This document shows, piece after piece, positions 1 through 64,000 of a stretch of 64,000 bases of DNA. The translations under genes and the position numbers were made by a program. The stretch's first letter is position 1. Each line of letters begins with the position of its first letter. The stretch is from Phycisphaerales bacterium. GTDB lineage: Bacteria > Planctomycetota > Phycisphaerae > Sedimentisphaerales > Anaerobacaceae. The notes under the pieces are model-generated. The model did no database searches and was not told the DNA's origin. It saw nothing but the letters and a program-made list of their open reading frames with translations. The stretch is from contig JAUVYV010000006.1 of NCBI GenBank assembly GCA_030602885.1, positions 29,913-93,912 of the forward strand, read 5' to 3'.

Positions 1-1
1 G

Positions 2-1570
2 CCAGCGCCACTGGGACATTTTAACCTGCCGACATTTCCTCTTGAAGCGTTTCCGAGGCAATTGTGCGTATTGTGCGAATTTTGCGAAGCAGTAGCGGAA
101 TCATATCAGGTTTCGGCTGACCTGCCTGCAATGCTCGTTTTATCTGTCGCTGGTGCTTCGCTGGCGAAACGGATCACAGTTCACGTTCGGGGAGACCACT
201 GGGAGCCTGTTAATTTGTTTACGGTTGTTGCTCTGCCACCGGCGAATCGTAAAAGCGGGGTTTTTAGTGTAGTAACAAAACCGCTTGCACATTTCGAGAT
301 ACTGGAAGCCGAGCGGCTGGCACCAATGATCGAGCAGAATCGTAATCAGAGGATCATTCTTGAAGAATCTTTGAAACATGCCCGAAAGCAGGCTGCCAAA
401 GTAAAGAAAACAGAGGACAGAGAAGGCTATAAAGAGCAAGCAAGTGAATTCTTAGAAGAATTGAGCAAACTGGAAGCCCTGACAAGCCCACAGTATATCG
501 GCGATGATGCAACACCTGAGAGCGTAGCGTTATTGCTAAGCGATAACGCTGGTCGATTTGCGTTGTTGAGTCCAGAAGGTGATGTATTTGACCTTATGGC
601 CGGTCGTTACAGCAGTAACGGTGCTCCGAATCTTGGAGTTTACCTAAAAGGCCATGCAGGTGATGATATTCGTGTAAACCGAGCTAATCGGGATTTTTCG
701 CCAAGATATGTACGCAAGCCAGCTCTTAGTATTGGTGTTGCTGTTCAGCCTGAAGTCCTGCGAGGGCTTACGCTTAAAAAAGGCTTTCGTGGACGTGGAC
801 TGCTGGGGCGGTTTCTTTATTCATTGCCTCAATCGCTTTTAGGCCATAGAAAAATCAATCCCTGTCCGGTTGATTCCAAAATAGCAGCGGCATATCAAGA
901 CAAGATTCTTGATGCGCTTAGACTTGAGCCTAACGTTGATACCGATGGTAAACCGTGTCCTCATATAATAACTGTTGGCAGCGATGCTCTACAAGAAGTT
1001 GACAGATTTGCAATGCAGGTTGAGAAACAACTTGGCCCTGGTGGAGATTTTGCGTCAATGGGAGACTGGGCAGGTAAACTTGTTGGTGCTGTATGTCGTA
1101 TTGCCGGTATTTTTCACGGCTTGATTTATGCAATTTCAGGCAATCCGGCAAAGGCTCAGATAGATGCTGAGACGATGCTGGGAGCAATTGCAATCGGTGA
1201 ATACTTGATACCACATGCAAAGGCTGCATTTTTTGAGATGGGAGCAGACCCAGCTATTGATTCGGCTCGGAGAATACTTGACTGGGTATCCTCTGAACAA
1301 ATACAAGAGTTTACCAGGCGCGAGGCGTTTAATTCCCTTCGTGGCGGTATCCAGAAAGTCAATGAACTTGATAAGCCTTTGGAGATACTTATCAATCACG
1401 GCTATATCAGAGAAGTTTTGCGGGAGCACAAGGGGCCAGGCCGAAAACCCAGCCAAAAATACAAAATAAATCCGTTATGGCTCGCGCAAAATACGCAAAA
1501 TGCGCAAAATAGCTACGCCAACTTGAATTCTGCGTATTCTGCGCAATTTGCGCAGGGAGTAGCGTTATGA
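2..1570 (+). CDS. DUF3987 domain protein, 5'-truncated by window edge
   Basis: The frame is open from the first bases of the window, so the true start lies upstream; the TTG at 62 is not a convincing start. The visible residues match the DUF3987 family, found in integrative elements and plasmids and often beside primase or helicase modules. Typical features are an N-terminal AVAES/ADLPAML segment, then a VALPPANRKSGVF segment resembling a degenerate P-loop. A lysine- and glutamate-rich helical stretch follows, and a winged-helix-like C-terminus. The exact biochemical role is not established; a role in element replication is inferred. The last residues are a low-complexity AQN/AQF run encoded by 9-bp iterons. 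It overlaps the next gene by 4 bp (ATGA), suggesting translational coupling. Confidence 0.8.
   Translation, partial: PAPLGHFNLPTFPLEAFPRQLCVLCEFCEAVAESYQVSADLPAMLVLSVAGASLAKRITVHVRGDHWEPVNLFTVVALPPANRKSGVFSVVTKPLAHFEILEAERLAPMIEQNRNQRIILEESLKHARKQAAKVKKTEDREGYKEQASEFLEELSKLEALTSPQYIGDDATPESVALLLSDNAGRFALLSPEGDVFDLMAGRYSSNGAPNLGVYLKGHAGDDIRVNRANRDFSPRYVRKPALSIGVAVQPEVLRGLTLKKGFRGRGLLGRFLYSLPQSLLGHRKINPCPVDSKIAAAYQDKILDALRLEPNVDTDGKPCPHIITVGSDALQEVDRFAMQVEKQLGPGGDFASMGDWAGKLVGAVCRIAGIFHGLIYAISGNPAKAQIDAETMLGAIAIGEYLIPHAKAAFFEMGADPAIDSARRILDWVSSEQIQEFTRREAFNSLRGGIQKVNELDKPLEILINHGYIREVLREHKGPGRKPSQKYKINPLWLAQNTQNAQNSYANLNSAYSAQFAQGVAL
61..87 (+). repeat. Iteron cluster 1: three 9-bp direct repeats
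   Basis: Three consecutive 9-mers read attgtgcgt, attgtgcga and attttgcga. The same 9-mer recurs in both orientations at 1484-1553. All copies lie inside the DUF3987 coding frame, so they also encode residues. They could be replication or recombination iterons, or a constraint of the coding sequence. Confidence 0.6.
1484..1553. repeat. Iteron cluster 2: three inverted plus three direct 9-bp repeats
   Basis: Three tandem 9-mers (gcgcaaaat, acgcaaaat, gcgcaaaat) at 1484-1510 are followed by a 16-nt spacer. Then come three copies in the opposite orientation (attctgcgt, attctgcgc, aatttgcgc) at 1527-1553. The whole forms a long imperfect palindrome able to fold as a hairpin. It encodes the C-terminal AQN-rich tail of the DUF3987 protein and ends just before the next start codon. 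Confidence 0.65.
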
Positions 1571-1797
1571 TTTCGGCTCTTGACCGCTTGAGAGCGTTGC
1601 GGGCAGGAGAGGTCTTGGGTACCTCTCACTTGACCAGCGTTGAGGAGCTACCCGTAGAATGGAGGGTCGAATATGAGGAACGTGCAGCCATACTTGAATA
1701 TGACGGGGGGCTGCCAAGAGAGCAAGCTGATAAACAGGCATTACGTGAGATACAGGAAAGAATAATAAATCTGAAAAAAACTTCTTTTTATAGTTGA
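1567..1797 (+). CDS. Small element-borne hypothetical protein (76 aa)
   Basis: This 76-residue charged protein starts at an ATG that overlaps the stop of the DUF3987 gene (ATGA), so it is probably translated by coupling. The central segment EERAAILEYDGGLPREQA resembles a motif I associate with small proteins next to replication genes of integrative elements; the function is unknown. No signal peptide or membrane segment is visible. The gene is supported by position, overlap and that motif. Confidence 0.6.
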   Translation: MISALDRLRALRAGEVLGTSHLTSVEELPVEWRVEYEERAAILEYDGGLPREQADKQALREIQERIINLKKTSFYS

Positions 1798-1829
1798 CGA
1801 ACCTCAACTGCACCATTACACTACTGCTT

Positions 1830-2024
1830 ATGATAATGGAACAGATAAGAAAACAAATCGAGACATGCGGCAAAAGCCGCTACCGGATAAGCAAGGAAAC
1901 CGGCATTGATAAAGCTGCTTTGTGCCGAATTATGCAGGGCGGGAGCTGCAAAGCCGAAACCGCTGATATTCTGCTCAAATACTTTGGGCTGACAATTACA
2001 AAAGACAAGAAAAAGGCAAGGTGA
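1830..2024 (+). CDS. Small XRE/Cro-type helix-turn-helix protein
   Basis: About 64 residues form a compact helix-turn-helix: a YRISKETGIDKAALCRIM core followed by an AETADILLKYFGL helix, typical of Cro/CI-like DNA-binding proteins. An upstream TTG at 1794 is in frame, but ATG at 1830 or 1836 fits the domain boundary better; no clear ribosome binding site separates them. It lies 4 nt before the integrase start, so it probably regulates integrase or acts as a recombination directionality factor (inference). The basic C-terminus (KDKKKAR) fits DNA binding. Confidence 0.6.
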   Translation: MIMEQIRKQIETCGKSRYRISKETGIDKAALCRIMQGGSCKAETADILLKYFGLTITKDKKKAR

Positions 2025-2028
2025 TATT

Positions 2029-3531
2029 ATGGCAAGCATATTCAAACAAAAGTACACGGTTGAGGGCAAGAGCGGCAAGAGGATTCGCAAGCAGTCGAAA
2101 TACTGGTATATCGACTACAAGACCGCTGAGGGGACAAGAAAACGAGTCAAAGGTTTTAAGGATAAACAGGCCACGTCTCAACTTGCTGCACAGCTTGAAA
2201 AAGAGGCTGAGCTTGCACAGGCAGGGATAGTGGATAAGTACAAGGAACACCGCAAACGACCGCTGATAGAACATCTTGCAGACTTTAAGGCCAGTCTGGT
2301 GAATAGGGGCACAACGGAGAAACACGCTTGTTTGGTTCATAATCGGGCAAAGGCAGTAATAGAGAACTGCAAATTTGCTCTCATAGCTGATATTTCTGCG
2401 TCAAAAGTGCAAAGGTATCTTGCCGAGCGCAGGCGCAATGGTTTGAGCATACGCAGTAGCAACTTTTATCTGCAAGCGGTTAAACAGTTGTGCCGTTGGC
2501 TGGTAGCGGATAATAGAACCGCTGAGAATCCTCTGGCTTATCTTACAGGCCAAAACCCAAAAACAGATATACGCCACGCTCGCAGAGCATTAAGCACTGA
2601 TGAGTTAGACCGGCTTATAAAAAGCACAGCTAAGGGGCAAAGGCACAGTGGTATGACCGGCAAGGAACGGACAATGCTTTATACGCTTGCTGTGAGCACA
2701 GGCTTGCGAGCGAGTGAATTAGCATCCCTCGCGTGGCAATCGTTCAATCTGAGCGGTTCTACGCCGTCTGTGACTGTCTTGGCAGCTTACAGCAAACACC
2801 GCAGAGATGATGTTCTGCCGTTACGGTCAGATACTGCAAACCAATTAGCAGGCTGGAAAGCTGAGCAGAAAGCAAACGAGCAATCGAACATATTTGCTGG
2901 TTTTCGAGTTAATAAGGCAGCCAAAATGCTACGCAAGGACTTAGAAGCTGCCGGTATAACCTATGAAGATGATACGGGACGGGTAGCTGATTTTCATAGT
3001 TTACGGCACACATTTATAAGCAACCTTACGCGGAGCGGTGCCTCACCTAAAATTGCACAATCTTTGGCAAGACACAGTACCATCGGCTTGACGATGGACA
3101 CCTATACTCATATCGGGTTGTATGATGAAAGAGCTGCTCTTGATTCACTGCCGGAGTTGCCCTCTTTTGATGGGGATAAAAACGATGAGAACAAAGCAGT
3201 GGCATTGAAAACAGGCACAGATGACACATCTGTTGTAATTGACAAAAGCGCTTACAAACCAGCTTACAAAAAACTTACAAAAAATGCTTACTTTGATTCA
3301 GACTCGATGTCCGCAAATGGCAATGGAGTAGAACACAGCAGAAAATCCGATGAAGATAGTAAGTCTTTGTCTGGTGGTTTGTTAGGCAACAAACAAGTCC
3401 AACTTTCACCCCCTGTCATAGGGCAAAAAGAAAAGGCGGCGGGCGGATTCGAACCGCCGAATAACGGTTTTGCAAACCGTCGCCTTAGGCCTCTTGGCTA
3501 CGCCGCCATACCAAATTCCCGCATATCTTAA
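2029..3531 (+). CDS. int: Tyrosine recombinase / integrase
   Basis: This 500-aa site-specific recombinase has an N-terminal arm-binding region, a SAM-like core-binding domain (about 78-170) and a C-terminal catalytic domain. The catalytic residues are visible: Arg227 in STGLRASELASLAW, His323 and Arg326 in HSLRHT, His349 in ARHST, and the nucleophile Tyr359 in MDTYTH. The protein continues about 140 residues beyond the tyrosine, unusually far. Residues about 469-493 are the antisense translation of tRNA-Cys, so the C-terminus would change when the element excises. It should catalyse integration and excision at that tRNA. The start ATG follows an AAGGTGAT-like ribosome site. Confidence 0.92.
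   Translation: MASIFKQKYTVEGKSGKRIRKQSKYWYIDYKTAEGTRKRVKGFKDKQATSQLAAQLEKEAELAQAGIVDKYKEHRKRPLIEHLADFKASLVNRGTTEKHACLVHNRAKAVIENCKFALIADISASKVQRYLAERRRNGLSIRSSNFYLQAVKQLCRWLVADNRTAENPLAYLTGQNPKTDIRHARRALSTDELDRLIKSTAKGQRHSGMTGKERTMLYTLAVSTGLRASELASLAWQSFNLSGSTPSVTVLAAYSKHRRDDVLPLRSDTANQLAGWKAEQKANEQSNIFAGFRVNKAAKMLRKDLEAAGITYEDDTGRVADFHSLRHTFISNLTRSGASPKIAQSLARHSTIGLTMDTYTHIGLYDERAALDSLPELPSFDGDKNDENKAVALKTGTDDTSVVIDKSAYKPAYKKLTKNAYFDSDSMSANGNGVEHSRKSDEDSKSLSGGLLGNKQVQLSPPVIGQKEKAAGGFEPPNNGFANRRLRPLGYAAIPNSRIS
3434..3507 (-). tRNA. trnC: tRNA-Cys (anticodon GCA)
   Basis: Read on the minus strand, a complete cloverleaf is visible. The acceptor stem is GGCGGCG paired with CGCCGCC, the D arm is GCC/GGC, and the anticodon stem ACGGT/ACCGT holds the loop TTGCAAA (anticodon GCA). 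The T arm is GGCGG-TTCGAAT-CCGCC. The discriminator base is U, which is expected for tRNA-Cys. CCA is not encoded. The 3' half overlaps the end of the integrase gene and is the probable attachment site. Confidence 0.95.
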
Positions 3532-3553
3532 CCCCTACCACCCCACTTTGCAA
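3525..3553 (-). promoter_or_regulatory. Sigma70-type promoter of tRNA-Cys
   Basis: On the minus strand TTGCAA (3553-3548) and TAAGAT (3530-3525) are separated by exactly 17 nt, with the predicted transcription start about 10 nt upstream of the tRNA 5' end. It is placed correctly for tRNA-Cys, and the -10 has the same form as in the 31.7-kb operon promoter. Confidence 0.5.
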
Positions 3554-3670
3554 CATCTTTCTCACACCTTCGCCCCGACAACGCAGGCATCGGGCTTTGC
3601 AGCCAGCCGTAATAGAGCGGGGTATTAGGATAGGCTCTTAACTGCCCGACCGTGCCCCTAACGGCACAAC

Positions 3671-3705
3671 AAAAGGGCTGCAAGCATCACGCTTGCAGCC
3701 CTTTT
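3671..3705. terminator. Strong bidirectional hairpin terminator
   Basis: AAAAGGGCTGCAAGC and its perfect complement flank a 5-nt loop (ATCAC), giving a 15-bp stem with A and T tracts at its ends. It would stop transcription in either direction. It separates the tRNA/integrase locus from the repeat and intron remnant to the right. Confidence 0.75.
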
Positions 3706-3732
3706 GTTTGGTGTGCCGAGTATGTTTGATAA

Positions 3733-3792
3733 CCCGCCAGACGGAGTGGCGGGTAAGCCCGCCAGCCCGCCAAATGAACGGCGGGTAAAAGG
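3733..3792. repeat. REP-like palindromes
   Basis: Two adjacent palindromes of the form CCCGCC-n-GGCGGG occupy this stretch. The second, with its flank (3759-3792), recurs with one mismatch at 32848-32881, and a shorter relative lies at 43854-43871. They behave like dispersed extragenic palindromes. Confidence 0.6.
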
Positions 3793-3799
3793 CAGGCAA

Positions 3800-4048
3800 G
3801 CATGGAGGTGAAAGTCCTCTACACAACCTGATAGAGGTGAAGTGTTAGCGAAGCGCAAGAGCGCTGCCGTGAGGCAGGGTTCTAAGGAAGCGTAGCTCCG
3901 AAGACCCGGCGTGAGAAATTTTAATACGCTGGGACCTGCTTTGTTGGCAGAATAGATAACAGCTTAACCAGCCGAACCGCCGTGGTACGGCCCCGTATGC
4001 CCGGTGGTGTGGCAGAGAAAGCCCGCGAGGACCTACCTATGTCGATTT
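3800..4048 (+). ncRNA. Degenerate ORF-less group II intron remnant
   Basis: The 3' part carries a recognisable domain V, GAACCGCCGT-GGTACGG then CCGTATG-CCCGGTGGTGT (about 3972-4010). A domain VI-like stem ends in CCTACCTATGTCGAT (to about 4047), close to the CTACTCGAT 3' end common in bacterial group II introns. The upstream GGAGGTGAAAGTCCTCTAC and GAAGCGCAAGAGCG stretch resembles domain I. No reverse transcriptase frame is present and only about 250 nt remain, so domain IV and much of domain I are missing. It is probably inactive unless helped in trans. The 5' boundary is approximate. Confidence 0.6.
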
Positions 4049-4106
4049 GGCGTGGTTCAAGAGGAAGGGGCTCGTTCGAGACTGAAAACTCAGCGGTGCC
4101 CTGCGA

Positions 4107-5309
4107 TTATTTGAGTGCGTTTTCGAGGTCGGTGATGATGTCTTCGGTGTCCTCGATGCCGACGGCGAGCCGGAAGAGGGTGTCGGTGATGCCGAGGGTG
4201 TATCGCTGCTTTCGGGTGTAGTCGTAGTAGCTGACGAGTGCCGGGTGAGTGATGAGAGTTTCGACGCCGCCGAGTGAGGGGCCTATGAAACAGAGCTTTA
4301 GGGCATCGAGGAATTTCTTTGCGGTATTGAGGCTGCCTTTGATGTCGAAGGAGACGACGCCGCCGCCGCCGGTCATCTGGTTAGTGGCGACGTCGTAATG
4401 GGGGTGTGATTTGAGGAACGGGTAATAGACTTTTTTGATTTTGGGGTGGGTTTCGAGCCATTGTGCGATTTTGAGAGCGGATTCGTTTTGGTATTTGACG
4501 CGGAGTGGAAAGGTTTTCAGGCCTCGCAGGAGGAGGTAGCAGCAGTGGGGGTCGATGGTACCGCCCATAGATTTGTGGAGGTCTCTGATTTTGTCGATGA
4601 GCTCTTTTCGGCCAAGGACGGCGCCTGCGAGGATGTCGTTGTGGCCTGCGAGGTATTTGGTGCAGGACTGGAGGACGATGTCCATTCCGAACTCGATAGG
4701 GCGCTGGTTATACGGTGTGGCGAAAGTGGAGTCGATGAGTGTGAGGACGTTGTGTCGGTCGGCGATTTTTTTGATTTTGACGAGGTCGAAGATGTTCAGG
4801 TATGGGTTTGTGGGTGACTCGGAAAAGATGAATCGGGTGTTCTTCTTTATGGCTTTTTCGAGGATGTGGTAGTCGCCGAACGGGATGATGGTGCATTCGA
4901 TTGCGAACTGCTTTAGATATGATTTGCAGAATTCGAGGGTTTTTTTGTAGCTGTCGTCGGTGATGACGATGTGGTCGCCGGACTGGACGAGTGAGAGGAT
5001 GGTGGTTGTGATGGCGGACATGCCTGAGGAGAAGACGACGCAGTCTTGGGCACCTTCGAGGTCGGCGAGGCGAGCTTCTGCGATGGTGGCGGTGGGGTTG
5101 CCGTAGCGGGCGTATTCGTATCGCATCTTGCCCTTTTTGGTATAGTCTTCGATTGCCTTCGTATTGGCGAACGTGAAGGTGGAGGTCTGAATGATGGGGG
5201 TGGTGATTGAGTCGGCGTATCTTTTTCGGGGCTCGCCGGCGTGGACGGCACGGGTGGCGAGGGACTTTCGGTTTTTTGCAGTTTTTCTTTTCCCGGGCGA
5301 GTCGGCCAT
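4107..5309 (-). CDS. Cystathionine gamma-synthase/lyase family PLP enzyme
   Basis: This 400-aa enzyme belongs to the Cys/Met metabolism PLP-dependent family and acts in the cytosol. Visible features are the YARYGNPT substrate/phosphate motif (about 66-73), SSGMSA (94-99), Asp193 in LIDSTFATP, and the PLP Schiff-base Lys218 in SCTKYLAGHND. The C-terminal SLGGVETLITHPA segment is typical of MetB/MetC/MegL. Sequence alone does not separate cystathionine gamma-synthase from gamma-lyase or O-acetylhomoserine sulfhydrylase. GGAAAGG lies just upstream of the ATG. The basic N-terminus (GKRKTAKNRK) is a lineage-specific extension. It stands alone, convergent with nothing on its left but repeats. Confidence 0.88.
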   Translation of the reverse strand: MADSPGKRKTAKNRKSLATRAVHAGEPRKRYADSITTPIIQTSTFTFANTKAIEDYTKKGKMRYEYARYGNPTATIAEARLADLEGAQDCVVFSSGMSAITTTILSLVQSGDHIVITDDSYKKTLEFCKSYLKQFAIECTIIPFGDYHILEKAIKKNTRFIFSESPTNPYLNIFDLVKIKKIADRHNVLTLIDSTFATPYNQRPIEFGMDIVLQSCTKYLAGHNDILAGAVLGRKELIDKIRDLHKSMGGTIDPHCCYLLLRGLKTFPLRVKYQNESALKIAQWLETHPKIKKVYYPFLKSHPHYDVATNQMTGGGGVVSFDIKGSLNTAKKFLDALKLCFIGPSLGGVETLITHPALVSYYDYTRKQRYTLGITDTLFRLAVGIEDTEDIITDLENALK

Positions 5310-5347
5310 CGGTATTTCCTTTCCGAAGATATTTTCAGATTAGCAGG

Positions 5348-5376
5348 TTTTTATCTTAAAAAGGTCCCGGGTTCAA
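5348..5376 (-). promoter_or_regulatory. Candidate promoter of the trans-sulfuration gene
   Basis: On the minus strand TTGAAC and TAAAAA are spaced by 17 nt, about 40 nt upstream of the start codon. Both boxes match the sigma70 consensus in four of six positions. No S-box or other riboswitch was recognised in the leader. Confidence 0.3.
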
Positions 5377-5421
5377 GAGGTTTTTGGCGAATGAAGAGAG
5401 TGGACAAGGGCCACCCTACCC

Positions 5422-5449
5422 TTGCAATGGATGCAGAGGGAGGTAAAAT
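5422..5449 (+). promoter_or_regulatory. Candidate promoter of the lipase-like gene
   Basis: TTGCAA and TAAAAT are separated by 16 nt, about 32 nt upstream of the ATG at 5481. This is a sequence match only. Confidence 0.3.
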
Positions 5450-5480
5450 GTCGGCACACGGTCTTTTCTCGTGAGGTATT

Positions 5481-6440
5481 ATGGTCAGGAAGCGGTTGAG
5501 TATTTTGGTGGTTTTTTGTTTGGCAGCGTGTGGGTACGGGGCGTTCGACCTTGAGGGGGTGTTTTACGGGAGTGATGTGCCGGCTGAGGAGCCGAGGCTT
5601 TATCTGAATGTGGGAGACGGCAATGACAATAAGCTGGCGACTGTGGACGGCAATTACCGTGCGGGGAAAAGGAAATATTTAGTTGTGGGGACGCACGGCT
5701 GGTTCGAGCGGGCTGCGTGGCCGAGGGATTTGGCGGTTGAGATAGCGAAGAGGGTCGATGCGAATGAGTGGGTGTGCGGGTGGTTCGACTGGCGGGTCGA
5801 TGCAAGAAAAGTGAATCCGCGCGATGCGGCGGAGTTTGCACGCGATACTGCGGGGGCGATGCTGGCGGAGAAGATATTAGAGGTTTCGAAGGACTGGGAG
5901 CATGTTCACTTGGTCGGGCATTCTGCGGGTTCGTGGCTGATAAGCGAGGCGGCAAAGAAAATAGCACAGCAGACGGATGCGAGTATCCATCTGACTTTTC
6001 TGGATGCGTATGTACCGTTAGGGTGGGATGAGGATAAGCTGGGGGCGATGCCGAACGAACCGAATCTCATTTACTGGGCGGACCATTATCTTACGCGTGA
6101 TGTGACACTGAAGGTGACGCAGAGGCAGCTTTCTAATGCTCATAATGTGGATATCGGTGACATCACGCCGGGTTTGAAGGACCATGAGTTTCCGCGGTAC
6201 TGGTATCCGGCGACGGTTCGGGGCGAGTATCTGCCGGGCCAGCGGTATAAGGGCAAGAAACTATACGTGGGGACAGGGGACAGAGAGTATGGTTTTGCGC
6301 GGTCTCTGGAGGCGGGGCGAGAGAGATGGGAGGAGTCGTTGAAACTGGCTATGGGTAACAAGGCGGTGGAGGTGAAAAAACCAAAAAAGCCATTTGATCC
6401 TTTAGGGTGGTTATTCGGGAAGGAAAAGCCCTTGCAATAA
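5481..6440 (+). CDS. Secreted alpha/beta-hydrolase-fold lipoprotein
   Basis: A 319-aa protein with a short signal sequence ending in a lipobox (LAAC, Cys about 17), so it is probably a membrane-anchored lipoprotein. The body shows an alpha/beta-hydrolase pattern: a GTHGWFE oxyanion-like stretch early on, the nucleophile elbow HLVGHSAGSW (GxSxG), and LTFLDAYVP as a possible acid strand. It resembles lipase-like proteins; the substrate cannot be read from the sequence. GAGGT lies 4 nt upstream of the ATG. It is followed 83 nt later by a GH116 glycosidase on the same strand, so the two may be co-expressed. The basic C-terminal tail (KKPKKP) is unremarkable. Confidence 0.65.
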   Translation: MVRKRLSILVVFCLAACGYGAFDLEGVFYGSDVPAEEPRLYLNVGDGNDNKLATVDGNYRAGKRKYLVVGTHGWFERAAWPRDLAVEIAKRVDANEWVCGWFDWRVDARKVNPRDAAEFARDTAGAMLAEKILEVSKDWEHVHLVGHSAGSWLISEAAKKIAQQTDASIHLTFLDAYVPLGWDEDKLGAMPNEPNLIYWADHYLTRDVTLKVTQRQLSNAHNVDIGDITPGLKDHEFPRYWYPATVRGEYLPGQRYKGKKLYVGTGDREYGFARSLEAGRERWEESLKLAMGNKAVEVKKPKKPFDPLGWLFGKEKPLQ

Positions 6441-6523
6441 CTGAGTGCGGAATTCTTGCAATCGGGAGCGAGGGTAATACAATGGGGGCGTCTGGTTGGC
6501 TAATTCTTTTAAGGAGCAGGATT

Positions 6524-9043
6524 ATGAAGTGTGCAGGAATTTCGCGTGTTATCGGTTGCGTTGTTTTGCTTGTGGTCGGCAGTAGTGTGGTGTTTGGCGG
6601 GCATGAATATAACGGGGCGTACACGGGGGGAAATCTTGACCGTGTAGCGTTTCCGTTAGGCGGTATCGGGGCAGGGATGGTGTGCCTTGAGGGAACGGGG
6701 ATGCTGAGTCACTGGTCCTTGCGGAATCGGCCTGACATTTTTCGTGAGCATCGGGTGTTTTCTGCAATTTGCGTGAAGGGGCAGGACGGGAATGTCGCAC
6801 GCGTACTGGAGGGGCCTGTACCCAAGTGGAAGGTGTTTGCGATTCACCCGGGGACAGGACAATTTGGCGGGCCCGGCAACGGTCTTGGGGAGACGACGTA
6901 TGGGCTGCCGAGATTTCGCGAGGCGAGTTTTGAGGCGAGGTTTCCATTCGGGGTGGTGACATTAGAGGATGCGAAGGTGCCGTTGAAGGTGGAGATAACG
7001 GGGTGGAGTCCGTTTACGCCGCCGGAGCCGGATACGTCGAGCTTGCCTGTGGCCGGGCTGGAGTACAAGCTCGTGAACACTTCGGGTGAAAGGGTCGAAG
7101 CGGTTTATTCGTTCAATGCAGAGAACTTCATGGCTGTTAAGGACAATAAGGGCGTTATCAAGAATACCGAAGGCGGTTTCATTCTGGCTCAGCCGGCGGG
7201 AGGCGGGATGAGGAAATGGGACGAGGGGTACTTCGCAGCTTTTGTGGAGAGTAAAGATGCGAAGGTGAACGCGGCGTGGTTCAGGGGTGGCTGGTTCGAT
7301 AGTTACACGATGGTGTGGAAGGACATCGCCGAAGGCGCATGCTATGACAAGGATTTTGCGCGAAGCGGGGGTCCGAGTCCGGGGGCGACGATATATGTAC
7401 CAATCTCGCTGCAGCCCGACGAGGAAAGAGTAGTTCGGCTGATGATGTGCTGGTATGTGCCCTACAGTGACGTTGAGGCAGGCGGGCCTCGTGTGGTGAA
7501 GGCGGGTGAAGAGAAAAAGGAAGAGAGGTATCAGCCGTGGTATTCGGGGAAGTTCGGCAGTATCGAGGAGGTAATCGAGTACTGGGGGAAGAATTACGAT
7601 GATTTGAGAAAGAAGACGGCGAAATTCAGCAAGTGCTTTTATGATACGACGTTATCGGCGGAGGTTATTGAGGCGGTGGCGGCGAATATGACGATATTGA
7701 AAAGCCCGACGGTGTTGCGGCAGAAGGACGGTCGGATGTGGGCATGGGAGGGCTGCCACGAGGTTTCGGGATGCTGTCCAGGCTCATGTACGCATGTCTG
7801 GAATTATGCCCAGGCAGTGCCGCATCTGTTTCCATCGTTAGAGCGGACGCTTCGTGAGACGGAGTTTTGCGTTTGTCAAAATGCGCGGGGTCATCAGAAT
7901 TTTCGGTGTCCGTTGCCGATACGCGAGCCGGGTCATGGCTTTCACGCAGCCAGTGACGGGCAGTTGGGCTGTGTGATGAAGGTGTATCGTGACTGGCGTA
8001 TCAGCGGGGACACGAAGTGGATGAAGGGTTTGTGGCCTAAGGTGAAGGCGAGCTTAGACTACTGTATTAAGGCATGGGACCCGAATCATAACGGGGTTCT
8101 GAGCGAGCCGCATCATAACACGTATGACATTGAGTTCTGGGGGCCTGAGCCGATGTGCAGCAGCTTTTATTTGGGGGCGTTGAAGGCGGCTGTTGGGATG
8201 GGCAAGGCGATTGGAGAGGATGTGTCACTGTACGATGAATTAGTCGGCAAAGGTGAGAAGTTTGTGAATGAGGAGCTTTGGGATGGGGAGTATTTCTATC
8301 AAAAGATACAGACGGAGGGACTTCGGGCGGGTAGTCCTCTGGAGATGCAGAGTTTTGGCGGGGGCTATACGCCGGAGGCGATTGAGCTTTTGAAGAAGGA
8401 AGGGCCCAAGTATCAGTACGGCAAGGGCTGTCTTGCGGACGGTGTGTTGGGTGCGTGGCTTGCAGCGGTATCGGGTGTCGGTGACGTTCTTGACCAGGAG
8501 AAGGTGGCGAGTCACCTGAGGAGTATCCACAAGTACAATCTGAAGAGGGACCTGAGCGAGCATGCGAATCCGCAGAGGCCCGGTTATGCGATGGGCGACG
8601 ACGGCGGGCTGCTGATTTGCACGTGGCCCAAGGGGGGCAGACTGAGTCTTCCATTTGTCTATAGCAACGAGGTGTGGACGGGAATTGAGTATCAGGTTGC
8701 GTCGCATCTTATTATGAAGGGCATGGTGAGTGAGGGCTTAGAGATTGTGAGGGTAGCGAGGGACAGGTACGACGGACGGGCGCGGAATCCGTTCAATGAG
8801 TATGAGTGCGGGCACTGGTACGCGCGGGCTATGTCGAGCTACGCGCTGCTTAGCGCACTAAGCGGCGCGCGATACGACGGTGTTGAGAAGGTGCTTTATT
8901 TACAACCGAGAGTAAAAGGTGACTTTCGGGCGTTTTTGAGTACGGCGACGGGGTATGGGACAGTCGGCGTGAAGGACGGCAAGGGCTTTTGCGAGGTGGT
9001 GAGCGGGAAGATATCGTATGAGAGGATAGAGTACATAAAATAA
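6524..9043 (+). CDS. GH116 (GBA2-like) beta-glucosidase family protein
   Basis: This 839-aa exported enzyme starts at the ATG preceded by AAGGAG; an in-frame extension to 6407 lacks a good site and overlaps the previous gene. A signal peptide (about 1-24, ending SSVVFGG) leads to the GBA2-type N-terminal beta domain (VAFPLGGIGAGM, LSHWSLRNRPD). An (alpha/alpha)6 catalytic domain follows. GH116 hallmarks are seen in VWNYAQAVPHLFP and HNTYDIEFWGP, the latter a conserved acidic stretch, and in WTGIEYQVASHL near the end. The family includes non-lysosomal glucosylceramidases and bacterial and archaeal beta-glucosidases/xylosidases. Secretion suggests use of external glycans. Confidence 0.88.
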   Translation: MKCAGISRVIGCVVLLVVGSSVVFGGHEYNGAYTGGNLDRVAFPLGGIGAGMVCLEGTGMLSHWSLRNRPDIFREHRVFSAICVKGQDGNVARVLEGPVPKWKVFAIHPGTGQFGGPGNGLGETTYGLPRFREASFEARFPFGVVTLEDAKVPLKVEITGWSPFTPPEPDTSSLPVAGLEYKLVNTSGERVEAVYSFNAENFMAVKDNKGVIKNTEGGFILAQPAGGGMRKWDEGYFAAFVESKDAKVNAAWFRGGWFDSYTMVWKDIAEGACYDKDFARSGGPSPGATIYVPISLQPDEERVVRLMMCWYVPYSDVEAGGPRVVKAGEEKKEERYQPWYSGKFGSIEEVIEYWGKNYDDLRKKTAKFSKCFYDTTLSAEVIEAVAANMTILKSPTVLRQKDGRMWAWEGCHEVSGCCPGSCTHVWNYAQAVPHLFPSLERTLRETEFCVCQNARGHQNFRCPLPIREPGHGFHAASDGQLGCVMKVYRDWRISGDTKWMKGLWPKVKASLDYCIKAWDPNHNGVLSEPHHNTYDIEFWGPEPMCSSFYLGALKAAVGMGKAIGEDVSLYDELVGKGEKFVNEELWDGEYFYQKIQTEGLRAGSPLEMQSFGGGYTPEAIELLKKEGPKYQYGKGCLADGVLGAWLAAVSGVGDVLDQEKVASHLRSIHKYNLKRDLSEHANPQRPGYAMGDDGGLLICTWPKGGRLSLPFVYSNEVWTGIEYQVASHLIMKGMVSEGLEIVRVARDRYDGRARNPFNEYECGHWYARAMSSYALLSALSGARYDGVEKVLYLQPRVKGDFRAFLSTATGYGTVGVKDGKGFCEVVSGKISYERIEYIK

Positions 9044-9056
9044 GTTTGACAGAAAG

Positions 9057-9308
9057 ATGGACGACGAGACTTTTGTTGCGGATTTTGGATGCGATGGATA
9101 TACTCTCGGTATGGTCGGCGAATGCGAGCAAAATATTAAATCGGGTGCGGGGCTACCGAAATGCCATGGGATCGAGGCGGCGATCGAGCATGGGATTGAT
9201 GTTCATCAATTGGCGGCGAATGTGAAGCGAAGTGTCTCCGAGCGGCTCCGTCGGCACCAGATTGCACTTGATATAGTGGAAAAGCTGCGCAAGGCGAAGA
9301 GGCTGTGA
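9057..9308 (+). CDS. Small protein paired with nucleotidyltransferase
   Basis: This 83-aa hypothetical protein has a C-terminal half (EHGIDVHQLAANVKRSV then RLRRHQIALDIVEKLRKA) resembling small helical proteins I associate with genes just upstream of minimal nucleotidyltransferases. Its stop overlaps the next start by 4 bp (GTGA), which supports coupled expression and a joint function. The start is uncertain; the N-terminal 35 residues are poorly conserved-looking and a start further inside is possible. No catalytic motif is seen. It may be the partner or antitoxin of the next protein (inference). Confidence 0.55.
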   Translation: MDDETFVADFGCDGYTLGMVGECEQNIKSGAGLPKCHGIEAAIEHGIDVHQLAANVKRSVSERLRRHQIALDIVEKLRKAKRL

Positions 9309-9790
9309 AGAAAGATTTGTCGAGTCTGGTTGAGCTGCTAAGCAAAGGAGCAGTGGAGTTTGCCGTTGTGGGCGGTTACGCCGGTGTGGTTCATGGGTGC
9401 AGTTACGTCACTGCAGATGTGGATATATGCTGTTTGTTCTCTGAAGAGAACCTGCTGCGACTGCAGAAAGCTCTTTCGGATGTTCATCCGGTTCACCGGA
9501 TGACGCCCGGGCACCAAGCACTACGATTAACCGAGGAAAACTGCGGTCAATTCAAAAATTTGTATCTGGATACGGATATCGGTCAGTTGGATTGTCTGAG
9601 TTTTGTTGAGGGAGTGGGCAGCTTTCTACAAGTGAAGGAGTCCAGCGAGGAGGTCGAAATCGGCGGTGTAGCTGTTTATGTTCTGGGTCTGGAGGCATTG
9701 ATTAAGGCGAAGAAGGCGATGGGCCGGCCTAATGATAAAGAGGCGGTTCTGCAGTTGGAAGCAATACAAAAGCTACGGGAGGAGAAGTAA
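9305..9790 (+). CDS. Minimal nucleotidyltransferase (MNT / AbiEii-like)
   Basis: This 161-aa protein begins at a GTG overlapping the upstream stop. It shows the polymerase-beta nucleotidyltransferase pattern: VVGGYAGVVHG (GGxA...HG helix turn), then TADVDIC with the metal-binding aspartates, and a later carboxylate candidate in DIGQLDCL. It ends with a helical LGLEALIKAKKAMGRPNDKEA segment typical of this superfamily, where Asp and Lys positions contact nucleotide. Such proteins occur as toxins (AbiEii, MenT) and as housekeeping-like orphans. Substrate and direction of action are unknown. With the upstream small gene it forms a two-gene unit of toxin-antitoxin layout. Confidence 0.7.
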   Translation: MKKDLSSLVELLSKGAVEFAVVGGYAGVVHGCSYVTADVDICCLFSEENLLRLQKALSDVHPVHRMTPGHQALRLTEENCGQFKNLYLDTDIGQLDCLSFVEGVGSFLQVKESSEEVEIGGVAVYVLGLEALIKAKKAMGRPNDKEAVLQLEAIQKLREEK

Positions 9791-9838
9791 CGCCGGAGTG
9801 ATTCGGGGAGCCGGCAGCAAAGTCATCCTTTACAATCT

Positions 9839-9867
9839 TTGCAAACCGGGGGGGATGGGATTATAAT
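9839..9867 (+). promoter_or_regulatory. Sigma70-type promoter of glyQS
   Basis: TTGCAA (9839-9844) and a perfect TATAAT (9862-9867) are spaced by 17 nt, 44 nt upstream of the glyQS start codon. Confidence 0.6.
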
Positions 9868-9911
9868 GGGCATTTCGTAAGTTTAAGAATCCATTTGCAT
9901 TAGAGGGTATT

Positions 9912-11393
9912 ATGGCTAAACTGGCGAAGCTGGATGATATCGTGAGTTTGTGCAAGCGGCGTGGTTTTATATTTCAGAGCAGTGAGATATACGGGGGATT
10001 GGCGAGCTGTTACGACTATGGGCCTTTGGGGGTGGAGCTGAAGAATAATGTGCGCAAGGCCTGGTGGAAAGCGGTCGTTCAGATGCGCGACGACGTGGTG
10101 GGGTTAGACTGTTCGATATTGATGCACCCTTTGGTGTGGAAGGCATCGGGACATGCGGACAAGTTTGCGGATTTGATATGCGAGTGCAAGAAGTGCAATA
10201 CGCGGACGCGGGTTGACCATCTGAAGGACAAGGCAGAAGAAGGGGCGGCGGCACAGGAGCATATCGAGCACGTGGATATCGAAAAGGAAGTGGCGGCGCA
10301 ACACGATTTGAGTAACAAGGTGTGCCCCGATTGCGGCAAGGTCGGTAACTTTACCGAGCCGATGCCGTTTAAGCTGATGTTCGAGACGCAGATGGGTGCG
10401 AACGTCGATGATTCGATGACACTCTTTTTGCGGCCTGAGACGGCACAGGGGATATTTGCGAATTTCAGGAACGTATTGGATACGACGCGGGTGAAGATAC
10501 CGTTCGGAATTGCGCAGATAGGAAAGAGCTTTCGCAACGAGGTGACGACGAAGGCGTTTATCTTTCGGACGCGAGAATTCGAGCAGGCGGAATTAGAGTT
10601 TTTCTGTGAGCCGGGGACGGACGACGAGTGGTTCGAGCACTGGAAGGAGCAGCGGTTCAACTGGTACCTGAATTTAGGGATAAAGAAAGAAAACCTGAGG
10701 TTCAGAGAGCACGATGCGGATGAATTGGCGCACTATGCCAAGGGGTGTGTCGATGTGGAGTATAAGTTTCCGTTCGGCTCGGGCGACTGGCAGGAGTTGG
10801 AGGGGATTGCGAACCGGACGGATTATGACCTGCGGCAGCATCAGCGTGGGATGCGGACGCTGAATGCGTGGTTCGAGGCGAAAGGGGACTTGGCGAAGAT
10901 TGAATTGAAAGCCGAAGCGGAGGAGTATTTGAAGGGGCCTTTGTCTTATTTCGACGATGTCGAGAAAAAGCGATACATACCGTATGTGATTGAGCCGAGC
11001 GCAGGCATAGACAGGAGCACGTTGGCGTTTTTAGTCGATGCGTATGACGAGGAAGAGGTGCGGGGCGAGAAGCGAAACCTGCTGCGGTTTCACCCAGCGC
11101 TTGCGCCGACGAAGGTTGCCGTCTTTCCATTGGTGAGGAAGGACGGGATGCCGGAGATTGCGCGGAATATCTATAATGATTTGAAGGAACATTTTACGAC
11201 GTTCTACGATGAGAAAGGGGCGGTGGGCAGGCGGTATCGTCGGCAGGATGAGGCGGGGACGCCCTTTTGCATCACTGTTGACGGCCAGACTCTGGAAGAC
11301 AAGACGGTGACAGTTCGCGAGCGGGATTCGATGGAGCAGGTGCGGGTGGCGACGGATAAGCTGCCTGGGCATTTACGAGAAAAACTGGTTTAG
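9912..11393 (+). CDS. glyQS: Glycyl-tRNA synthetase, dimeric eukaryote/archaeal type
   Basis: This 493-aa class II synthetase charges tRNA-Gly in the cytosol. It is the single-chain alpha2 type, not the alpha2beta2 GlyQ+GlyS type. Motif 1 region is SSEIYGGLASCYDYGPLG near the N-terminus. A CxxC...CxxC zinc-like insert is seen (CECKKCN and CPDCGKVG). Motif 2 is seen in IAQIGKSFRNE and TREFEQAELEFF, and motif 3 in PSAGIDRSTLAF. The C-terminal anticodon-binding domain begins at LAPTKVAVFPL. The start ATG follows GAGGGTATT. Length and motifs are normal for the family. Confidence 0.97.
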   Translation: MAKLAKLDDIVSLCKRRGFIFQSSEIYGGLASCYDYGPLGVELKNNVRKAWWKAVVQMRDDVVGLDCSILMHPLVWKASGHADKFADLICECKKCNTRTRVDHLKDKAEEGAAAQEHIEHVDIEKEVAAQHDLSNKVCPDCGKVGNFTEPMPFKLMFETQMGANVDDSMTLFLRPETAQGIFANFRNVLDTTRVKIPFGIAQIGKSFRNEVTTKAFIFRTREFEQAELEFFCEPGTDDEWFEHWKEQRFNWYLNLGIKKENLRFREHDADELAHYAKGCVDVEYKFPFGSGDWQELEGIANRTDYDLRQHQRGMRTLNAWFEAKGDLAKIELKAEAEEYLKGPLSYFDDVEKKRYIPYVIEPSAGIDRSTLAFLVDAYDEEEVRGEKRNLLRFHPALAPTKVAVFPLVRKDGMPEIARNIYNDLKEHFTTFYDEKGAVGRRYRRQDEAGTPFCITVDGQTLEDKTVTVRERDSMEQVRVATDKLPGHLREKLV

Positions 11394-11522
11394 CCACAAA
11401 GAACACAAAGAATTATAAGCAGTTGTTTAAGGTGGCTTGTCGCGTGTATAAGATTCACGGGCAAGATGCCCGTGATACGAGGTGGAGCTCGCAATGGCAT
11501 TGGTTTTTTGGTGGGAGCAATC

Positions 11523-11717
11523 ATGAAGAAGATATATTTGTCGGATACGGACAAAAAGATTGCCGGAGTTTGCGGCGGTATCGGTGAGGCGTTTGATATC
11601 GACTCGACAATCATTCGACTTGTAACAGTGTTTCTCTGCGTGGCGACGGCGGTGATTCCGCTGGCAGTGACGTATGTGGTCGGCTGGTTTATCATACCGA
11701 AGAAGTCCTCGGCTTAG
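11523..11717 (+). CDS. PspC-domain small membrane protein
   Basis: This 64-aa protein consists almost entirely of a PspC domain: KKIYLSDTDKKIAGVCGGIGEAF then one hydrophobic helix (about 29-57) ending in the IIPKK motif. PspC proteins are inner-membrane components related to the phage-shock response, but stand-alone copies like this are common and of unknown role. The start is set at the ATG directly before KKIYL; an in-frame extension to 11466 would add residues outside the domain. No pspA or pspB is nearby. Confidence 0.8.
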   Translation: MKKIYLSDTDKKIAGVCGGIGEAFDIDSTIIRLVTVFLCVATAVIPLAVTYVVGWFIIPKKSSA

Positions 11718-11826
11718 GCAGAGAAGCAGAGTCAGAGAAAACGTAAGAGGATTGAAGAAATCGGTGAGGGAAGCGTCCATGTTTAAGAATCGAAACAGGC
11801 AAGATGTTGACTATGGAGACAAAAAG

Positions 11827-12588
11827 ATGAGCAGCAAAGCGATGAAGTCTTCGGTTATCGTTCGCGCTGTTTTAACAGTCGTGCTGGTTCTGCCTGTCGT
11901 TATGTCACTGTCCTGCGGCACATGTGATATGTGTCCTCGCAAGGTTAGCCTGGCAGGAAAAGACTTTAGCACGTGGCGTTCGCCGGCCGGCTGGGAAATC
12001 GTCGGCGATGTGACGATAAACAAGGATAACCTCAAGCTGCTTGTGACGAAAAGGGGAACAGGCGTCCTCATTAACGGCCCCGTCGGCAAGGCCAGGGACC
12101 TGATTAGTAAAGACGAATTCGGCGACGCGAGGGTGCACGTCGAATTTATGGTTGCGCAGGGTTCGAACTCAGGCGTCTATGTCCAGGGGCAATACGAAAT
12201 CCAGATTTTTGACAGTTGGAAATTGAAAAAGCCGCCCTATCCCGGAATAGAGTGCGGCGGCATCTACGAGCGCTGGGACGAAAACAGAGAGCCCAAGGGC
12301 TACGAGGGCTATTCGCCTCGCGTCAATGCGGCGTTAGGGCCGGGAAAATGGCAGACGTTCGACATCTTTTTCAAAGCTGCACGCTTCGATGAAAACGGTA
12401 AAAAGATCGCCAACGCCCGCTTTGAGAAAGTCATCCACAACGGCATTGTCATCCATGAGAACATCGAGCTGACCGGGCCGACCCGTGGAGGGATGTATCC
12501 CGATGATGTGCCTGCCGGGCCGCTGCGTTTGCAGGGCGACCACGGCCCCGTCGCATATCGAAATATCCGGGTTTGTCCGCTGGATTGA
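11827..12588 (+). CDS. DUF1080 (3-keto-disaccharide hydrolase) lipoprotein
   Basis: A 253-aa exported protein has an N-terminal hydrophobic signal (about 12-28) ending at SLSC, a non-ideal lipobox. A single DUF1080 domain of concanavalin-like fold fills the rest. Family features are FSTWRSPAGWEIVGDVTI near the start, FGDARVHVEFMVAQGSNSGVYVQG in the middle (the SNSG(V/I)Y motif is highly typical), IECGGIYER, and LQGDHGPVAYRNIRV at the end. Members hydrolyse 3-keto-glycosides or bind sugars. Planctomycetota encode many copies. GGAGA lies upstream of the chosen ATG; an in-frame start at 11779 has no better site. The next gene is convergent. Confidence 0.88.
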   Translation: MSSKAMKSSVIVRAVLTVVLVLPVVMSLSCGTCDMCPRKVSLAGKDFSTWRSPAGWEIVGDVTINKDNLKLLVTKRGTGVLINGPVGKARDLISKDEFGDARVHVEFMVAQGSNSGVYVQGQYEIQIFDSWKLKKPPYPGIECGGIYERWDENREPKGYEGYSPRVNAALGPGKWQTFDIFFKAARFDENGKKIANARFEKVIHNGIVIHENIELTGPTRGGMYPDDVPAGPLRLQGDHGPVAYRNIRVCPLD

Positions 12589-12625
12589 GTTGTTCGCAGT
12601 ACTTTCGTTTTCACCCGAGCGCGGC

Positions 12626-15600
12626 TTATGCTGATATGAGTTCGCCGGCTGTGACGTTTGTCTCTTCTCTTGAAGCCACCTGCTCGACGAACGCCTCCAA
12701 TCGCGTTGTCAAGGTCGCGTCCTCCTGACCATCGAAACTGATGTTCAGAATCGGCATGTCCCCACAGTCGGCGCTAAGCCGCCTTGTCTGGCTGCTAACG
12801 ATCGTCGAAGGCATGCAGCTAAACGGCATCACATTGACGACGCCGCCGAAACCATCCCGATAGTATTCGACGGTCTTGCCGATGCTGAGAATTGCCTCGC
12901 CTTCGAAAGAGACGTGCAGATATGGTTTCGCCAGCTCAATTACGTGTTCGACCGGCCGCTCAGCCAGTGGGCCGAACCTCTCTTCCAGCGGCCGGGCAAG
13001 CGCCTTCTCCAGCTTGTGCTGGAAGTGGTTCTGAACGAGGTTGCCGAAGAGGTTGCGAAATTGTCGTTTTCGTCCTGCAGTTGAAATGCGGGTGAAGTTG
13101 GTGTAGTATATCCACTCGGCAAGTGAAGCGAGATCGCAGACGGCGCCGAGCTCTTCCAGGCGCGCGATAATATGTCTGTTCGCAAAGGGATGGTTACGCA
13201 CATATATTTCGCCTACTATGCCGATACGCGGTTTTCGCATCTGCCCGTTCAGCTCAATTGCCGCGAGTCTGCCGGCCATGTCCCGCATAAGCTGTTTCTT
13301 CGCCGAAAAGCTTGTTCTTGCCTCCACCGCTTGTACCCACCGGCTGACCGACTCGTTGTAGATTCGTTGAGCTGCCTGGCGGTCAACTGCGAATGGGCGA
13401 ATCCGCAAGAACGCCTTGTGCAGCAAATCCGGGCCAACCACCGAAATCCAGGTGTCCTTCATGAATGTCCCTGTTGTCGAGCCGTCGAAACTGTGTACAA
13501 AATCCGCGTAGAAGTTGCTGTCCTGGTTGGGCGAGACAACCGCAACACCCTGGGCGCCGGCGTATTTCAGGATAAGCTTGTGCATACAGTTGTACATTCC
13601 GAACCTGCACGGCCCCGACGTGCTCGGCATAAAGAACGCGGCCTTGTCCGGCTCGAAGTCCTCTGCGCCGACAATCTTCAGCAGCTCACCGGTTGTGATT
13701 GCGCACGGCAGACACTCTTTTCCCGTCGTGTACGCTCTGCCCATAAGCAGTGCCGCTTCGTCGGCCACAGGCATAACCTTTGCGGGCTGGGCATACGCTC
13801 TGAAGCACGCCGCAAGACCGTAAGCCGCATCGCCCATATAAGGAATGTACAAGGTCCGCTCCGGCCCAATCCCTGCTGCCTTTGCCGGTCTTTTAATCGG
13901 CCCGGTCGGCGCAGCGTCACTTATCCTTTCGGGCTCATAATTTTTCATACTCTCAAGGAACGCCTCAAGCCGCGTTATAATCCCCGCATCGGCCGAGTGC
14001 TCATCAATCTCGAGCAACAGAGACGGCTTGTCGGCCATGATGTCTTTGAAGAACGTCATCAAAAACGAATCCGGCCCGCAACTGAAGTTCGAGAGATAAA
14101 TCCCGAACAGCCGCTTGTCTGTCTTGATTACCTCCGCAGCCCTGAGAATCTTCTGCCCGTAAGACCAGTAAGTGGACCTGTGCAAATCTTCGTCACTTAA
14201 ATCTGCCTGCCCGAGGTCGAGCATATCCAGTGGTATCGCCTCAGCTCCGTGTTCGGCCAATTTCTTCGGAAGCTGAAGATTCACCCCGTCGTCACAGCCG
14301 TTGTAAGGCCGCGACACCAGCACAAACAATCTGTCCCCCGGCTCAATCTGGTCGATGATTTCCCGACCTTTCCGTTTCACAGCCGACTCGAAACCCGCCT
14401 GGGCCGAAAATGCCTCTCCCAGCGCCTTGCGAACCGCCCCTGAAGAAAGCTTCAACTGCCTGCCAATGTCCAGGAAACCCTTTCTGATTAGCCGTTGGCC
14501 CTCACCGAGACGAATCTCGGCGCTTAGGATCTGAGTGTCACCAAGCTTATCGGCAAACGCAGTCTTCGCCTGGTAGCAGAACGACTGAACGTATGGACAC
14601 AACTGGCTGTGCTCGTTTTCAGGGTAGCTGGCTGTCATCGAGACAATGCTCGGCAGGAAGATATAGTCCACCTTTCTGCTGACCAGCTCGGCAATGTGAC
14701 CGTGGGCGACCTTCACAGGAAAACACGTCTGTGCGGTGACGCTTTCCACTCCCATGCGGATTGTCTGCTTGTCTGTATTGCCGGAGAGAACTATCTCAAA
14801 GCCGAGCTCACCGAAGAACCGGCAAAACAGCGGCAGAAGCTGCCACGAGGTCAAAGCCATCGGGATACCTATTGTCTTTCTGCCTGTCGATATCCCGGAC
14901 GAATCAGTATCTGTCAGGCCTGCGTACTCGAGCAGCTTACGCCTGTAGTAGCCGAATGCGTCGAACCGCGTTGTGCGATGTGCGGCTTTTTTCAGGTTGT
15001 ATCTGTCGCAACGCGAGCCATAGTGCAGCGGCTCGGCCCCGGGCAGTTTCACCTTCTTTATCTCGCAGTGATTCGGACAGTGCTCACATGTGAATGACTC
15101 GACTGAATAGCCGGCCGAAACGAGGTTCTCGAATCCCCTGAATTTGCCTGCGGGCGTTTGTCCCGGCTTGACTGCCTTTTTCTGCATGTATTCAGCCGCA
15201 ATTGCCGCCGCACCAAGTGCGCCCGTCACCTCGTGGTGGTCGGGAACCATTATGGGTTTTCCCACGACCTTTTCGAAAGCCGCCCACACCGCCTTGTTGA
15301 ACGCCGTTCCCCCCTGAAAGCAGATGTTGTTGCCGATCTTTCGCCGTCCGACCACGCGATTAAGATAGTTGGCCACAATCGAATAGCTCAGACCTGCCAC
15401 AAGGTCGCTTATCTCGGCCCCTTGTTGCTGGTAGCTCAACAGGTCCGACTCCATGAACACCGTACAGCGCTCGCCGAGCTTGATGGGGCCTTTGCTCGCA
15501 AACGCCAGATTTGCAAATTCGTCCTTGATACTTATGCCTAATCGCTGCGCCTGCTCTTCCAGGAACGAGCCGGTTCCCGCGGCGCACGCATGGTTCATTT

Positions 15601-17020
15601 CAAAGTCAACGACCACGCCGTTCTTGAGCGATATGTATTTGCTGTCCTGGCCGCCAATCTCGAATATCGTATCGACTTTCGGGTTCACTATCGCCGCCCC
15701 GGTCGCCTGCGCCGTGATTTCGTTTATGACGATATCGGCTCCTATGAAATCGCCGGTGAGGTATCTGCCCGAGCCGGTTGTTGCCGCACCCAATATCTTC
15801 ACCTTGCCTGCGACTTTCTTTGCGACTATGTCCAGTCCCTGCTGAATTGCCTCCAACGGTCTGCCCGCTGTCATCAGATAGGCCTTGGCGAGGATGCGTT
15901 TGCCTCTATCCATCACGACCACGTTAGTGCTCAACGAGCCGACATCGACCCCAAGGTACGCCTCAATTGGTTCGACGGCCTCGGCAAGCAGATTCTCATA
16001 AACATTGCTTTCGGGCGGGGCCAGCACCGGCTTATCCAAAGGTTCTCGTTGCGGTGCACCGGCCAGTGCCGAGCCATGCTTATGCAGGTAGAGGTCGATT
16101 GCCCCAGTGAGGGCTTCGGCGTCAATGTCCTGCCGTACGGCTTTGCTCCCGGCAACGAGCACCGCACCAATTGCGCCGGTAAAAAAGTGCTCTTTCGGCA
16201 CGAGAAGACCGCCTCTGTCCAGCTCGAAGACCTCTTCCAGTGCGCGGGCCACCCCGACGTTGGCTGCAACACCGCCGGTAAAAATAATCGGTTTTGCAAA
16301 CTGTCGTCCGGAGCCGAGATTATTCTTTAGATTTCGTGCAAGCGCCAGGCACAGCCCGGCGAGAATATCACCGACCGGTGTCGCCTGCTGCTGGAGGTGA
16401 ACCATGTCACTCTTGGCAAAGACCGAGCACCGTCCGGCCATCCTCGGCACGTTCCTGCTCTCAAGAGCCAATCGCCCGAATTCATCCTCGATACTGATGC
16501 CGAGCCGATCCGCCTGCTGGTCCAGAAACGAACCTGTCCCGGCGGCGCAGACGGTGTTCATCGTAAAATCGAGAACCCTGCTGCGGCCGTCTTCCTTTGC
16601 GAGGAATATCAGCTTGCTGTCCTGGCCGCCCATCTCGATGACCGTTGCCTGCGTCAGCTCGGGATAGAGATGTGATATGGCGCAGGCCTGGGCGGGCACC
16701 TCATTTACGAATGGGACATTTAGCAGCCTGGCGATAAACCGACCGGCTGAGCCCGTCAAGGCGATTAGTCCGACCTGTCCGCTGTTGACCTGTTCGAGGG
16801 CTTGCTGCAGCTGTGACCGCACTGTCTCTATGGGTCTTCCTCTGGTGCGCCGATAATCGCAGGATACTATTCGGTAGTCTGCATCGAGCATGACAATGTC
16901 ACTGCTGGTCGAGCCGATGTCGATACCGATGTAAAGTCCTCCCTCCGAGCGCAATGGCTCAACCTGACGCATCTTCGCCTGCCTCGATGAAATAATCCCA
17001 GGTCGCATCGTCTCGTCCAT
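12626..17020 (-). CDS. Giant double-ASKHA acyl-CoA dehydratase activase (BadF/BadG/BcrA/BcrD, DUF2229)
   Basis: This 1464-aa protein has two tandem activase (ASKHA ATPase) domains, a DUF2229-type domain and a dehydratase-like C-terminus. The first domain (about 30-300) has YIGIDIGSTSSD and VCAAGTGSFLDQQ. The second (about 355-620) repeats these as YLGVDVGSLSTN and ACAAGTGSFLEEQ. Each has a paired cysteine (AGRCSVF, GERCTVF) of the kind that holds the bridging 4Fe-4S cluster. DUF2229 follows a Cys-rich CEHCPNHCEIKK linker. By homology it would couple ATP hydrolysis to low-potential electron transfer to a partner enzyme; the substrate is unknown. AGGAGG sits 5 nt upstream of the chosen ATG, so the GTG two codons earlier is disfavoured. 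Confidence 0.9.
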   Translation of the reverse strand: MDETMRPGIISSRQAKMRQVEPLRSEGGLYIGIDIGSTSSDIVMLDADYRIVSCDYRRTRGRPIETVRSQLQQALEQVNSGQVGLIALTGSAGRFIARLLNVPFVNEVPAQACAISHLYPELTQATVIEMGGQDSKLIFLAKEDGRSRVLDFTMNTVCAAGTGSFLDQQADRLGISIEDEFGRLALESRNVPRMAGRCSVFAKSDMVHLQQQATPVGDILAGLCLALARNLKNNLGSGRQFAKPIIFTGGVAANVGVARALEEVFELDRGGLLVPKEHFFTGAIGAVLVAGSKAVRQDIDAEALTGAIDLYLHKHGSALAGAPQREPLDKPVLAPPESNVYENLLAEAVEPIEAYLGVDVGSLSTNVVVMDRGKRILAKAYLMTAGRPLEAIQQGLDIVAKKVAGKVKILGAATTGSGRYLTGDFIGADIVINEITAQATGAAIVNPKVDTIFEIGGQDSKYISLKNGVVVDFEMNHACAAGTGSFLEEQAQRLGISIKDEFANLAFASKGPIKLGERCTVFMESDLLSYQQQGAEISDLVAGLSYSIVANYLNRVVGRRKIGNNICFQGGTAFNKAVWAAFEKVVGKPIMVPDHHEVTGALGAAAIAAEYMQKKAVKPGQTPAGKFRGFENLVSAGYSVESFTCEHCPNHCEIKKVKLPGAEPLHYGSRCDRYNLKKAAHRTTRFDAFGYYRRKLLEYAGLTDTDSSGISTGRKTIGIPMALTSWQLLPLFCRFFGELGFEIVLSGNTDKQTIRMGVESVTAQTCFPVKVAHGHIAELVSRKVDYIFLPSIVSMTASYPENEHSQLCPYVQSFCYQAKTAFADKLGDTQILSAEIRLGEGQRLIRKGFLDIGRQLKLSSGAVRKALGEAFSAQAGFESAVKRKGREIIDQIEPGDRLFVLVSRPYNGCDDGVNLQLPKKLAEHGAEAIPLDMLDLGQADLSDEDLHRSTYWSYGQKILRAAEVIKTDKRLFGIYLSNFSCGPDSFLMTFFKDIMADKPSLLLEIDEHSADAGIITRLEAFLESMKNYEPERISDAAPTGPIKRPAKAAGIGPERTLYIPYMGDAAYGLAACFRAYAQPAKVMPVADEAALLMGRAYTTGKECLPCAITTGELLKIVGAEDFEPDKAAFFMPSTSGPCRFGMYNCMHKLILKYAGAQGVAVVSPNQDSNFYADFVHSFDGSTTGTFMKDTWISVVGPDLLHKAFLRIRPFAVDRQAAQRIYNESVSRWVQAVEARTSFSAKKQLMRDMAGRLAAIELNGQMRKPRIGIVGEIYVRNHPFANRHIIARLEELGAVCDLASLAEWIYYTNFTRISTAGRKRQFRNLFGNLVQNHFQHKLEKALARPLEERFGPLAERPVEHVIELAKPYLHVSFEGEAILSIGKTVEYYRDGFGGVVNVMPFSCMPSTIVSSQTRRLSADCGDMPILNISFDGQEDATLTTRLEAFVEQVASREETNVTAGELISA

Positions 17021-17315
17021 GCTCACCTCCTTGACTTTTTCATCCGCCGGCCCCGGCGGCGGTTTGCCATTTCGGCGCCTTATGATAGCTCTTTTCCGGA
17101 TAAGGGCAAGTGTTTTACATCACACATTCCGCTCTTTGTGCGTCCGCCGGTTCGAGACTGTCCATGCCGTATCTGCAGGCGTACCCGGCGAGCCGACACA
17201 AAAGTTTTGTTGGATTCCGATGTGGTTTTTGCGTACAATTTCGCTCTGCCGGTGCGAGTGTGCCCGGCTGGGCAAGTGACGGAATCGATGGACTTTGGAC
17301 GGTTGGTTAACTGTA

Positions 17316-18161
17316 ATGGAAGTTGTAGTCGCGGACAAATGTGGATTTTGCCCCGGCGTGAATAACGCCATCCGTATCGCCGAGAAGATACTCGCCGACC
17401 ATGAAGAGGTCTATTGTCTCGGGCCGATTATTCACAATAAAGATGTTGTCGAGCAGCTGGCTGAAAAGGGTCTGAGGACGGTTGACGATGTGGAACAGAT
17501 CAAGGCAGGTGCGACGGTCCTGATTCGCTCACACGGAGCCGCTCCCGAACAGATGACCAGACTCAGCCAAAAGGGTGTCAACATCGTCGATGCCACCTGC
17601 GTGCTCGTAAAACGCCTCCAGCAGATTGCTTCTCAGATGCAAAAGGACGGCTACAAGGTTGTCATCATCGGCGACAAGAACCATCCCGAGGTACAGGCGG
17701 TCGCCGGCTGCATGTCGGAGGCAATTGTCATTGCCGACGAGTCGGATTTGCACAAGATCGCCGAGAACGCGAAATTGGGTGTTGTCTGCCAGACCACACA
17801 GAGTCCCGAGTTTTTCAGCTCGATGCTTTGCGCGATAGTCAGGTGCAGCTTCAGCGAGGTGAAAGTAGTCAATACGTTGTGCAAAGAAGCCGTAAAGAGG
17901 CAAGAGTCCGCTGTGGAATTGTGCAGGCGGGTCGATATAATGTTCGTGCTGGGCAGCCTTGAAAGTGCCAATACGCGCAAACTGGCCGAACTATGCAAAA
18001 AATACAATAAGCAAACGTTTCATTTGCAAAACTGGCAGGAATTTGATATAGGTATAGGTTTTGGCAAAAAGGTGGCTGGCGTGACAGCAGGGGCTTCGAC
18101 CCCTGAGTGGATAATCGGCGAGTTTGTCGAAAAGCTAAAAGCCCTTGATCGGCCCTTGTGA
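17316..18161 (+). CDS. ispH: 4-hydroxy-3-methylbut-2-enyl diphosphate reductase
   Basis: This 281-aa Fe-S enzyme makes IPP and DMAPP in the last step of the MEP isoprenoid pathway. Cluster cysteines are seen in CGFCPGV (Cys12), in DATCVLV and in NTLCKEA. Substrate-binding residues are in GPIIHN, RSHGAAP, KNHPEVQ, CQTTQSPE, ESANTRKL and the C-terminal TAGASTPEW. The start is set at the ATG beginning MEVVVADKCG, which matches the family N-terminus; an in-frame TTG 21 nt earlier is less likely. It is divergent from the giant activase, with about 290 nt between them in which I see no convincing promoter. Confidence 0.95.
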   Translation: MEVVVADKCGFCPGVNNAIRIAEKILADHEEVYCLGPIIHNKDVVEQLAEKGLRTVDDVEQIKAGATVLIRSHGAAPEQMTRLSQKGVNIVDATCVLVKRLQQIASQMQKDGYKVVIIGDKNHPEVQAVAGCMSEAIVIADESDLHKIAENAKLGVVCQTTQSPEFFSSMLCAIVRCSFSEVKVVNTLCKEAVKRQESAVELCRRVDIMFVLGSLESANTRKLAELCKKYNKQTFHLQNWQEFDIGIGFGKKVAGVTAGASTPEWIIGEFVEKLKALDRPL

Positions 18162-18337
18162 TGCCGCTGAGCCGGGGCGAACATTTGGATGTGTTGCATT
18201 TGCTGCGTGGGCAAGTGCATTTTCATATATGATTAACTCAAAACAGAACTTGTGTAGCGTTGCACAATGGCCTCTCAGCGTAAATGTGGGGCGCTGAAAG
18301 GAAAGCAAATTGAGACTCCACAAAGGGAAAATCGTTT

Positions 18338-20461
18338 ATGGTAGATAGAAACATAGTCAACAGGTTGGGAATTTCCGAGCAGCAGCTCGACCAGCAGGTC
18401 GGTGAGATGTTCGGTGAGGAGGAAAATCAGTTCCTCGAAGAGGTCTTACGAGTGAAGGTGGATTCACACCTGCCCGGGACTATATTGAAGGGCAAAATAG
18501 TATCACAAATCGGCAATGACGTTATTGTCGAGGTCGGCCTCAAAAGCGAAGGTGTTGTCGAGGCGAGCGAGTTTGCCGACCCGGAAGAAATCACCCCCGG
18601 AAAAGAAATAGAGGTCCTGCTCGAAGAAACGGACTCCGAAAGCGGCCTTATCCTGCTCAGCAAGCACAAGGCGGACCGTATCCGCGGCTGGGAGAACATC
18701 ATAAACACGAAAAAGGAAGGAGACATCGTCACCGGCAGGGTCATACGCCGCATCAAAGGCGGTTTGCTTGTGGATATCAGTGTGCCGGTTTTCCTGCCCG
18801 CCTCGCAGGTCGATATCAGAAGGCCCGGCGATATCAGCCGCTTCATCGGAAGGGAAGTCGAGTGCGTCATCCTCAAGATTGATATCGAAGGTCGAAATAT
18901 CGTTATCTCCAGACGCAAGCTGATTGAGGACGAACGGCGGGTCAGCAAAGAGAAGATACTCTCCGAGATTGAGGCCGGCCAGCTGCGCAAAGGCGTCGTT
19001 AAGAATATTGCGGATTTTGGTGTCTTTGTGGACCTGGGCGGTCTGGACGGGCTGCTGCATATTTCCGACCTTAGCTGGGGCAGAATCAGCCATCCGTCTG
19101 AAGTCGTCAAGATCGATGAGGAAATCGAGTGTGTTGTAATCGGTGTTGACAAGGAAAACGAGAAGATATCGCTGGGGCTCAAGCAAAAGACCCCAAGCCC
19201 GTGGGAAGATGTCGAGCAGCGATATCCCATTGGAACCAGGGTAAGTGGCAAGATAGTAAATATTATGAACTACGGCGTGTTTGTGCGACTTGAGGACGGT
19301 ATTGAAGGCCTTGTTCACATCAGCGAGATGAGCTGGACAAAACGGCTCAATCACCCCAGCGAAATGGTCGGTCTCGACGATGAGGTCGAGGTCGTTGTGC
19401 TTAACGTCAACAAGGACAAGCAGGAGATATCGCTCGGTCTGAAACAGACCGAGACCAATCCCTGGAGCGTTGCATCTCAGAAGTATCCGCCTGGGACGGT
19501 TGTCACGGCCATCGTGCGCGGTGTTACCAACTATGGCGCCTTTGTTGAAATCGAGGAGGGAATTGACGGGATGATACACATTTCGGACCTTAGCTGGACC
19601 CGCAAGTTCAGCCATCCCAACGAGGCCGTCCAGAAGAGCGAAGAGGTAAAGTGTGTTGTCCTGGACATCGACCCCGACAAACAACGCGTATCATTAGGCG
19701 TCAAACAGTTGACCGAAGACCCGTGGGCGCGTGCAATTCCTGAAAAGTATATCCCCGGACACATCATAAAGGGCAAGATCACCAAGCTGACCAATTTCGG
19801 CGCCTTTGTCGAGCTTGAGCCGGACCTTGAGGGTCTTCTGCACGTCTCTGAATTGGCCGACCACAAGATCAAAAAGCCCCAGGACGTCGTGAAAGTCGGC
19901 GATGAGCTGGAAGTGAAGATATTAAAGGTCGATACCGACGCACGTAAGATCGGCTTGTCTCTACGACGAGCGCAATGGGCCGCCGAGGAGCAGGCCGCCG
20001 AAGGCGAGACACCTAAGAGAACAATACCTGTTGGCGTACAAACCGTCCTCTCAGATTCCGAAGCCGAAAAACCTGTCGCCGCCGACAAGCCCGCCGAACG
20101 GGCTGAGACTACTGAGCCGAAAGAGCAGACACAGCAAGCCGACCACGGCGAAGTTGAGCCAACACAGCAAGCTGAACAAGAGCCGCAACCTCAGACCACT
20201 ACCGACATTAGTCCCGAACCTGTAAAGGAAGTCACCGAGCCGGCAGAGGAAGCCACCGAGCCGGCAAAGGAGGCCACCGAGCCAGCAGAGGAAGCCACCG
20301 AGCCGGCAAAGGAGACCACCGGGCCGGCAGAGAAAGCCACCGATCCTGCAAAGGAGGCCACCGAGCCGGCAGAGGAGGCCACCGAACCAGCAAAGGAAAC
20401 CGGCGAGCCGGTGATGGAAGCTGAGGGTGATGCCGATTCGCTCGAAAAAGACCCGGCTTGA
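18338..20461 (+). CDS. rpsA: 30S ribosomal protein S1 with repetitive acidic tail
   Basis: A 707-aa S1 protein helps the 30S subunit bind mRNA. Six OB-fold S1 domains are visible, at about 45-115, 128-195, 212-282, 297-369, 384-456 and 471-545. The later four carry the NYGVFV/NFGAFV and GLxHISxLSW signatures. After domain 6 comes a tail of about 150 residues rich in Ala, Glu, Pro and Thr, including eight near-perfect heptads. That makes it longer than the usual 550-600 residues. AAAGGGAAA precedes the ATG. A hairpin terminator follows about 130 nt after the stop. Confidence 0.95.
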   Translation: MVDRNIVNRLGISEQQLDQQVGEMFGEEENQFLEEVLRVKVDSHLPGTILKGKIVSQIGNDVIVEVGLKSEGVVEASEFADPEEITPGKEIEVLLEETDSESGLILLSKHKADRIRGWENIINTKKEGDIVTGRVIRRIKGGLLVDISVPVFLPASQVDIRRPGDISRFIGREVECVILKIDIEGRNIVISRRKLIEDERRVSKEKILSEIEAGQLRKGVVKNIADFGVFVDLGGLDGLLHISDLSWGRISHPSEVVKIDEEIECVVIGVDKENEKISLGLKQKTPSPWEDVEQRYPIGTRVSGKIVNIMNYGVFVRLEDGIEGLVHISEMSWTKRLNHPSEMVGLDDEVEVVVLNVNKDKQEISLGLKQTETNPWSVASQKYPPGTVVTAIVRGVTNYGAFVEIEEGIDGMIHISDLSWTRKFSHPNEAVQKSEEVKCVVLDIDPDKQRVSLGVKQLTEDPWARAIPEKYIPGHIIKGKITKLTNFGAFVELEPDLEGLLHVSELADHKIKKPQDVVKVGDELEVKILKVDTDARKIGLSLRRAQWAAEEQAAEGETPKRTIPVGVQTVLSDSEAEKPVAADKPAERAETTEPKEQTQQADHGEVEPTQQAEQEPQPQTTTDISPEPVKEVTEPAEEATEPAKEATEPAEEATEPAKETTGPAEKATDPAKEATEPAEEATEPAKETGEPVMEAEGDADSLEKDPA
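20234..20401 (+). repeat. Eight 21-bp tandem repeats in rpsA tail
   Basis: Eight consecutive 21-bp units each encode a heptad of the form T(E/D/G)PA(E/K)(E/K)(A/T). They alternate mostly between TEPAEEA and TEPAKEA/T. The units stay in frame and encode an acidic, extended, probably disordered linker. Copy number is likely to vary between strains by slippage. Confidence 0.9.
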
Positions 20462-20592
20462 TACCGATAATAAACAGCCGGCCGTAAATCAGAAAAGCAA
20501 CAGGGGCCTGTCCGCTTAATAGCAAGGTCCCTTTCCGTTATTATCGCTGGCTCACTTCCGTCAGCTAAACCACGACCCCCTTTCAACCGATA

Positions 20593-20628
20593 CCTCCACC
20601 GGGTTTAGCCCCCGGCGGAGGATTCTTT
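20593..20628 (+). terminator. Hairpin terminator after rpsA
   Basis: CCTCCACCGGG and CCCGGCGGAGG form an 11-bp stem with one A-C mismatch around a 7-nt loop, followed by ATTCTTTCT. It lies between rpsA and the sigma factor gene. Confidence 0.6.
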
Positions 20629-20712
20629 CTCCATCGCTGTGAAAACGGTTGACTGTTCTTGTGGCCCTTGCTGCTGAGGTCGAGAGACCTTTCGGCTGGG
20701 CGGGAGTGAACC

Positions 20713-21534
20713 ATAGCTTTTGACGTAACCATAAAAGACTACCTCAAGGAAATAGATGAGGCGCCGCTGCTGACCGCCGCCGAAGAGCGATATCTCGGAA
20801 AACTGGTCATTGAAGAGCACGACCCGGTCGCAAGAGAGCAGCTTGTGCGCAGTAATCTGCGCCTCGTGGTCAGCATAGCCAAGAGATACGCCAACCGAAG
20901 TATGGGTATTGGAGACCTCATTGAGGAAGGCAACCTCGGGCTTATCAGGGCGGTCGATTATTTTGACCCGGACCGTGGGACCCGATTCAGCACTTATGCT
21001 GCCTGGTGGATAAAGCAAAGTATCAAAAGCGCGCTTCTGACGGATATAAGACCCGTCCATGTGCCCAGCTATATGATTGGGCTGATGAATCGATGGCGTC
21101 ACACCGCCGCTGAGCTCCAGAACAAGCTGGGCAGAAAGCCGGATGTTGAGGAAATGGCCGATGTAATGCGCCTGCCTCTTCGAAAGGCCGGAATCATACA
21201 TGAGACCGTCAAGATACTCAGTACCGTAAAGGACAGCAGCGAGGTCGATGACTCCGAGGAGAACCAGACCTTCGAGTCCACTTTGCGATGTCACGATACG
21301 AGCAAACCCGAGGATGAGCTGGTTGCGCATGAAGAGCAGGCCAAAGCTCTCACGCTGCTCGACGAGATCACCCCTCGCGAAGCCCGAATACTGACCATGC
21401 ATTACGGGCTCAACGGCGACAAGCCCCTCACCTTGAAGGAGATTGCCGCCGAATTGGGCCTGACACGCGAGCGAATCAGACAGATTCAGCACGAAGCACT
21501 GATGAAGCTTTACGAGTACATGAATGAAGACTAA
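20713..21534 (+). CDS. RNA polymerase sigma-70 factor (RpoD/SigA-like) with apparent AUA start
   Basis: The domain content demands a protein of about 273 aa. Region 1.2 begins FDVTIKDYLKEIDEAPLLTAAEE; region 2 has RSNLRLVVSIAKRY, GDLIEEGNLGL, FDPDRGTRFSTYAAWWIKQ; region 3 follows; region 4 is EIAAELGLTRERIRQIQHEAL. The only codon before AFDVT that follows an in-frame stop (TGA, 20707-20709) and sits behind a ribosome site (GGGAG, 6-7 nt upstream) is ATA at 20713. No ATG, GTG or TTG occurs before the GTG at 20845, which would remove region 1.2 and part of region 2. It is either a true AUA start or a base error for ATG. It is likely a principal or stationary-phase-type sigma factor. Confidence 0.85.
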   Translation: MAFDVTIKDYLKEIDEAPLLTAAEERYLGKLVIEEHDPVAREQLVRSNLRLVVSIAKRYANRSMGIGDLIEEGNLGLIRAVDYFDPDRGTRFSTYAAWWIKQSIKSALLTDIRPVHVPSYMIGLMNRWRHTAAELQNKLGRKPDVEEMADVMRLPLRKAGIIHETVKILSTVKDSSEVDDSEENQTFESTLRCHDTSKPEDELVAHEEQAKALTLLDEITPREARILTMHYGLNGDKPLTLKEIAAELGLTRERIRQIQHEALMKLYEYMNED

Positions 21535-21648
21535 TCCTGGCTTTTGCCGATTGGCCTTGCATTTCTGCGATAATCTGATAAATATAACAGCCCGGCAGGC
21601 TCGTGCTCCCATGCGTTAAGCCCGATGTGTGGCGTTTCTTGTGCTGAT

Positions 21649-22176
21649 ATGGTGACTGTCAAAATGAGACTACAAGATTACATTCGTGACATACCCGACT
21701 GGCCGAAAAAGGGCATCCTGTTTCGCGACATAACGCCTTTGCTGGCCGACGCCGAGGCGTTCGGCTGTGCTGTCGATATGCTCTGTGCCGCCTTTCCGGA
21801 CACCGCTGTTGACTATGTTGCCGCCGTTGAAGCCAGAGGTTTTATCTTCGGCTCTGCGGTGGCAAGAAAGCTCAACGTCGGCTTCGTGCCGATACGCAAA
21901 AAGGATAAACTCCCCTTCAAGACCGAAAGCATCACCTACGAGCTCGAATACGGAACCGATACGCTGCAGGTGCACGCCGATGCCGTCGGCAAAGATGCCA
22001 ATGTCCTGATGATTGACGACCTGCTGGCGACGGGCGGGACCATGGCCGCTGCCTGCAGGCTCATCGAAAAGATCGGCGGCCGAGTCGTCGGTGTCGCCTT
22101 TCTTATTGAACTGGCGCAACTCGGTGGAGCTAAAAAACTGACCGGCTATGACTTCAAATCCGTCATTCGTTATTGA
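21649..22176 (+). CDS. apt: Adenine phosphoribosyltransferase
   Basis: This roughly 175-aa salvage enzyme converts adenine and PRPP to AMP. Family features are LQDYIRDIPDWPKKGILFRDITPL at the N-terminus, VEARGFIFGSAVA, the flexible loop RKKDKLPFKTES, and the PRPP loop VLMIDDLLATGGT. Starts at 21625, 21649 and 21664 are all in frame. The family N-terminus fits 21649 or 21664, and no strong ribosome site decides between them. Its stop overlaps a possible TTG start of aroB, so the two genes are probably one operon with the downstream aldolase-like gene. Confidence 0.93.
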   Translation: MVTVKMRLQDYIRDIPDWPKKGILFRDITPLLADAEAFGCAVDMLCAAFPDTAVDYVAAVEARGFIFGSAVARKLNVGFVPIRKKDKLPFKTESITYELEYGTDTLQVHADAVGKDANVLMIDDLLATGGTMAAACRLIEKIGGRVVGVAFLIELAQLGGAKKLTGYDFKSVIRY

Positions 22177-22193
22177 CAGTCTTCGAGACCAAA

Positions 22194-23306
22194 ATGTCCG
22201 ACCACTCTCCAACCTCAGAGCTTGATGTTACAGTGCCGTCTGTGCCGGCCAAAACCTGTAAGATACGAATCGGCACAAATATTCTGACTTCTCTCTGGGC
22301 CGAGATAGAAGCGCAGTTCGAACACCTGGCCAAGTTTGTTGTCACCGATGAAAACCTTGTATCGGCGGGCCACCTGCATGACTTGCTGTCGTCAAGAGAT
22401 GTCCCCACGTTTGTTATCAGCCCGCCGGGAGAGACCTCAAAGAACATCGATACCGTCACGGCGATAGTAGAGCAGATGGAGAAGGTGTATCTCGGCAGAG
22501 ATACCGTCGTCGTTGCTCTCGGCGGCGGGACCGTCGGTGACATCGCCGGCTTCGCAGCCGCTATTTTCAAAAGGGGGGTTCCTGTCGTTCAAATACCCAC
22601 CACAACGGTCGCCCAGGCCGACTCCGCGGTAGGGGGAAAGACAGGCGTCGATTCATCTGTCAGCAAAAACGCCTTCGGCGCCTTCTGGCAGCCCACTGCC
22701 GTCTATGTCGATGTTGCCACGCTGAAAACGCTCGATGACCGCCAGTTCCGCGCCGGACTGGTCGAATCCGTCAAACACGCTGTCATCGCCGACGCCGGGT
22801 ACTTCGAATTTCTCGACGAGAATCTCGATGCTGTCCTCTCGCGCGACTGTGCCGTACTTGAAAAACTCGCGTACTACAACTGCCAAATCAAGGCCCGCGT
22901 TGTCGAAGCCGACCCTACCGAGAAGAACCGGCGAAGGATGCTTAATTACGGCCATACCATCGGCCATGCCGTCGAATCCGCAAGTGGTTTTGAACTGCTG
23001 CACGGCGAGGCCGTCGCCATCGGGATGATTGCCGCCGGTCTGATAGAAATTCAGCTCGGCCTCGGTGACCGGGCCAGACTTTCCGGAATCAGAAACATCC
23101 TCGAACGCCTGCACGTTCCCGTGTCCCTGCCGAAGGGGCTGGACAAAGAACGGTTAATTGAGATTATCAAACATGACAAAAAGGCGATAAATAGGTGGCC
23201 TAAATTCGTTCTAATTGATAAAATAGCAAACGTATATTGCCAGGAGGGGCAATGGGCCGTCGAGGTCGGACAGGAGGTCGTCGAAAAAGTCCTCGATGAA
23301 CTTTAA
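22194..23306 (+). CDS. aroB: 3-dehydroquinate synthase
   Basis: This 370-aa enzyme converts DAHP to 3-dehydroquinate in the shikimate pathway, using NAD and zinc. Typical segments are PPGETSKN, ALGGGTVGDIAGFAAA (NAD binding), PTTTVAQADSAVGGKTGVD, the EADPTEKNRRRMLNYGHTIGHAVE stretch holding zinc-ligand histidine and basic residues, and LLHGEAVAIGM with another zinc histidine. The ATG at 22194 is chosen; an in-frame TTG at 22173 overlaps the apt stop and would add seven residues. It lies 24 nt upstream of the aldolase-like gene. Confidence 0.95.
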   Translation: MSDHSPTSELDVTVPSVPAKTCKIRIGTNILTSLWAEIEAQFEHLAKFVVTDENLVSAGHLHDLLSSRDVPTFVISPPGETSKNIDTVTAIVEQMEKVYLGRDTVVVALGGGTVGDIAGFAAAIFKRGVPVVQIPTTTVAQADSAVGGKTGVDSSVSKNAFGAFWQPTAVYVDVATLKTLDDRQFRAGLVESVKHAVIADAGYFEFLDENLDAVLSRDCAVLEKLAYYNCQIKARVVEADPTEKNRRRMLNYGHTIGHAVESASGFELLHGEAVAIGMIAAGLIEIQLGLGDRARLSGIRNILERLHVPVSLPKGLDKERLIEIIKHDKKAINRWPKFVLIDKIANVYCQEGQWAVEVGQEVVEKVLDEL

Positions 23307-23330
23307 AAAATATAGACGAAAGGTAAACCT

Positions 23331-24278
23331 GTGTACAGAGAGCAGATAAAGGTCTTGGATTGCACCATCAGAGACGGTGGTCTTATTAACAACCATTACT
23401 TCACCGATGAGTTTGTGCGCGAAATCTACAAGGCCCTGTCCGCCAGCGGCCTCGACTATATGGAAATGGGGTATCGAAACAGCAGAGAGCTGTTCCCGCC
23501 TGCCGACTACGGCGCCTGGAAATACTGCGACGACGACAAAATCAGAGAGGTTACCGATGGTATCGATTCGGATATCAAGCTCAGCATTATGGTCGATGCC
23601 CACCGCGTAAAAGAGCAGCAGTTCGCCCCTGTCGATGAAAGCCCTATCGATATGATTCGCGTTGCCACATACGTAAAAGATATGGACAAGGCCATTGCCC
23701 TTGTCCGCAGATGTCACGACCTCGGCTATGAAACCACCGTCAACGTAATGGCAATCTCAAAGGAGATTGATCCCGACCTGGTCGAAGCACTCGACCAGTT
23801 GGCAAAATGTCCCGTTGATGTCGTCTATGTCGTTGACAGCTTCGGCGCACTGTACTGCGAACAGGTGGAATATCTGGTCAAGCTATATCGCTACCATCTT
23901 TCCGACAACAAGGAGGTGGGTATCCACTGCCACAACAACCAGCAGCTTGCCTACGCCAACACGATTGAAGGTATCATTCACGATGCCAACTATGTTGATG
24001 GCTCACTGTTCGGAATCGGACGCGGCCCCGGCAACTGCTGCCTCGAGCTGTTGATTGGCTTCTTGAAAAATCCCAAGTTCAAGCTCTCCCCCATCCTAAA
24101 AGTCATCGAAGAGCAGTTGCTCCCGATGCGAAACGAAATCGAATGGGGCTACATCCTGCCCTATATGGTCACCGGCATACTCAATGAGCACCCGCGCTCT
24201 GCAATCAAGATGCGACAGACCGACCAGAAGGACAAGTACGCCGAATTCTATGAGGAAATGCGCGACGTTGCCGGCTAA
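23331..24278 (+). CDS. DRE-TIM metallolyase (HMGL/4-hydroxy-2-oxovalerate aldolase-like)
   Basis: A 315-aa TIM-barrel enzyme of the pyruvate carboxyltransferase superfamily. The metal-binding DxxxRDGG signature is LDCTIRDGG at residues 9-17, and GIHCHNN supplies the HxH metal ligands. VYVVDSFGALY and DGSLFGIGRGPGN are also typical. Members include 2-isopropylmalate and homocitrate synthases, HMG-CoA lyase and 4-hydroxy-2-oxovalerate aldolase; the N-terminus is closest to the aldolase branch. The start is GTG, after AAAGG. The operon position behind apt and aroB suggests a biosynthetic use, but the substrate is not known. Its stop is 2 nt from the convergent prmC stop. Confidence 0.8.
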   Translation: MYREQIKVLDCTIRDGGLINNHYFTDEFVREIYKALSASGLDYMEMGYRNSRELFPPADYGAWKYCDDDKIREVTDGIDSDIKLSIMVDAHRVKEQQFAPVDESPIDMIRVATYVKDMDKAIALVRRCHDLGYETTVNVMAISKEIDPDLVEALDQLAKCPVDVVYVVDSFGALYCEQVEYLVKLYRYHLSDNKEVGIHCHNNQQLAYANTIEGIIHDANYVDGSLFGIGRGPGNCCLELLIGFLKNPKFKLSPILKVIEEQLLPMRNEIEWGYILPYMVTGILNEHPRSAIKMRQTDQKDKYAEFYEEMRDVAG

Positions 24279-24280
24279 GG

Positions 24281-25162
24281 CTAAAGAGCTTTCGCTGCCT
24301 TTGCAATTACAACACGCTCGTTGCCAACGAGGTCCTTTTCGATTGTTATGTGTCCGAACCTATCCTCTCCTTCAAGCAGCTCACGCACCGCCTGCCCCTG
24401 CTCAAACCCGATCTCAAGCATCAACGCCCCGTCCGACTTCAGAAACTCATCAGCTCTCTCAGCGATTCTGCGGTGAGCATCAAGCCCATCCGCACCCGCA
24501 TAAAGGGCCAGCTTCGGTTCGTAATCCTTCACGTTCTTGCCAAGCTCTTCATATTCCGCCTCGCTCACGTAAGGCGGATTGCACACGATTAAATCGAACT
24601 TCTCCGAATCGAGATGAGGCACTAACGGCTCAAACAAGTCACCGCACAATAACTCAACCCGTTCGCCAAGCCCATGCTTCGCGACGTTCTTCGCTGCAAC
24701 CTTTAGCGCCGCTTCGGAGATATCCGTTGCGATAATTTTTGCATCTTCATAGTTTTTCGCAATCGCAACCGCAATGCACCCGCACCCCGTGCACAGGTCA
24801 CACACAAATTGCCTGCCCCCGCGCTGCCGCAAAAACTCAATCGCTCGCTCAACTAAAACCTCCGTCTCAGGCCTCGGTATCAGGCAATCACACGTCACCT
24901 CAAACTCCAGCGAATAAAACTCACATTTGCCTGTCAGATGCGCAATCGGCTCATGCTCTCCCGCTCGCTTGACCAGCTCGTGAAGCTCGGCGAGCTTATC
25001 CTGCTCAACAATCTTATCGAACTGCGTGTAAAGCTCTATCCGTTTCAAACCCAGAACGAAACTTAGTAACAGCTCGCCAGTGAGCCGCGGCGAATCTATC
25101 CCCTTCTCTGTGAAGTATCCCGCTACCCAGTTCAGCAGCTTCTGTATCGTCCACGTTTCCAT
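24281..25162 (-). CDS. prmC: Release factor glutamine methyltransferase
   Basis: This 293-aa SAM-dependent enzyme methylates the glutamine of the GGQ motif in release factors RF1 and RF2. An N-terminal helical domain (about 1-80, with SPRLTGELLLSFVLG) precedes the Rossmann methyltransferase domain. That domain has VCDLCTGCGCIAVA (SAM loop) and the catalytic NPPYVSEAEYEEL motif, which binds the substrate glutamine. A TATAAT box ends only 7 nt before the ATG, so the message may be leaderless. Confidence 0.93.
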   Translation of the reverse strand: METWTIQKLLNWVAGYFTEKGIDSPRLTGELLLSFVLGLKRIELYTQFDKIVEQDKLAELHELVKRAGEHEPIAHLTGKCEFYSLEFEVTCDCLIPRPETEVLVERAIEFLRQRGGRQFVCDLCTGCGCIAVAIAKNYEDAKIIATDISEAALKVAAKNVAKHGLGERVELLCGDLFEPLVPHLDSEKFDLIVCNPPYVSEAEYEELGKNVKDYEPKLALYAGADGLDAHRRIAERADEFLKSDGALMLEIGFEQGQAVRELLEGEDRFGHITIEKDLVGNERVVIAKAAKAL

Positions 25163-25169
25163 CCGCGCG

Positions 25170-25175
25170 ATTATA
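25170..25175 (-). promoter_or_regulatory. -10 box suggesting leaderless prmC transcript
   Basis: On the minus strand a perfect TATAAT is followed by CGCGCGG and then the prmC ATG. Transcription would start within a base or two of the start codon. The matching -35 position (TTTTAC) falls inside the terminator stem and is weak. Confidence 0.45.
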
Positions 25176-25209
25176 CAACAAAAAGGCCCCGCGTAAAACG
25201 CAGGGCCTT
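25176..25209 (-). terminator. Rho-independent terminator of the PIG-L deacetylase gene
   Basis: Read on the minus strand, AAGGCCCTGCGT and ACGCGGGGCCTT form a 12-bp stem with one mismatch and a 3-nt loop, followed by a T tract (TTTTTGTTG). It lies 46 nt after the deacetylase stop and immediately before the prmC -10 box. Confidence 0.8.
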
Positions 25210-25254
25210 GTCAAAACCGTTTCTCAAATCCAGCCAACCTTGCCGGACCTGAAC

Positions 25255-26160
25255 TTATTTAGCAATGCCGAACAGCTTCTTGAGCTCATCTTTCGACGGC
25301 CGGCGACCATATTCGCAGACCTCAAAGGCCTCGGCGTACTTTATGCTTTTGCCCTTCTCTTCGCCGTAAAGCTCGACCAGCATGTCACGGTATTTGTTGG
25401 CTGTCCGTTCATCTCTGCGCGCAAAACGTTCTTTCACCTGTTTTTTGCGTTTCTCTCGCTCAGGCCCGTCCTTCGGAACAGGCACCACCCTCTCGAAATT
25501 CCCCGTTGCCCACAGCGATTCAATCTGCGACTCAAGCAGCCAAAGCGCATCTGTTTTTATATCTATCGTCTCGTCCGTCGCAACAACAATATCCGGCTCG
25601 AATGGATTCGGCTTCTGAAAACCGTCCGCCGAGTACAGGAAAATGGGATTGCGATTCAGAGCAGGCACGTCCGGACACAGATGCGGAACGATTACCATAA
25701 ACGCAGCGTCCTGAACTAATATCCCCGTATAGCGATGGTCGGGATGATAGTCCCATGGCCGATGCGCAATCACAATATCCGCCTTCCACTCTCTGATAAG
25801 CCGAACGATTATTTTTCGATTTTCCAGAGTCGGCATCAGCTCGCCGTCGTGAATATCCAGCACCTCACTCGTCACCCCCATCATCTCGCCTGCCTTCTTA
25901 ACCTCCGCCGTCCGCCGCTTCGCCAAAGGCCCGCCCGCCATCGTCGCGTGACCAACGTCGCCGTTCGTCGTCGAGACGAACTTCACATGATGTCCCGCCT
26001 TCGCCCACATTACTGCAACGCCGCCGGCGTCTATCTCGCAGTCGTCCGGATGCCCCCCGAACACTATTATCCGCAGCTTCCCGTCATCGGCAGCCCCAAC
26101 CGCAACCGCCGCCAGACCAAATACCACCACCAAACCAATCAACCACAACTTAACATTCAT
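25255..26160 (-). CDS. Secreted PIG-L (LmbE-like) family deacetylase
   Basis: This 301-aa protein has a clear signal peptide (about 1-23, cleavage near VGAADD). The LmbE/PIG-L zinc deacetylase signature GGHPDDCEIDAGG follows, then STTNGDVGH, and HRPWDYHPDHRYTG, which supplies the second histidine motif. The family removes N-acetyl groups from sugars such as GlcNAc derivatives. A secreted form fits glycan processing, as for the other exported sugar enzymes here. AGGAGG is 7 nt upstream of the ATG. The C-terminal KDELKKLFGIAK tail is charged. Confidence 0.88.
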   Translation of the reverse strand: MNVKLWLIGLVVVFGLAAVAVGAADDGKLRIIVFGGHPDDCEIDAGGVAVMWAKAGHHVKFVSTTNGDVGHATMAGGPLAKRRTAEVKKAGEMMGVTSEVLDIHDGELMPTLENRKIIVRLIREWKADIVIAHRPWDYHPDHRYTGILVQDAAFMVIVPHLCPDVPALNRNPIFLYSADGFQKPNPFEPDIVVATDETIDIKTDALWLLESQIESLWATGNFERVVPVPKDGPEREKRKKQVKERFARRDERTANKYRDMLVELYGEEKGKSIKYAEAFEVCEYGRRPSKDELKKLFGIAK

Positions 26161-26522
26161 AGCTTACCTCCTAACGTTAACATTCACAATTTACCCATCC
26201 AACCCGGAACGCACATAACCCCTCGCGCCCGGGACTGTTTACTCCGCCCGGTATTAGCCTGACTGCCTTACTGAACAGTTTTGCGTTTCGACTTATCGCC
26301 ATTGGTCCGGTTCCAGGATAACCGTTAGCATAAGCGTTGCCCTGATAAAAAGATATAATAACACGGGAGAGTGGGACAGGCACCTTTTTTCGCAGAGACG
26401 GGGGGGAAACGGCCAGTGGCGGGGTCGAACTGGGCCCCGGATCGGAGTCCGGGGTCCCGCCGGAGGCGGGTAAACTGCGCGACCTTGGCGTTGGGTCCCC
26501 TGCTGCTGGGCCATTGGAGGAG

Positions 26523-26570
26523 CAGTTCCTCTGCTGCAGGACCAAAGTAGCAATCCCTCGAGAACAAGCG
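26523..26570 (+). repeat. 48-bp direct repeat, left copy
   Basis: The sequence beginning CAGTTCCTCTGCTGCAGG and ending ACAAGCG recurs at 32109-32156 in the same orientation with a single mismatch (A/G). The two copies bracket the island. Confidence 0.85.
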
Positions 26571-26592
26571 GGGGTCTGCGCGACCCTGGCGG

Positions 26593-26945
26593 GTCGCTTG
26601 AAAATTGGGTTCGTTTTGGGTTTGATTGGGTTTGCTTTGGGTTTGTTTTTCATTGGCATAATTCGCGGTTTTTGACGTAAGGGTTTTCTGCGTAAAGAGT
26701 TAGGTAGCATTTTGCCTATTTTAACATTGGGTTTGTTTGGGTTTGTTTTTTGCGGCCCGAAGGGGCTATTTTTCTCGTAATCTCTTTTATTGTATAGGGT
26801 TAGGTTCATATTTTGCCTATTTTAACATTGGGTTTGTTTGGGTTTGTTTTTTTGCGGCATTTTCCAAGAAATTTTCTGTAAGTCCTTTTTGCGCATAGAG
26901 TTAAATGTTGTCTAGTTATTTTGACATTGGGTTTGTTTTGCATAA
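26593..26945 (+). repeat. Degenerate tandem repeat, about four units of roughly 110 bp
   Basis: Each unit contains ATTGGGTTTGTTTGGGTTTG or a variant, then a GCGG or GCATAA segment, a TTTTCT/TCGTAA segment and an AGAGTTAGGT-like segment. The clearest copies carry TTTTGCCTATTTTAACATTGG at about 26709 and 26812. The first 26 bp (26593-26618) recur exactly at 63741-63766. Confidence 0.65.
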
Positions 26946-27080
26946 AAAGGTGTAAATTACCAGCAAGTTAAGTTGGGCAATATAGGTGGTTTGTTTTTTA
27001 GACACAGATACCCCCCCCTTGGGGGCAAGCTTCGGTAGGCACAAGTTTACACTGATCCCCCTTCGATAGGGATAAATTAA

Positions 27081-27153
27081 CACTGATTTTTGAAAAAGTT
27101 CAAGGGCTGAAAAACAAAATATAACATCTTGTAAATGGGCGGCCATTGTTGAA
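27081..27153 (+). repeat. 73-bp dispersed repeat, copy 1
   Basis: The block starting near CACTGATTTTTGAAAAAG and ending GCCATTGTTGAA is repeated at 63928-64000 with only a few differences. Both copies follow the same GGGTTCGTTTTG repeat, so they are parts of one composite element. Confidence 0.85.
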
Positions 27154-27299
27154 CCCTCCGAGTTTAGGATATTCACTTTCTATATGTTAGCTGGGTATTA
27201 TACCGCATGGGAAGTTAGATGTCAAGTGAAAAATTGAGAGGAAACAGGAAAAAGGAAAAGGGGCAAAAAAAGGAAGGTACTCTTTTTCTTCGTCGCTTG

Positions 27300-28361
27300 T
27301 TACTTACCGTTATGGAGTGAATACGTTTTCATGCGAAGACACAGTGGGTCCGGAGCTTTAAGCAATTGTCCGTGCGTTATATACTTCTGGGCCGTACAAC
27401 CGGAACAACATTGATTGACGTCTCTACATTTTGAACAGGGTAAGTGCAAAGGAGCGGCAATGTATTCTCGTACCGAATTTAGGTAGGGGGAATTCTGCCA
27501 ACATTCACGAAGGGACCATTTGGCCAGCGTAGAGTAAGCATCAGTCCCAACAACATCCATACTCTTTACCTGCTTGAAAGCATCACAGGGTGAAATAGTC
27601 AAATCTGGCGCAACCGTTAATCTGTCAATGCCAGCCATGCACTTGGGGCTCTGACTACATAATAGTATGCTGTATGGTGAGCCAATTCGGATCTCCACGT
27701 ATTTCTTAGCATCGATTATTAACTGGGATAGTGCCTTGGTTTGCTTCTGAGACAAGACAATTCCATCTACTCCTTTACTTCGACCCTGGGGAACAAGGCG
27801 TAAAATGCTAAGTTGTTCAATGCCGAGTTGCCCGGCTAAGCTAGCAAGCTTAGGAAGCTCTAAGTAATTGGCTACCATTGGCACAAAATGAAGCTCCGTT
27901 TTCAAACCGAGTGATTTTGAATGACGAATTGCTTCTATGGTCTGCTGGTGACTTTCGCCTACCATTGTTACTGCATCATGCGTGGCTGGTGTTGCAGCAT
28001 AGAGGCTGAAGATAATTCGATGCAAGCCAGAATCAGCTAGGTTTTTGATTATAGTCTTGCTATTGGGAACGACGCCTGAGGTGTACACGGTAGCCGGCAG
28101 TTCTGCTTCGGTACAATTGTGAATCAACCTTCTAAGATTCGGCCATAGCAGCGGATCTCCACCAGAGAAAGCGATGTGCTGGACTCCCATGGCAATCGCT
28201 TGGCTGATTATGCGATCCGCATCTGTATATGACATTTCTGCCGTGCTGTCTGAACATGCTTCACTGGAACAGTGGATACATCGCAACAAGCAGCGATATG
28301 TCAGTTCAAGTTTGATTTCTTTCAAAGTATAACGGTTGGACAATGGCACTTCCTGCCTCAT
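27300..28361 (-). CDS. Radical SAM protein with C-terminal Cys cluster
   Basis: A 353-aa radical SAM enzyme. The 4Fe-4S motif CxxxCxxC is CLLRCIHC at about 29-36, followed by IAFSGGDPLLWP (the GGE-like SAM-binding motif). The C-terminal third has a SPASM/twitch-like set of cysteines (CMAGIDRLTVAP...CDAF, then CSKC, CCSGC and a last CLRMK) that may bind one or two auxiliary clusters. Such enzymes modify peptides or, in some phages, hypermodified nucleobases. It is the last gene of the operon, 8 nt after the hypermodification protein. The start ATG has no strong ribosome site, consistent with coupling; an in-frame TTG six codons later follows AGGAAG. The substrate is unknown. Confidence 0.85.
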   Translation of the reverse strand: MRQEVPLSNRYTLKEIKLELTYRCLLRCIHCSSEACSDSTAEMSYTDADRIISQAIAMGVQHIAFSGGDPLLWPNLRRLIHNCTEAELPATVYTSGVVPNSKTIIKNLADSGLHRIIFSLYAATPATHDAVTMVGESHQQTIEAIRHSKSLGLKTELHFVPMVANYLELPKLASLAGQLGIEQLSILRLVPQGRSKGVDGIVLSQKQTKALSQLIIDAKKYVEIRIGSPYSILLCSQSPKCMAGIDRLTVAPDLTISPCDAFKQVKSMDVVGTDAYSTLAKWSLRECWQNSPYLNSVREYIAAPLHLPCSKCRDVNQCCSGCTAQKYITHGQLLKAPDPLCLRMKTYSLHNGK

Positions 28362-28369
28362 CGATGGTT

Positions 28370-29389
28370 CTATGTGCTTCTAAGCATATTGTTTATATTC
28401 CATTTAGGAGGATACCAATAGTGAATGGGATCAGCTATAGGCTTAAATTTCTGCTTGATGCGTGTTCGTCCCGATCCATTAGCTTCAGGATGGGCAATAC
28501 GGGAATACTTATCCACTTCGCAAAACAGGTTCTGACAATCAATCAACTGCAAGGGTCTGTCTCCAAGGTATTGGAAGGTTAACCCTAAACGCTCAAATTC
28601 TTCCTTTTGTCTGTTTGTAACACGAAGGATTAGTTCTGGTTCGGAAAGGCCACCAAGTGATTTAAAGCACTTATAGATTCCATTTTTTGCCCCGGGACCA
28701 GGAACAACAAATTCCATTTCAGAAAAATCTGTTAACTCGCTGTAGTTCAAGTCTGTGACCAACTGATAGGCAAGGAAGTCGCCGATAGTTGGATATGAAC
28801 GCAGAATATCAAATGCTGCTGCCATGTTGCGAGCGTTTGATATCAATTCGTAAGCACGATCTTCCATCATTCTTTCCAATAGCTTGAGATGGTTACTATG
28901 TTTTCGAGTGAAGCCAAACGCAGAGTTTCCACTCGGCATGATATATGCGGCCGAATATATGGGTTGTTTGCAATCCATAGTCTTGCTGAGTAATTTGTCA
29001 TAGTCGGCAAAGGAGTACCCAGAATAGCAGATCGTACCCAATTCGTTTGTAAGCATTTCCCATGTCTCAATCTTGTTGAACAGCTTGAACAGAATTATCC
29101 GAAAAAAGACTTCTGGCGGTGAGGGGTCGCCTTTGTAAATTACCTCTCGAATAAGGTATTGACTTACGCGGTCTGACGCACGATAGGCGTTGGTAAACTT
29201 ATACTTTTGCAGGATCGCATCTTCCGTCCAAGGGCCCCACTGCTTGCCCATTCGGCGGAAAAAGACTGCCTGTCGCTCTACAGCAAACCGCCAGTAGGTG
29301 TCAAAGACAACCGACGGGATAGCAGGAGCCCATGCTCGTCGCACCATTTCTGGTGCAACTAATTCTGATGATGCGAGGGTGTTAGGCAT
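28370..29389 (-). CDS. DNA-base hypermodification-like protein (HMUDK_hel / thymine pyrophosphorylase superfamily)
   Basis: This 339-aa protein resembles the family annotated as putative DNA base hypermodification protein, with the helical domain found in 5-hydroxymethyluracil DNA kinases and related to alpha-glutamyl/putrescinyl-thymine pyrophosphorylases. Features by eye are YWRFAVERQAVFFRR (32-46), WTEDAILQKYKFTNAYR and ASDRVSQYLI (54-80), IYSAAYIMPSG (144-153), a helix-hairpin-helix-like YPTIGDFLAYQ (199-209), DFSEMEFVVPGPGAK (221-235) and QLIDCQNLFCEVDKY (281-295). No P-loop kinase motif is visible, so it is probably the DNA- or base-binding enzyme alone. GAGGG precedes the chosen ATG; an upstream in-frame start would overlap the previous gene by 41 bp. 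It overlaps the thymidylate-synthase homologue by 8 bp. The assignment is from memory of family motifs. Confidence 0.75.
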   Translation of the reverse strand: MPNTLASSELVAPEMVRRAWAPAIPSVVFDTYWRFAVERQAVFFRRMGKQWGPWTEDAILQKYKFTNAYRASDRVSQYLIREVIYKGDPSPPEVFFRIILFKLFNKIETWEMLTNELGTICYSGYSFADYDKLLSKTMDCKQPIYSAAYIMPSGNSAFGFTRKHSNHLKLLERMMEDRAYELISNARNMAAAFDILRSYPTIGDFLAYQLVTDLNYSELTDFSEMEFVVPGPGAKNGIYKCFKSLGGLSEPELILRVTNRQKEEFERLGLTFQYLGDRPLQLIDCQNLFCEVDKYSRIAHPEANGSGRTRIKQKFKPIADPIHYWYPPKWNINNMLRST

Positions 29390-30164
29390 TAGTCCCTCGC
29401 GCTCTTTCGTAATCCTCAACACACGATTTTATGTTAAGCGCCAAATGTCGCAATGGAGTCTTCGCTGGAGTCCCTACACATGCTACGCCAACGAAGCATG
29501 TCATTTGAGCCAACTCCAAGCCCATTTGAGTTGCCATAAACTGTCCCAACCGACACAAGCCCAAATAGTTGCCATACCCACGATCGAAAATATGTTCTTT
29601 AGGGTAATACCCCGTAACACAAAGCCCTGATTTGTGGATTCGTGCAAAGCCCACTTGCTGAAGGCAGGGAAAACCACGTTGTCGTTGGTGTGTAGCATCG
29701 CAGGTAGGATCAAATATGGAGGCTTGAAGAGCACTACGGCGATGATTACCTTTGTTTGTATAGGTCTCAATAATGTACTCAAGCTGATTCTTCTTGCTGT
29801 CACCAACTCCATAGGCGATGAGGCGTTCAAAGTACACTCCATTGTAGTTGCCCTTGCATTTATGAATCTGGCTTAGGATTCGCAGATATCGTTGATAAAG
29901 GAGAGTCCGTTCTTTGTTACGGTTCCAATAACTTCTTGGAAATATAGTGTTGGCTACCGTATGGCAAGACCCCAAAGAGTTAGATGCCAAACTAACATCA
30001 ACTGCTTTTCGGATTTCCTCGTGTTCAGGAATGAGGTCATTGCTCAAGTCTGTGACTGTTACCGTCATAGGTGAAATCTCAGGGTGTTTCATAGTTGCCA
30101 AAAAGGCTTTTGCCCAAGCGATTGAAAGATTCGCTTCATTGATGTGTGTCGAATAGCTACTCAT
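29382..30164 (-). CDS. Thymidylate synthase-family protein (pyrimidine hydroxymethylase candidate)
   Basis: A 260-aa member of the thymidylate synthase superfamily. The active-site cysteine is Cys167 in RGFPCLQQV. The segment FDRGYGNYLGLCRLGQFMA (193-211) corresponds to the nucleotide- and folate-contacting Asp/Asn region, with Asn199 the candidate for the conserved pyrimidine-contacting Asn. Relatives include ThyA and phage or antibiotic-pathway enzymes that make 5-hydroxymethyl-dUMP, -dCMP or -CMP. It diverges strongly from housekeeping ThyA, so a hydroxymethylase is more likely than dTMP synthesis (inference). The ATG at 30164 has a perfect GGAGG six bases upstream; an extension to 30302 would run inside the peptidase gene. 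It overlaps both neighbours by 8 bp. Confidence 0.8.
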   Translation of the reverse strand: MSSYSTHINEANLSIAWAKAFLATMKHPEISPMTVTVTDLSNDLIPEHEEIRKAVDVSLASNSLGSCHTVANTIFPRSYWNRNKERTLLYQRYLRILSQIHKCKGNYNGVYFERLIAYGVGDSKKNQLEYIIETYTNKGNHRRSALQASIFDPTCDATHQRQRGFPCLQQVGFARIHKSGLCVTGYYPKEHIFDRGYGNYLGLCRLGQFMATQMGLELAQMTCFVGVACVGTPAKTPLRHLALNIKSCVEDYERARGTNA

Positions 30165-31020
30165 GATCGACCTCCGGAAAATGGCGATATTGTGCCAAGC
30201 CTTCAAAATGCAGGCGTGAAACTCTGATGTGTGACGCCCAACGTTCGGCTTCATTCTGCGCTCTATCGATACCTTGAGCAACAGCTCTGTATAGCAAACC
30301 ATGTGGACAGGTCGCTATGAACTCCATACGAGTTGCCTCAAGAATTGTTTGTGAGGGTACAACAAGAATATCTCCTACACAAAGATCGACAGGTTTCTCT
30401 CCCCAATACTTATCCAGGAGTATGAGTTCTCCCGAATGCTCAACTCCTGCAATCGCACTTTTAAGAATTTTGGGAGAAACTCTACTTAATCGCTGAAAAC
30501 TGCGTGATGAAATAAGACCAAGTGAACGATACATGTGTGTTAATAATGATTGGTATCCAACCCCAATATGGCCAGAGACGGCAAAGGTTTGCTCCGGAGT
30601 ACATTCATCTATCTTCCAGCCTCTACTAGTAAATGCCTTGCATACGGCTAATTTAGGCATCAGAAGGAAACCAGCAAAACAATCAGCAAGAAACTCGTCT
30701 GGGTCCCATTGCTTCTTTGATACAGAATCGATGACTTCGTCTATTCGATTCCCATGGGCGAAGACATGATGTCCATATTCATGTGCACAAGTAAATGCTA
30801 ATCTGCCTCGAGGGCGGCAAGATGAAAGTAATATAAGTGGATTCTCATCATTGTAGTAAAGGCCCTCCATGCTTGAGATATTTTGAAAACGAACCTCAAT
30901 ACCAAAATGATACATTAAGTCACAGACACAAATAGAAGAGGCAGGGCCTATTTTGGCGCGGCGACGCTCCTGAATAGCTGCTCTATGTGCCTTGCGAGCC
31001 AATTTCACTTTTGTACTCAT
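30157..31020 (-). CDS. ImmA/IrrE-family (DUF955) zinc metallopeptidase
   Basis: This 287-aa protein carries the zinc peptidase motif HEYGHH at about 80-85 in FTCAHEYGHHVFAHG, and a downstream DEFLADCFAGFLLMP that supplies the third ligand (Glu/Asp), as in the DUF955 family. Members such as ImmA of ICEBs1 and IrrE/PprI cleave an XRE-type repressor to switch on mobile-element or DNA-damage genes. The N-terminus is basic (KVKLARKAHRAAIQERRRAK). A C-terminal domain of about 100 residues follows the peptidase and may sense a signal. The start overlaps the stop of the XRE gene by 4 bp, so the pair is translated together. Confidence 0.88.
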   Translation of the reverse strand: MSTKVKLARKAHRAAIQERRRAKIGPASSICVCDLMYHFGIEVRFQNISSMEGLYYNDENPLILLSSCRPRGRLAFTCAHEYGHHVFAHGNRIDEVIDSVSKKQWDPDEFLADCFAGFLLMPKLAVCKAFTSRGWKIDECTPEQTFAVSGHIGVGYQSLLTHMYRSLGLISSRSFQRLSRVSPKILKSAIAGVEHSGELILLDKYWGEKPVDLCVGDILVVPSQTILEATRMEFIATCPHGLLYRAVAQGIDRAQNEAERWASHIRVSRLHFEGLAQYRHFPEVDHE

Positions 31021-31367
31021 TGCCCTCTACCTCTCTTTGGCCGCAAGGCACTAAGCAACTTCATTATTTTGTCGAGATCATCAGATTTGAGCTTCGCCAA
31101 TTGACGAGCAGCAAAGCGAACACGTCTGTCATCATGTTCAGAATCTGATTCTGAGCCAGCCAGCCATTTCATGTCGATACAGTATATTTCCGACAGTCTT
31201 GTCAGTTCATCCGCTGAGACCCGGCGGCGGCCAGCTTCCATCTCAGAGATAGACGGTCGATGGAGCCCAAGAAGTTTTGCGACTTGAGCCTGTGATAGCC
31301 CGGCCATTTCGCGCGCTGTTCTAAGGCGTGATGCAATTAGCTTGCGACCTTCACCTAAATCAGTCAT
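31017..31367 (-). CDS. XRE-family transcriptional regulator
   Basis: This 116-aa protein has an N-terminal Cro/CI-type helix-turn-helix (about 13-67): LRTAREMAGLSQAQVAKLLGLHRPS, then EAGRRRVSADELTRLSEIY. A charged linker and a helical C-terminus (LAKLKSDDLDKIMKLLSALRPKRGRG) follow, probably for dimerisation or as the peptidase target. It is predicted to bind the palindrome at 31673-31687 over the operon promoter and to be removed by the adjacent ImmA/IrrE peptidase. It overlaps both neighbouring genes by 4 bp. Confidence 0.9.
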   Translation of the reverse strand: MTDLGEGRKLIASRLRTAREMAGLSQAQVAKLLGLHRPSISEMEAGRRRVSADELTRLSEIYCIDMKWLAGSESDSEHDDRRVRFAARQLAKLKSDDLDKIMKLLSALRPKRGRGQ

Positions 31368-31651
31368 GATTTCTTCCTCTTCTTTGAAGTAGCCTCAAGA
31401 ATACGATCTGCAATTTCACCGACGGACAAAGCACGTGTGCCGTCTTGGGAGGCACACAAGTTGCCAACGTCACCTATGTTAACTTCTGCGTCAACCATTG
31501 CGGCAAACTCAACTCCACTGAGGCTATCAAAGCCAAGGAGATCGCCGATCGGAACCGTTTCCTCATTTATACTAATTTTCTCGCGACCACTAATGTCTTG
31601 GATTTCCAAGAGTAGCTTTGCGGCAAGTTTCACGATTTCATTACGAGTCAT
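31364..31651 (-). CDS. Acyl/peptidyl carrier protein-like small acidic protein
   Basis: This 95-aa helical protein has an LLGFDSLSGVEFAAM motif in which Ser43 of DSL sits where carrier proteins bear the 4'-phosphopantetheine arm. Helix I (IVKLAAKLLLEIQDI) and helix III placement also fit the carrier fold. The C-terminus is a basic KKRKKS tail, unusual for an ACP. It is the first gene of the operon, directly downstream of the promoter/operator, with GGAG eight bases before its ATG. A carrier protein here suggests that an acyl or aminoacyl group is delivered to the modified pyrimidine (inference). The alternative is a non-pantetheinylated regulator that mimics the fold. Confidence 0.6.
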   Translation of the reverse strand: MTRNEIVKLAAKLLLEIQDISGREKISINEETVPIGDLLGFDSLSGVEFAAMVDAEVNIGDVGNLCASQDGTRALSVGEIADRILEATSKKRKKS

Positions 31652-31672
31652 CTTTTTGCTCCTTACAGTTAA

Positions 31673-31687
31673 GTAAGATTATCTTAC
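31673..31687. promoter_or_regulatory. Perfect 7-1-7 palindromic operator
   Basis: GTAAGAT-T-ATCTTAC is a perfect inverted repeat with a 1-nt centre. It covers the -10 box of the operon promoter, where a bound XRE dimer would block RNA polymerase. It is the likely autoregulatory site of the XRE protein in the operon. Confidence 0.7.
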
Positions 31688-31709
31688 ATCGAACTTTGGC
31701 TTCTGGCAA
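31681..31709 (-). promoter_or_regulatory. Promoter of the hypermodification operon
   Basis: On the minus strand TTGCCA (5 of 6 consensus) and TAAGAT are separated by exactly 17 nt. The predicted start lies about 25 nt upstream of the first ATG. The -10 box overlaps the palindromic operator. Confidence 0.65.
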
Positions 31710-31793
31710 CAAAAAAAAGAAGTTGATAGGAAAATATTTTGTATTCAACCGTAAGTGCTTATTAGATAAGGAATAAGATGTGAATAATTATTT

Positions 31794-32030
31794 TTGGCTA
31801 ATCGCAAAAATCATAGGTGGTTTGACGAGATTCGGGAGTCTGGGGCGATTGTGTTTTGTTTGCTTGAGCAGGCCAAGGAGCGGGCGAAGAATGTCAGGGC
31901 TGCAATAGACTGCTACCGGGCGGCGCTGGAGCAGGGGATACCGGTGATAGCGGTGGGGGAGAACCGCAATCGGATGAAGAATGAGCTTGAGAGGTTGGGG
32001 TTTGCTCCGGGGATGACCCCGGTGAGATAG
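31794..32030 (+). CDS. Doubtful small ORF or gene fragment
   Basis: A 78-codon frame opens at TTG and encodes a charged helical peptide (RAAIDCYRAALEQGIPVIAVGEN and a C-terminal ERLGFAPGM). It lacks a recognisable ribosome site and is bordered by repeats. It is GC-richer than the adjacent island, so it could be the 3' remnant of a host gene broken when the island arrived. No family was recognised. Confidence 0.25.
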   Translation: MANRKNHRWFDEIRESGAIVFCLLEQAKERAKNVRAAIDCYRAALEQGIPVIAVGENRNRMKNELERLGFAPGMTPVR

Positions 32031-32108
32031 GCGGAGGGCCATCTCACGGGGCAAGCGGGGAAAGTGAGAAGTAAGAATGGGTCCTCTGTAGCCAAGCCAA
32101 GGTAGCGA

Positions 32109-32156
32109 CAGTTCCTCTGCTGCAGGACCAAAGTAGCAATCCCTCGAGGACAAGCG
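32109..32156 (+). repeat. 48-bp direct repeat, right copy
   Basis: It matches 26523-26570 in 47 of 48 positions and in the same orientation, so the island lies between two direct repeats about 5.6 kb apart. The surrounding 32031-32250 holds no gene. Confidence 0.85.
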
Positions 32157-32250
32157 AGGATAAACTCAGGGTAAACTCAAGTGTGCAACCCGCCGGTGGA
32201 ACCGGGGGCTAAATATTTCGCCTGCAGGCAGGTGGGGGGGGTTAGTCGGT

Positions 32251-32604
32251 TTAGTCGAAGTTGGCGACGGTTGAGGGGAGCTGCATGGCGGCTTCGGCAG
32301 TTGGTCTGTCGTCGGTAATTTCGAAGATGCCGTCAAGGCCTGTAACCTGGAAGGCGCCCCGCGTGAACCAGTTGATATTGCATAGGATGAGGCGACGCTT
32401 GTTATCGGTGAGGATTTGACGCAGCCGCAGCAGTTTTGCAAGACTGGGAGAAGTGACTATGTCGATTTTGGCGAAATCGATGATGGCGTCGCAGTCGTCT
32501 CTGTCAGTTAGAATATCAGCTACCGTCTTCAACTCACCGTTCAGATGCGGCTCACGCTCGGGAATGAACGTGATAATGTCATCAGCCACGTTTTCAACTT
32601 CCAT
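32251..32604 (-). CDS. STAS-domain protein (anti-sigma factor antagonist-like)
   Basis: This 117-aa single-domain protein has the STAS pattern: a beta-rich start (DIITFIPEREPHLNGEL), CDAIIDFAKIDIVTSPSLAKLLRLRQIL (the usual phosphorylatable Ser/Thr region) and LILCNINWFTRGAFQVTGLDGIFEI. Such proteins act as anti-anti-sigma factors or phospho-switches. The chosen ATG has AAGGAGA seven bases upstream; in-frame starts at 32628 and 32655 are less supported. No partner kinase or phosphatase gene is adjacent. Confidence 0.8.
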   Translation of the reverse strand: MEVENVADDIITFIPEREPHLNGELKTVADILTDRDDCDAIIDFAKIDIVTSPSLAKLLRLRQILTDNKRRLILCNINWFTRGAFQVTGLDGIFEITDDRPTAEAAMQLPSTVANFD

Positions 32605-32938
32605 CGAATCTCTCCTTGTTTCGGACATTGACGCATTTGTACGCTGTCTCAACATATTCTATCGGCATAACCGGGCGCTACTTTAACCAAGTTGCCGGGC
32701 TACTACAGTGAAATTCTGTGCATTGCCCGATAAAATGGCTCGCGGCACAATCCGGGAGTGAAAAAGTGCTATTTTGGATTGACGGCCTGGACGGAGCGAG
32801 GGGAATGAGAGGTCGAGAAGTGGTAATTCGAATCCGGGTCGCGTATTCCGCCAGCCCGCCAAACGAACGGCGGGTAAAAGGGGGGTAAACTTCGCCATGA
32901 GTGTGCGTATCGGATTTTTGAGCAGTAGCGGCTCTTAC
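32605..32938. other. Spacer with a REP-like palindrome
   Basis: About 330 nt separate the STAS and RRM genes. Positions 32848-32881 repeat the 3759-3792 palindrome (CCCGCC-AAACGAAC-GGCGGG core) with one mismatch. A short T-arm-like run (TTCGAATCC) occurs but no tRNA can be folded. Nothing else is evident. Confidence 0.6.
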
Positions 32939-33310
32939 TTAGTAGCGGTTGCCGCCGCGGTTGTTGCCGGAACGGCCTCGTGGTCCGCTTCGGCCGCCGC
33001 GCTTATCACCTGAACGGCCTCTTGGGCCACCTCGAAAACCGCCTTGTCCTGGTCGGCTACGTGGTTCGGGTTTTGGCTTAGCTACGTTGACGCTCATGGG
33101 ACGTCCGTTGAAGTCTTTGTCGTTCAATTCTTCGATAGCTTTTTCCGCCTCTTCTTTGGAGGGCATTTCGATGAAGCCGAATCCCTTTGATTTACCGCTG
33201 TACTTATCCATTATCAGGCGGACTTCTGTGACTTGGCCGAACTGTTCGAAGGTCTCTCTCAATTCACTTTCCGTGACGTCAAACAACAGATTTCCCACAT
33301 AAAGATTCAT
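32939..33310 (-). CDS. RRM-type RNA-binding protein with Arg/Gly-rich tail
   Basis: A 123-aa protein has one RNA recognition motif (about 1-80): RNP2 is LYVGNL at the N-terminus and RNP1 is KGFGFIEM. A tail rich in RGG and GGRSG repeats follows, as in cyanobacterial and planctomycete glycine-rich RNA-binding proteins that respond to cold or stress. The ATG at 33310 is the natural RRM start. A promoter at 33380-33408 leaves a 5' leader of about 60 nt, which may allow post-transcriptional control. Confidence 0.92.
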   Translation of the reverse strand: MNLYVGNLLFDVTESELRETFEQFGQVTEVRLIMDKYSGKSKGFGFIEMPSKEEAEKAIEELNDKDFNGRPMSVNVAKPKPEPRSRPGQGGFRGGPRGRSGDKRGGRSGPRGRSGNNRGGNRY

Positions 33311-33379
33311 GGTTTTTATTCCCTTTCTCTTAAGAAAACGCGTGCCGGAATTATCGGCTGTCAATATTTACGTTGCATG

Positions 33380-33408
33380 ATTATATCCGGTCTGCTCGAA
33401 GGAATCAA
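33380..33408 (-). promoter_or_regulatory. Sigma70-type promoter of the RRM gene
   Basis: On the minus strand TTGATT and a perfect TATAAT are spaced by 17 nt. The predicted start lies roughly 60 nt before the ATG. Confidence 0.6.
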
Positions 33409-33879
33409 TAGTTATCGTGATTTTTATTGAAGGGGTCCATTGTGGCGAGTGCAGGTGAAAACCCACCGCAGAGGTGGCAGCGTTTCGGGGGAATGATGCG
33501 GCGGCAGATGAGTGGAGGGGGGATTTGTGGGGTGCAGGAATTTTGTTATTTATAGGTCTTTTGGCGGCGAGAGACAAAACGAGTGGATACCGCGAAGGTG
33601 CCGAAGAACGGGCGGGAGGTGTGTCAAGATGTAAGTCCTTAGGGGCAAAGGGATTGTGAGGTTGGGGTTTGGGTGTGGGCGTTGAAGAGGTGCGAGAAAT
33701 TTTTCGGACAGGGCAGTTTTGCAGTGAAACAGGCCTATTCGAGTCGCAGAGGAGGGGGTGGTTTTTGGCCTGATTTTTGGCTTAATTGCGATATAGAGAA
33801 AGACAAAGGATTTTTTTGCCGATAAAAAGCGTTGGTTGTTCTTTGGGAAGCGGAGCGTTGTGAGCCATGAGGTTATCGT
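33409..33879. other. Intergenic region without recognised features
   Basis: About 470 nt lie between the RRM promoter and the PAS gene. Short frames on both strands lack ribosome sites and family resemblance. I see no repeat or RNA gene. Confidence 0.5.
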
Positions 33880-34782
33880 ATGGATGCTACTAATAATTCG
33901 ACTCTGAGCGGAATTAAGGGTGCGACGCGGCGTCTTTGTGCAATTGTAGAAAGAGCAGGTGAGGCAATCGCGATTCTGGGGCTCGATGATGAGATTCGAT
34001 ATGCAAACACAGCGTGGGTGAGAATGCACGGGTACGGGCGAGTAGGCGAGCTGGTGGGTAAACATATCAGCTTGTTTCATACGGAAGAGCAGATGCAAAC
34101 GGATGTAGCGCCTTTCATGGAGGAGGCCAAGCGGCGAGGGCATTTCACCGGTCCGATCGAACATATGCGAAGCGACGGGACAACGCTTCCGACGGAAACG
34201 ACTATGTGTATGGTCAAAGACAGGGAGGGTAATTCGCTCGGCATAATTGTTTTCGCGACAGATACGAGTGAGCGAGAAGTGATGAGGCAGCAGCTCAGGG
34301 CATTGCGCAGCCAGGTTAAGGAAAAGGGTGGTGAGCTGAGGTCCGTCGAAGAGCGATTAGTGCGCGAGGTAAGTGAGCGTGCGCGGCTTGAACAGTGTCT
34401 GGATGAGCAGACCACAGAGCTGAAGGAAGCGAGGCAGACGACAGAGAGGCAATGCGACGAGCTGAGCATAATGGAAAAGCGTCTTGCGAAGCTGCACGGT
34501 GTTCTGGAGAGAAAGACGGCGGAGGAACATTCGTTGAAAGAACAGTTGCAGCGTGAAATTGCTGAGCGTCAGCAGATGGAGTCGCTCATCAAGGAGCAGC
34601 GGGGCGAATTGGCTTTGGCTAGCGAACATCTCAAAGAGGAAGTCACGCAACTCAAGCGGAGAGAGGTGGAGTATCTTGATGACATGTTTGGAGCTGACGG
34701 AGGGGGGCCCAAGCTTCCGGGGCTGGATTCGGAGGAACTCGATGCCCTGAGCAAGATGGCCAAGAAGTTTGTTGAGGCATAG
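33880..34782 (+). CDS. PAS-domain protein with long coiled coil, no output domain
   Basis: A 300-aa cytosolic protein. A PAS domain covers about 20-130 (AIVERAGEAIAILGLDDEIRYANTAW, GKHISLFHTEEQ, then a PAC segment TTLPTETTMCMVKDREGN). A charged coiled coil of about 140 residues rich in Glu, Arg, Gln and Leu follows, and a short C-terminal PGLDSEELDALSKMAKKFVE helix. No histidine kinase, GGDEF or other effector domain is present, so it would signal by protein contact. No promoter was recognised upstream. Confidence 0.85.
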   Translation: MDATNNSTLSGIKGATRRLCAIVERAGEAIAILGLDDEIRYANTAWVRMHGYGRVGELVGKHISLFHTEEQMQTDVAPFMEEAKRRGHFTGPIEHMRSDGTTLPTETTMCMVKDREGNSLGIIVFATDTSEREVMRQQLRALRSQVKEKGGELRSVEERLVREVSERARLEQCLDEQTTELKEARQTTERQCDELSIMEKRLAKLHGVLERKTAEEHSLKEQLQREIAERQQMESLIKEQRGELALASEHLKEEVTQLKRREVEYLDDMFGADGGGPKLPGLDSEELDALSKMAKKFVEA

Positions 34783-34800
34783 GTGATATTGTGCGGGGGG

Positions 34801-34962
34801 TTATCGGCGCCACTCGGCTTTGCGTACCATGAGTGGGGGCATCCGGCCTGGGCTGGATGTTTGCTTTTTGATGACGGAGCAGCTTCTGCTGCTGGGGTAG
34901 AAGCGAATGGTAATGATTTCAGGTTTTAAGAGCGGTTTGTCTTTTTTCGTTTTTCCGAACAT
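34801..34962 (-). CDS. Small basic hypothetical protein (53 aa)
   Basis: The frame from ATG at 34962 encodes a basic peptide beginning MFGKTKKDKPLLKPEIITIRFYP and ending RKAEWRR. AAGGA lies upstream of this ATG, better than for the in-frame ATG at 34983. It is convergent with the PAS gene. No family was recognised, and it could be a chance frame. Confidence 0.4.
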   Translation of the reverse strand: MFGKTKKDKPLLKPEIITIRFYPSSRSCSVIKKQTSSPGRMPPLMVRKAEWRR

Positions 34963-35133
34963 CGGAGTCCTTTTGGTCCTCATAGATACGCAGTCTGCAC
35001 CGACCTTTATCGGCGAAATCGTGGGGTGACTTTAGATTGCAGGTTGCAGGGAGGTAAAATGCAGTAGAACCCCCAAGCGGGACAAAAGAAAAGGGGGTTA
35101 AATATCGTTGTCACGGTGATTTTGCTGTTTTTT

Positions 35134-35898
35134 TCAGAGATTTACGGGGAGGCCTTTATCGCGGAGGAATTCTTTCATTTGTCGGATGGTGAAAGTTCCG
35201 AAGTGTGCGATTGATGCGACGAGCACGGCGTCGGCGTGGCCATCGGCTATTGCTTCGTAGAGATGTTCGAGTGTGCCTGCACCGCCTGATGCTATTACGG
35301 GGACGGATACGGCGTCTGCGATAGCGCGAGTCATAGGGATGTCGTATCCGGTGAGTGTGCCGTCGGTATCCATACTGGTGGGCAGGATTGCGCCTGCGCC
35401 AAGGTCTTCAACGGTTTTTGCCCATTGGACGGCGTCGATGCCGGCACCTTCGGTGCCACCTTTGACCATGACTTCGAAGCCGGATGGGAGGTCAGGATTC
35501 TTTGCGGTGTCGATTGCGATGGTGATTTTCTCGGAGCCGAATTCCTTTGCGGCTTCAGCGACGAGGTCGGGGTTTTTTACTGCGGCGGTGTTTATGGAGC
35601 ATTTTGATACGCCGAGGTCGAGGAGCTCTTCGATTTGTTTGCAGGAGCTTATACCGCCGCCGACGGTGAGTGGGATTGAGATTGCCTCGACGGTTTTCCT
35701 GACGGCGTCGATGAGGGTTTTTCTGTTTTCGAGGGTTGCGGTGATGTCGAGGAATACAAGCTCGTCGGCGCCGGCGTTGCTATAGGCGGCGGCGTTTTCG
35801 GCGGGGTCGCCGACGTCTTTAAGGTCAACGAAGTTGACGCCCTTTACCAGTCGGCCATGTTTGACATCAAGACACGGTATGATTCTTCTGTAATCCAT
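35134..35898 (-). CDS. hisF: Imidazole glycerol phosphate synthase, cyclase subunit
   Basis: This 254-aa TIM barrel is the HisF half of the HisFH complex, making IGP and AICAR in histidine biosynthesis. Typical motifs are RRIIPCLDVKHGRLVKGVNF at the N-terminus (catalytic Asp in CLDV), ELVFLDITAT, PLTVGGGI, KCSINTAAV, AGAILPTSMDTDGTLTGYD (second catalytic Asp region) and VIASGGAGTLEH. CAGGAGAAGAAA precedes the chosen ATG; an in-frame extension to 35982 is not part of the family. No hisH is in the window. Confidence 0.96.
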   Translation of the reverse strand: MDYRRIIPCLDVKHGRLVKGVNFVDLKDVGDPAENAAAYSNAGADELVFLDITATLENRKTLIDAVRKTVEAISIPLTVGGGISSCKQIEELLDLGVSKCSINTAAVKNPDLVAEAAKEFGSEKITIAIDTAKNPDLPSGFEVMVKGGTEGAGIDAVQWAKTVEDLGAGAILPTSMDTDGTLTGYDIPMTRAIADAVSVPVIASGGAGTLEHLYEAIADGHADAVLVASIAHFGTFTIRQMKEFLRDKGLPVNL

Positions 35899-36131
35899 TT
35901 TCTTCTCCTGTCGCGATTGGACTTTGTTGTTCAAGTGAAATCTTTGAGTCAGGAGTGTAGCACCAGCCCAGTTGTTTTTCAACCTGCTGTTGCCGATTTT
36001 CCTCCTGCGGCTAAACCGACCAATGGAACGGCCCGCGTGTCTGTTTTTGTATGGACGAGAGCCGGACTGTTCGGTAAACTGATGAAACAGAACTCGCTGG
36101 GTTTGCTATGATTGTCTAATGGAGAACTCTC

Positions 36132-38330
36132 ATGGGCTCACAACTAATCATCTTAATGGCGGTGCTGCTTCTTGCATCACCTGAAACGTCCGTGTCCCAG
36201 ACCGCCACGAACAAGTTCGCAAAGTTCAAATACCAACTCTCGCGCGAAGCCATGGTTGACTTCAGCGGTTTTGTCGGAGCAGAAGGGGAGGAAAGAGAAA
36301 AGCTGAATGCAATCAGAGCAGAGTTTAGAGAATTATATGACGCCTCTGTTTATTCGGATCCTGCGCGGTCGTGGTACCAAGATGCCTTCCTCTCCGGCTT
36401 CATCTTCGCCTTCGACCGCGCATTCTATGATTACAAAACCGGTAAATACAAAATTGATGAGCTGCTCGATGACGCCGAAAAGGAATTCGGCAAGTACGAC
36501 CATGTGGTCGTTTGGGTCTCCTATCCGCGACTGCGCATTGACGAAAGAGACCAGTTCGGCCTCCATTACGATATGCCGGGCGGCATTGCGGGATGGCAAG
36601 AGATCATTGACAAAGCTCACGCCAGGGATGTGAAGGTCTTTATTGCCTACAATCCATGGGACAAGGAAAGTGAAGTTCCGGAAGATTCCCATCCACAGAA
36701 ACTTGCGAGACTTGCGAGAGCTATCGGCGCCGACGGCATATTCCTTGACACAATGGCCAGTACCGACCCTTCATTTACCAACACTATAGGAGAATTGAAC
36801 CCTGATATCGTTTATGGCACTGAAGGCATGCCATCAAGAATACCTTCGTGGGGCACATTCATAGGAGGATGGCATTCCTTGGCCGTCTCTCATGAACCGT
36901 CTTATTATGATGAAAGGACGCCGCCGCCTACCACATTCTATAAGGCCAGGTGGCTGGAACCAAGATATTCCCTAAGCGGCGTCAACAGAGATGCTGAATA
37001 CCTCGCCCCACTCATTAAGTATTGCTTCTTCCATGGGTATGGGTACTTGGTCTGGGAAAACATCTTCGGGTGGTGGAATCCCATGAACTTCCAGGACCGC
37101 GCATTGATGAAAAAGTGCGTCTTCCTGCTCCGACAGTACAAGAAGGCTTTCCACGACATGGACTGGCAGCCGTTCATCAGGACCGGAGTTGAGGGTGTAT
37201 ATGTAAATCAATGGCAGGACGGGCAAAAGACCGTCTACACCATCTTCAACGATACAAGCAGGCCGGTTGATAACGTCTTATTCACTGTTGAAGAAGATGA
37301 CAGCAAAGCTTTCTATGATGTATGGAACGCAAGAACCGTCAGCCCTGTTCAGCATAACGGTAGCATGGGAATAGTCTGCAAGGTCGATGCTCATTGCGTC
37401 GGATGCGTCGTTGCTCAACCCAACGACCTCTCTCCCCCACAGTTCTATACCGAGCCGGATGACCTTCATGAATCCTTTTACAGAAGGCCGCCATCCACTG
37501 ATGACCTCAAAACGCATACCACGTCAAGGCCGTACACTAAATTGGGCCAGGGTTCTGTACCCGGCATGGTCCGCATACCCGGTGGCATCTTCACCATGCA
37601 CGTCTGCCACAACGTCCATCGTTTTCTCGAAGGCGGCTGCTATGGCGACATGTCAACTCGCCTCTCAAAGTCACATCCATCTCGAACCTTCTATCTGCAA
37701 CCCTACTACATTGACAAGACCGAAGTCACCAACGAGATGTACAAAGAGTTTTTGGAACGCAGCAAGTACGTCCCCGAGGACACCACAAATTTCCTCAAGC
37801 ATTGGACGAAGCCCGCCGATTCCGAGGGCAAACCGTGGCGATGGAACTACCCCGAGGATAAAGCCGACCATCCAGTTGTCTGGGTGGACCACGCCGATGC
37901 CTCAGCCTATGCCGATTGGGCTGGCAAGAGACTGCCCTTTGAGGAAGAATGGCAATATGCAGCACAGGGCCCCCAGCTTTATGACTGGCCTTGGGGAAAC
38001 GAGTTCGATCCTGCCAAGTGCAACACCAATTCGAGCGATACTACACCGGTTGACCAGTTCCCCGACGGCGCAAGTCCCTTCGGCTGTCTCGACATGAGCG
38101 GCAACATCTGGGAGTGGACCTATAGGATTTGGGACGACGGGCACTGCAGGTTTGCTCTGCTCAGAGGCGGCAGCTACTTCAGAATCGAAGGCAGCCACTG
38201 GTTCCCCGCAAGCGGCGCCCAGCCCTGTCAGGTGCATGAGAAGATGCTGCTAATGTATCCAGGATTAGATCGTTGCGCCAACATCGGCTTTAGGTGCGTA
38301 ATGGATGCGAAGAAGCAGAGAGCGGAGTGA
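36132..38330 (+). CDS. Secreted glycosidase-like domain fused to formylglycine-generating-enzyme-like domain
   Basis: A 732-aa exported protein with a signal peptide (about 1-22). Residues about 60-450 resemble a glycoside-hydrolase-type TIM barrel: YDHVVVWVSYPRLRI, IGADGIFLDTMAST (candidate catalytic Asp), VYGTEGMPS (candidate Glu), and GYLVWENIFGWW. Residues about 470-725 form an FGE-sulfatase/SUMF1 domain: VRIPGGIFTM, YIDKTEVTNEMYKEF, HPVVWVDHADASAYADWAGKRLPFEEEW, SGNIWEWTY, LRGGSYF and GFRCV. FGE domains activate sulfatases or serve as carbohydrate-associated modules. Two such domains in one chain are uncommon. It is followed on the same strand by a GH2-type protein. Confidence 0.8.
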   Translation: MGSQLIILMAVLLLASPETSVSQTATNKFAKFKYQLSREAMVDFSGFVGAEGEEREKLNAIRAEFRELYDASVYSDPARSWYQDAFLSGFIFAFDRAFYDYKTGKYKIDELLDDAEKEFGKYDHVVVWVSYPRLRIDERDQFGLHYDMPGGIAGWQEIIDKAHARDVKVFIAYNPWDKESEVPEDSHPQKLARLARAIGADGIFLDTMASTDPSFTNTIGELNPDIVYGTEGMPSRIPSWGTFIGGWHSLAVSHEPSYYDERTPPPTTFYKARWLEPRYSLSGVNRDAEYLAPLIKYCFFHGYGYLVWENIFGWWNPMNFQDRALMKKCVFLLRQYKKAFHDMDWQPFIRTGVEGVYVNQWQDGQKTVYTIFNDTSRPVDNVLFTVEEDDSKAFYDVWNARTVSPVQHNGSMGIVCKVDAHCVGCVVAQPNDLSPPQFYTEPDDLHESFYRRPPSTDDLKTHTTSRPYTKLGQGSVPGMVRIPGGIFTMHVCHNVHRFLEGGCYGDMSTRLSKSHPSRTFYLQPYYIDKTEVTNEMYKEFLERSKYVPEDTTNFLKHWTKPADSEGKPWRWNYPEDKADHPVVWVDHADASAYADWAGKRLPFEEEWQYAAQGPQLYDWPWGNEFDPAKCNTNSSDTTPVDQFPDGASPFGCLDMSGNIWEWTYRIWDDGHCRFALLRGGSYFRIEGSHWFPASGAQPCQVHEKMLLMYPGLDRCANIGFRCVMDAKKQRAE

Positions 38331-38378
38331 AACCCTCTTAAGACCGGTGAGATTATTGGCTTTTTTAGGAGCATGCTA

Positions 38379-39686
38379 ATGAGGTTCATTAAGCCCGCTT
38401 TAATCTTTTTCGTCATTACTTCAGTCGCCGCTTCCAGAGCTGCTGAGAAAGCTGTGCCCGTTGAGATTCGCCGGCAGGAAGATGGGCGGTATCAGTTTTA
38501 TCGGGGCGGTAAGCCATACGAGATGCGGGGGGCGGTTCTGTACTGGCGGGGCGGTGACACAAAGATGCTTGATGAGTTTGCAGCCTGCGGAGGCAACTCG
38601 ATACGGAGAAGCGGGCGGGACATTGGCGCTATCCTTGATGAGGCGCACAAAAGGGGGATGACTGTGTCGGTGAATCTGCCGTTTGGAGGGGAGTTTACGC
38701 GGGGGATGAACTATGACGATGCGGAGGCGGTGCGGAGGCAGCATGAGCAGGCCGTGGAAATCGTGCGGGAGTATAAGAATCATCCAGCGGTTTTGACCTG
38801 GAATATGGGTAACGAATGGTCGTACAGGCATACGAATAAGAAGGTGTTTGAGGCGCTTGATGCGGCAGTGAAGGCGGTGAAGGCGATTGATGCGAATCAT
38901 CCGGTGCTGACGGTGTGCGGTGACAATCCGTTCGATAAGGAGTTCTTTGATGAGCTGAAGGCGAAGGTGCCGGATTTGGATTTATTGGGGGTGAATGTGT
39001 ATGGTGGGCTTTTGACGTTGGGTGAGAGGTTACGAGAGTGCGGATGGGAGAAGCCGTATTGCATTATGGAGTGGGGGCCTACGGGGTATTGGCAGGTTGA
39101 GGATACGCAGTGGGATTCGGCGATAGAGGAGACGAGCACGGAGAAGGCGGATATCTATCAGAAGCGTTATGAGGAGGGTATCAAGAAAGACCCGCTCTGC
39201 GTCGGTTCGTATGTTTTCTACTGGGGGCAGAGGCAGGAGCGTACGCATACGTGGTTTAATATGTTTATGGAGACCGGCGAGCGAACCGAAGCGGTGAACG
39301 TGATGCAGTACGAGTGGACGGGCGAATGGCCCGCGAATCGGGCGCCGCGGATTGATGGGCTGACTATCGACGGCAAGCGAGCGGTTGAGAATATATATGT
39401 GAAACCGGGGACATCGCATGAGGCGAAAGTTGCGGTGAGCGAGCCGGATGGGGACGCGGTGCGGATAGAGTGGGAATTTGTAGCCGAGCCAAAGAAGTTC
39501 AGTGACTATGCGGGCCGAGGTGAAAAGAGAGGGAAGGCGATAGAGGGATTGATTGAAAGAGAAGATGGGGACAGGATAACTTTCAGGGCGCCGGAGAAGG
39601 AGGGCGTGTATCGGGTGTTTGTGTATGTGTATGACGGCAAGGGTAACGCGGGGACGGCGAATGTGCCGTTCAAGGTGGAGCGGTAG
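38379..39686 (+). CDS. Secreted GH2-type TIM-barrel glycosidase
   Basis: A 435-aa protein with a signal peptide (about 1-22, ending SRAAEKA). The barrel begins at YEMRGAVLYWRGGDTKMLDEFAACG. The GH2 acid/base motif is seen as LTWNMGNEWSYR (Glu in GNEW), and the nucleophile candidate is CIMEWGPTGYW. The C-terminal 110 residues form a beta domain (APRIDGLTIDG...FRAPEKEGVYRVFVYVYDGKG), probably Ig-like. It lacks the N-terminal sugar-binding and immunoglobulin domains of standard GH2 enzymes. TTAGGAG is seven bases upstream of the ATG at 38379, so this is preferred to ATG 38373. It converges with the larger GH2 enzyme. Confidence 0.8.
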   Translation: MRFIKPALIFFVITSVAASRAAEKAVPVEIRRQEDGRYQFYRGGKPYEMRGAVLYWRGGDTKMLDEFAACGGNSIRRSGRDIGAILDEAHKRGMTVSVNLPFGGEFTRGMNYDDAEAVRRQHEQAVEIVREYKNHPAVLTWNMGNEWSYRHTNKKVFEALDAAVKAVKAIDANHPVLTVCGDNPFDKEFFDELKAKVPDLDLLGVNVYGGLLTLGERLRECGWEKPYCIMEWGPTGYWQVEDTQWDSAIEETSTEKADIYQKRYEEGIKKDPLCVGSYVFYWGQRQERTHTWFNMFMETGERTEAVNVMQYEWTGEWPANRAPRIDGLTIDGKRAVENIYVKPGTSHEAKVAVSEPDGDAVRIEWEFVAEPKKFSDYAGRGEKRGKAIEGLIEREDGDRITFRAPEKEGVYRVFVYVYDGKGNAGTANVPFKVER

Positions 39687-39718
39687 TCAGGTCATGTCTG
39701 TATTCCAGGGCAGAGGTC

Positions 39719-42451
39719 TTATCGACCGATGAGATTGAGGAGGATTTGTTCGGCGACGGGGTCGTAGTGTTTGTTGTTTCGGTCGAATCGACGCTTGATG
39801 TGTAGCTGGCAGAGGATGATTTCGCCTTTGCCAATGGGGACACTCGCGGCGTAAGTTAGTTTTGGGTTGTCGCCCCAGAGGAGTCGTGTTGCTTTTTTGA
39901 GTGCAGGGCCATAGATGGGACGGTCGGCGATTGTTCCGGCGAGGCCGTTGAAACGCTTGAGGTATTCCGGGTCGATTCCCGTGAGCATAGGGTGGTCTTT
40001 TGCTGCGGGGAGGGGAAAGAGGCGCGAGGCAGATTGCTGCCTGGGCTGGTCGGGGATGTCGGGGGTTGTGGTGAAGTCGATAAGCTCAGGCCAATCCCAG
40101 TTGTCATGGTCTAAGATAACAAGACGTGAGCCGGCTTCGATAAGCTTCAGTATGTCGGCGGCGTGTTGGCGGTCGGCTGACTCTATCTTCCTTACATCCC
40201 ATATCACGACCACATCAGCTTTGGAGGTTACACCGGGCAGGGTATCGGTGAATGAGATTCTGTTTTCCATGAGCCATTTTTCAGCGAATGGGTCGGCGCC
40301 GAGGACTGTGATGCGGCGGCTTCTGAGATTCGGCGGTTTGGTGAGGACTAATGAGCGGACGGTTCGCTGTGAAACGACGGGTCGGTGGCCATCACGTTGG
40401 AGGACCGCGGCGAGGTAATAGACGCCGGGCTCAGCGGGGACTGGGATGGTAATCCGCTCTACCGTATGAGAATCGGCTTTGAGTATTTCGCTGTCGGCGT
40501 CATGATAGACAGCGGCGGCAATGGCATCGTCATCCGGCACGAACAGCGGATCCTTTGGCGTGATGTAGAGGTCTAATTTAACACGCACCTCGTCGCGGGT
40601 ATCGTTGATGAGGTGAAGCGGGACAGTGATTTTGGCGCCTGCGAGGAAGTTTCGGTCGAAGAGATCAAGCGAAGCGAAAACGGGTGCCATTGTGCTGTGG
40701 AGTGCGGCGGCTATGGGTGTTGGGAAGTCGGGTCGCCAGTTGTTGCCGCGGAATCTTGGCCAGCCGGCGTACATATATGGAAGGATGATGTCGAAATCGG
40801 TTCGGCGCATTACTTCGGTGTGCTCTGCGGCGAATTCGGCGAAGATTTTGTGGAATCCGTCTTCGGAGGGACGGCCAAGCCAGCGGGTAGTGATTGGCTC
40901 GTCGGGTCCGAAGATGTTCATGTATTCGGTGTTTCCGAGTGTGCGTTTTGGGTCTTTATGAGCGGCGGCTTTCAGCATTTGGCGGTTGAGGTCGCCTTCG
41001 GGGTTGAAGGTGAAGTTGCCGGTTGGGTGGAGGTCAACGGTTTCGGCGGTCTCTTCGCCGGAGCGGAGAGTTGGACGAGTGGGGTCGAGGGCGAGGACGT
41101 GGTCGCGGAGTTCGTGCCTTTCCCAGTGGTCGTCGTTGGATTCATTGGTGAGGACCCATATCATGACCGAAGGGTGGTTCCATAACTTGGTGACCCAGGC
41201 GGTGACATCATCGAGGGCGTTTTTGTGGAAGGTGTCCCACTGGTCGACAGTAAACTTTGGATCGCCGTAGTTATAAAGGATGGGAAATTCAGCGAGTATC
41301 ATGGTTCCGTTTTTATCGGCGACGTCGAGCCAGCTTGTTGGTGGTGGGAGCGTGTGTGTACGGAAGGAATTCAGATTCATATTTTTTGCTTCGTCAACGA
41401 TGTATCGTTTTGTTTCGCGATTGAATTCGCTTTCGTAGCCACCCCAGTTCCACTCGTTGACGAGATTTGAGCCGTGGAAGCGGAGGCGTCTGCCATTCAG
41501 GTTGTAATGGCCGTCGGCTACTTTGATTTTTCTCATGCCGAAGTTAAAGGCGACCTTGTCGCAGAGTTGTCCATTATGCTCAGTGGTGATCCTGGCGTGA
41601 TAGAGTTGCGGGGTCTGCGGCGTCCAGGTTTTGACATCGCTGATGGAAACATTGATATCGATAGTGGCTTTGGAGGTTTTAATCCGGGTGTTCTTTGAGC
41701 CAACAGGATTGTTGTTTAACAGAACCTGGATAGTTGAGTCGAGGGTTTCGGGTAGCGTGTTAATGCTGTCGAGGGAGATTCGGAATGTGACGGTTTTGGC
41801 GAGCGGGTCTGGGATTGCGAGGATGTGTTTGGCATAAACGGCGTTATAGAATTCGAGCCAGATGTCGTCGTAAACGGCGGTGGTTTTGGCTCCCCAGCTC
41901 TCCGGTCCCGAGCCGGTGGGTATGAGGGGAAAGCGGTCGTTCGATTTTTCGAGTCCGGCCCAGCCGGTGATTTTGAGGGTGATGTGGTTTTGGCCCGGCT
42001 TTAGAGTGCCGGGCGGGAGCAGAACGGTGTGCGGGCCGATGTTTGGGTAAGAATCGATGAGTTTTTCGTTAATCCAGACGGTGGCGCCGAATCGGATGCC
42101 GTTCCATTTAAGGACTGCGTCGCGGTCGGCCTGTGAGTCGCTGACATTGAAGGAGCGTCGGAGCCAGACGCAGTGGGGTCTTGTTTTTACCTGCCAGGTG
42201 TCACCCGGGAATTGCCCCTTCGGTATTTCGACGTCTTCCCATTCGGTGAGACGGTCGGCGACTCGCGGCAGGAAGAGGTCTTCGGATTCGTGGTTGAGCA
42301 GCGACTGCCAGGAGCCGTGTAATGAGAGGGCGTCTCTTTCGAAGTCCATGCTGAGGGGGATTGGTTGGGCGAACGCAAGTGAGAAAGAGGCGAGGGAGAG
42401 AAGAGCGAGGATTGGCAGCGAATTGAAGTTGTTCGTTGATTTGCCGGTCAT
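39719..42451 (-). CDS. Secreted GH2-family glycosidase (beta-galactosidase-like)
   Basis: A 910-aa exported protein with a signal peptide (about 1-28). The order is a jelly-roll sugar-binding domain (DTWQVKTRPHCVWLRRSFNV, RFGATVWINEKLI), an Ig-like domain, then the TIM barrel (HGSNLVNEWNWGG, MNLNSFRTHTLPP, and the acid/base site MIWVLTNESNDD with Glu in TNE). A nucleophile candidate lies in FAEFAAEHTE. A C-terminal extension contains a Rossmann-like segment (ADVVVIWDVRK, SRLVILDHDNWDWPE) resembling glutamine-amidotransferase-like domains. It probably cleaves beta-linked galactosides, glucuronides or mannosides. It lies 29 nt downstream of the NTF2-like gene. Confidence 0.85.
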   Translation of the reverse strand: MTGKSTNNFNSLPILALLSLASFSLAFAQPIPLSMDFERDALSLHGSWQSLLNHESEDLFLPRVADRLTEWEDVEIPKGQFPGDTWQVKTRPHCVWLRRSFNVSDSQADRDAVLKWNGIRFGATVWINEKLIDSYPNIGPHTVLLPPGTLKPGQNHITLKITGWAGLEKSNDRFPLIPTGSGPESWGAKTTAVYDDIWLEFYNAVYAKHILAIPDPLAKTVTFRISLDSINTLPETLDSTIQVLLNNNPVGSKNTRIKTSKATIDINVSISDVKTWTPQTPQLYHARITTEHNGQLCDKVAFNFGMRKIKVADGHYNLNGRRLRFHGSNLVNEWNWGGYESEFNRETKRYIVDEAKNMNLNSFRTHTLPPPTSWLDVADKNGTMILAEFPILYNYGDPKFTVDQWDTFHKNALDDVTAWVTKLWNHPSVMIWVLTNESNDDHWERHELRDHVLALDPTRPTLRSGEETAETVDLHPTGNFTFNPEGDLNRQMLKAAAHKDPKRTLGNTEYMNIFGPDEPITTRWLGRPSEDGFHKIFAEFAAEHTEVMRRTDFDIILPYMYAGWPRFRGNNWRPDFPTPIAAALHSTMAPVFASLDLFDRNFLAGAKITVPLHLINDTRDEVRVKLDLYITPKDPLFVPDDDAIAAAVYHDADSEILKADSHTVERITIPVPAEPGVYYLAAVLQRDGHRPVVSQRTVRSLVLTKPPNLRSRRITVLGADPFAEKWLMENRISFTDTLPGVTSKADVVVIWDVRKIESADRQHAADILKLIEAGSRLVILDHDNWDWPELIDFTTTPDIPDQPRQQSASRLFPLPAAKDHPMLTGIDPEYLKRFNGLAGTIADRPIYGPALKKATRLLWGDNPKLTYAASVPIGKGEIILCQLHIKRRFDRNNKHYDPVAEQILLNLIGR

Positions 42452-42480
42452 GGGAATTTCCTTCCGGTTTTGCCGTTTTT

Positions 42481-43041
42481 TTAGCGGAGCTGGTTCCAGC
42501 CAGCGTCCATAAGGTCAATTTTGCGGATTTCGATACGGGTGAAGAGCCAGCGGCCGTTTTGCTTTTCAAAATCCGCTTCGAGTGAAAAGAGCATCTGTTG
42601 TTTCATCTCATAGACATAGCTTTTAGGATCGAACAGAACTCTGACTGAAAAGCGAGCGGTAGCGGTCGAAGACTGCAGGTCGATTTTTCCCACTCGCCGG
42701 ACTGTCTTTAAGATGGTCGGGCCGGAAAGCCGGCCGTTGCAATGAACCAAAAGAGTACTCTTGGTCTTGTGCAACGAGTCTCTGTAGTTTTCAGAAATAA
42801 GTGGCTCGATGGCCGAGCAGTTTTCGTTTTCAGCGGCTTTGACAACCGTTTTAATTACGTCTCTTATCATCTCGGGGTCCGTCTGGACGAGATAATCAAG
42901 CCCAAAAGCAATACCGCCTATAAGAAAGGGCAGCAGCCAAAGCCATAAGTATTTTTTGCCCGGCCGGGCAATCAACAGAATGACAAGCACTATGATTGCT
43001 GCGGCTGTGAGTGTCCAGGGCTGTTCAAAAAAGTTCCACAT
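42481..43041 (-). CDS. Membrane-anchored NTF2-like hypothetical protein
   Basis: A 186-aa protein with two N-terminal hydrophobic segments (about 10-26 and 33-50, the latter YLWLWLLPFLIGGIAFGL). A soluble alpha+beta domain of about 130 residues resembles the NTF2/SnoaL fold (AAENENCSAIEPLISENYRDS, then a beta-rich end with KQNGRWLFTRIEIRKIDL). No catalytic motif is evident. It starts 4 nt after surE in the same direction, so the two are co-transcribed. Confidence 0.6.
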   Translation of the reverse strand: MWNFFEQPWTLTAAAIIVLVILLIARPGKKYLWLWLLPFLIGGIAFGLDYLVQTDPEMIRDVIKTVVKAAENENCSAIEPLISENYRDSLHKTKSTLLVHCNGRLSGPTILKTVRRVGKIDLQSSTATARFSVRVLFDPKSYVYEMKQQMLFSLEADFEKQNGRWLFTRIEIRKIDLMDAGWNQLR

Positions 43042-43045
43042 TGAC

Positions 43046-43831
43046 TTAGCTATTTTGTTTGTCCCGAAGGTTTTTTTGAGTGGAGAAGCTCCATTTTATT
43101 TTTCGCAGGCGGCGTGTATTCTTGTGGTCGGTCATATCGGGAGCAAGTGCGGTGACGGAAATGTATCCCTGAATGAGAGCGGTGGTGTCGGTAGGTGAGT
43201 TGTCGGTGAGGTCGGGGCCTCCGGCGAGCTGGAATGTGGTTTGTCCTTTGTCGTCCAACTTCGGGATGTAGTACTCATCGAATCCCCTGTTCGACTGGGG
43301 GACGACTTTGATGCCCTTTGGGTCGCCCTGTGAGAGGAGTGGTATATTGATGTTTACGACGATACCGGGTTTCAAGGGCAGGATTTTTTTTAGTACGTGG
43401 ATGCAGTAGTCAGCGGCCTTATCGTAATCCATAACTTCTTCAGCGGCGAGACTGAAAGCGACGGATGGGATTTTGAGAAGTGTTCCTTCCATAGCGGCGG
43501 CGACGGTGCCGGAGTAGTAGGCGTTTATACCGGCGTTTGCACCGTTGTTAATGCCTGCGACGAGCAGGTCGAAGGGGTGCTCTGTGAGCTGCATAACGGC
43601 GAGCTTTACGCAGTCGGCGGGAGAGCCGTGGATGCTATAGCCGGTGAATTTTCCGTTGATATCAACTTTGTTGCAGAGCAGTGGTTTCTTGTATGTGATG
43701 CTGTGACTTGCACCTGAGCGGCTCGATTCGGGTGCGACGACGGTAACATTGCCGAGAGCAACGAGCTGGTTGTAGATTGCCGCCAGGCCGGGGGCGAAAA
43801 TGCCGTCATCATTTGTAAGCAGTATATTCAT
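43046..43831 (-). CDS. surE: 5'/3'-nucleotidase SurE
   Basis: This 261-aa metal-dependent phosphatase dephosphorylates nucleoside monophosphates under stress. Family motifs are MNILLTNDDGIFAPGL at the N-terminus (metal-binding DD), APESSRSGASHSIT, GSPADCVKLA, VAGINNGANAG (metal-binding Asn) and YYSGTVAAAMEG. The length is normal. It heads a minus-strand set with the NTF2-like and GH2 genes. A REP-like palindrome (43854-43871) lies just upstream of the ATG. Confidence 0.95.
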   Translation of the reverse strand: MNILLTNDDGIFAPGLAAIYNQLVALGNVTVVAPESSRSGASHSITYKKPLLCNKVDINGKFTGYSIHGSPADCVKLAVMQLTEHPFDLLVAGINNGANAGINAYYSGTVAAAMEGTLLKIPSVAFSLAAEEVMDYDKAADYCIHVLKKILPLKPGIVVNINIPLLSQGDPKGIKVVPQSNRGFDEYYIPKLDDKGQTTFQLAGGPDLTDNSPTDTTALIQGYISVTALAPDMTDHKNTRRLRKIKWSFSTQKNLRDKQNS

Positions 43832-43853
43832 GTTTCGTATTGCATATCTCGTT

Positions 43854-43871
43854 CCGCCAAACGTCCGGCGG
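43854..43871. repeat. Short REP-like palindrome
   Basis: CCGCC-AAACGTC-CGGCGG followed by ATAAAA resembles the core of the palindromes at 3759-3792 and 32848-32881. Confidence 0.45.
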
Positions 43872-44001
43872 ATAAAATTGCGTATTGCGTTTTACGCCGT
43901 CTTAGGCGATTAGTGTGGATGGTCAACAATTGAGGATTGTATTGGGTTTGGCGGTATGTGTCAATCGGCTTCGAGCAGAGGCCCTCTTGATGGGGCGGGT
44001 G

Positions 44002-44601
44002 TTACCTGAGCACGCCGCAGATGTCGATTCCTTTGGTGTCGATGACCTCCTCAGGCTTCATCGGAACAATCCTGGTATTAACAAGCTGGTAAACGTAGTC
44101 AATCGAGTTCGGCTCGTTCAGCTTCAGTTCGCCTTCGACGGCAATCTGCATCGGCCCAAACTGCTCAGGTATCGGCCAGGGATCATTAGAGCAGTCAACA
44201 AGTACCGTCCACTCCGCGCGAGGCTTGGGAATCGGGACACAGCACCATATGATGCCCTTGGCGGGGATGAGCATGAACTTGTGAATTTTTTCATCGACGA
44301 TACCGTTTTTGAGGAAAAAGGCCATGCCCGCCAAGCGCATTTGCCTGCCCTCGGCCTGGAGAACCGATTCAGGAAATCTCACGGCGACTAAGTCTTCGAG
44401 GTCCATTTCAACTTCAACCTGCTCGAGTAAAGCCCACCCGCCTTCTATCACATTGCCGTCAGCCGCAATACCACCCGCTGTCCCGACGGATTCGCTCGGC
44501 GGTATCACAATTCTATCGCGCATCATTGAGCGAATATAAAGGCCGTTGAGCAATACGGCGACACCGATTATCGAGATTACGACTATTATCTTAGTCTTCA
44601 T
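44002..44601 (-). CDS. DUF3299-type membrane-anchored protein
   Basis: A 199-aa protein with one N-terminal hydrophobic segment (about 4-23), so membrane-anchored or exported. The core resembles DUF3299: LAGMAFFLKNGIVDEKIHKFMLIP, then a CC-containing WCCVPIPKPRAEWTVLV and PMQIAVEGELKLNEPN. DUF3299 proteins commonly accompany metal or peptide transporters. It lies 28 nt after the Cu/Zn-efflux-like permease in the same direction. A role in metal handling is inferred. Confidence 0.7.
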   Translation of the reverse strand: MKTKIIVVISIIGVAVLLNGLYIRSMMRDRIVIPPSESVGTAGGIAADGNVIEGGWALLEQVEVEMDLEDLVAVRFPESVLQAEGRQMRLAGMAFFLKNGIVDEKIHKFMLIPAKGIIWCCVPIPKPRAEWTVLVDCSNDPWPIPEQFGPMQIAVEGELKLNEPNSIDYVYQLVNTRIVPMKPEEVIDTKGIDICGVLR

Positions 44602-44629
44602 CGTGCCACGTCCTACATGGTTTTGGCCG

Positions 44630-45856
44630 TCATTGCTTGTCACGCCGGTTGAAAAAATCGTGCAACCTTCTGACCCAGCACGTCCCCGCACAGGCCGCAG
44701 TTGCTGAGACTTCATTCCAGAACTGGCAGTGCCGGCACGGGTCCACCCATATTATACTTATTTTGCGATAGGCGCCCAAGAGCAGTATTACGCCAAGCAG
44801 AACAGCAAACGGAATGTACCAGTTCGGTATCCTCGCCATAGATGCAGCAATACTGGATGACCGAACCGAATCACCTTCGAATATGCCGGGCACACAGCAC
44901 TGCTCGATAATTATCTCGTCCTGTATCATGCTTGCCTTGTACTGATAGTTGCGATAGATGATGCGGTCGGCGACCGTTCCGGCCAGCAGCGCAAGAACGA
45001 CCAGACTGGTGACGTAATACAAGGCGGTTTTTCCGCCCATTCCGCGTCTGATGGCATTTAGCTCCCCGAAGTTGGTGGCGGGGCCTGCAATCAGGTATGC
45101 GAGCGAGGCGCCGGGGCTGGCCCCCATCAACAAAAGATTCTGCACAATAGGGATTGAGGGAACCGAACAAGTATAGACAGGTATGCCTATTACTATGATA
45201 TATAGAAGTGTCCATATCTGTTGTTTGCCGAGCCATGTCGATATCCACTCGATCGGCAGAAAGGCGATGATTACAGCGGCAAGCGACAGGCCGAAGAGTA
45301 TATCGAGACTAACCTCCGCACCGAGGTCCCAGAAGGCCCACTTACAGGCCCTGAGGAATTTGTTCACGCCGGAAGAAGACGTGACTGTGTAATCAACGGG
45401 AGTGTAGTGAGCTGACTCCGCGGATTCGGCGGATGTTTGTCGTCTCTCAAACAATGTGTTCCCTACCCAGCCGATGGCAAATGAGCCGAAGACAACCATT
45501 ACTGCATAGATAGCAACCATCTTTGGCCCGAGCAGGCTCAGGCCGAGTATCAAGGTGACTGGTGAGATGGCCGGCGAGCTTGTCATGAACGCAAGAGTTG
45601 TTCCCTTTGCGGCGCCGGATTTCTGCAAGCCGATGCCCAATGGAATAGAACCGCAAGAGCAGATTGGCAGCAGACCTCCTATCGCAACGGCGTTGAGCAG
45701 CGGCCCGGTACCCTTGTGACCCAGGTACCTGACGAGCATATTTCTCGGAATATACTCACGAACGACGGCGGCAATCAAATAACCAATTACAAGATAAGGC
45801 GCAGAACGCGCCAACGCCACCAGAAGTGCGTTCAAAAATACCGACAGGTGCTCCAT
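44630..45856 (-). CDS. Permease of the SO_0444 Cu/Zn efflux / DUF318 family
   Basis: A 408-aa integral membrane protein with about eight transmembrane segments in two halves. Signatures are RSAPYLVIGYLIAAVVREYIP, the metal-like GGLLPICSCGSIPLGIGLQKSGAAKG segment, AFMTSSPAISPVTLILGL, and in the second half IGIPVYTCSVPSIPIVQNLLLMGASPGASLAYLIAGPATNFGE. A C-terminal Cys-rich end (CRHCQFW, ACAGTCW) may bind metal. The family exports copper, zinc or organo-arsenic compounds. It is divergent from the dimethylformamidase-like gene. Confidence 0.85.
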   Translation of the reverse strand: MEHLSVFLNALLVALARSAPYLVIGYLIAAVVREYIPRNMLVRYLGHKGTGPLLNAVAIGGLLPICSCGSIPLGIGLQKSGAAKGTTLAFMTSSPAISPVTLILGLSLLGPKMVAIYAVMVVFGSFAIGWVGNTLFERRQTSAESAESAHYTPVDYTVTSSSGVNKFLRACKWAFWDLGAEVSLDILFGLSLAAVIIAFLPIEWISTWLGKQQIWTLLYIIVIGIPVYTCSVPSIPIVQNLLLMGASPGASLAYLIAGPATNFGELNAIRRGMGGKTALYYVTSLVVLALLAGTVADRIIYRNYQYKASMIQDEIIIEQCCVPGIFEGDSVRSSSIAASMARIPNWYIPFAVLLGVILLLGAYRKISIIWVDPCRHCQFWNEVSATAACAGTCWVRRLHDFFNRRDKQ

Positions 45857-45921
45857 TTCTCTTCAACCGGCAATAAATCCGGGCGCGGGCAAAAAAAAAT
45901 GCTTGTTATATTAAAACACAC

Positions 45922-45949
45922 TTGAACATAACCTAACATTTTGTACAAT
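45922..45949 (+). promoter_or_regulatory. Candidate promoter of the dimethylformamidase-like gene
   Basis: TTGAAC and TACAAT are spaced by 16 nt. A 7-bp inverted repeat (GCAAGGC/GCCTTGC, 45955-45978) follows directly in the leader and could be an operator or a 5' hairpin. Confidence 0.45.
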
Positions 45950-46051
45950 CACATGCAAGGCCAATCTTTAAGCCTTGCTGCAGGATTGTTCAAAGTCAGT
46001 TCAAAAACATGAGATGGTTGGAAAATATTTTAGCACGGTAAGGAGGTTACG

Positions 46052-47545
46052 ATGCTAAGTAGTGAGAAAAAGAAGTTGTTTGTTGTTGTGGCATTGAGTG
46101 TGCTCTGGTCGGCCGGCGTTGTGCTCGGGGGAAATATAATACAGAAGGAAAATGCCAGGCCGGGAACAACGGATTGGATTTTGACGAAGATTAAAAAGGG
46201 GCCGAAAGCGCCGTTGTATGCTCCGGAGGATGAGCCGTATGAACTTGGGTGGCATCGGCGGAAACAAGTTGAGGGCTACTGCTCTCATACGAGCATCAGG
46301 GTGGGAGAGACGCTTAAGGTATATGTGAGCACGGAGCCGGCCGCCGAATACAAGGTCGATATATACCGTATGGGTTATTACGGCGGCAAAGGCGGACGTT
46401 TGATGCGGTCAATGGGCCCTATTCAGGGAATCGCTCAACCCACGCCCGCCGCCGGCGACGCCAATCTGATAGAGTGTAACTGGAAAGAGGGTTTCAGCGT
46501 AAAGATTCCGGAGGACTGGGTGAGCGGGGTTTACCTTGGCAAGCTCAGTACGCTGGAGACGGATGGAGAGGCCTACGTAATCTTTATTGTCCGTGACGAC
46601 CGAAAGGCCGACTTGATGTTTCAGTGTTCAGATTTAACCTGGTTGAGTTATAACCGCTGGCCAAACTGGCAATCCCTGTATGATTACGGAAAAGAGCCCT
46701 GGGGGGCGTCAAATAGAAAGGCTGGTTATGCTGTGGGCTTTGATCGGCCTTATGCGCTCTACTGGAACGGTTTTCCGGCAGGCTTCGAGCCACTCACAAA
46801 CGGCTCGGGAGAATTTCTGATGATTGAGCATCCACTGGCTTTCTGGCTGGAAAAGGAAGGATACGACGTCACTTATATCTCCAACGTCGATACCCATGCG
46901 GACCCGCAGGGATTGCTTCGAGGCAAGGTGTTCATCTCCGTCGGCCATGATGAGTACTGGACTATGCAGATGCTAAAAAACGTTGCGGCGGCGAGAGATG
47001 CCGGGGTGAATCTTGCGTTTTTGTGCGGAAACGCTGTTTCCGGAGTGGTTAATCTCAAGCCGAGCACCGATGGTCGGCCTAATCGCGTTATAGAACGAGC
47101 AGGCGGATTCAGAAATGAAAAAGCCGTGATGGGCTCGACAACTTATGGGGTCGGCTTTGCGGACTGGAGCTGTGGTGACCCGAACCACTGGGTGTTTGAG
47201 GGGACGGAAATGAAAAAGGGCGATATAGTCCGCCAGCTTGTGGGATGGGAATACCACGGCCCGCCATTAGCGGATTATCCGAGTATGGAGGTGCTGTCGA
47301 GCGGGTCGGTATATGGCTGGAATGGTGAACTGAGAGATAGAACCTATGCTACGACGCTGTACACCTGGAAGAAAGGAAATCTTGTCTTCAATGCCGCAAG
47401 TTGCTGGTGGAATATGGTTCTCTCAACCCCCCCGGGATTTATGAGTCCGCCTCGCAGATACTTCAAGGAAGACGATGAGCGGATCCAGCGGATTACGAAG
47501 AACGTTCTCGATAAGATGATTTCAATAGAGGCGGTTGACAGATAA
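46052..47545 (+). CDS. Secreted N,N-dimethylformamidase beta-subunit-like protein
   Basis: A 497-aa protein with a signal peptide (about 1-26). The body fits the DMFase large-subunit-like domain: GYCSHTSIRVGETLKVYVST, YKVDIYRMGYYGGKGGRLM, FQCSDLTWLSYNRWPNWQSLYDYG, FISVGHDEYWT and VNLAFLCGNAVSGVV. In true DMFase tyrosine residues and a glutamate bind a mononuclear iron; several candidate Tyr are present here. Many bacterial homologues are exported and of unknown substrate. AAGGAGG lies directly upstream of the ATG. Confidence 0.8.
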   Translation: MLSSEKKKLFVVVALSVLWSAGVVLGGNIIQKENARPGTTDWILTKIKKGPKAPLYAPEDEPYELGWHRRKQVEGYCSHTSIRVGETLKVYVSTEPAAEYKVDIYRMGYYGGKGGRLMRSMGPIQGIAQPTPAAGDANLIECNWKEGFSVKIPEDWVSGVYLGKLSTLETDGEAYVIFIVRDDRKADLMFQCSDLTWLSYNRWPNWQSLYDYGKEPWGASNRKAGYAVGFDRPYALYWNGFPAGFEPLTNGSGEFLMIEHPLAFWLEKEGYDVTYISNVDTHADPQGLLRGKVFISVGHDEYWTMQMLKNVAAARDAGVNLAFLCGNAVSGVVNLKPSTDGRPNRVIERAGGFRNEKAVMGSTTYGVGFADWSCGDPNHWVFEGTEMKKGDIVRQLVGWEYHGPPLADYPSMEVLSSGSVYGWNGELRDRTYATTLYTWKKGNLVFNAASCWWNMVLSTPPGFMSPPRRYFKEDDERIQRITKNVLDKMISIEAVDR

Positions 47546-47689
47546 CGGGTGGCCGGCGGGATACCTGGCGGCAGGCAGTCCCGAAGCGGCAGATTACAGT
47601 CAGCGGGCCCATTGCGATGTGGGCGGAGGGTGTATGTTGCGTGTTCAACAGGGCTACGTTGAGATTTTAGGGCGGTGCGTTTGTATTTA

Positions 47690-47718
47690 TTGACAGTTGT
47701 TGGGGGCGGATATATAAT
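47690..47718 (+). promoter_or_regulatory. Perfect consensus sigma70 promoter of nnrE
   Basis: TTGACA and TATAAT, both perfect, are separated by exactly 17 nt. The predicted start is about 2 nt before the nnrE ATG, so the transcript would be leaderless or nearly so. Confidence 0.8.
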
Positions 47719-47726
47719 TGGCGGTC

Positions 47727-48434
47727 ATGAAGAGGTACCTGCGAGACAGTGAGTGTTTGGTGATGAGCCGGGACGAGGTGCGGGCGTTCGATTCGTGGGC
47801 GATAAATGAGCTTGGCGTGCCGGGCGTGGTGCTGATGGAGAACGCGGGTCGCAGTTGTGCCGAACTGATAGAGGAGAAACTGGCGCGGGTGGAGCATGCG
47901 AAGGTTTGCATATTCTGCGGGACGGGTAACAACGGGGGTGACGGGTTTGTGATAGCGAGGCAGCTTTTGAACAGTGGTTTGAAGGTTGTGACAGTGCTAT
48001 GTGGCGAGAGGAGCAAGGTGAAGGGTGATGCGAAGGTGAATCTTGACATTCTGGAAGGGCTTGGGGCATCTATTGAGCAGTTGGATATGAGCGGGGGAGA
48101 GGATATTGAGGAGAATGTTTCAGAGTTTGCCACGGGCTGTGCTATGGTTGTTGACGGATTGTTCGGTACGGGTTTTCGGGGGGAGCTTCGGGACGAATAC
48201 AAACGGTTGATAGAAAGTATGAACAGACAGAGCTGTCCGATATTTTCGGTGGACATACCATCCGGTCTGGATTGCGATACGGGTGAGGAGCTTGGTGCGG
48301 CGATAAAGGCGAGCTGGACGGTTACGTTTGCAGCGGTCAAGCGTGGTTTTGTTCGGGAGGGGGCGCAGCGGTTTACGGGCGAGGTATATGTGGCCTCGAT
48401 AGGAGTGGAGCCGCATTACAGGGGGGCGGTTTAG
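47727..48434 (+). CDS. nnrE: NAD(P)H-hydrate epimerase (YjeF N-terminal domain)
   Basis: A 235-aa protein with the YjeF_N fold. It interconverts R- and S-NAD(P)HX in metabolite repair. Motifs are MSRDEVRAFDSWAI, VVLMENAGRSCAELI, CGTGNNGGDGFVIARQLL, MVVDGLFGTGFRGEL and VDIPSGLDCDTGE (binding Asp), and CVTFAAVK-like WTVTFAAVKRGF near the end. The C-terminal dehydratase domain of E. coli YjeF is absent. A perfect promoter lies so close that the message lacks a normal ribosome site. Its stop overlaps the convergent coiled-coil gene stop. Confidence 0.9.
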   Translation: MKRYLRDSECLVMSRDEVRAFDSWAINELGVPGVVLMENAGRSCAELIEEKLARVEHAKVCIFCGTGNNGGDGFVIARQLLNSGLKVVTVLCGERSKVKGDAKVNLDILEGLGASIEQLDMSGGEDIEENVSEFATGCAMVVDGLFGTGFRGELRDEYKRLIESMNRQSCPIFSVDIPSGLDCDTGEELGAAIKASWTVTFAAVKRGFVREGAQRFTGEVYVASIGVEPHYRGAV

Positions 48435-49879
48435 AAGGCGCCAGGTTTGCCGGCCTGTGTCTTGTATCCGATGAAGTAGAGGAATCTCTCGGTGTTCAGG
48501 ATAGGAATGGAGAGGTCCTGCGCCTGTTTTTCGACCTGTCTGTACTGAGAGAGCATATCGAGTGCGCGTTCGTACCTTTCTATCGCGTTGGGGTAGATTT
48601 CGGTTTCCTCGAATGTAGGCTTTCTGGGGACATCGGGTTCGGAGCCGAGTACGACGAAATCGGTGTTTACCGAGACGGTATCTGTGACGGCGCCACCCCA
48701 TTTTTCTATTAGAGCATTTATTTTGTCAATGCCGTCAAGGTCGGGGATGCGGTCGCTATTGAGGTCGAAGTCGCCGGCGACGACGAAGGTGTTTATTTTT
48801 GAGCTGTTCCAGATGAGGTTTGCGATATTATCATCTTCAACGATGGGGTTTTTGGGATTTGAGCGAACGATGCGTGCGGCGGAGATGTTTTTCGAGATGT
48901 TGTAAACTTCGATTTCCGCCTTTCCTTTGCCGTCTCTCGGGATGGGCAGGTGCTTGTCATAAACGGAGAATGTGAGCCCTCTGTAGATGCGGTCGTCGCT
49001 TCCGAGGTTGATTTGGACGGTTTTGGTCTGCTGGTCAACGAGTATTATCCTGCCGTCGGGCTCAAAGGCGGCGACTTCGGTGTCGGGTGGAGGTTTTATG
49101 GGCCAGACGTTTTCTTTCAGGATTCGCTGTATTCTGTCCTGCGACATTCTGAGCTCTGCCTGTATTCTGAGGAGCTGCCTGTTTGTTTCGTCACCGGCGT
49201 CTTTTTCCTGCTGGAGGCGTGCGTAGAGGTCCCGGACCTGTTCTTCGGTATTTTTTTCGAGGAGGGTCTTTAGCTCGTTGTAGTCGGTCTGGATTCTATT
49301 TACCTGCTGTGCGTATTGCTCTTTTTCGACGAGGAGCTTTTCTTCTTTTTCGCGGTTTACCTGCGTCATGTCGTCGAAGCGATTCTGGAGGTCGTCGAGC
49401 TGCCGGCCGAGTGCGAGGTCGGCGTCCTTGGAGTTTTGCAGTGCAGCAGAAAGCCGGTCGGCGAGCTGGAGCATGGCCGTAGCGTTGGGGTCGGAGGTTG
49501 CGAGTTCGGGGTGCTGTTTTGTGAGCTGCTGGAGAGTTTCGCTGACCTTTCGGACGGCGTTATCGACTTTGACCTCGGCGGAGGTATTTTCGGGCGGCCC
49601 CGGGACAATGAGGGTTACGGTCTGGTCGAGGTACCGGCTCATCTTACCGAGATATGTTTCCTGCGTTTTTTTTGTGCCGACGAGCGTCCCTATTTTCTGC
49701 ACCTCTGTTGCGGAGGCAAATTCCCTGAGCTGTTTGAGGGAGTTGTCAGCGAGCGTTCTTTGCTCCTCGAATTTGATGTAGAAGACTATGGCAAGTATAG
49801 CTGTGACGACAAAAAGGATGAAAAGAGCGATGGTGGCGTACAGCCAAGTGTCAGTCTGGCGTCTCGGGCCTGCCGGCAT
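48431..49879 (-). CDS. Membrane protein with long coiled coil
   Basis: A 482-aa hypothetical protein with one N-terminal transmembrane helix (about 13-34, WLYATIALFILFVVTAILAIVF) and a long coiled coil at about 130-260 (ADLALGRQLDDLQNRFDDMTQVNREKEEK and similar). A C-terminal beta-rich region includes EPDGRIILVDQQTKTVQINLGSDDRIYRGLTF and ADFDLNSDRIPDLDGIDKINALIEKWGG. It probably acts in the periplasm or at the envelope. No family was recognised. GAGGAG lies about nine bases before the ATG. Its TAA overlaps the TAG of nnrE on the opposite strand. Confidence 0.75.
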   Translation of the reverse strand: MPAGPRRQTDTWLYATIALFILFVVTAILAIVFYIKFEEQRTLADNSLKQLREFASATEVQKIGTLVGTKKTQETYLGKMSRYLDQTVTLIVPGPPENTSAEVKVDNAVRKVSETLQQLTKQHPELATSDPNATAMLQLADRLSAALQNSKDADLALGRQLDDLQNRFDDMTQVNREKEEKLLVEKEQYAQQVNRIQTDYNELKTLLEKNTEEQVRDLYARLQQEKDAGDETNRQLLRIQAELRMSQDRIQRILKENVWPIKPPPDTEVAAFEPDGRIILVDQQTKTVQINLGSDDRIYRGLTFSVYDKHLPIPRDGKGKAEIEVYNISKNISAARIVRSNPKNPIVEDDNIANLIWNSSKINTFVVAGDFDLNSDRIPDLDGIDKINALIEKWGGAVTDTVSVNTDFVVLGSEPDVPRKPTFEETEIYPNAIERYERALDMLSQYRQVEKQAQDLSIPILNTERFLYFIGYKTQAGKPGAF

Positions 49880-50035
49880 AGTAACGACTCCTCAGAAATA
49901 CACAAAAATGGGTTCTACGTTAAAATAGACAATATATTATCGTCTCAAACAGGGATAAAGTCAACGAAAAAATAGCGAGTGTGGTTTTTTGCATTTTTAA
50001 GGCAGTTTGTTATCGGACGGATGAGATTTGCGGGT

Positions 50036-50434
50036 TCAGTATTGCAGAAAGAGCGAGCCCCACTGGGTCTTCATAAACTGTCTGATACGGTGCTTTCCGA
50101 TGGTTGGATACCAGAGGAAATCGTGGTAGAGATTCGAGGCGAAAGGCGCCCAGGCGACGAGTGGTGAGTGTAGGAGGGGCTTTTCGAGGAATCTAAGTGG
50201 GCCTATTCTTAGCATTTGGTCGCCGGCGATGACGAGCGATTTCTTTGTGGTAAAGTGGAAGTTGACCTCTGAGAGAGGAGCGCTGAGGATTTCGATGTTT
50301 TCAGGGTCTGCGACGGAGTCGGAGGAGGAGATTAAGTTCCGGTATTCGGCAAGGCGCAAGAGCTTTGCGTAGTCGTCGAGGACGGTTTCGGGGGTGGTTT
50401 TGAGTACTGCCACTTTTGCTTTTTGTGTATTCAC
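50036..50434 (-). pseudogene. Internally deleted DUF362-family gene remnant
   Basis: The 132-codon frame begins like a DUF362 protein (KAKVAVLKTTPETVLDDYAKLLRLAEY). After about residue 37 it jumps to what looks like the extreme C-terminus of the same family (EVNFHFTTKKSLVI, YHDFLWYPTIGKHRIRQFMKTQWGSLF). The whole Cys- and Asp-bearing centre, some 250 residues in the family as I recall it, is missing, yet the frame stays open. This is read as an in-frame deletion relic, not a functional protein. A genuine small derivative cannot be excluded. Confidence 0.6.
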
Positions 50435-50540
50435 TGGGATTTCCCATATATACCCTACTCAGTTATCCCGAGTAAGCTGTCGGAATAGGGACTAAGAGTC
50501 TCTCCTGATGGGATGTCAAGTCCGTCTTAAAAGTCAAGCT

Positions 50541-50556
50541 TAGAGCCTATCCTAAT
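50541..50556 (-). repeat. 16-bp dispersed motif shared with 3624-3640
   Basis: On the minus strand this reads ATTAGGATAGGCTCTA; the same 15-bp core occurs on the plus strand at 3624-3638. It resembles a short insertion-sequence end, but no transposase is near either copy. Confidence 0.35.
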
Positions 50557-50675
50557 AACTCAATCTGTCCGGCTGCTTCTCGGAGGTGTATCGTCCGGAA
50601 AAGTACCCAAAACACGAATTTGGCAGTCAATTATCAATCATTTGACATACCTTAACCAGTGTTGGCGGCTGGGAA

Positions 50676-50957
50676 TTATTCGAATGAGTGGCCGCAGGTG
50701 TCGGTGGTGATGTGCTCTGATTTTGTTCGGGGGTATTTTCTGCAGTTGAGGGGGCGAACGGGGTAGATTGCACAGGTGCAGAGGCCTTGCTCGTCGGTTC
50801 GCAGGAATGGGCAGGGATTGGGTAGTTTACAGCAGGCACCGCAGCGGATACATTTACCCTGGCGATTTTTATCGACCGGCAGAAAGGCGGTAACGGTGCG
50901 TTTGAGCTTTGCAGCCCAGGTGTTTTTTGAAGGACTCTTTATTTCTTTTATGGTCAT
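50676..50957 (-). CDS. YkgJ-type cysteine cluster protein
   Basis: A 93-aa protein with the CxxCGxCC pattern (KCIRCGACCKLPNPCPFL), CTCAIYPVRPLNCRKYP and a C-terminal CGHSF, matching the YkgJ/Fe-S-zinc cluster family (UPF0153). These bind a metal or Fe-S centre; the function is not settled. The ATG at 50957 starts MTIKEIKS; an upstream in-frame start at 51041 would lie only 8 nt from the divergent sigma factor gene and is unlikely. Confidence 0.8.
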   Translation of the reverse strand: MTIKEIKSPSKNTWAAKLKRTVTAFLPVDKNRQGKCIRCGACCKLPNPCPFLRTDEQGLCTCAIYPVRPLNCRKYPRTKSEHITTDTCGHSFE

Positions 50958-51048
50958 ATATACCCCGGAGCAAGGATAGCGATTTTCGCAAATTATGCAA
51001 TAAACAAGAATCGCTGGGCGTCTTAATTCGCAGAAAAGCAAGCTTTCT

Positions 51049-51573
51049 ATGGCAGAGAAGGACTTAGAGCAGGTAATTATCGGCTGCAGGAGCGGCGATG
51101 AGCGAAGTTTTTCAGAGCTGGTGGATTTGTATGGGAGGCGGTGTTACGGTTACTTCTACCGGCTGACGGGCAACCGGGTCGTGAGTGAAGACTTGCTGAG
51201 CGAGCTATTTGTCAAATTAGTGGAGAAGATAAAGTCGTACCGTGGGGGGGCTTTCGAGAGCTGGCTGTTTACGATTGCGTCGAACATTTTTCACGACCAT
51301 CTGAGAGCCAAACAGCGTCAGCAAAAGCTGCTCAAAGGGAAAAGAGAGCAGCTTGAGTCGAAAGCAGCCGATACAGGACGGGACGACGTGAGGTTTGATA
51401 GGGTGCAGACGCAGCTTGAGAAGCTGGATAGTGAGGTGCGAGAGGTGATAATGTTGCGATACTACTCGGAGTTGAGCTTCAAGGAGATAGCGGCTATGAG
51501 GGGCGAGCCGATAGGGACAACTTTATCGAAGGTGCACCGGGGACTGAAGAAGCTGCGAGAGCTGATGGAGTAA
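51049..51573 (+). CDS. ECF-type RNA polymerase sigma factor
   Basis: A 174-aa group 4 sigma factor. Region 2 spans about 10-75 (VIIGCRSGDERSFSELVDLYGRRCYGYFYRLTG, DLLSELFVKLVEKI, FESWLFTIASNIFHDHLR). Region 4 spans about 115-170 (LDSEVREVIMLRYYSELSFKEIAAMRGEPIGTTLSKVHRGLKKLRE). It would direct transcription of an envelope-stress-type regulon. The next gene starts one base after its stop, so it is co-transcribed with a membrane-anchored candidate anti-sigma factor. Confidence 0.92.
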   Translation: MAEKDLEQVIIGCRSGDERSFSELVDLYGRRCYGYFYRLTGNRVVSEDLLSELFVKLVEKIKSYRGGAFESWLFTIASNIFHDHLRAKQRQQKLLKGKREQLESKAADTGRDDVRFDRVQTQLEKLDSEVREVIMLRYYSELSFKEIAAMRGEPIGTTLSKVHRGLKKLRELME

Positions 51574-51574
51574 G

Positions 51575-52102
51575 ATGGCAATGGCTGAATTTGAGAAAGA
51601 AAATCTGAACGAGCTTTTCGAGAGGTTTGTGGATTCAAGGTCGGCTGGTGAGGCGGCTGAGGATATCGAGAAGGGAGAGGCAATTCTGCGCGAGTATGCT
51701 GCGCCCGAGCCGAGCATGAAGGTATTGGCAAAGACCAAGACCATGGTTGCCGAGGCACTAAAGCAGCGCAAGAAACGAGAGCTGCGTCGAGCAGTCTATA
51801 AGGTAGTAGCGGTTTCGGCAGTTTTCTTTATCGTTGCGAGCATTGCGGTGAAGGTATTCGAGCGGGGTCCGGTGGGGTCCGAGGAAAGATTAGCAGCTTT
51901 TGTGATACCGAATGCGGTTTGGGAGGGTGATGATATTGCGGCGGACGATGCGGATATAGCGGTTCTGACGGCGGAGGTGAATCAGATAGCCGACGAGCTT
52001 CTGGCACTGCGGTTGGGTGACAACGGGACGAACGGCCAGGGGGGAGTATATGACGCGGAGATGGAACTGATAGAGATAAACAGTGATTTTTGGAAAGGAT
52101 AG
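51575..52102 (+). CDS. Putative membrane anti-sigma factor
   Basis: A 175-aa protein with an N-terminal acidic helical cytosolic part (about 1-70), one transmembrane helix (about 75-92, VYKVVAVSAVFFIVASIAV), and an acidic external domain (DDIAADDADIAVLTAEVNQIADELLAL). Topology and position directly behind an ECF sigma gene support an anti-sigma role, but no zinc-binding HxxxCxxC motif is present, so the class is uncertain. The stop at 52102 is 4 nt before the next start. Confidence 0.65.
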   Translation: MAMAEFEKENLNELFERFVDSRSAGEAAEDIEKGEAILREYAAPEPSMKVLAKTKTMVAEALKQRKKRELRRAVYKVVAVSAVFFIVASIAVKVFERGPVGSEERLAAFVIPNAVWEGDDIAADDADIAVLTAEVNQIADELLALRLGDNGTNGQGGVYDAEMELIEINSDFWKG

Positions 52103-52106
52103 TAAG

Positions 52107-53039
52107 ATGAGAACGGGCTATGGGCAGGTATTGCTTGTGTTACTGGGGGTGGTTGTGGTTTTCGGGCCGGCGATTTGTGTTGCGGCAGAGCCAGGGGGCG
52201 ATGAGAACATCTGGCTCGATGAGCAGCCGAGGCGCGAGCGGAGGCAATTAAATGAGGAGGCGATTGAGCGGATGATGCAGAGAATACGAGAGGTGGATCC
52301 TCAACATGCAGATGAGCTGGCGCAACTTCGTACGGAAGACCCTGATGCGTTCAGAGTTGCGTTGTGGGGTGCGATTCGTGAGCACATGGAGCAACAGACG
52401 GGGGGGCGACCGGAGCGGATGCGGGGTCGTCGCGAGCAGGGAATGGGTTTTGAGCAGGGAGGCAGACGTGGTGAGCCGGGGCAGGGCCCGATGGCAAGGC
52501 ACGCGGGTGATGGACGCGGAAGAGAGATGATTCGTGAGCGTATGCGCGATAGACACGGCGAATATATCGAATGGCTTGGTGAGAACTATCCGGAGGAAGC
52601 GGAGAAGCTGGAACAGCTTCGCCAAGAGAAGGGCGAGTTGTACATGAGAAAGCTCATGGTGAGCATGAAGAAATATGGGAGGATTTTTCGGGAGTCGAAA
52701 GACAATCCTGAGCTTGCGGCGGTTCTGAAGGATGATATGATTCTCAAGGAGAGAAGGCGTGAGCTTTTGCGTGAAATCAGAACGACGGCGGATGAGGACA
52801 AGAAGCAGGCGCTGATTGGCAAGCTGGAGGATGTTTTGAGCCAGCGGTTCGATTTGATTGTGCGACGTAAGCAGATAACTTACGAGGAGCTTGCGAAGAA
52901 GCTTGCGGAGCTGCAGAAAGAGGTAAAGGAAAAGGAGGCCGAGGTTGGCAAATGGAAGGACGCGGCGTTCAAGCGAGAGAATGTCAAGGGGAGGGTCGAG
53001 AAACTTCTCGGCAAGAATGAGAAGTTCGAGTGGGAGTGA
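52107..53039 (+). CDS. Exported charged coiled-coil protein
   Basis: A 310-aa protein with a signal peptide (about 1-27, ending ICVAAEP). The mature part is rich in Arg, Glu, Gly and Gln, with a low-complexity RGRREQGMGFEQGG-type linker (about 105-150). Long charged helices follow (EEAEKLEQLRQEKGEL, KKLAELQKEVKEKEAEVGKW). It resembles periplasmic stress chaperones of the Spy/CpxP kind only in general character. As the third gene of the sigma/anti-sigma set it may be the periplasmic sensor. An in-frame ATG at 52083 overlaps the upstream gene and lacks the signal peptide arrangement. Confidence 0.6.
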   Translation: MRTGYGQVLLVLLGVVVVFGPAICVAAEPGGDENIWLDEQPRRERRQLNEEAIERMMQRIREVDPQHADELAQLRTEDPDAFRVALWGAIREHMEQQTGGRPERMRGRREQGMGFEQGGRRGEPGQGPMARHAGDGRGREMIRERMRDRHGEYIEWLGENYPEEAEKLEQLRQEKGELYMRKLMVSMKKYGRIFRESKDNPELAAVLKDDMILKERRRELLREIRTTADEDKKQALIGKLEDVLSQRFDLIVRRKQITYEELAKKLAELQKEVKEKEAEVGKWKDAAFKRENVKGRVEKLLGKNEKFEWE

Positions 53040-53107
53040 GGTTACGGGTTACAGGTTGCAGGTTGAATGAGTCGGGGTCTTGCGTGGAAGCGTGAGGCCC
53101 TGTTTTT

Positions 53108-53956
53108 TTATGGTTTTTTTCGGAACTGTTCGAGCTTTGTTGCTTTTTTGAGGATTCGTTTTTCGTCCGTGGTGAGGGCGTGAATACCATGGTCGTGGAC
53201 TTTTTTTAGGACACGGTCCACTTCGATACGGAGTTTCCTCTCGGCGGTGACATCTTTTTGCCATTTTGTCGCCTTGAACCTCAGTTTCCATTTCGCCCGC
53301 CAGGATTCAGAGAAGACGTAGATAGCGCCCGCGGCGGCACCGGCAAGATGACAGAGGTCACCGCCGGCGTTTTCGCCTCTAAGGCCGAGGAGACTAACGA
53401 GTATGCAAATCAGCGCCAGCAGCATCATTGGAATAGGAAAAATACCCCAGACATAGACCCGCAGTTTTGGGAATAGGATCGCGACCACTACGACAATTCC
53501 GAAAATTGCACCCGAGGCGCCAATGAGCGAGCCTGCGGACATTATCCCAAGCAGGGCCAACATGGAGTATACGATACCGCCGACTGCACCACAGGTAAGA
53601 TAGAAGATGAGGAACTTCCTTGGTCCCCAGAGGCGTTCGAGGATGGAGCCAAAGAAGTACAGCCAGAGCATATTCCATAGAATGTGGCCAAGATCAGCGT
53701 GGAGGAACTGATATGTTATTGGCCGCCACAACTGGATTGCTGTGAAGAGGTTTTGCGGAAACACGGAAAACCAGCTTACCGCGATACCGGCGATATGCCC
53801 CGAGATGGCAGTGGCGAGGAAGATGACAACGTTTATGATGATGATTCTGAGAACGATGTTGGGGGGCTTCGGGAAAAGCGAGCGCAGAGATACACCCGAA
53901 TAGCCGTGTTGCGGCCGATAGCCTTGCTGAGTGTAGTCTCTGTCATAGAGTCCCAT
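53108..53956 (-). CDS. Rhomboid family intramembrane serine protease
   Basis: A 282-aa protein with six transmembrane helices. The rhomboid features are present: WRPITYQFLHADLGHILWNMLWLYFFG, the catalytic serine in GASGAIFGIV, and the catalytic histidine in LCHLAGAAAGAIYV. A C-terminal basic cytosolic tail of about 75 residues (RKLRIEVDRVLKKVHDHGIHALTTDEKRILKKAT) resembles the short helical extension found on many planctomycete rhomboids. Substrates are unknown. Confidence 0.92.
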   Translation of the reverse strand: MGLYDRDYTQQGYRPQHGYSGVSLRSLFPKPPNIVLRIIIINVVIFLATAISGHIAGIAVSWFSVFPQNLFTAIQLWRPITYQFLHADLGHILWNMLWLYFFGSILERLWGPRKFLIFYLTCGAVGGIVYSMLALLGIMSAGSLIGASGAIFGIVVVVAILFPKLRVYVWGIFPIPMMLLALICILVSLLGLRGENAGGDLCHLAGAAAGAIYVFSESWRAKWKLRFKATKWQKDVTAERKLRIEVDRVLKKVHDHGIHALTTDEKRILKKATKLEQFRKKP

Positions 53957-54166
53957 AGGATCAGTCCGGTAAAGGGCACACGGCTTAAAACGAGTCCAGT
54001 TTATACATCGGCGATTTTAGCAGATGTTCGGCAAAAAGAAAAGAAGAGTAAAGGGCGAAGCTGCAAAAGCGAAGATGTAAGGCGGGGGTGCGACTGTGGT
54101 ATATCGGGCTAAGGCGTTATTCCGGCGGGCTAAGCGGCAAGAGCGGAAGCGGCCTGAGCGGGCTAT

Positions 54167-56593
54167 TTAGTAGATTTTCTCATAGGGCCACATAGCCACG
54201 CCGCCATCGAGGACTCGAACATTCTCGAAGCCGGCCGCCTTGAGGACAATGGCCGCTTCATAGCCGCGGAGCGAAATCTGGCCGAAGGTGACAATCTCCT
54301 TGCCGGCTGGTATTTCATCGAGCCGTCCCCGCAGAGAGGCCAATGGAATCAGCACGGCGCGGGGCAGTCGGACCTGCTCATACTCGCCGGGGCTGCGGAC
54401 ATCGAGGAAGAAGAAGTCTTTCTTTTCCGCGAGCATTTTTTGGACCTGGGCGGCGGATATTCCGACCATGTGGCCGTCGAGTTTGTTTCTGGCAATATTC
54501 GCCGCGGTAATTATGTTGTCCATTGCCGGCGAGTACGGGGGCGCGTAACAGAGGTCGAGGTTGGCGAGCTGGTCGGTGGTCATACCGGCGGTGATTGCGG
54601 TGGCGGCAACGTCAATTCTTTTGTCACCGGCGCCTGGGCCGACGGCCTGTGCCCCGAGGAGTCGTCTGGTGTCACTATCGACGACGAGCTTTAGCATAAG
54701 GATTTTTGCTGTGGGCATATAATTGGCCCTGTCGGGCGCGGGGGCGAGCGACGTGGTGACTTTGTAGCCGAGCTGCTTTGCCGCTGTTTCAGTGAGTCCG
54801 GTTCGTGCGACACAGTAATCGAAGACTTTGCAAACGGTGCTCTCGAGGACGCCGGGAAAGGTATCGTCGCCGCCGCAGAGGTTGATTGCGGCAACTCGCC
54901 CCTGCTTGTTTGCGGTGGAGCCGAGTGGTACGTAGCAGGGCTTGGCGGTGAGGATGTCGGTGGACTCGACACAGTCACCGGCGGCGTATATGTCGGGGTC
55001 TGAGGTTTGCATGTGCGTATCGACCTTGATGGCGCCTGTTTCGCCGAGCTCGAGTCCGGCCTTCTGAGCGAGGGCGATGTTGGGCCTGACGCCGATACCC
55101 ATTATGACGATGTCAGCCGACAGTGTGCCTTTGTCGGTTACGACGGTGCGGACCTTGCCGTCGCGGCCCTCGAAGGACGTGACCTTTGTATTTGTCAGAA
55201 CCTTTACGCCGTTTGATTCGAGGTGCAGCTCGACAAGGCGCGCCATTTCGGGGTCGAGAATACGAAGAGTATATGGGAGCAGCTCGACTATAGTGACGCG
55301 AGAGCCGGTATTGACAAGTGCTTCGGTTGTTTCCATACCGATAAGACCACCACCGACGATGACAACGTCTCTTGCCCTTCCTGCGGAGAGGACATCCTTG
55401 ATACCCTCGGCGTCTTTGACCCCGTGAAGGCAGAAGATGTTGTCGAGGTTGTGTCCTGGTATTGAGGGTCGGACGGGAAAAGCGCCTGTGGCGAGGACGA
55501 GCTTGTCGTAGTCGAAGCAGGATTCGTCTGCGGTGGTGAGGTCGCGGACGCACACGCGTTTTTTGCTCCGGTCAATCTCAGTTGCCTCTGTGCGACTTAA
55601 AATGCGGACATTTTTGACCTTCTGGAAGAAGACAGCGTCACGGAGAGCGCCCATAGGGGTGCTCATAAGGTCGGAATGGTTTTTGACCTGTCCGGAGATG
55701 TAGTAAGGCAGGCCGCAGCCGGCGTAAGAGAGAAACTCGCCTTTTTCGACGACGGTGACGGAGGCGTTTGGTATGAGGCGAATGACCTTCGATGCGACCT
55801 TGGGCCCTGCGGTGACGCCGCCGATTATGACGACCTTGAAGGGGCTGGGTTCTTTTGCCTGCTCGATTTGTTTTAGTTCGGCGGGGTCTGCCATAGGCAA
55901 GTGGATGTCAATCTGAGCGCCGCCAAGGTCTGCTTTTGCGGTGGTTACGGTTCCTCCAAGCACTTCGACGACGGCCTTGACGAAGGAAAGTCCGAGTCCT
56001 GTTCCGGGCCGAGCGGAATCTCTGGCGGCGGGGGCGCGATAGAATGGCTCGAAGACTTTTTCGCGGAGGGATTCGGGAATTCCGACACCTGAGTCGGCGA
56101 CGGAAAGGCGTACGATGCTTTCGGCAGGTGTTGTTGAGACAGCAAGGCGGATTCGGCCGTGGGCCGGTGTGTACTTGAAGGCGTTATCCACAAGGGCATC
56201 GACCACCTCGGCGAGGATTGGTTCAGTACCCCTGATGTAGGCGGAGCCGGCGTCGGTTTTGAGTTCGAAAGTAACGTTGGACTGGAGGGCTTTTTGTTCA
56301 TACTTACTCTGAGCTCTTCGGACGATTGCGGTAACATCGGCGAGGCCCTTTCCCGGGCCGTGTCCGGCCAGCGCCGAGACAACGGCGAGCATTCGGCGGA
56401 CGGTTGCGACGCTTTGTTCGCAGCGGATGTTGGCCCTTGTGACGAGGTCCATCTGCTTTGGCGTCAGAGGGCCTGCGACGTCGCCGGCGAGTGCTTTTAG
56501 AATCATGCTGACGGTGCTGATGGGCGACTGGAGTTGGTGCGCGACGAGGGAGGCAAACTGGAGTATGTCGGATTCGTCCGGTACGTTCTTCAT
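54167..56593 (-). CDS. Histidine kinase-CoA-disulfide reductase-rhodanese fusion
   Basis: An 808-aa protein joining three modules. Residues 1-235 form a cytosolic histidine kinase: H-box VAHQLQSPI with His19, N-box VDNAFKYTP, DSGVGIP and GTGLGLSF. Residues about 252-700 form an FAD/NAD-dependent CoA-disulfide reductase/NADH oxidase-type protein (VVIIGGVTAGPKVA, redox Cys293 in SYAGCGLPYYISG, VVIVGGGLIGMETTEAL, IYAAGDCVE). Residues about 705-808 form a rhodanese domain, but the active-site Cys is replaced by Gly771 (VTFGQISLRG). The layout suggests a kinase that senses thiol or NADH redox state. It lies 39 nt downstream of a receiver-only response regulator. Confidence 0.9.
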   Translation of the reverse strand: MKNVPDESDILQFASLVAHQLQSPISTVSMILKALAGDVAGPLTPKQMDLVTRANIRCEQSVATVRRMLAVVSALAGHGPGKGLADVTAIVRRAQSKYEQKALQSNVTFELKTDAGSAYIRGTEPILAEVVDALVDNAFKYTPAHGRIRLAVSTTPAESIVRLSVADSGVGIPESLREKVFEPFYRAPAARDSARPGTGLGLSFVKAVVEVLGGTVTTAKADLGGAQIDIHLPMADPAELKQIEQAKEPSPFKVVIIGGVTAGPKVASKVIRLIPNASVTVVEKGEFLSYAGCGLPYYISGQVKNHSDLMSTPMGALRDAVFFQKVKNVRILSRTEATEIDRSKKRVCVRDLTTADESCFDYDKLVLATGAFPVRPSIPGHNLDNIFCLHGVKDAEGIKDVLSAGRARDVVIVGGGLIGMETTEALVNTGSRVTIVELLPYTLRILDPEMARLVELHLESNGVKVLTNTKVTSFEGRDGKVRTVVTDKGTLSADIVIMGIGVRPNIALAQKAGLELGETGAIKVDTHMQTSDPDIYAAGDCVESTDILTAKPCYVPLGSTANKQGRVAAINLCGGDDTFPGVLESTVCKVFDYCVARTGLTETAAKQLGYKVTTSLAPAPDRANYMPTAKILMLKLVVDSDTRRLLGAQAVGPGAGDKRIDVAATAITAGMTTDQLANLDLCYAPPYSPAMDNIITAANIARNKLDGHMVGISAAQVQKMLAEKKDFFFLDVRSPGEYEQVRLPRAVLIPLASLRGRLDEIPAGKEIVTFGQISLRGYEAAIVLKAAGFENVRVLDGGVAMWPYEKIY

Positions 56594-56632
56594 ATCGAAA
56601 CGGGCCTCGAGACTGTGCTGTTTTGTTTGTGT

Positions 56633-57010
56633 TTACTTTGCGAGTACGGCGTCGATTTCATTGGCGAGGGCGACGGGGTCGATGGGCTTGTCGAGGAACT
56701 TCACGACGGGCAGCCAGGTCTCGTCCGGGCCGAAACGCATAGACACAGGTACATCCTCGTGGATACCGGTAAGCATAATTATCGGCAGATCGGGACACTG
56801 GCTGTGTACCTCGCGGGCGAACTCGAAGCCGGCTGTTTTTGTTTCCATCATAACGTCGAGTATGATTACATCCGGCTTGTTTTCGGTAAAGAGCTGACGT
56901 GCCTCCTGTGCCGAGTTTGCGGCCTTTACTTTGTGCCCGTGCTGAGTGATTGCCATTTCACATGTCTTTACGAGATCGACATCGTCATCCACCAGTAAAA
57001 CGGTTGCCAT
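56633..57010 (-). CDS. Single-domain response regulator
   Basis: A 125-aa receiver domain only. The acidic pocket DDD follows VLLV near the N-terminus, the phospho-acceptor Asp is in DVIILDVMM, the Thr is in IIMLTG and the Lys in VVKFLDKPID. AAAGGAGG lies upstream of the chosen ATG; an in-frame start at 57091 is not part of the domain. With no output domain it would act by protein contact. Its gene precedes that of the redox histidine kinase fusion, which is the likely phosphodonor. Confidence 0.92.
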   Translation of the reverse strand: MATVLLVDDDVDLVKTCEMAITQHGHKVKAANSAQEARQLFTENKPDVIILDVMMETKTAGFEFAREVHSQCPDLPIIMLTGIHEDVPVSMRFGPDETWLPVVKFLDKPIDPVALANEIDAVLAK

Positions 57011-57260
57011 AACGGCCTCCTTTCGTAAGAGTCCTTGTTGCATCGTGCATTTCACCAGGTACGTCGAGTAATGCGACAGCACATTCTCCACGCCTTAGGG
57101 CCGGTACCTGGTGGTTTTTCGGGTTCAACATTCCTGCGGCAGATTACCTGAAAGCGAGGGCTTTGTCAACTTTCGGTTGCGGTCTTGTGGTTGGATGGAT
57201 TTTGCGGGGAATATCCTGCCCGGTAACGTTGGGCCGGGGCCCGGCAGAAGAAGGAGGCAA

Positions 57261-58262
<1,002 letters not shown>

Positions 58263-58325
58263 ACTTAGCGTTCAGCATACAGCGTACATCGTACAGGTTG
58301 TGTCCGTGCAAGCATGGGTTCTTCG

Positions 58326-58682
58326 CTATTTGGTTTCGATGATATTGTTTTTTTCGTCGAGAACGACGACCTTTGGTTTTATTTTCTCGGCTTCATCGGG
58401 CGTGCAGTAGGCAAAGCTGAAGATGATGACGGTATCACCCTGTTTTATCAGTTGTGCGGCGGCGCCGAGTATGATGATATCTTTTGAGCCACTTTTTGCA
58501 GGCACGGCGTAAGTTTCGAGGCGGTTACCGTTGTCGAGGTCTGCGATGAGAACGGCCTCGTATGGGACGATACCGGCTGCTTCCATGAGTTCGGAGTCGA
58601 TGTAGATACTTCCGACGTAATGCAGTTTCGTTTCGGTGACCCTTGCGCGATGAAGCTTGCTTTTTAGTACCTTGATGAACAT
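58326..58682 (-). CDS. panD: Aspartate 1-decarboxylase
   Basis: A 118-aa pyruvoyl enzyme makes beta-alanine for pantothenate. MFIKVLKSKLHRARVTETKLHYVGSIYID contains the Gly-Ser self-cleavage site (GS at about 24-25). NGNRLETYAVPA and GDTVIIFSFA are typical. GAAGGA lies just upstream of the ATG. It follows panC at 47 nt, so the two pantothenate genes are co-transcribed. Confidence 0.96.
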   Translation of the reverse strand: MFIKVLKSKLHRARVTETKLHYVGSIYIDSELMEAAGIVPYEAVLIADLDNGNRLETYAVPAKSGSKDIIILGAAAQLIKQGDTVIIFSFAYCTPDEAEKIKPKVVVLDEKNNIIETK

Positions 58683-58729
58683 AAGTATCCTTCACATTGC
58701 TTTTTGTTTCGCAGGGGTATTTTACACTA

Positions 58730-59584
58730 TCACGAGGTTGTGTCTATCAGAATGTTGTCGATGAGGCGGGTGGCGCCGATTTTTACGGCGAGGGCGAGAA
58801 GTGCTTTATCGGTGATTTTTTCGAGCGGCTGGAGGGAGTGGGTATCGACTATCTCGATGTAGTCGATTTGTTTAACGGTCGGTGCGGCTTCGATGATTTT
58901 TCGCATCTCGGCGATAAGCTGTGGTGTGTGGGTGATGCCGGACTTTGCCATTTGCTCGCATCTTTGCAGGGCATTGTAAAGACAGGCGGCGTCTTTTCTT
59001 TCGTCCGGGCTCAGGTACTGATTTCTGCTTGAGACGGCCAGGCCGTTGGGCTCGCGGACGGTCGGACAGGCAATGATTTCCAGTGGCATATTAAGGTCGG
59101 CGACCATCTTTTTTATGACGATTGCCTGCTGGGCATCCTTCTGGCCGAAGTATGCAACGTCGGGGATGACTATATTAAAAAGTTTTGCACAAATGGTGGT
59201 GACACCGCGGAAATGACCGGGCCGGAATTTGCCGCAGAGTGGTTCGGTGAGCTTTTCGACATTCACCCACGTGAGCATTTCTTTGCCATAGACTTCTTCG
59301 GCGGTGGGGACAAAGACCAAATCGACCTTGTTGTCTTTACATATCTTCAGGTCCGTATTGAGCGAACGCGGATATTTTTCAAAATCTTCACCCGGGGTAA
59401 ATTGCGTCGGGTTGACAAAGATACTGACGACAGTGAAGCAGCCGTCCCTGACGGAGCGCTCGATGAGGGAGATGTGGCCGACGTGAAGGGCGCCCATAGT
59501 GGGGACAAGGCCGATGGTTTTGCCTTGCTCGCGGGCGGATTTTACGAGGCTTCTGACTTCGGTTATGGTTTTGACAACTTCCAT
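58730..59584 (-). CDS. panC: Pantothenate synthetase
   Basis: A 284-aa ATP-dependent ligase joins pantoate and beta-alanine. Motifs are GLVPTMGALHVGHISLI (HIGH-like), FVNPTQFTPGEDFEKYPR, GHFRGVTTICAKLFNI, YFGQKDAQQ and SSRNQYLSPDER (KMSKS-like region). The ATG at 59584 is just past the stop of the folK fusion; an in-frame start at 59614 would overlap that gene by 29 bp. It works with panD directly downstream. Confidence 0.96.
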   Translation of the reverse strand: MEVVKTITEVRSLVKSAREQGKTIGLVPTMGALHVGHISLIERSVRDGCFTVVSIFVNPTQFTPGEDFEKYPRSLNTDLKICKDNKVDLVFVPTAEEVYGKEMLTWVNVEKLTEPLCGKFRPGHFRGVTTICAKLFNIVIPDVAYFGQKDAQQAIVIKKMVADLNMPLEIIACPTVREPNGLAVSSRNQYLSPDERKDAACLYNALQRCEQMAKSGITHTPQLIAEMRKIIEAAPTVKQIDYIEIVDTHSLQPLEKITDKALLALAVKIGATRLIDNILIDTTS

Positions 59585-59585
59585 T

Positions 59586-60707
59586 TCAGACCGTTTCGTT
59601 GCTTTGCTGCTCACACTGGTTGTTGGGACAGGCGGTATAATGTTTTATCTGATTTACGAGATGGTCAAGACGGGCTTTTTCATTTGTGTCGAAGTCAGCG
59701 AACCGGATAGCAGGTGATTTTTTCCAGTTGGCAAAGAGGCGGTCATAGTCGTCGGCGAGCACCTGGAGGAAGAAGCGGTCGATTTGCTGCTCGTAGGGAC
59801 GGCCTCTTTTGTGGATACGGTCGAGGCATTCGTCGGGCTGTTCGTCAAGGCATATTACGAGGACCGGCGGAACGACGGCCGATGCAAGGTGATTATAGAG
59901 CTTCTGATACAGAGTGAGCTGTTCGGCGCCAAGCAGGCGGGCGGCATAAATCAGCTCTTTCTCGAAGAGGTAATCGGCAAGCACTATTTTCCCGGGCCGG
60001 AGACTTCGTGGCTCGAGCTGTTCGAGGCGGCTTGTGAGGAAGTATAACTGTGAATCGAGCGCAAGGTCTTTTTTGCCTGCGTAAACGGCAGGCAGAAAGG
60101 GGTTTGTGTCGTATTGCTCGAAGATTACCGGCCAGTCGAAGATTTTTGCGAGATTTTGAGCGAGCGTGGTTTTGCCGACTCCGATGTTACCTGCGATTGA
60201 GATGAGCTGAGGGACGGTGGGGTCAAGGACGAAATCTCGGTCGTTGAGGCGAGCGGCAAGCTCAATGACGGGCTCAGCGAGAACGGGATGGACGAGTTCG
60301 GGGTTTAGCTCGCAGAGGGGCTTTAGGACAAAAGAGCGGAGATGCATCTGCGGGTGAGGGACTGTAAGCCCGTCGGTCTGAATAACCTTATCGTCGAAGA
60401 GCAGCAGGTCCATATCGATTGTGCGGGAGGCCCATTTTTCTTTTTTCTCTCTGCCGAGGAGGTTTTCAACTTCTGCAAGTTTTTCGAGCAAGCCGTGCGG
60501 AGAGAGTGAGGTTTTGATTTCGGCGACGGCGTTGATGTATTTAGGTTGCTCCATATTAGCAAGCGGCTTCGTTTCCAGCAGGCCACTTGTGTGGGTGACT
60601 TTTACGTCGGTAATTTGGTGCAGCATTCCAAGTGCGTTTTTGACGAGGTTGCGCCGTTCGCCGAGATTGCTTCCGAGGCCGACGTAAGCAATATGCTTTT
60701 CGGTCAT
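59586..60707 (-). CDS. folK: FolK (HPPK)-deoxynucleoside kinase fusion
   Basis: A 373-aa bifunctional protein. Residues about 1-160 form 2-amino-4-hydroxy-6-hydroxymethyldihydropteridine pyrophosphokinase ([42 protein letters not shown]). Residues about 166-355 form a deoxynucleoside kinase: P-loop [36 protein letters not shown], and the lid [13 protein letters not shown]. The two activities belong to folate synthesis and deoxynucleotide salvage, which meet at thymidylate metabolism. It overlaps dapL by 4 bp (ATGA) and ends one base before panC. The start ATG begins [12 protein letters not shown]. Confidence 0.93.
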
Positions 60708-61936
60708 GATATTTTCTCTATGCGTTTGAGCGCTTCTTTGACGTTTTCGGGATGGCCGAATGCGGTGAGTCTAAAGTATCCTTCACCTGCCGGGCCGAAA
60801 CCGGCGCCGGGTGTTCCGACGACGTGGGCTTCGTTAAGGAGCTTATCGAAGAATTCCCACGAGGACATGCCTTTGGGAGTTTTCAGCCATAAGTAGGGAG
60901 CATTGACGCCGCCGAAGACGGTGTAGCCGAGACCGGTGAGTGACTTGCGGATGAGCTTTGCGTTGCTCATGTACATCTCAATGGTTGCACGGATTTGCTC
61001 TTTGCCTTTTTCGCTGTAAATGGCCTCTGCGCCGTGCTGAGTGACGTACGATACGCCGTTGAATTTCGTGCAGTGTCGGCGACGCCACAAAGGATTCACT
61101 TCAACGGCGTGGGCGTCTTTGGTGTAGGCCTTGAGCGTTTTGGGGACGACGGAGAAGGCGCAGCGGACGCCGGTGAAGCCGGCGGTTTTGGAGAAGCTGC
61201 AGAATTCGATAGCGACGTCTTTGGCGCCGTCGATTTCGTAGATTGAGTGCGGGATTTCGGGGTCTGAGATGTAGGCCTCGTATGCGGCATCGAAGAGGAT
61301 GACGGCTTTGTTGGCTTTCGCGTAGTCGATCCATTTTTTGAGCCGGTCTTTGGTTGTGACGGCGCCGGTGGGATTGTTGGGAAAGCACAGGTAGATTAAA
61401 TCGACTTTTTGCCTCGGCAGGTCGGGGACGAAGCTGTTCTGCTCGGTGCAGGGCATATAGACGATTCGTTCGTAGGTTCGGTCACCCTTAGCCGGGCCTG
61501 TCCGCCCTGCCATTACGTTGGTATCGACATAGACCGGATAGACGGGGTCGGTGACGGCCACTATGTTATCGAGGCCGAAGATTTCCTGGATATTTGCGGT
61601 GTCGGATTTTGCACCGTCCGAGACGAAGATTTCGTCGAGGTCGATGTCGGCACATCGGGCGGTGTAGTTATTCTGCTGAATAGCTTTTCTTAAGAATTCA
61701 TAGCCGACGCCGTCGTCGTCGTAGCCGCGGAAGGTCTCTTTTTTGGCCATTTCATCGACGGCCTTGTGCATTGCCTCGATTACCGCCGGTGGAAGCGGCT
61801 GAGTGACGTCGCCGATACCAAGCGAGATGACTTTAGCGTCAGGGTTCCCGGCCTGAAATTCACGGCGTCTTCGGCCAATTTCGGGGAAGAGGTATCCGGC
61901 CTGGAGTTTCAGGTAATTCTCGTTTACGGTTACCAT
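60704..61936 (-). CDS. dapL: LL-diaminopimelate aminotransferase
   Basis: A 410-aa PLP enzyme converts tetrahydrodipicolinate directly to LL-DAP for lysine and peptidoglycan. Motifs are [85 protein letters not shown], and the PLP lysine in [16 protein letters not shown]. This DapL route is typical of Planctomycetota, Chlamydiae and plants. The ATG at 61936 starts the family N-terminus; the extension to 62014 is not conserved-looking. It heads the folK/panC/panD/lgt series. Confidence 0.95.
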
Positions 61937-62048
61937 AAGTCTCTCGCAATAAAGTTTCACATCATGGGTTGTGAACAAGATAAGGATTGTATGGCGTATC
62001 GGGGGAAGCGTCAAGGGGGCCAGATATGAACGAGATAGCGATTGATGT

Positions 62049-62077
62049 TTGATTTATTGGGGGGTTTCGCGTATAGT
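62049..62077 (+). promoter_or_regulatory. Candidate promoter of the Tat-exported protein gene
   Basis: TTGATT and TATAGT are spaced by 17 nt, about 60 nt upstream of the ATG at 62137. Confidence 0.5.
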
Positions 62078-62136
62078 CTGTGGATAGGGAAGGGAGAGGG
62101 CTGGTGAGGAATTCGGATTTACAAGGAGTAGAAATT

Positions 62137-63708
62137 ATGACTGAATCCAGCGAAAAAATCAGGCAAACGTGCTGTCCTTGTGGGGGCGGTGGTGGAGAAG
62201 ATGGGATAACACGAAGGACTTTTTTGCAGGGCGCGGGCGGCGTAGGTGTTTTGGGGACGGTACTAACGGGATTGACGTGGTCGTCTCTGGCGATGGCTGA
62301 GGAAAAGGCAGCGGGTTGGCAGCGTCGGGCGTTGGTGGTCAAGCCGATACTTGTCTATGAAACTCCGGAGCGAAAGCATCAGACGAGCTGGCGGAGCTGG
62401 GGCGGAATACAGAGCGAGGACGATGCAAAGCAGGAGGTAGCTCGGATCGAGAAGGAGCTTAAAGAGCTGGGCGGCAAAGCCGACTTTCCCGTTGAGTTTG
62501 CGGATGTGGCGCGTGTGCGTAATGCGCGGGAATTGTCGGGTATAAGCGGAGCGGGCAAGGCGGATGTGTTTATCGTGTATGCGGCGGGCGGGTGGATGGA
62601 TACGTTCAGGACAATCGCCAAGCAGGGCAAGCCGATGATCATCTTCTGTCGGCACAAGTCCGGGCCGGTGTACCTCTGGTACGAGATTATCAGCCCGCGA
62701 TACCTGAGACAGCACACGGATACGCTGGCGGTCAAGGGTGTTGACGACGGTGACGTGGTGATTGACAGCCAGGATGAAATCCTGTGGCGGCTTCGTGCGC
62801 TGTGCGGACTCACTAATACTATGGGCAGTCGTATAGTTGCGGTAGGAGGTCCTTCGGGATGGTCACAGCCGGCGGGGCGAGTGCCGGCGCTTGTGAAAGA
62901 GAAGTGGCAGTTCGAAATGATGTCTTTCTCATACGAAGATTTAGGGAAACTGATAGCCGAGGCGCGTGCGGACTCGGGTGCTGTTGAGCGTGCCGCCAGG
63001 CGAACGAGTGACTATTTGAGCCAGGCGGGCTGTAAGCTGCAAACCGAGTTGAAGTTCGTGGAGAACGCGTTTCTGTTAGAGGATGTGTTCCGCAGGGTAA
63101 TGGATAAGACGAATTGTCGGGCGATTACGATAAACGGTTGTATGGGGACGATAATGCCTCTGGCGGAGACGTCGGCGTGCCTGGCACTGAGCCTGCTGAA
63201 CGATGCGGGGTACCTTGCTTTCTGTGAGTCGGATTTTGTGGTAATACCGTCCGGTGTTTTGCTTGCAAATATCTCTGGCAAGCCGGTATTTTTGAACGAC
63301 CCGACATATCCTCACGATGGAGTGATTACGCTGGCGCACTGCACGGCACCTCGAAGGATGGACGGGAGGAAGCTCGACCCTGCGATTATCATGACGCACT
63401 TCGAGTCGGACTATGGGGCAGCACCGAAAGTGGAGATGCGCAAGGGACAGATCACAACAAACATTGCCCCGGATTTCAAGTCGCAGCGCTGGGTGGGCCT
63501 TACCGGCGAGATTGTCGATGTGCCGTTTATGGATATTTGCCGTTCGCAGATTGATATTCGATTCACATGCAGCAGCCGGGAGCTTGCCGAGAAGATGCCC
63601 GGGTTCCACTGGATGACCTGCTACGGGGACTATATGAAAGAGACGGGGTATGCACTGAAAAAGGTTGGAATCAGGTGGGACGACCTGACGAGCAGTAAGG
63701 CGACTTAA
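62137..63708 (+). CDS. Tat-exported sugar isomerase-like protein
   Basis: A 523-aa protein with a twin-arginine signal (TRRTFLQGAGGVGVLG, about 25-40) preceded by a CCPCGGGGG stretch. The body resembles the L-fucose/L-arabinose isomerase-like fold found in many planctomycete proteins: ADVFIVYAAGGWMDTFRTIA, PMIIFCRHKSGPVYLWYE, AITINGCMGTIMPLAETSACLALSLLND, LAFCESDFVVIPSGVLL. The C-terminus has FHWMTCYGDY. Activity is unproven, and a periplasmic isomerase-like protein may be non-catalytic. AAGGAG precedes the ATG. Confidence 0.7.
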   Translation: MTESSEKIRQTCCPCGGGGGEDGITRRTFLQGAGGVGVLGTVLTGLTWSSLAMAEEKAAGWQRRALVVKPILVYETPERKHQTSWRSWGGIQSEDDAKQEVARIEKELKELGGKADFPVEFADVARVRNARELSGISGAGKADVFIVYAAGGWMDTFRTIAKQGKPMIIFCRHKSGPVYLWYEIISPRYLRQHTDTLAVKGVDDGDVVIDSQDEILWRLRALCGLTNTMGSRIVAVGGPSGWSQPAGRVPALVKEKWQFEMMSFSYEDLGKLIAEARADSGAVERAARRTSDYLSQAGCKLQTELKFVENAFLLEDVFRRVMDKTNCRAITINGCMGTIMPLAETSACLALSLLNDAGYLAFCESDFVVIPSGVLLANISGKPVFLNDPTYPHDGVITLAHCTAPRRMDGRKLDPAIIMTHFESDYGAAPKVEMRKGQITTNIAPDFKSQRWVGLTGEIVDVPFMDICRSQIDIRFTCSSRELAEKMPGFHWMTCYGDYMKETGYALKKVGIRWDDLTSSKAT

Positions 63709-63740
63709 AAAGAGCACCTTGTTTTCGGCGGTGCCGCCAA

Positions 63741-64000
63741 GTCGCTTGAAAATTGGGTTCGTTTTGCATAAAAGGGTGCGGCCGGGACGGCCAAAATCCT
63801 AAACTCTAAATCCTAAACAAATTCAAAATACGAATTATCAAAATCCGAAACACAATGTAACTGCCTTGAAATGCGTGAGTTACGGCAGCCGGCAGAGAAT
63901 TCTTGGACACTGATTCACACTGATTGACACTGATTTTTGAAAAAGTTCAAGGGCTGAGAAACAAAATATAACATCTTGTAAATGGGTGGGCATTGTTGAA
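63741..64000 (+). repeat. Composite intergenic repeat, second copy (runs off window)
   Basis: The first 26 bp equal 26593-26618, and the last 73 bp match 27081-27153. In between are short runs such as CACTGATTCACACTGATTGACACTGA. It is the same composite repeat as at 26.6-27.15 kb, with the tandem GGGTTTG array largely missing. No gene is seen here. Confidence 0.8.

What the first reader, a model, noticed from the sequence alone, without database searches (positions are those of the whole stretch)
27300..31709. Candidate undescribed system: inducible pyrimidine/DNA-base hypermodification operon in a bacterial island
Six overlapping minus-strand genes encode, in order, a carrier-protein-like protein, an XRE repressor, an ImmA/IrrE peptidase, a thymidylate-synthase homologue, an HMUDK_hel/thymine-pyrophosphorylase-like protein and a radical SAM enzyme. 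Phages use thymidylate-synthase homologues plus such DNA-base enzymes, sometimes with radical SAM proteins, to build hypermodified thymidines (established for several phages). Adding a carrier protein and a cleavable-repressor switch is not a combination I know. Proposed model: the synthase makes a 5-hydroxymethyl pyrimidine, the carrier delivers a group, the radical SAM enzyme rearranges it, and the peptidase turns the operon on. The role may be defence, self-marking of mobile DNA, or a nucleoside metabolite.
Basis: partly seen in the sequence, partly recalled or inferred. Interest (0 to 1): 0.93.

Follow-up and report, generated by a model that had tools for sequence, protein, structure and literature searches.

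The report
Switchable carrier-protein base-modification operon
This is a six-gene bacterial operon whose first four genes recur in the same order in bacteria of many phyla, mostly behind the same short DNA palindrome, and it is predicted to use a carrier protein to build a modified DNA base, probably as a defence against viruses.

Summary
In detail: six tightly packed minus-strand genes at 31651-27300 encode a carrier-like protein, an XRE repressor, an IrrE peptidase, a divergent thymidylate-synthase-fold enzyme (TS-like), an HMUDK_hel protein and a radical SAM enzyme. Among 84 loci found with TS-like as bait, 71 show carrier-XRE-IrrE-TS-like in order on one strand (15 phylum labels) and 51 have HMUDK next on that strand (13 labels). 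The phosphopantetheine serine, TS-like cysteine and IrrE HExxH are conserved, and six relatives have a holo-ACP synthase gene beside or inside the module. A palindrome, GGTAAGA-N3-TCTTACC, precedes the carrier gene in 60 of 62 non-actinobacterial rows; its core occurs once in this 3.2-Mb genome. The last gene is an exchangeable slot: thymidylate synthase, MazG/MazG_C, radical SAM or dCTP-deaminase-like. Best reading: an inducible, patchily distributed, carrier-linked pyrimidine-modification module, probably anti-phage. Chemistry, trigger and defence are inferred. Two key earlier papers were not available, so I claim no novelty for the TS/HMUDK pairing; my searches of the held library showed no report of the carrier/switch combination.

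The parts
31704..31709 (-). -35 box TTGCCA, 17 nt from the TAAGAT inside the operator
   Evidence: Sequence; of 60 rows with the operator, 35 have at least 5 of 6 TTGACA matches at 16-18 nt, against about 0.9 of 60 with shuffled upstream DNA
31673..31687 (-). Operator palindrome GTAAGATAATCTTAC, which contains the predicted -10 box
   Evidence: Only site of GTAAGANNNTCTTAC in the 3.2-Mb genome; consensus at 3 or fewer mismatches of 14 in 60 of 74 rows, 7 of 740 shuffles; the window site has 2 mismatches
31364..31651 (-). Carrier protein (ACP-like, 95 aa, attachment serine in G-F-D-S-L)
   Evidence: Ser in 72 of 74 rows; for a profile of 14 chosen rows, 56 of the 60 PDB chains shown are named as carrier proteins, best E 0.0018; Pfam PP-binding below cut-off
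31017..31367 (-). XRE-family repressor (116 aa), CapH-like
   Evidence: HTH_31 2.1e-14; best PADLOC match capH 2.6e-15
30157..31020 (-). ImmA/IrrE-type metallopeptidase (287 aa), CapP-like
   Evidence: Peptidase_M78 5.8e-12; best PADLOC match capP 4.8e-13; H80, E81, H84 and E109 in 79 or 80 of 80 rows
29382..30164 (-). TS-like enzyme: thymidylate-synthase fold, catalytic-type Cys167, Asn199, no R-S-x-D
28370..29389 (-). HMUDK_hel protein, solo form without P-loop kinase domain
27300..28361 (-). Radical SAM enzyme in the exchangeable last slot
   Evidence: PF04055 3.6e-18; C24, C28 and C31 in 13 of 13 rows, one of which (L025) is not in the slot; solved relatives by sequence PqqE and BlsE

Best explanation
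The operon is a self-contained module with one repressor-type palindrome at its promoter that pairs a carrier protein with a thymidylate-synthase-fold enzyme and a phage-type HMUDK_hel protein, and it likely builds a modified pyrimidine in DNA or in the nucleotide pool when a stress or infection signal switches it on. Proposed working: the XRE protein would sit on the palindrome over the -10 box and shut off its own operon; IrrE, as in CapH/CapP, would cleave it upon a signal such as exposed single-stranded DNA. The holo-carrier would hold an acyl or aminoacyl group as a thioester. TS-like would activate the pyrimidine through its Cys (C6 adduct, nucleophilic C5) so that it takes up the carried group or a one-carbon unit. 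HMUDK_hel, whose model resembles a DNA-base amino-acid transferase and DNA glycosylases, would act on the flipped base, and the radical SAM enzyme would finish the product. The most likely purpose is anti-phage defence. Shown: gene set, conservation, palindrome, residues, exchangeable slot, plasmid carriage of relatives. Inferred: every chemical step, XRE binding, the trigger and the purpose.
For: Carrier-XRE-IrrE-TS-like in order in 71 of 84 bait-found loci, 15 phylum labels, and with HMUDK next on the same strand in 51, 13 labels; all five genes in 3 of 3 further contigs. Carrier serine in 72 of 74 rows, and by eye in all 8 plasmid copies. holo-ACP synthase beside or inside the module in 2 of the 84 loci, L076 and L078 (L076 confirmed as PF01648), and in 4 of 8 plasmid regions: Rhizobium rosettiformans, R. 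ruizarguesonis, Sinorhizobium fredii, Bradyrhizobium; this host has an AcpS elsewhere. TS-like Cys and Asn in 83 of 83 rows and 7 of 7 plasmid copies. Palindrome in 60 of 62 non-actinobacterial rows, over a -10 box where a clear -35 stands (35 of 60), one site in the genome, and in plasmids not used to derive it (4 of 4 of the main architecture). XRE and IrrE match CapH and CapP best in PADLOC. HMUDK_hel is shared with phages (460 records); in phage Lucjan it lies beside a thymidylate synthase and near an amino acid:DNA transferase. Defence: 115 neighbour proteins matched 276 PADLOC families against 13 for 115 control proteins; DefensePredictor (PMC13092281; abstract, passages, sections 5 and 7 read) names a 5-hydroxymethyluracil kinase and a thymidylate synthase among newly validated anti-phage domains in E. 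coli.
Against: No enzyme that would load the carrier is in the operon. The window copy has no canonical dUMP hydroxymethylase and no kinase, so the phage route to 5-phosphomethyl-dU cannot run from these six genes alone. HMUDK_hel is missing from 9 of 84 loci, two of which (L019, L037) end soon after TS-like. The fold match to PUGT is modest for a helical protein, and no PUGT match was found by sequence (only hit E 0.92, an aquaporin). Survey bias: TS-like was the bait. AcpS was found in only 2 of 84 loci. PADLOC families are redundant, the neighbour set was picked by hand and still held some slot-type genes, so 276 against 13 is only suggestive. Whether the E. coli systems of PMC13092281 are homologous is unknown; one DNA search of E. 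coli genomes found nothing. The 12 actinobacterial-type rows, L012, L086 and the C1-peptidase plasmids lack this palindrome at 3 or fewer mismatches, and three viral contigs have it without the module.
Confidence: 0.5

Rival explanations
1. Nucleotide-pool defence without DNA modification: the enzymes would remove or corrupt thymidine or deoxyuridine nucleotides so that phage replication starves, and no base is decorated in DNA.
For: The exchangeable genes are pool enzymes by family: thymidylate synthase, MazG/MazG_C, thymidylate-kinase-like, dCTP-deaminase/dUTPase-like, with uracil-DNA glycosylase in a plasmid variant. Nine of 84 loci lack HMUDK_hel.
Against: A pool enzyme needs no carrier protein or holo-ACP synthase; HMUDK_hel is kept in 75 of 84 loci, and its relative in phage Lucjan sits in a hypermodification-type cluster.
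Confidence: 0.22
2. The carrier protein is part of the switch, not of the chemistry: its acylation or phosphopantetheine state would tell IrrE/XRE about cell or phage state, and TS-like plus HMUDK_hel would act without it.
For: The carrier-type ORF stands directly before XRE (73 of 76 loci where an ORF was picked, two of them probably wrong-frame); no loading enzyme is encoded.
Against: No CapH/CapP-type switch with a carrier protein is known to me (recalled). TS-like accompanied the carrier/XRE/IrrE trio in 8 of 8 plasmid regions that had it (in one as pieces in two frames), though 6 of the 8 were found with TS-like as bait.
Confidence: 0.2
3. A phage thymidine-hypermodification cassette captured by the bacterium, serving to mark mobile DNA as self.
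For: HMUDK_hel matches 460 phage records; the last-slot thymidylate synthase of L048 is 30% identical to the one beside HMUDK in phage Lucjan; 13 of 18 plasmids with TS-like are conjugative.
Against: TS-like matches 0 of 50,697 phage records by tblastn and only 4 viral contigs; the module carries its own switch.
Confidence: 0.08
4. A nucleoside natural-product cluster, as for mildiomycin or blasticidin.
Against: None of the six proteins is an exporter, sugar transferase or resistance protein by Pfam; the radical SAM gene is replaced by nucleotide enzymes elsewhere; HMUDK_hel is DNA-linked in phages.
Confidence: 0.05

Closest known systems
Phage thymidine hypermodification (M6/PaMx11/ViI type: dUMP hydroxymethylase, 5-hmdU DNA kinase, amino acid:DNA transferase)
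   Same: Shares HMUDK_hel and a TS-superfamily enzyme; phage Lucjan has ADDT, a P-loop kinase-like gene, HMUDK_hel and TS within about 5 kb. A radical SAM step in some phages is recalled, not read.
   Different: The window operon has no canonical hydroxymethylase, kinase domain or ADDT; it adds a carrier protein and an XRE/IrrE switch; TS-like had no match in phage records.
CapH/CapP regulators of CBASS
   Same: XRE plus IrrE-type peptidase pair; best PADLOC matches. Cleavage upon ssDNA is recalled.
   Different: Precedes nucleotide enzymes and is itself preceded by a carrier, with its own conserved palindrome; no CBASS effector in the operon.
DefensePredictor systems with 5-hmdU kinase and thymidylate synthase (PMC13092281)
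   Same: Same domain types, validated as anti-phage in E. coli; MazG, MazG-C and dUTPase are on its list of predicted, unvalidated defence domains (passages; sections 5 and 7 read).
   Different: No mention of a carrier protein or radical SAM in the main text; figures and supplements were not available, so homology is untested.
Bacterial TS plus aGPT-PPlase/HMUDK neighbourhoods predicted by Iyer 2013 and Burroughs 2015
   Same: TS-superfamily and HMUDK-type genes in bacterial operons (recalled; neither paper is held).
   Different: Whether the carrier, AcpS, palindrome or exchangeable slot were described there could not be checked.

Membership tests
Pfam HMUDK_hel (PF18723) | Score over curated cut-off | tested here: met
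   366 bits against 25
5-hmdU DNA kinase | P-loop kinase domain with Walker A | tested here: not met
   No G-x4-GK[ST] in the window protein; 23 of 84 loci have the long fused form
Thymidylate synthase superfamily | TS fold | tested here: met
Canonical ThyA / dUMP hydroxymethylase | Catalytic Cys together with R-S-x-D motif | tested here: not met
   Cys 83 of 83, but Y-P-K-E replaces the motif in the window; PF00303 not matched
Acyl/peptidyl carrier protein | Conserved phosphopantetheine serine in a DSL-like motif | tested here: met
   Ser in 72 of 74 rows; the other two (L074, L084) look like wrong-frame ORFs
Acyl/peptidyl carrier protein | Pfam PP-binding over cut-off | tested here: not met
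   15.8 bits against 20.8; 5 of 14 relatives match at E up to 1; profile to PDB carriers 0.0018
Acyl/peptidyl carrier protein | Phosphopantetheine attached in vivo | not testable with these tools
   AcpS genes beside or inside the module in six relatives
Phage thymidine hypermodification pathway | Amino acid:DNA transferase (ADDT, PF18724) | tested here: not met
   None of the six proteins matches; HMUDK_hel only resembles PUGT in fold
Phage thymidine hypermodification pathway | Modified thymidine in DNA | not testable with these tools
   Needs LC-MS
CapH/CapP switch | XRE repressor with an HExxH peptidase and a palindrome at the operon's promoter | tested here: met
   that the palindrome is bound by XRE is inferred
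CapH/CapP switch | ssDNA-triggered cleavage | not testable with these tools
   Biochemistry
Anti-phage defence system | Protects against phage | not testable with these tools
   Only context:

The most novel reading that the evidence does not exclude
A carrier-protein-dependent pyrimidine C5 acylation system: TS-like would form the usual Cys-C6 adduct and its nucleophilic C5 would attack a thioester on the carrier arm instead of methylene-tetrahydrofolate, giving a carbon-linked base modification that HMUDK_hel and a swappable last enzyme complete. This would be the first nucleobase modification fed by a carrier protein, and a defence class of its own spread over many phyla.
Probability: 0.2. 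Interest if true: 0.95.

Novelty: new variant of a known kind. Interest (0 to 1): 0.8.

Why it matters
If right, a widespread, partly plasmid-borne module links carrier-protein chemistry to DNA-base or nucleotide modification, which no system known to me does. It would explain what HMUDK_hel proteins do in bacteria, give an inducible switch with a portable operator, and offer a swappable tailoring slot for making new DNA bases. It also makes a concrete test bed for the TS and 5-hmdU kinase defence domains whose mechanism is open.

Tried and rejected
Island ends: an 82-nt direct repeat flanks the operon (26492, 32078), but it has 28 matches in this genome, so I rejected it as a boundary. Housekeeping role of TS-like: not favoured because the host has another TS-family gene on C7; but that one scores only 31.6 bits and no ThyX was found, so the host's main synthase is not beyond doubt. 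HMUDK as kinase: rejected for this copy. Sequence link of HMUDK_hel to the PUGT structure: none found. E. coli counterpart by one DNA search with L065: no match. Carrier search in plasmids by tblastn with L048's carrier: no match, although carriers are there by profile in 7 of 8; the eighth, L153's, matches PP-binding weakly: the gene diverges fast. Exact GGTAAGAWWWTCTTACC in 392 genomes of the phylum: 0, so it could not reveal carrier/XRE/IrrE sets with other cargo. In viral contigs 4 stretches had the exact longer palindrome; L145 (same contig as L085) has the module, L143, L144 and L146 showed none of the genes. Other folds not listed for HMUDK_hel are not excluded. Paper searches: one search gave no paper, one; the listings (titles and starts of abstracts) showed no description of this gene set. 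Passages read: PMC10853773, PMC7824862, PMC9599517 (phage TS/aGPT pairing), PMC7653180 (5hmdU kinase activity); a term search of PMC7159879 gave nothing. First drafts of my own counts were corrected, which recounts gene order.
Full report
What is there. The window is C85:29913-93912 of a 3.2-Mb genome in 128 contigs; the nearest named protein hits are from Sedimentisphaerales and Phycisphaerae bacteria, so the host is probably a planctomycete. On the minus strand six genes run from 31651 to 27300 with overlaps of 4 or 8 bases and one 8-base gap: carrier-like protein, XRE, IrrE, TS-like, HMUDK_hel, radical SAM. G+C is 0.44-0.47 there and 0.49-0.55 in the 3 kb on either side.

How common and how conserved. 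I used an alignment of 29 TS-like proteins as bait: 80 loci from species-representative genomes (the best 80 of 102 confirmed) and 4 viral contigs. Of these 84, XRE and IrrE were recovered in 79 each and HMUDK_hel in 75 (rows less the window); the five loci without XRE or full IrrE (L006, L028, L029, L069, L075) begin just before TS-like at a contig end. Recounted by order: XRE-IrrE-TS-like on one strand in 77; with a carrier ORF before them in 71, carrying 15 phylum labels; with HMUDK downstream on the same strand in 51, carrying 13 labels. L076 and L078 have TS-like before XRE; in most actinobacterial loci HMUDK is on the other strand. The TS-like tree (83 rows, quick method) puts L005, L058 and L006 nearest the window, all with radical SAM in the last slot, and radical SAM loci in about four separate places. 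Bias: TS-like is present by construction. With HMUDK as bait, 21 plasmids matched; of four regions read, two had the set (70 with 109 and 110) and two did not. Six regions picked from 18 TS-like plasmids all had XRE, IrrE and, upstream, a carrier by profile in five and by a weak PP-binding match in the sixth. Three contigs not used before had all five core genes. TS-like is in 15 of 298 genomes of the class, and not in the 20 same-family genomes that the table lists; in an earlier draw, 3 of 294 of the phylum. So it is patchy, as a transferred module would be.

The carrier. An ORF directly upstream of XRE fell into one cluster in 73 of 76 loci where one was picked. The attachment serine is kept in 72 of 74 aligned rows; the exceptions (L074, L084) read like wrong-frame picks. 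A profile of 14 rows that I chose from them matched 100 PDB sequences at E up to 1; of the 60 shown, 56 are named as carrier proteins and the others are one uncharacterized protein, NDUAB1-alpha and -beta and SDAP1; best E 0.0018. Pfam scores the window protein under its cut-off. Allocoleopsis' copy is annotated as acyl carrier protein. A holo-ACP synthase was found in 2 of 84 loci with one query (L076 and L078) and in 4 of 8 plasmid regions. That is the strongest sign that the phosphopantetheine arm is used.

The switch. A palindrome, GGTAAGA-N3-TCTTACC, lies mostly 14-38 nt before the carrier start. With 3 or fewer mismatches of 14 it is in 60 of 74 rows (the window and 59 loci, 13 phylum labels), or 60 of 62 if the 12 actinobacterial-type rows are set apart; swap shuffles that keep dinucleotides reached that in 7 of 740. 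In 35 of those 60 a -35 box with 5 or 6 matches stands 16-18 nt from the TAAGAT inside it, against about 0.9 in shuffles of the upstream bases, so the palindrome covers the -10 box there. In the window the 15-bp core is the only exact site in the genome. Four plasmids of the main architecture, not used to derive it, have it with 0, 0, 1 and 1 mismatches; four of the C1-peptidase variant do not (4-6 mismatches). The three extra contigs have it with 1, 1 and 2. No exact GGTAAGAWWWTCTTACC occurs in 392 genomes of the phylum, this one included. Against: three viral contigs have the exact longer palindrome without the module. Binding by XRE is inferred.

The enzymes. TS-like has the TS fold and keeps Cys167 and Asn199 in 83 of 83 rows and in 7 of 7 plasmid copies. 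In the window it has Y-P-K-E where the phage enzyme has N-R-S-N-D; an arginine at that place is in 15 of 83 rows. So dUMP and folate cannot be taken for granted. In 30 loci the last slot holds a second, canonical synthase (PF00303 in the two tested; P-C-N and R-S-N-D in 24 of 24 aligned); the one compared, L048's, is 30% identical to that beside HMUDK in phage Lucjan. Other last genes: MazG with MazG_C in 18 (two tested), radical SAM in 11, a 3-member cluster of which L014 matches a dCTP-deaminase-like model, 22 other or none. Between TS-like and HMUDK some loci have a thymidylate-kinase-like gene (10, one tested) or a dCTP-deaminase/dUTPase-like gene (5, two tested); 23 have a long HMUDK with Walker A. 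The window has none of these. Conserved radical SAM cysteines were counted on 13 rows, of which L025's is not in the slot.

Purpose. In PMC13092281 (abstract, passages, sections 5 and 7 read) a 5-hydroxymethyluracil kinase and a thymidylate synthase are among domains newly validated in anti-phage units in E. coli, and MazG, MazG-C and dUTPase are named as predicted but not validated. Whether those units are homologous is unknown. Of 233 eligible neighbour proteins I scanned 115, picked by hand from the first 150 (loci L005-L063): 276 PADLOC families matched at 1e-8. Of 133 control proteins from distant stretches of 18 of the same genomes I scanned 115 at random: 13 families. The tool counts families, not proteins, and type I restriction models are redundant, so this is suggestive only. 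Neighbours also include Nmad2, TIR, OLD-type and recombinase domains (no Pfam control was run). Plasmid variants add a C1 peptidase and uracil-DNA glycosylase.

Verdict. I commit to a carrier-linked pyrimidine-modification module, probably for defence, at 0.5; the gene set and the palindrome are shown, the chemistry, trigger and purpose are not. Iyer 2013 and Burroughs 2015 are recalled as the nearest bioinformatic forerunners and could not be read. My ten paper searches listed no paper that, from title, abstract start or passages read, describes the carrier/XRE/IrrE/TS-like/HMUDK set; most subscription papers are not in that library.

Noticed in passing
26492-26573 and 32078-32159: An 82-nt interspersed repeat, 83% identical between the two copies, flanks the operon; the genome has 28 matches to it.
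   Followed up: partly
26608-26951: Four copies of a 43-nt unit at about 100-nt spacing, rich in TTGGGTTTG.
   Followed up: no
L089 1375-2265 (G000:C7): The host's only PF00303 match is another divergent TS-family protein of 296 aa; no ThyX was found.
   Followed up: partly
L150, L151, L153: A plasmid variant with carrier, XRE, IrrE, C1 peptidase and TS-like, with MazG and in two of three uracil-DNA glycosylase on the other strand, without the common palindrome.
   Followed up: partly
L119 114-4024: Gloeothece plasmid: CBASS-type phospholipase, HMUDK_hel, MazG-type protein and a TIR protein in a row, without the carrier module.
   Followed up: no
L077 and L080: Two actinobacterial loci carry a second, more distant HMUDK_hel gene nearby.
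   Followed up: no
L010 9657-11252: The gene after HMUDK matches TCAD9 and, weakly, kinase-like domains instead of the usual last-slot enzymes.
   Followed up: no
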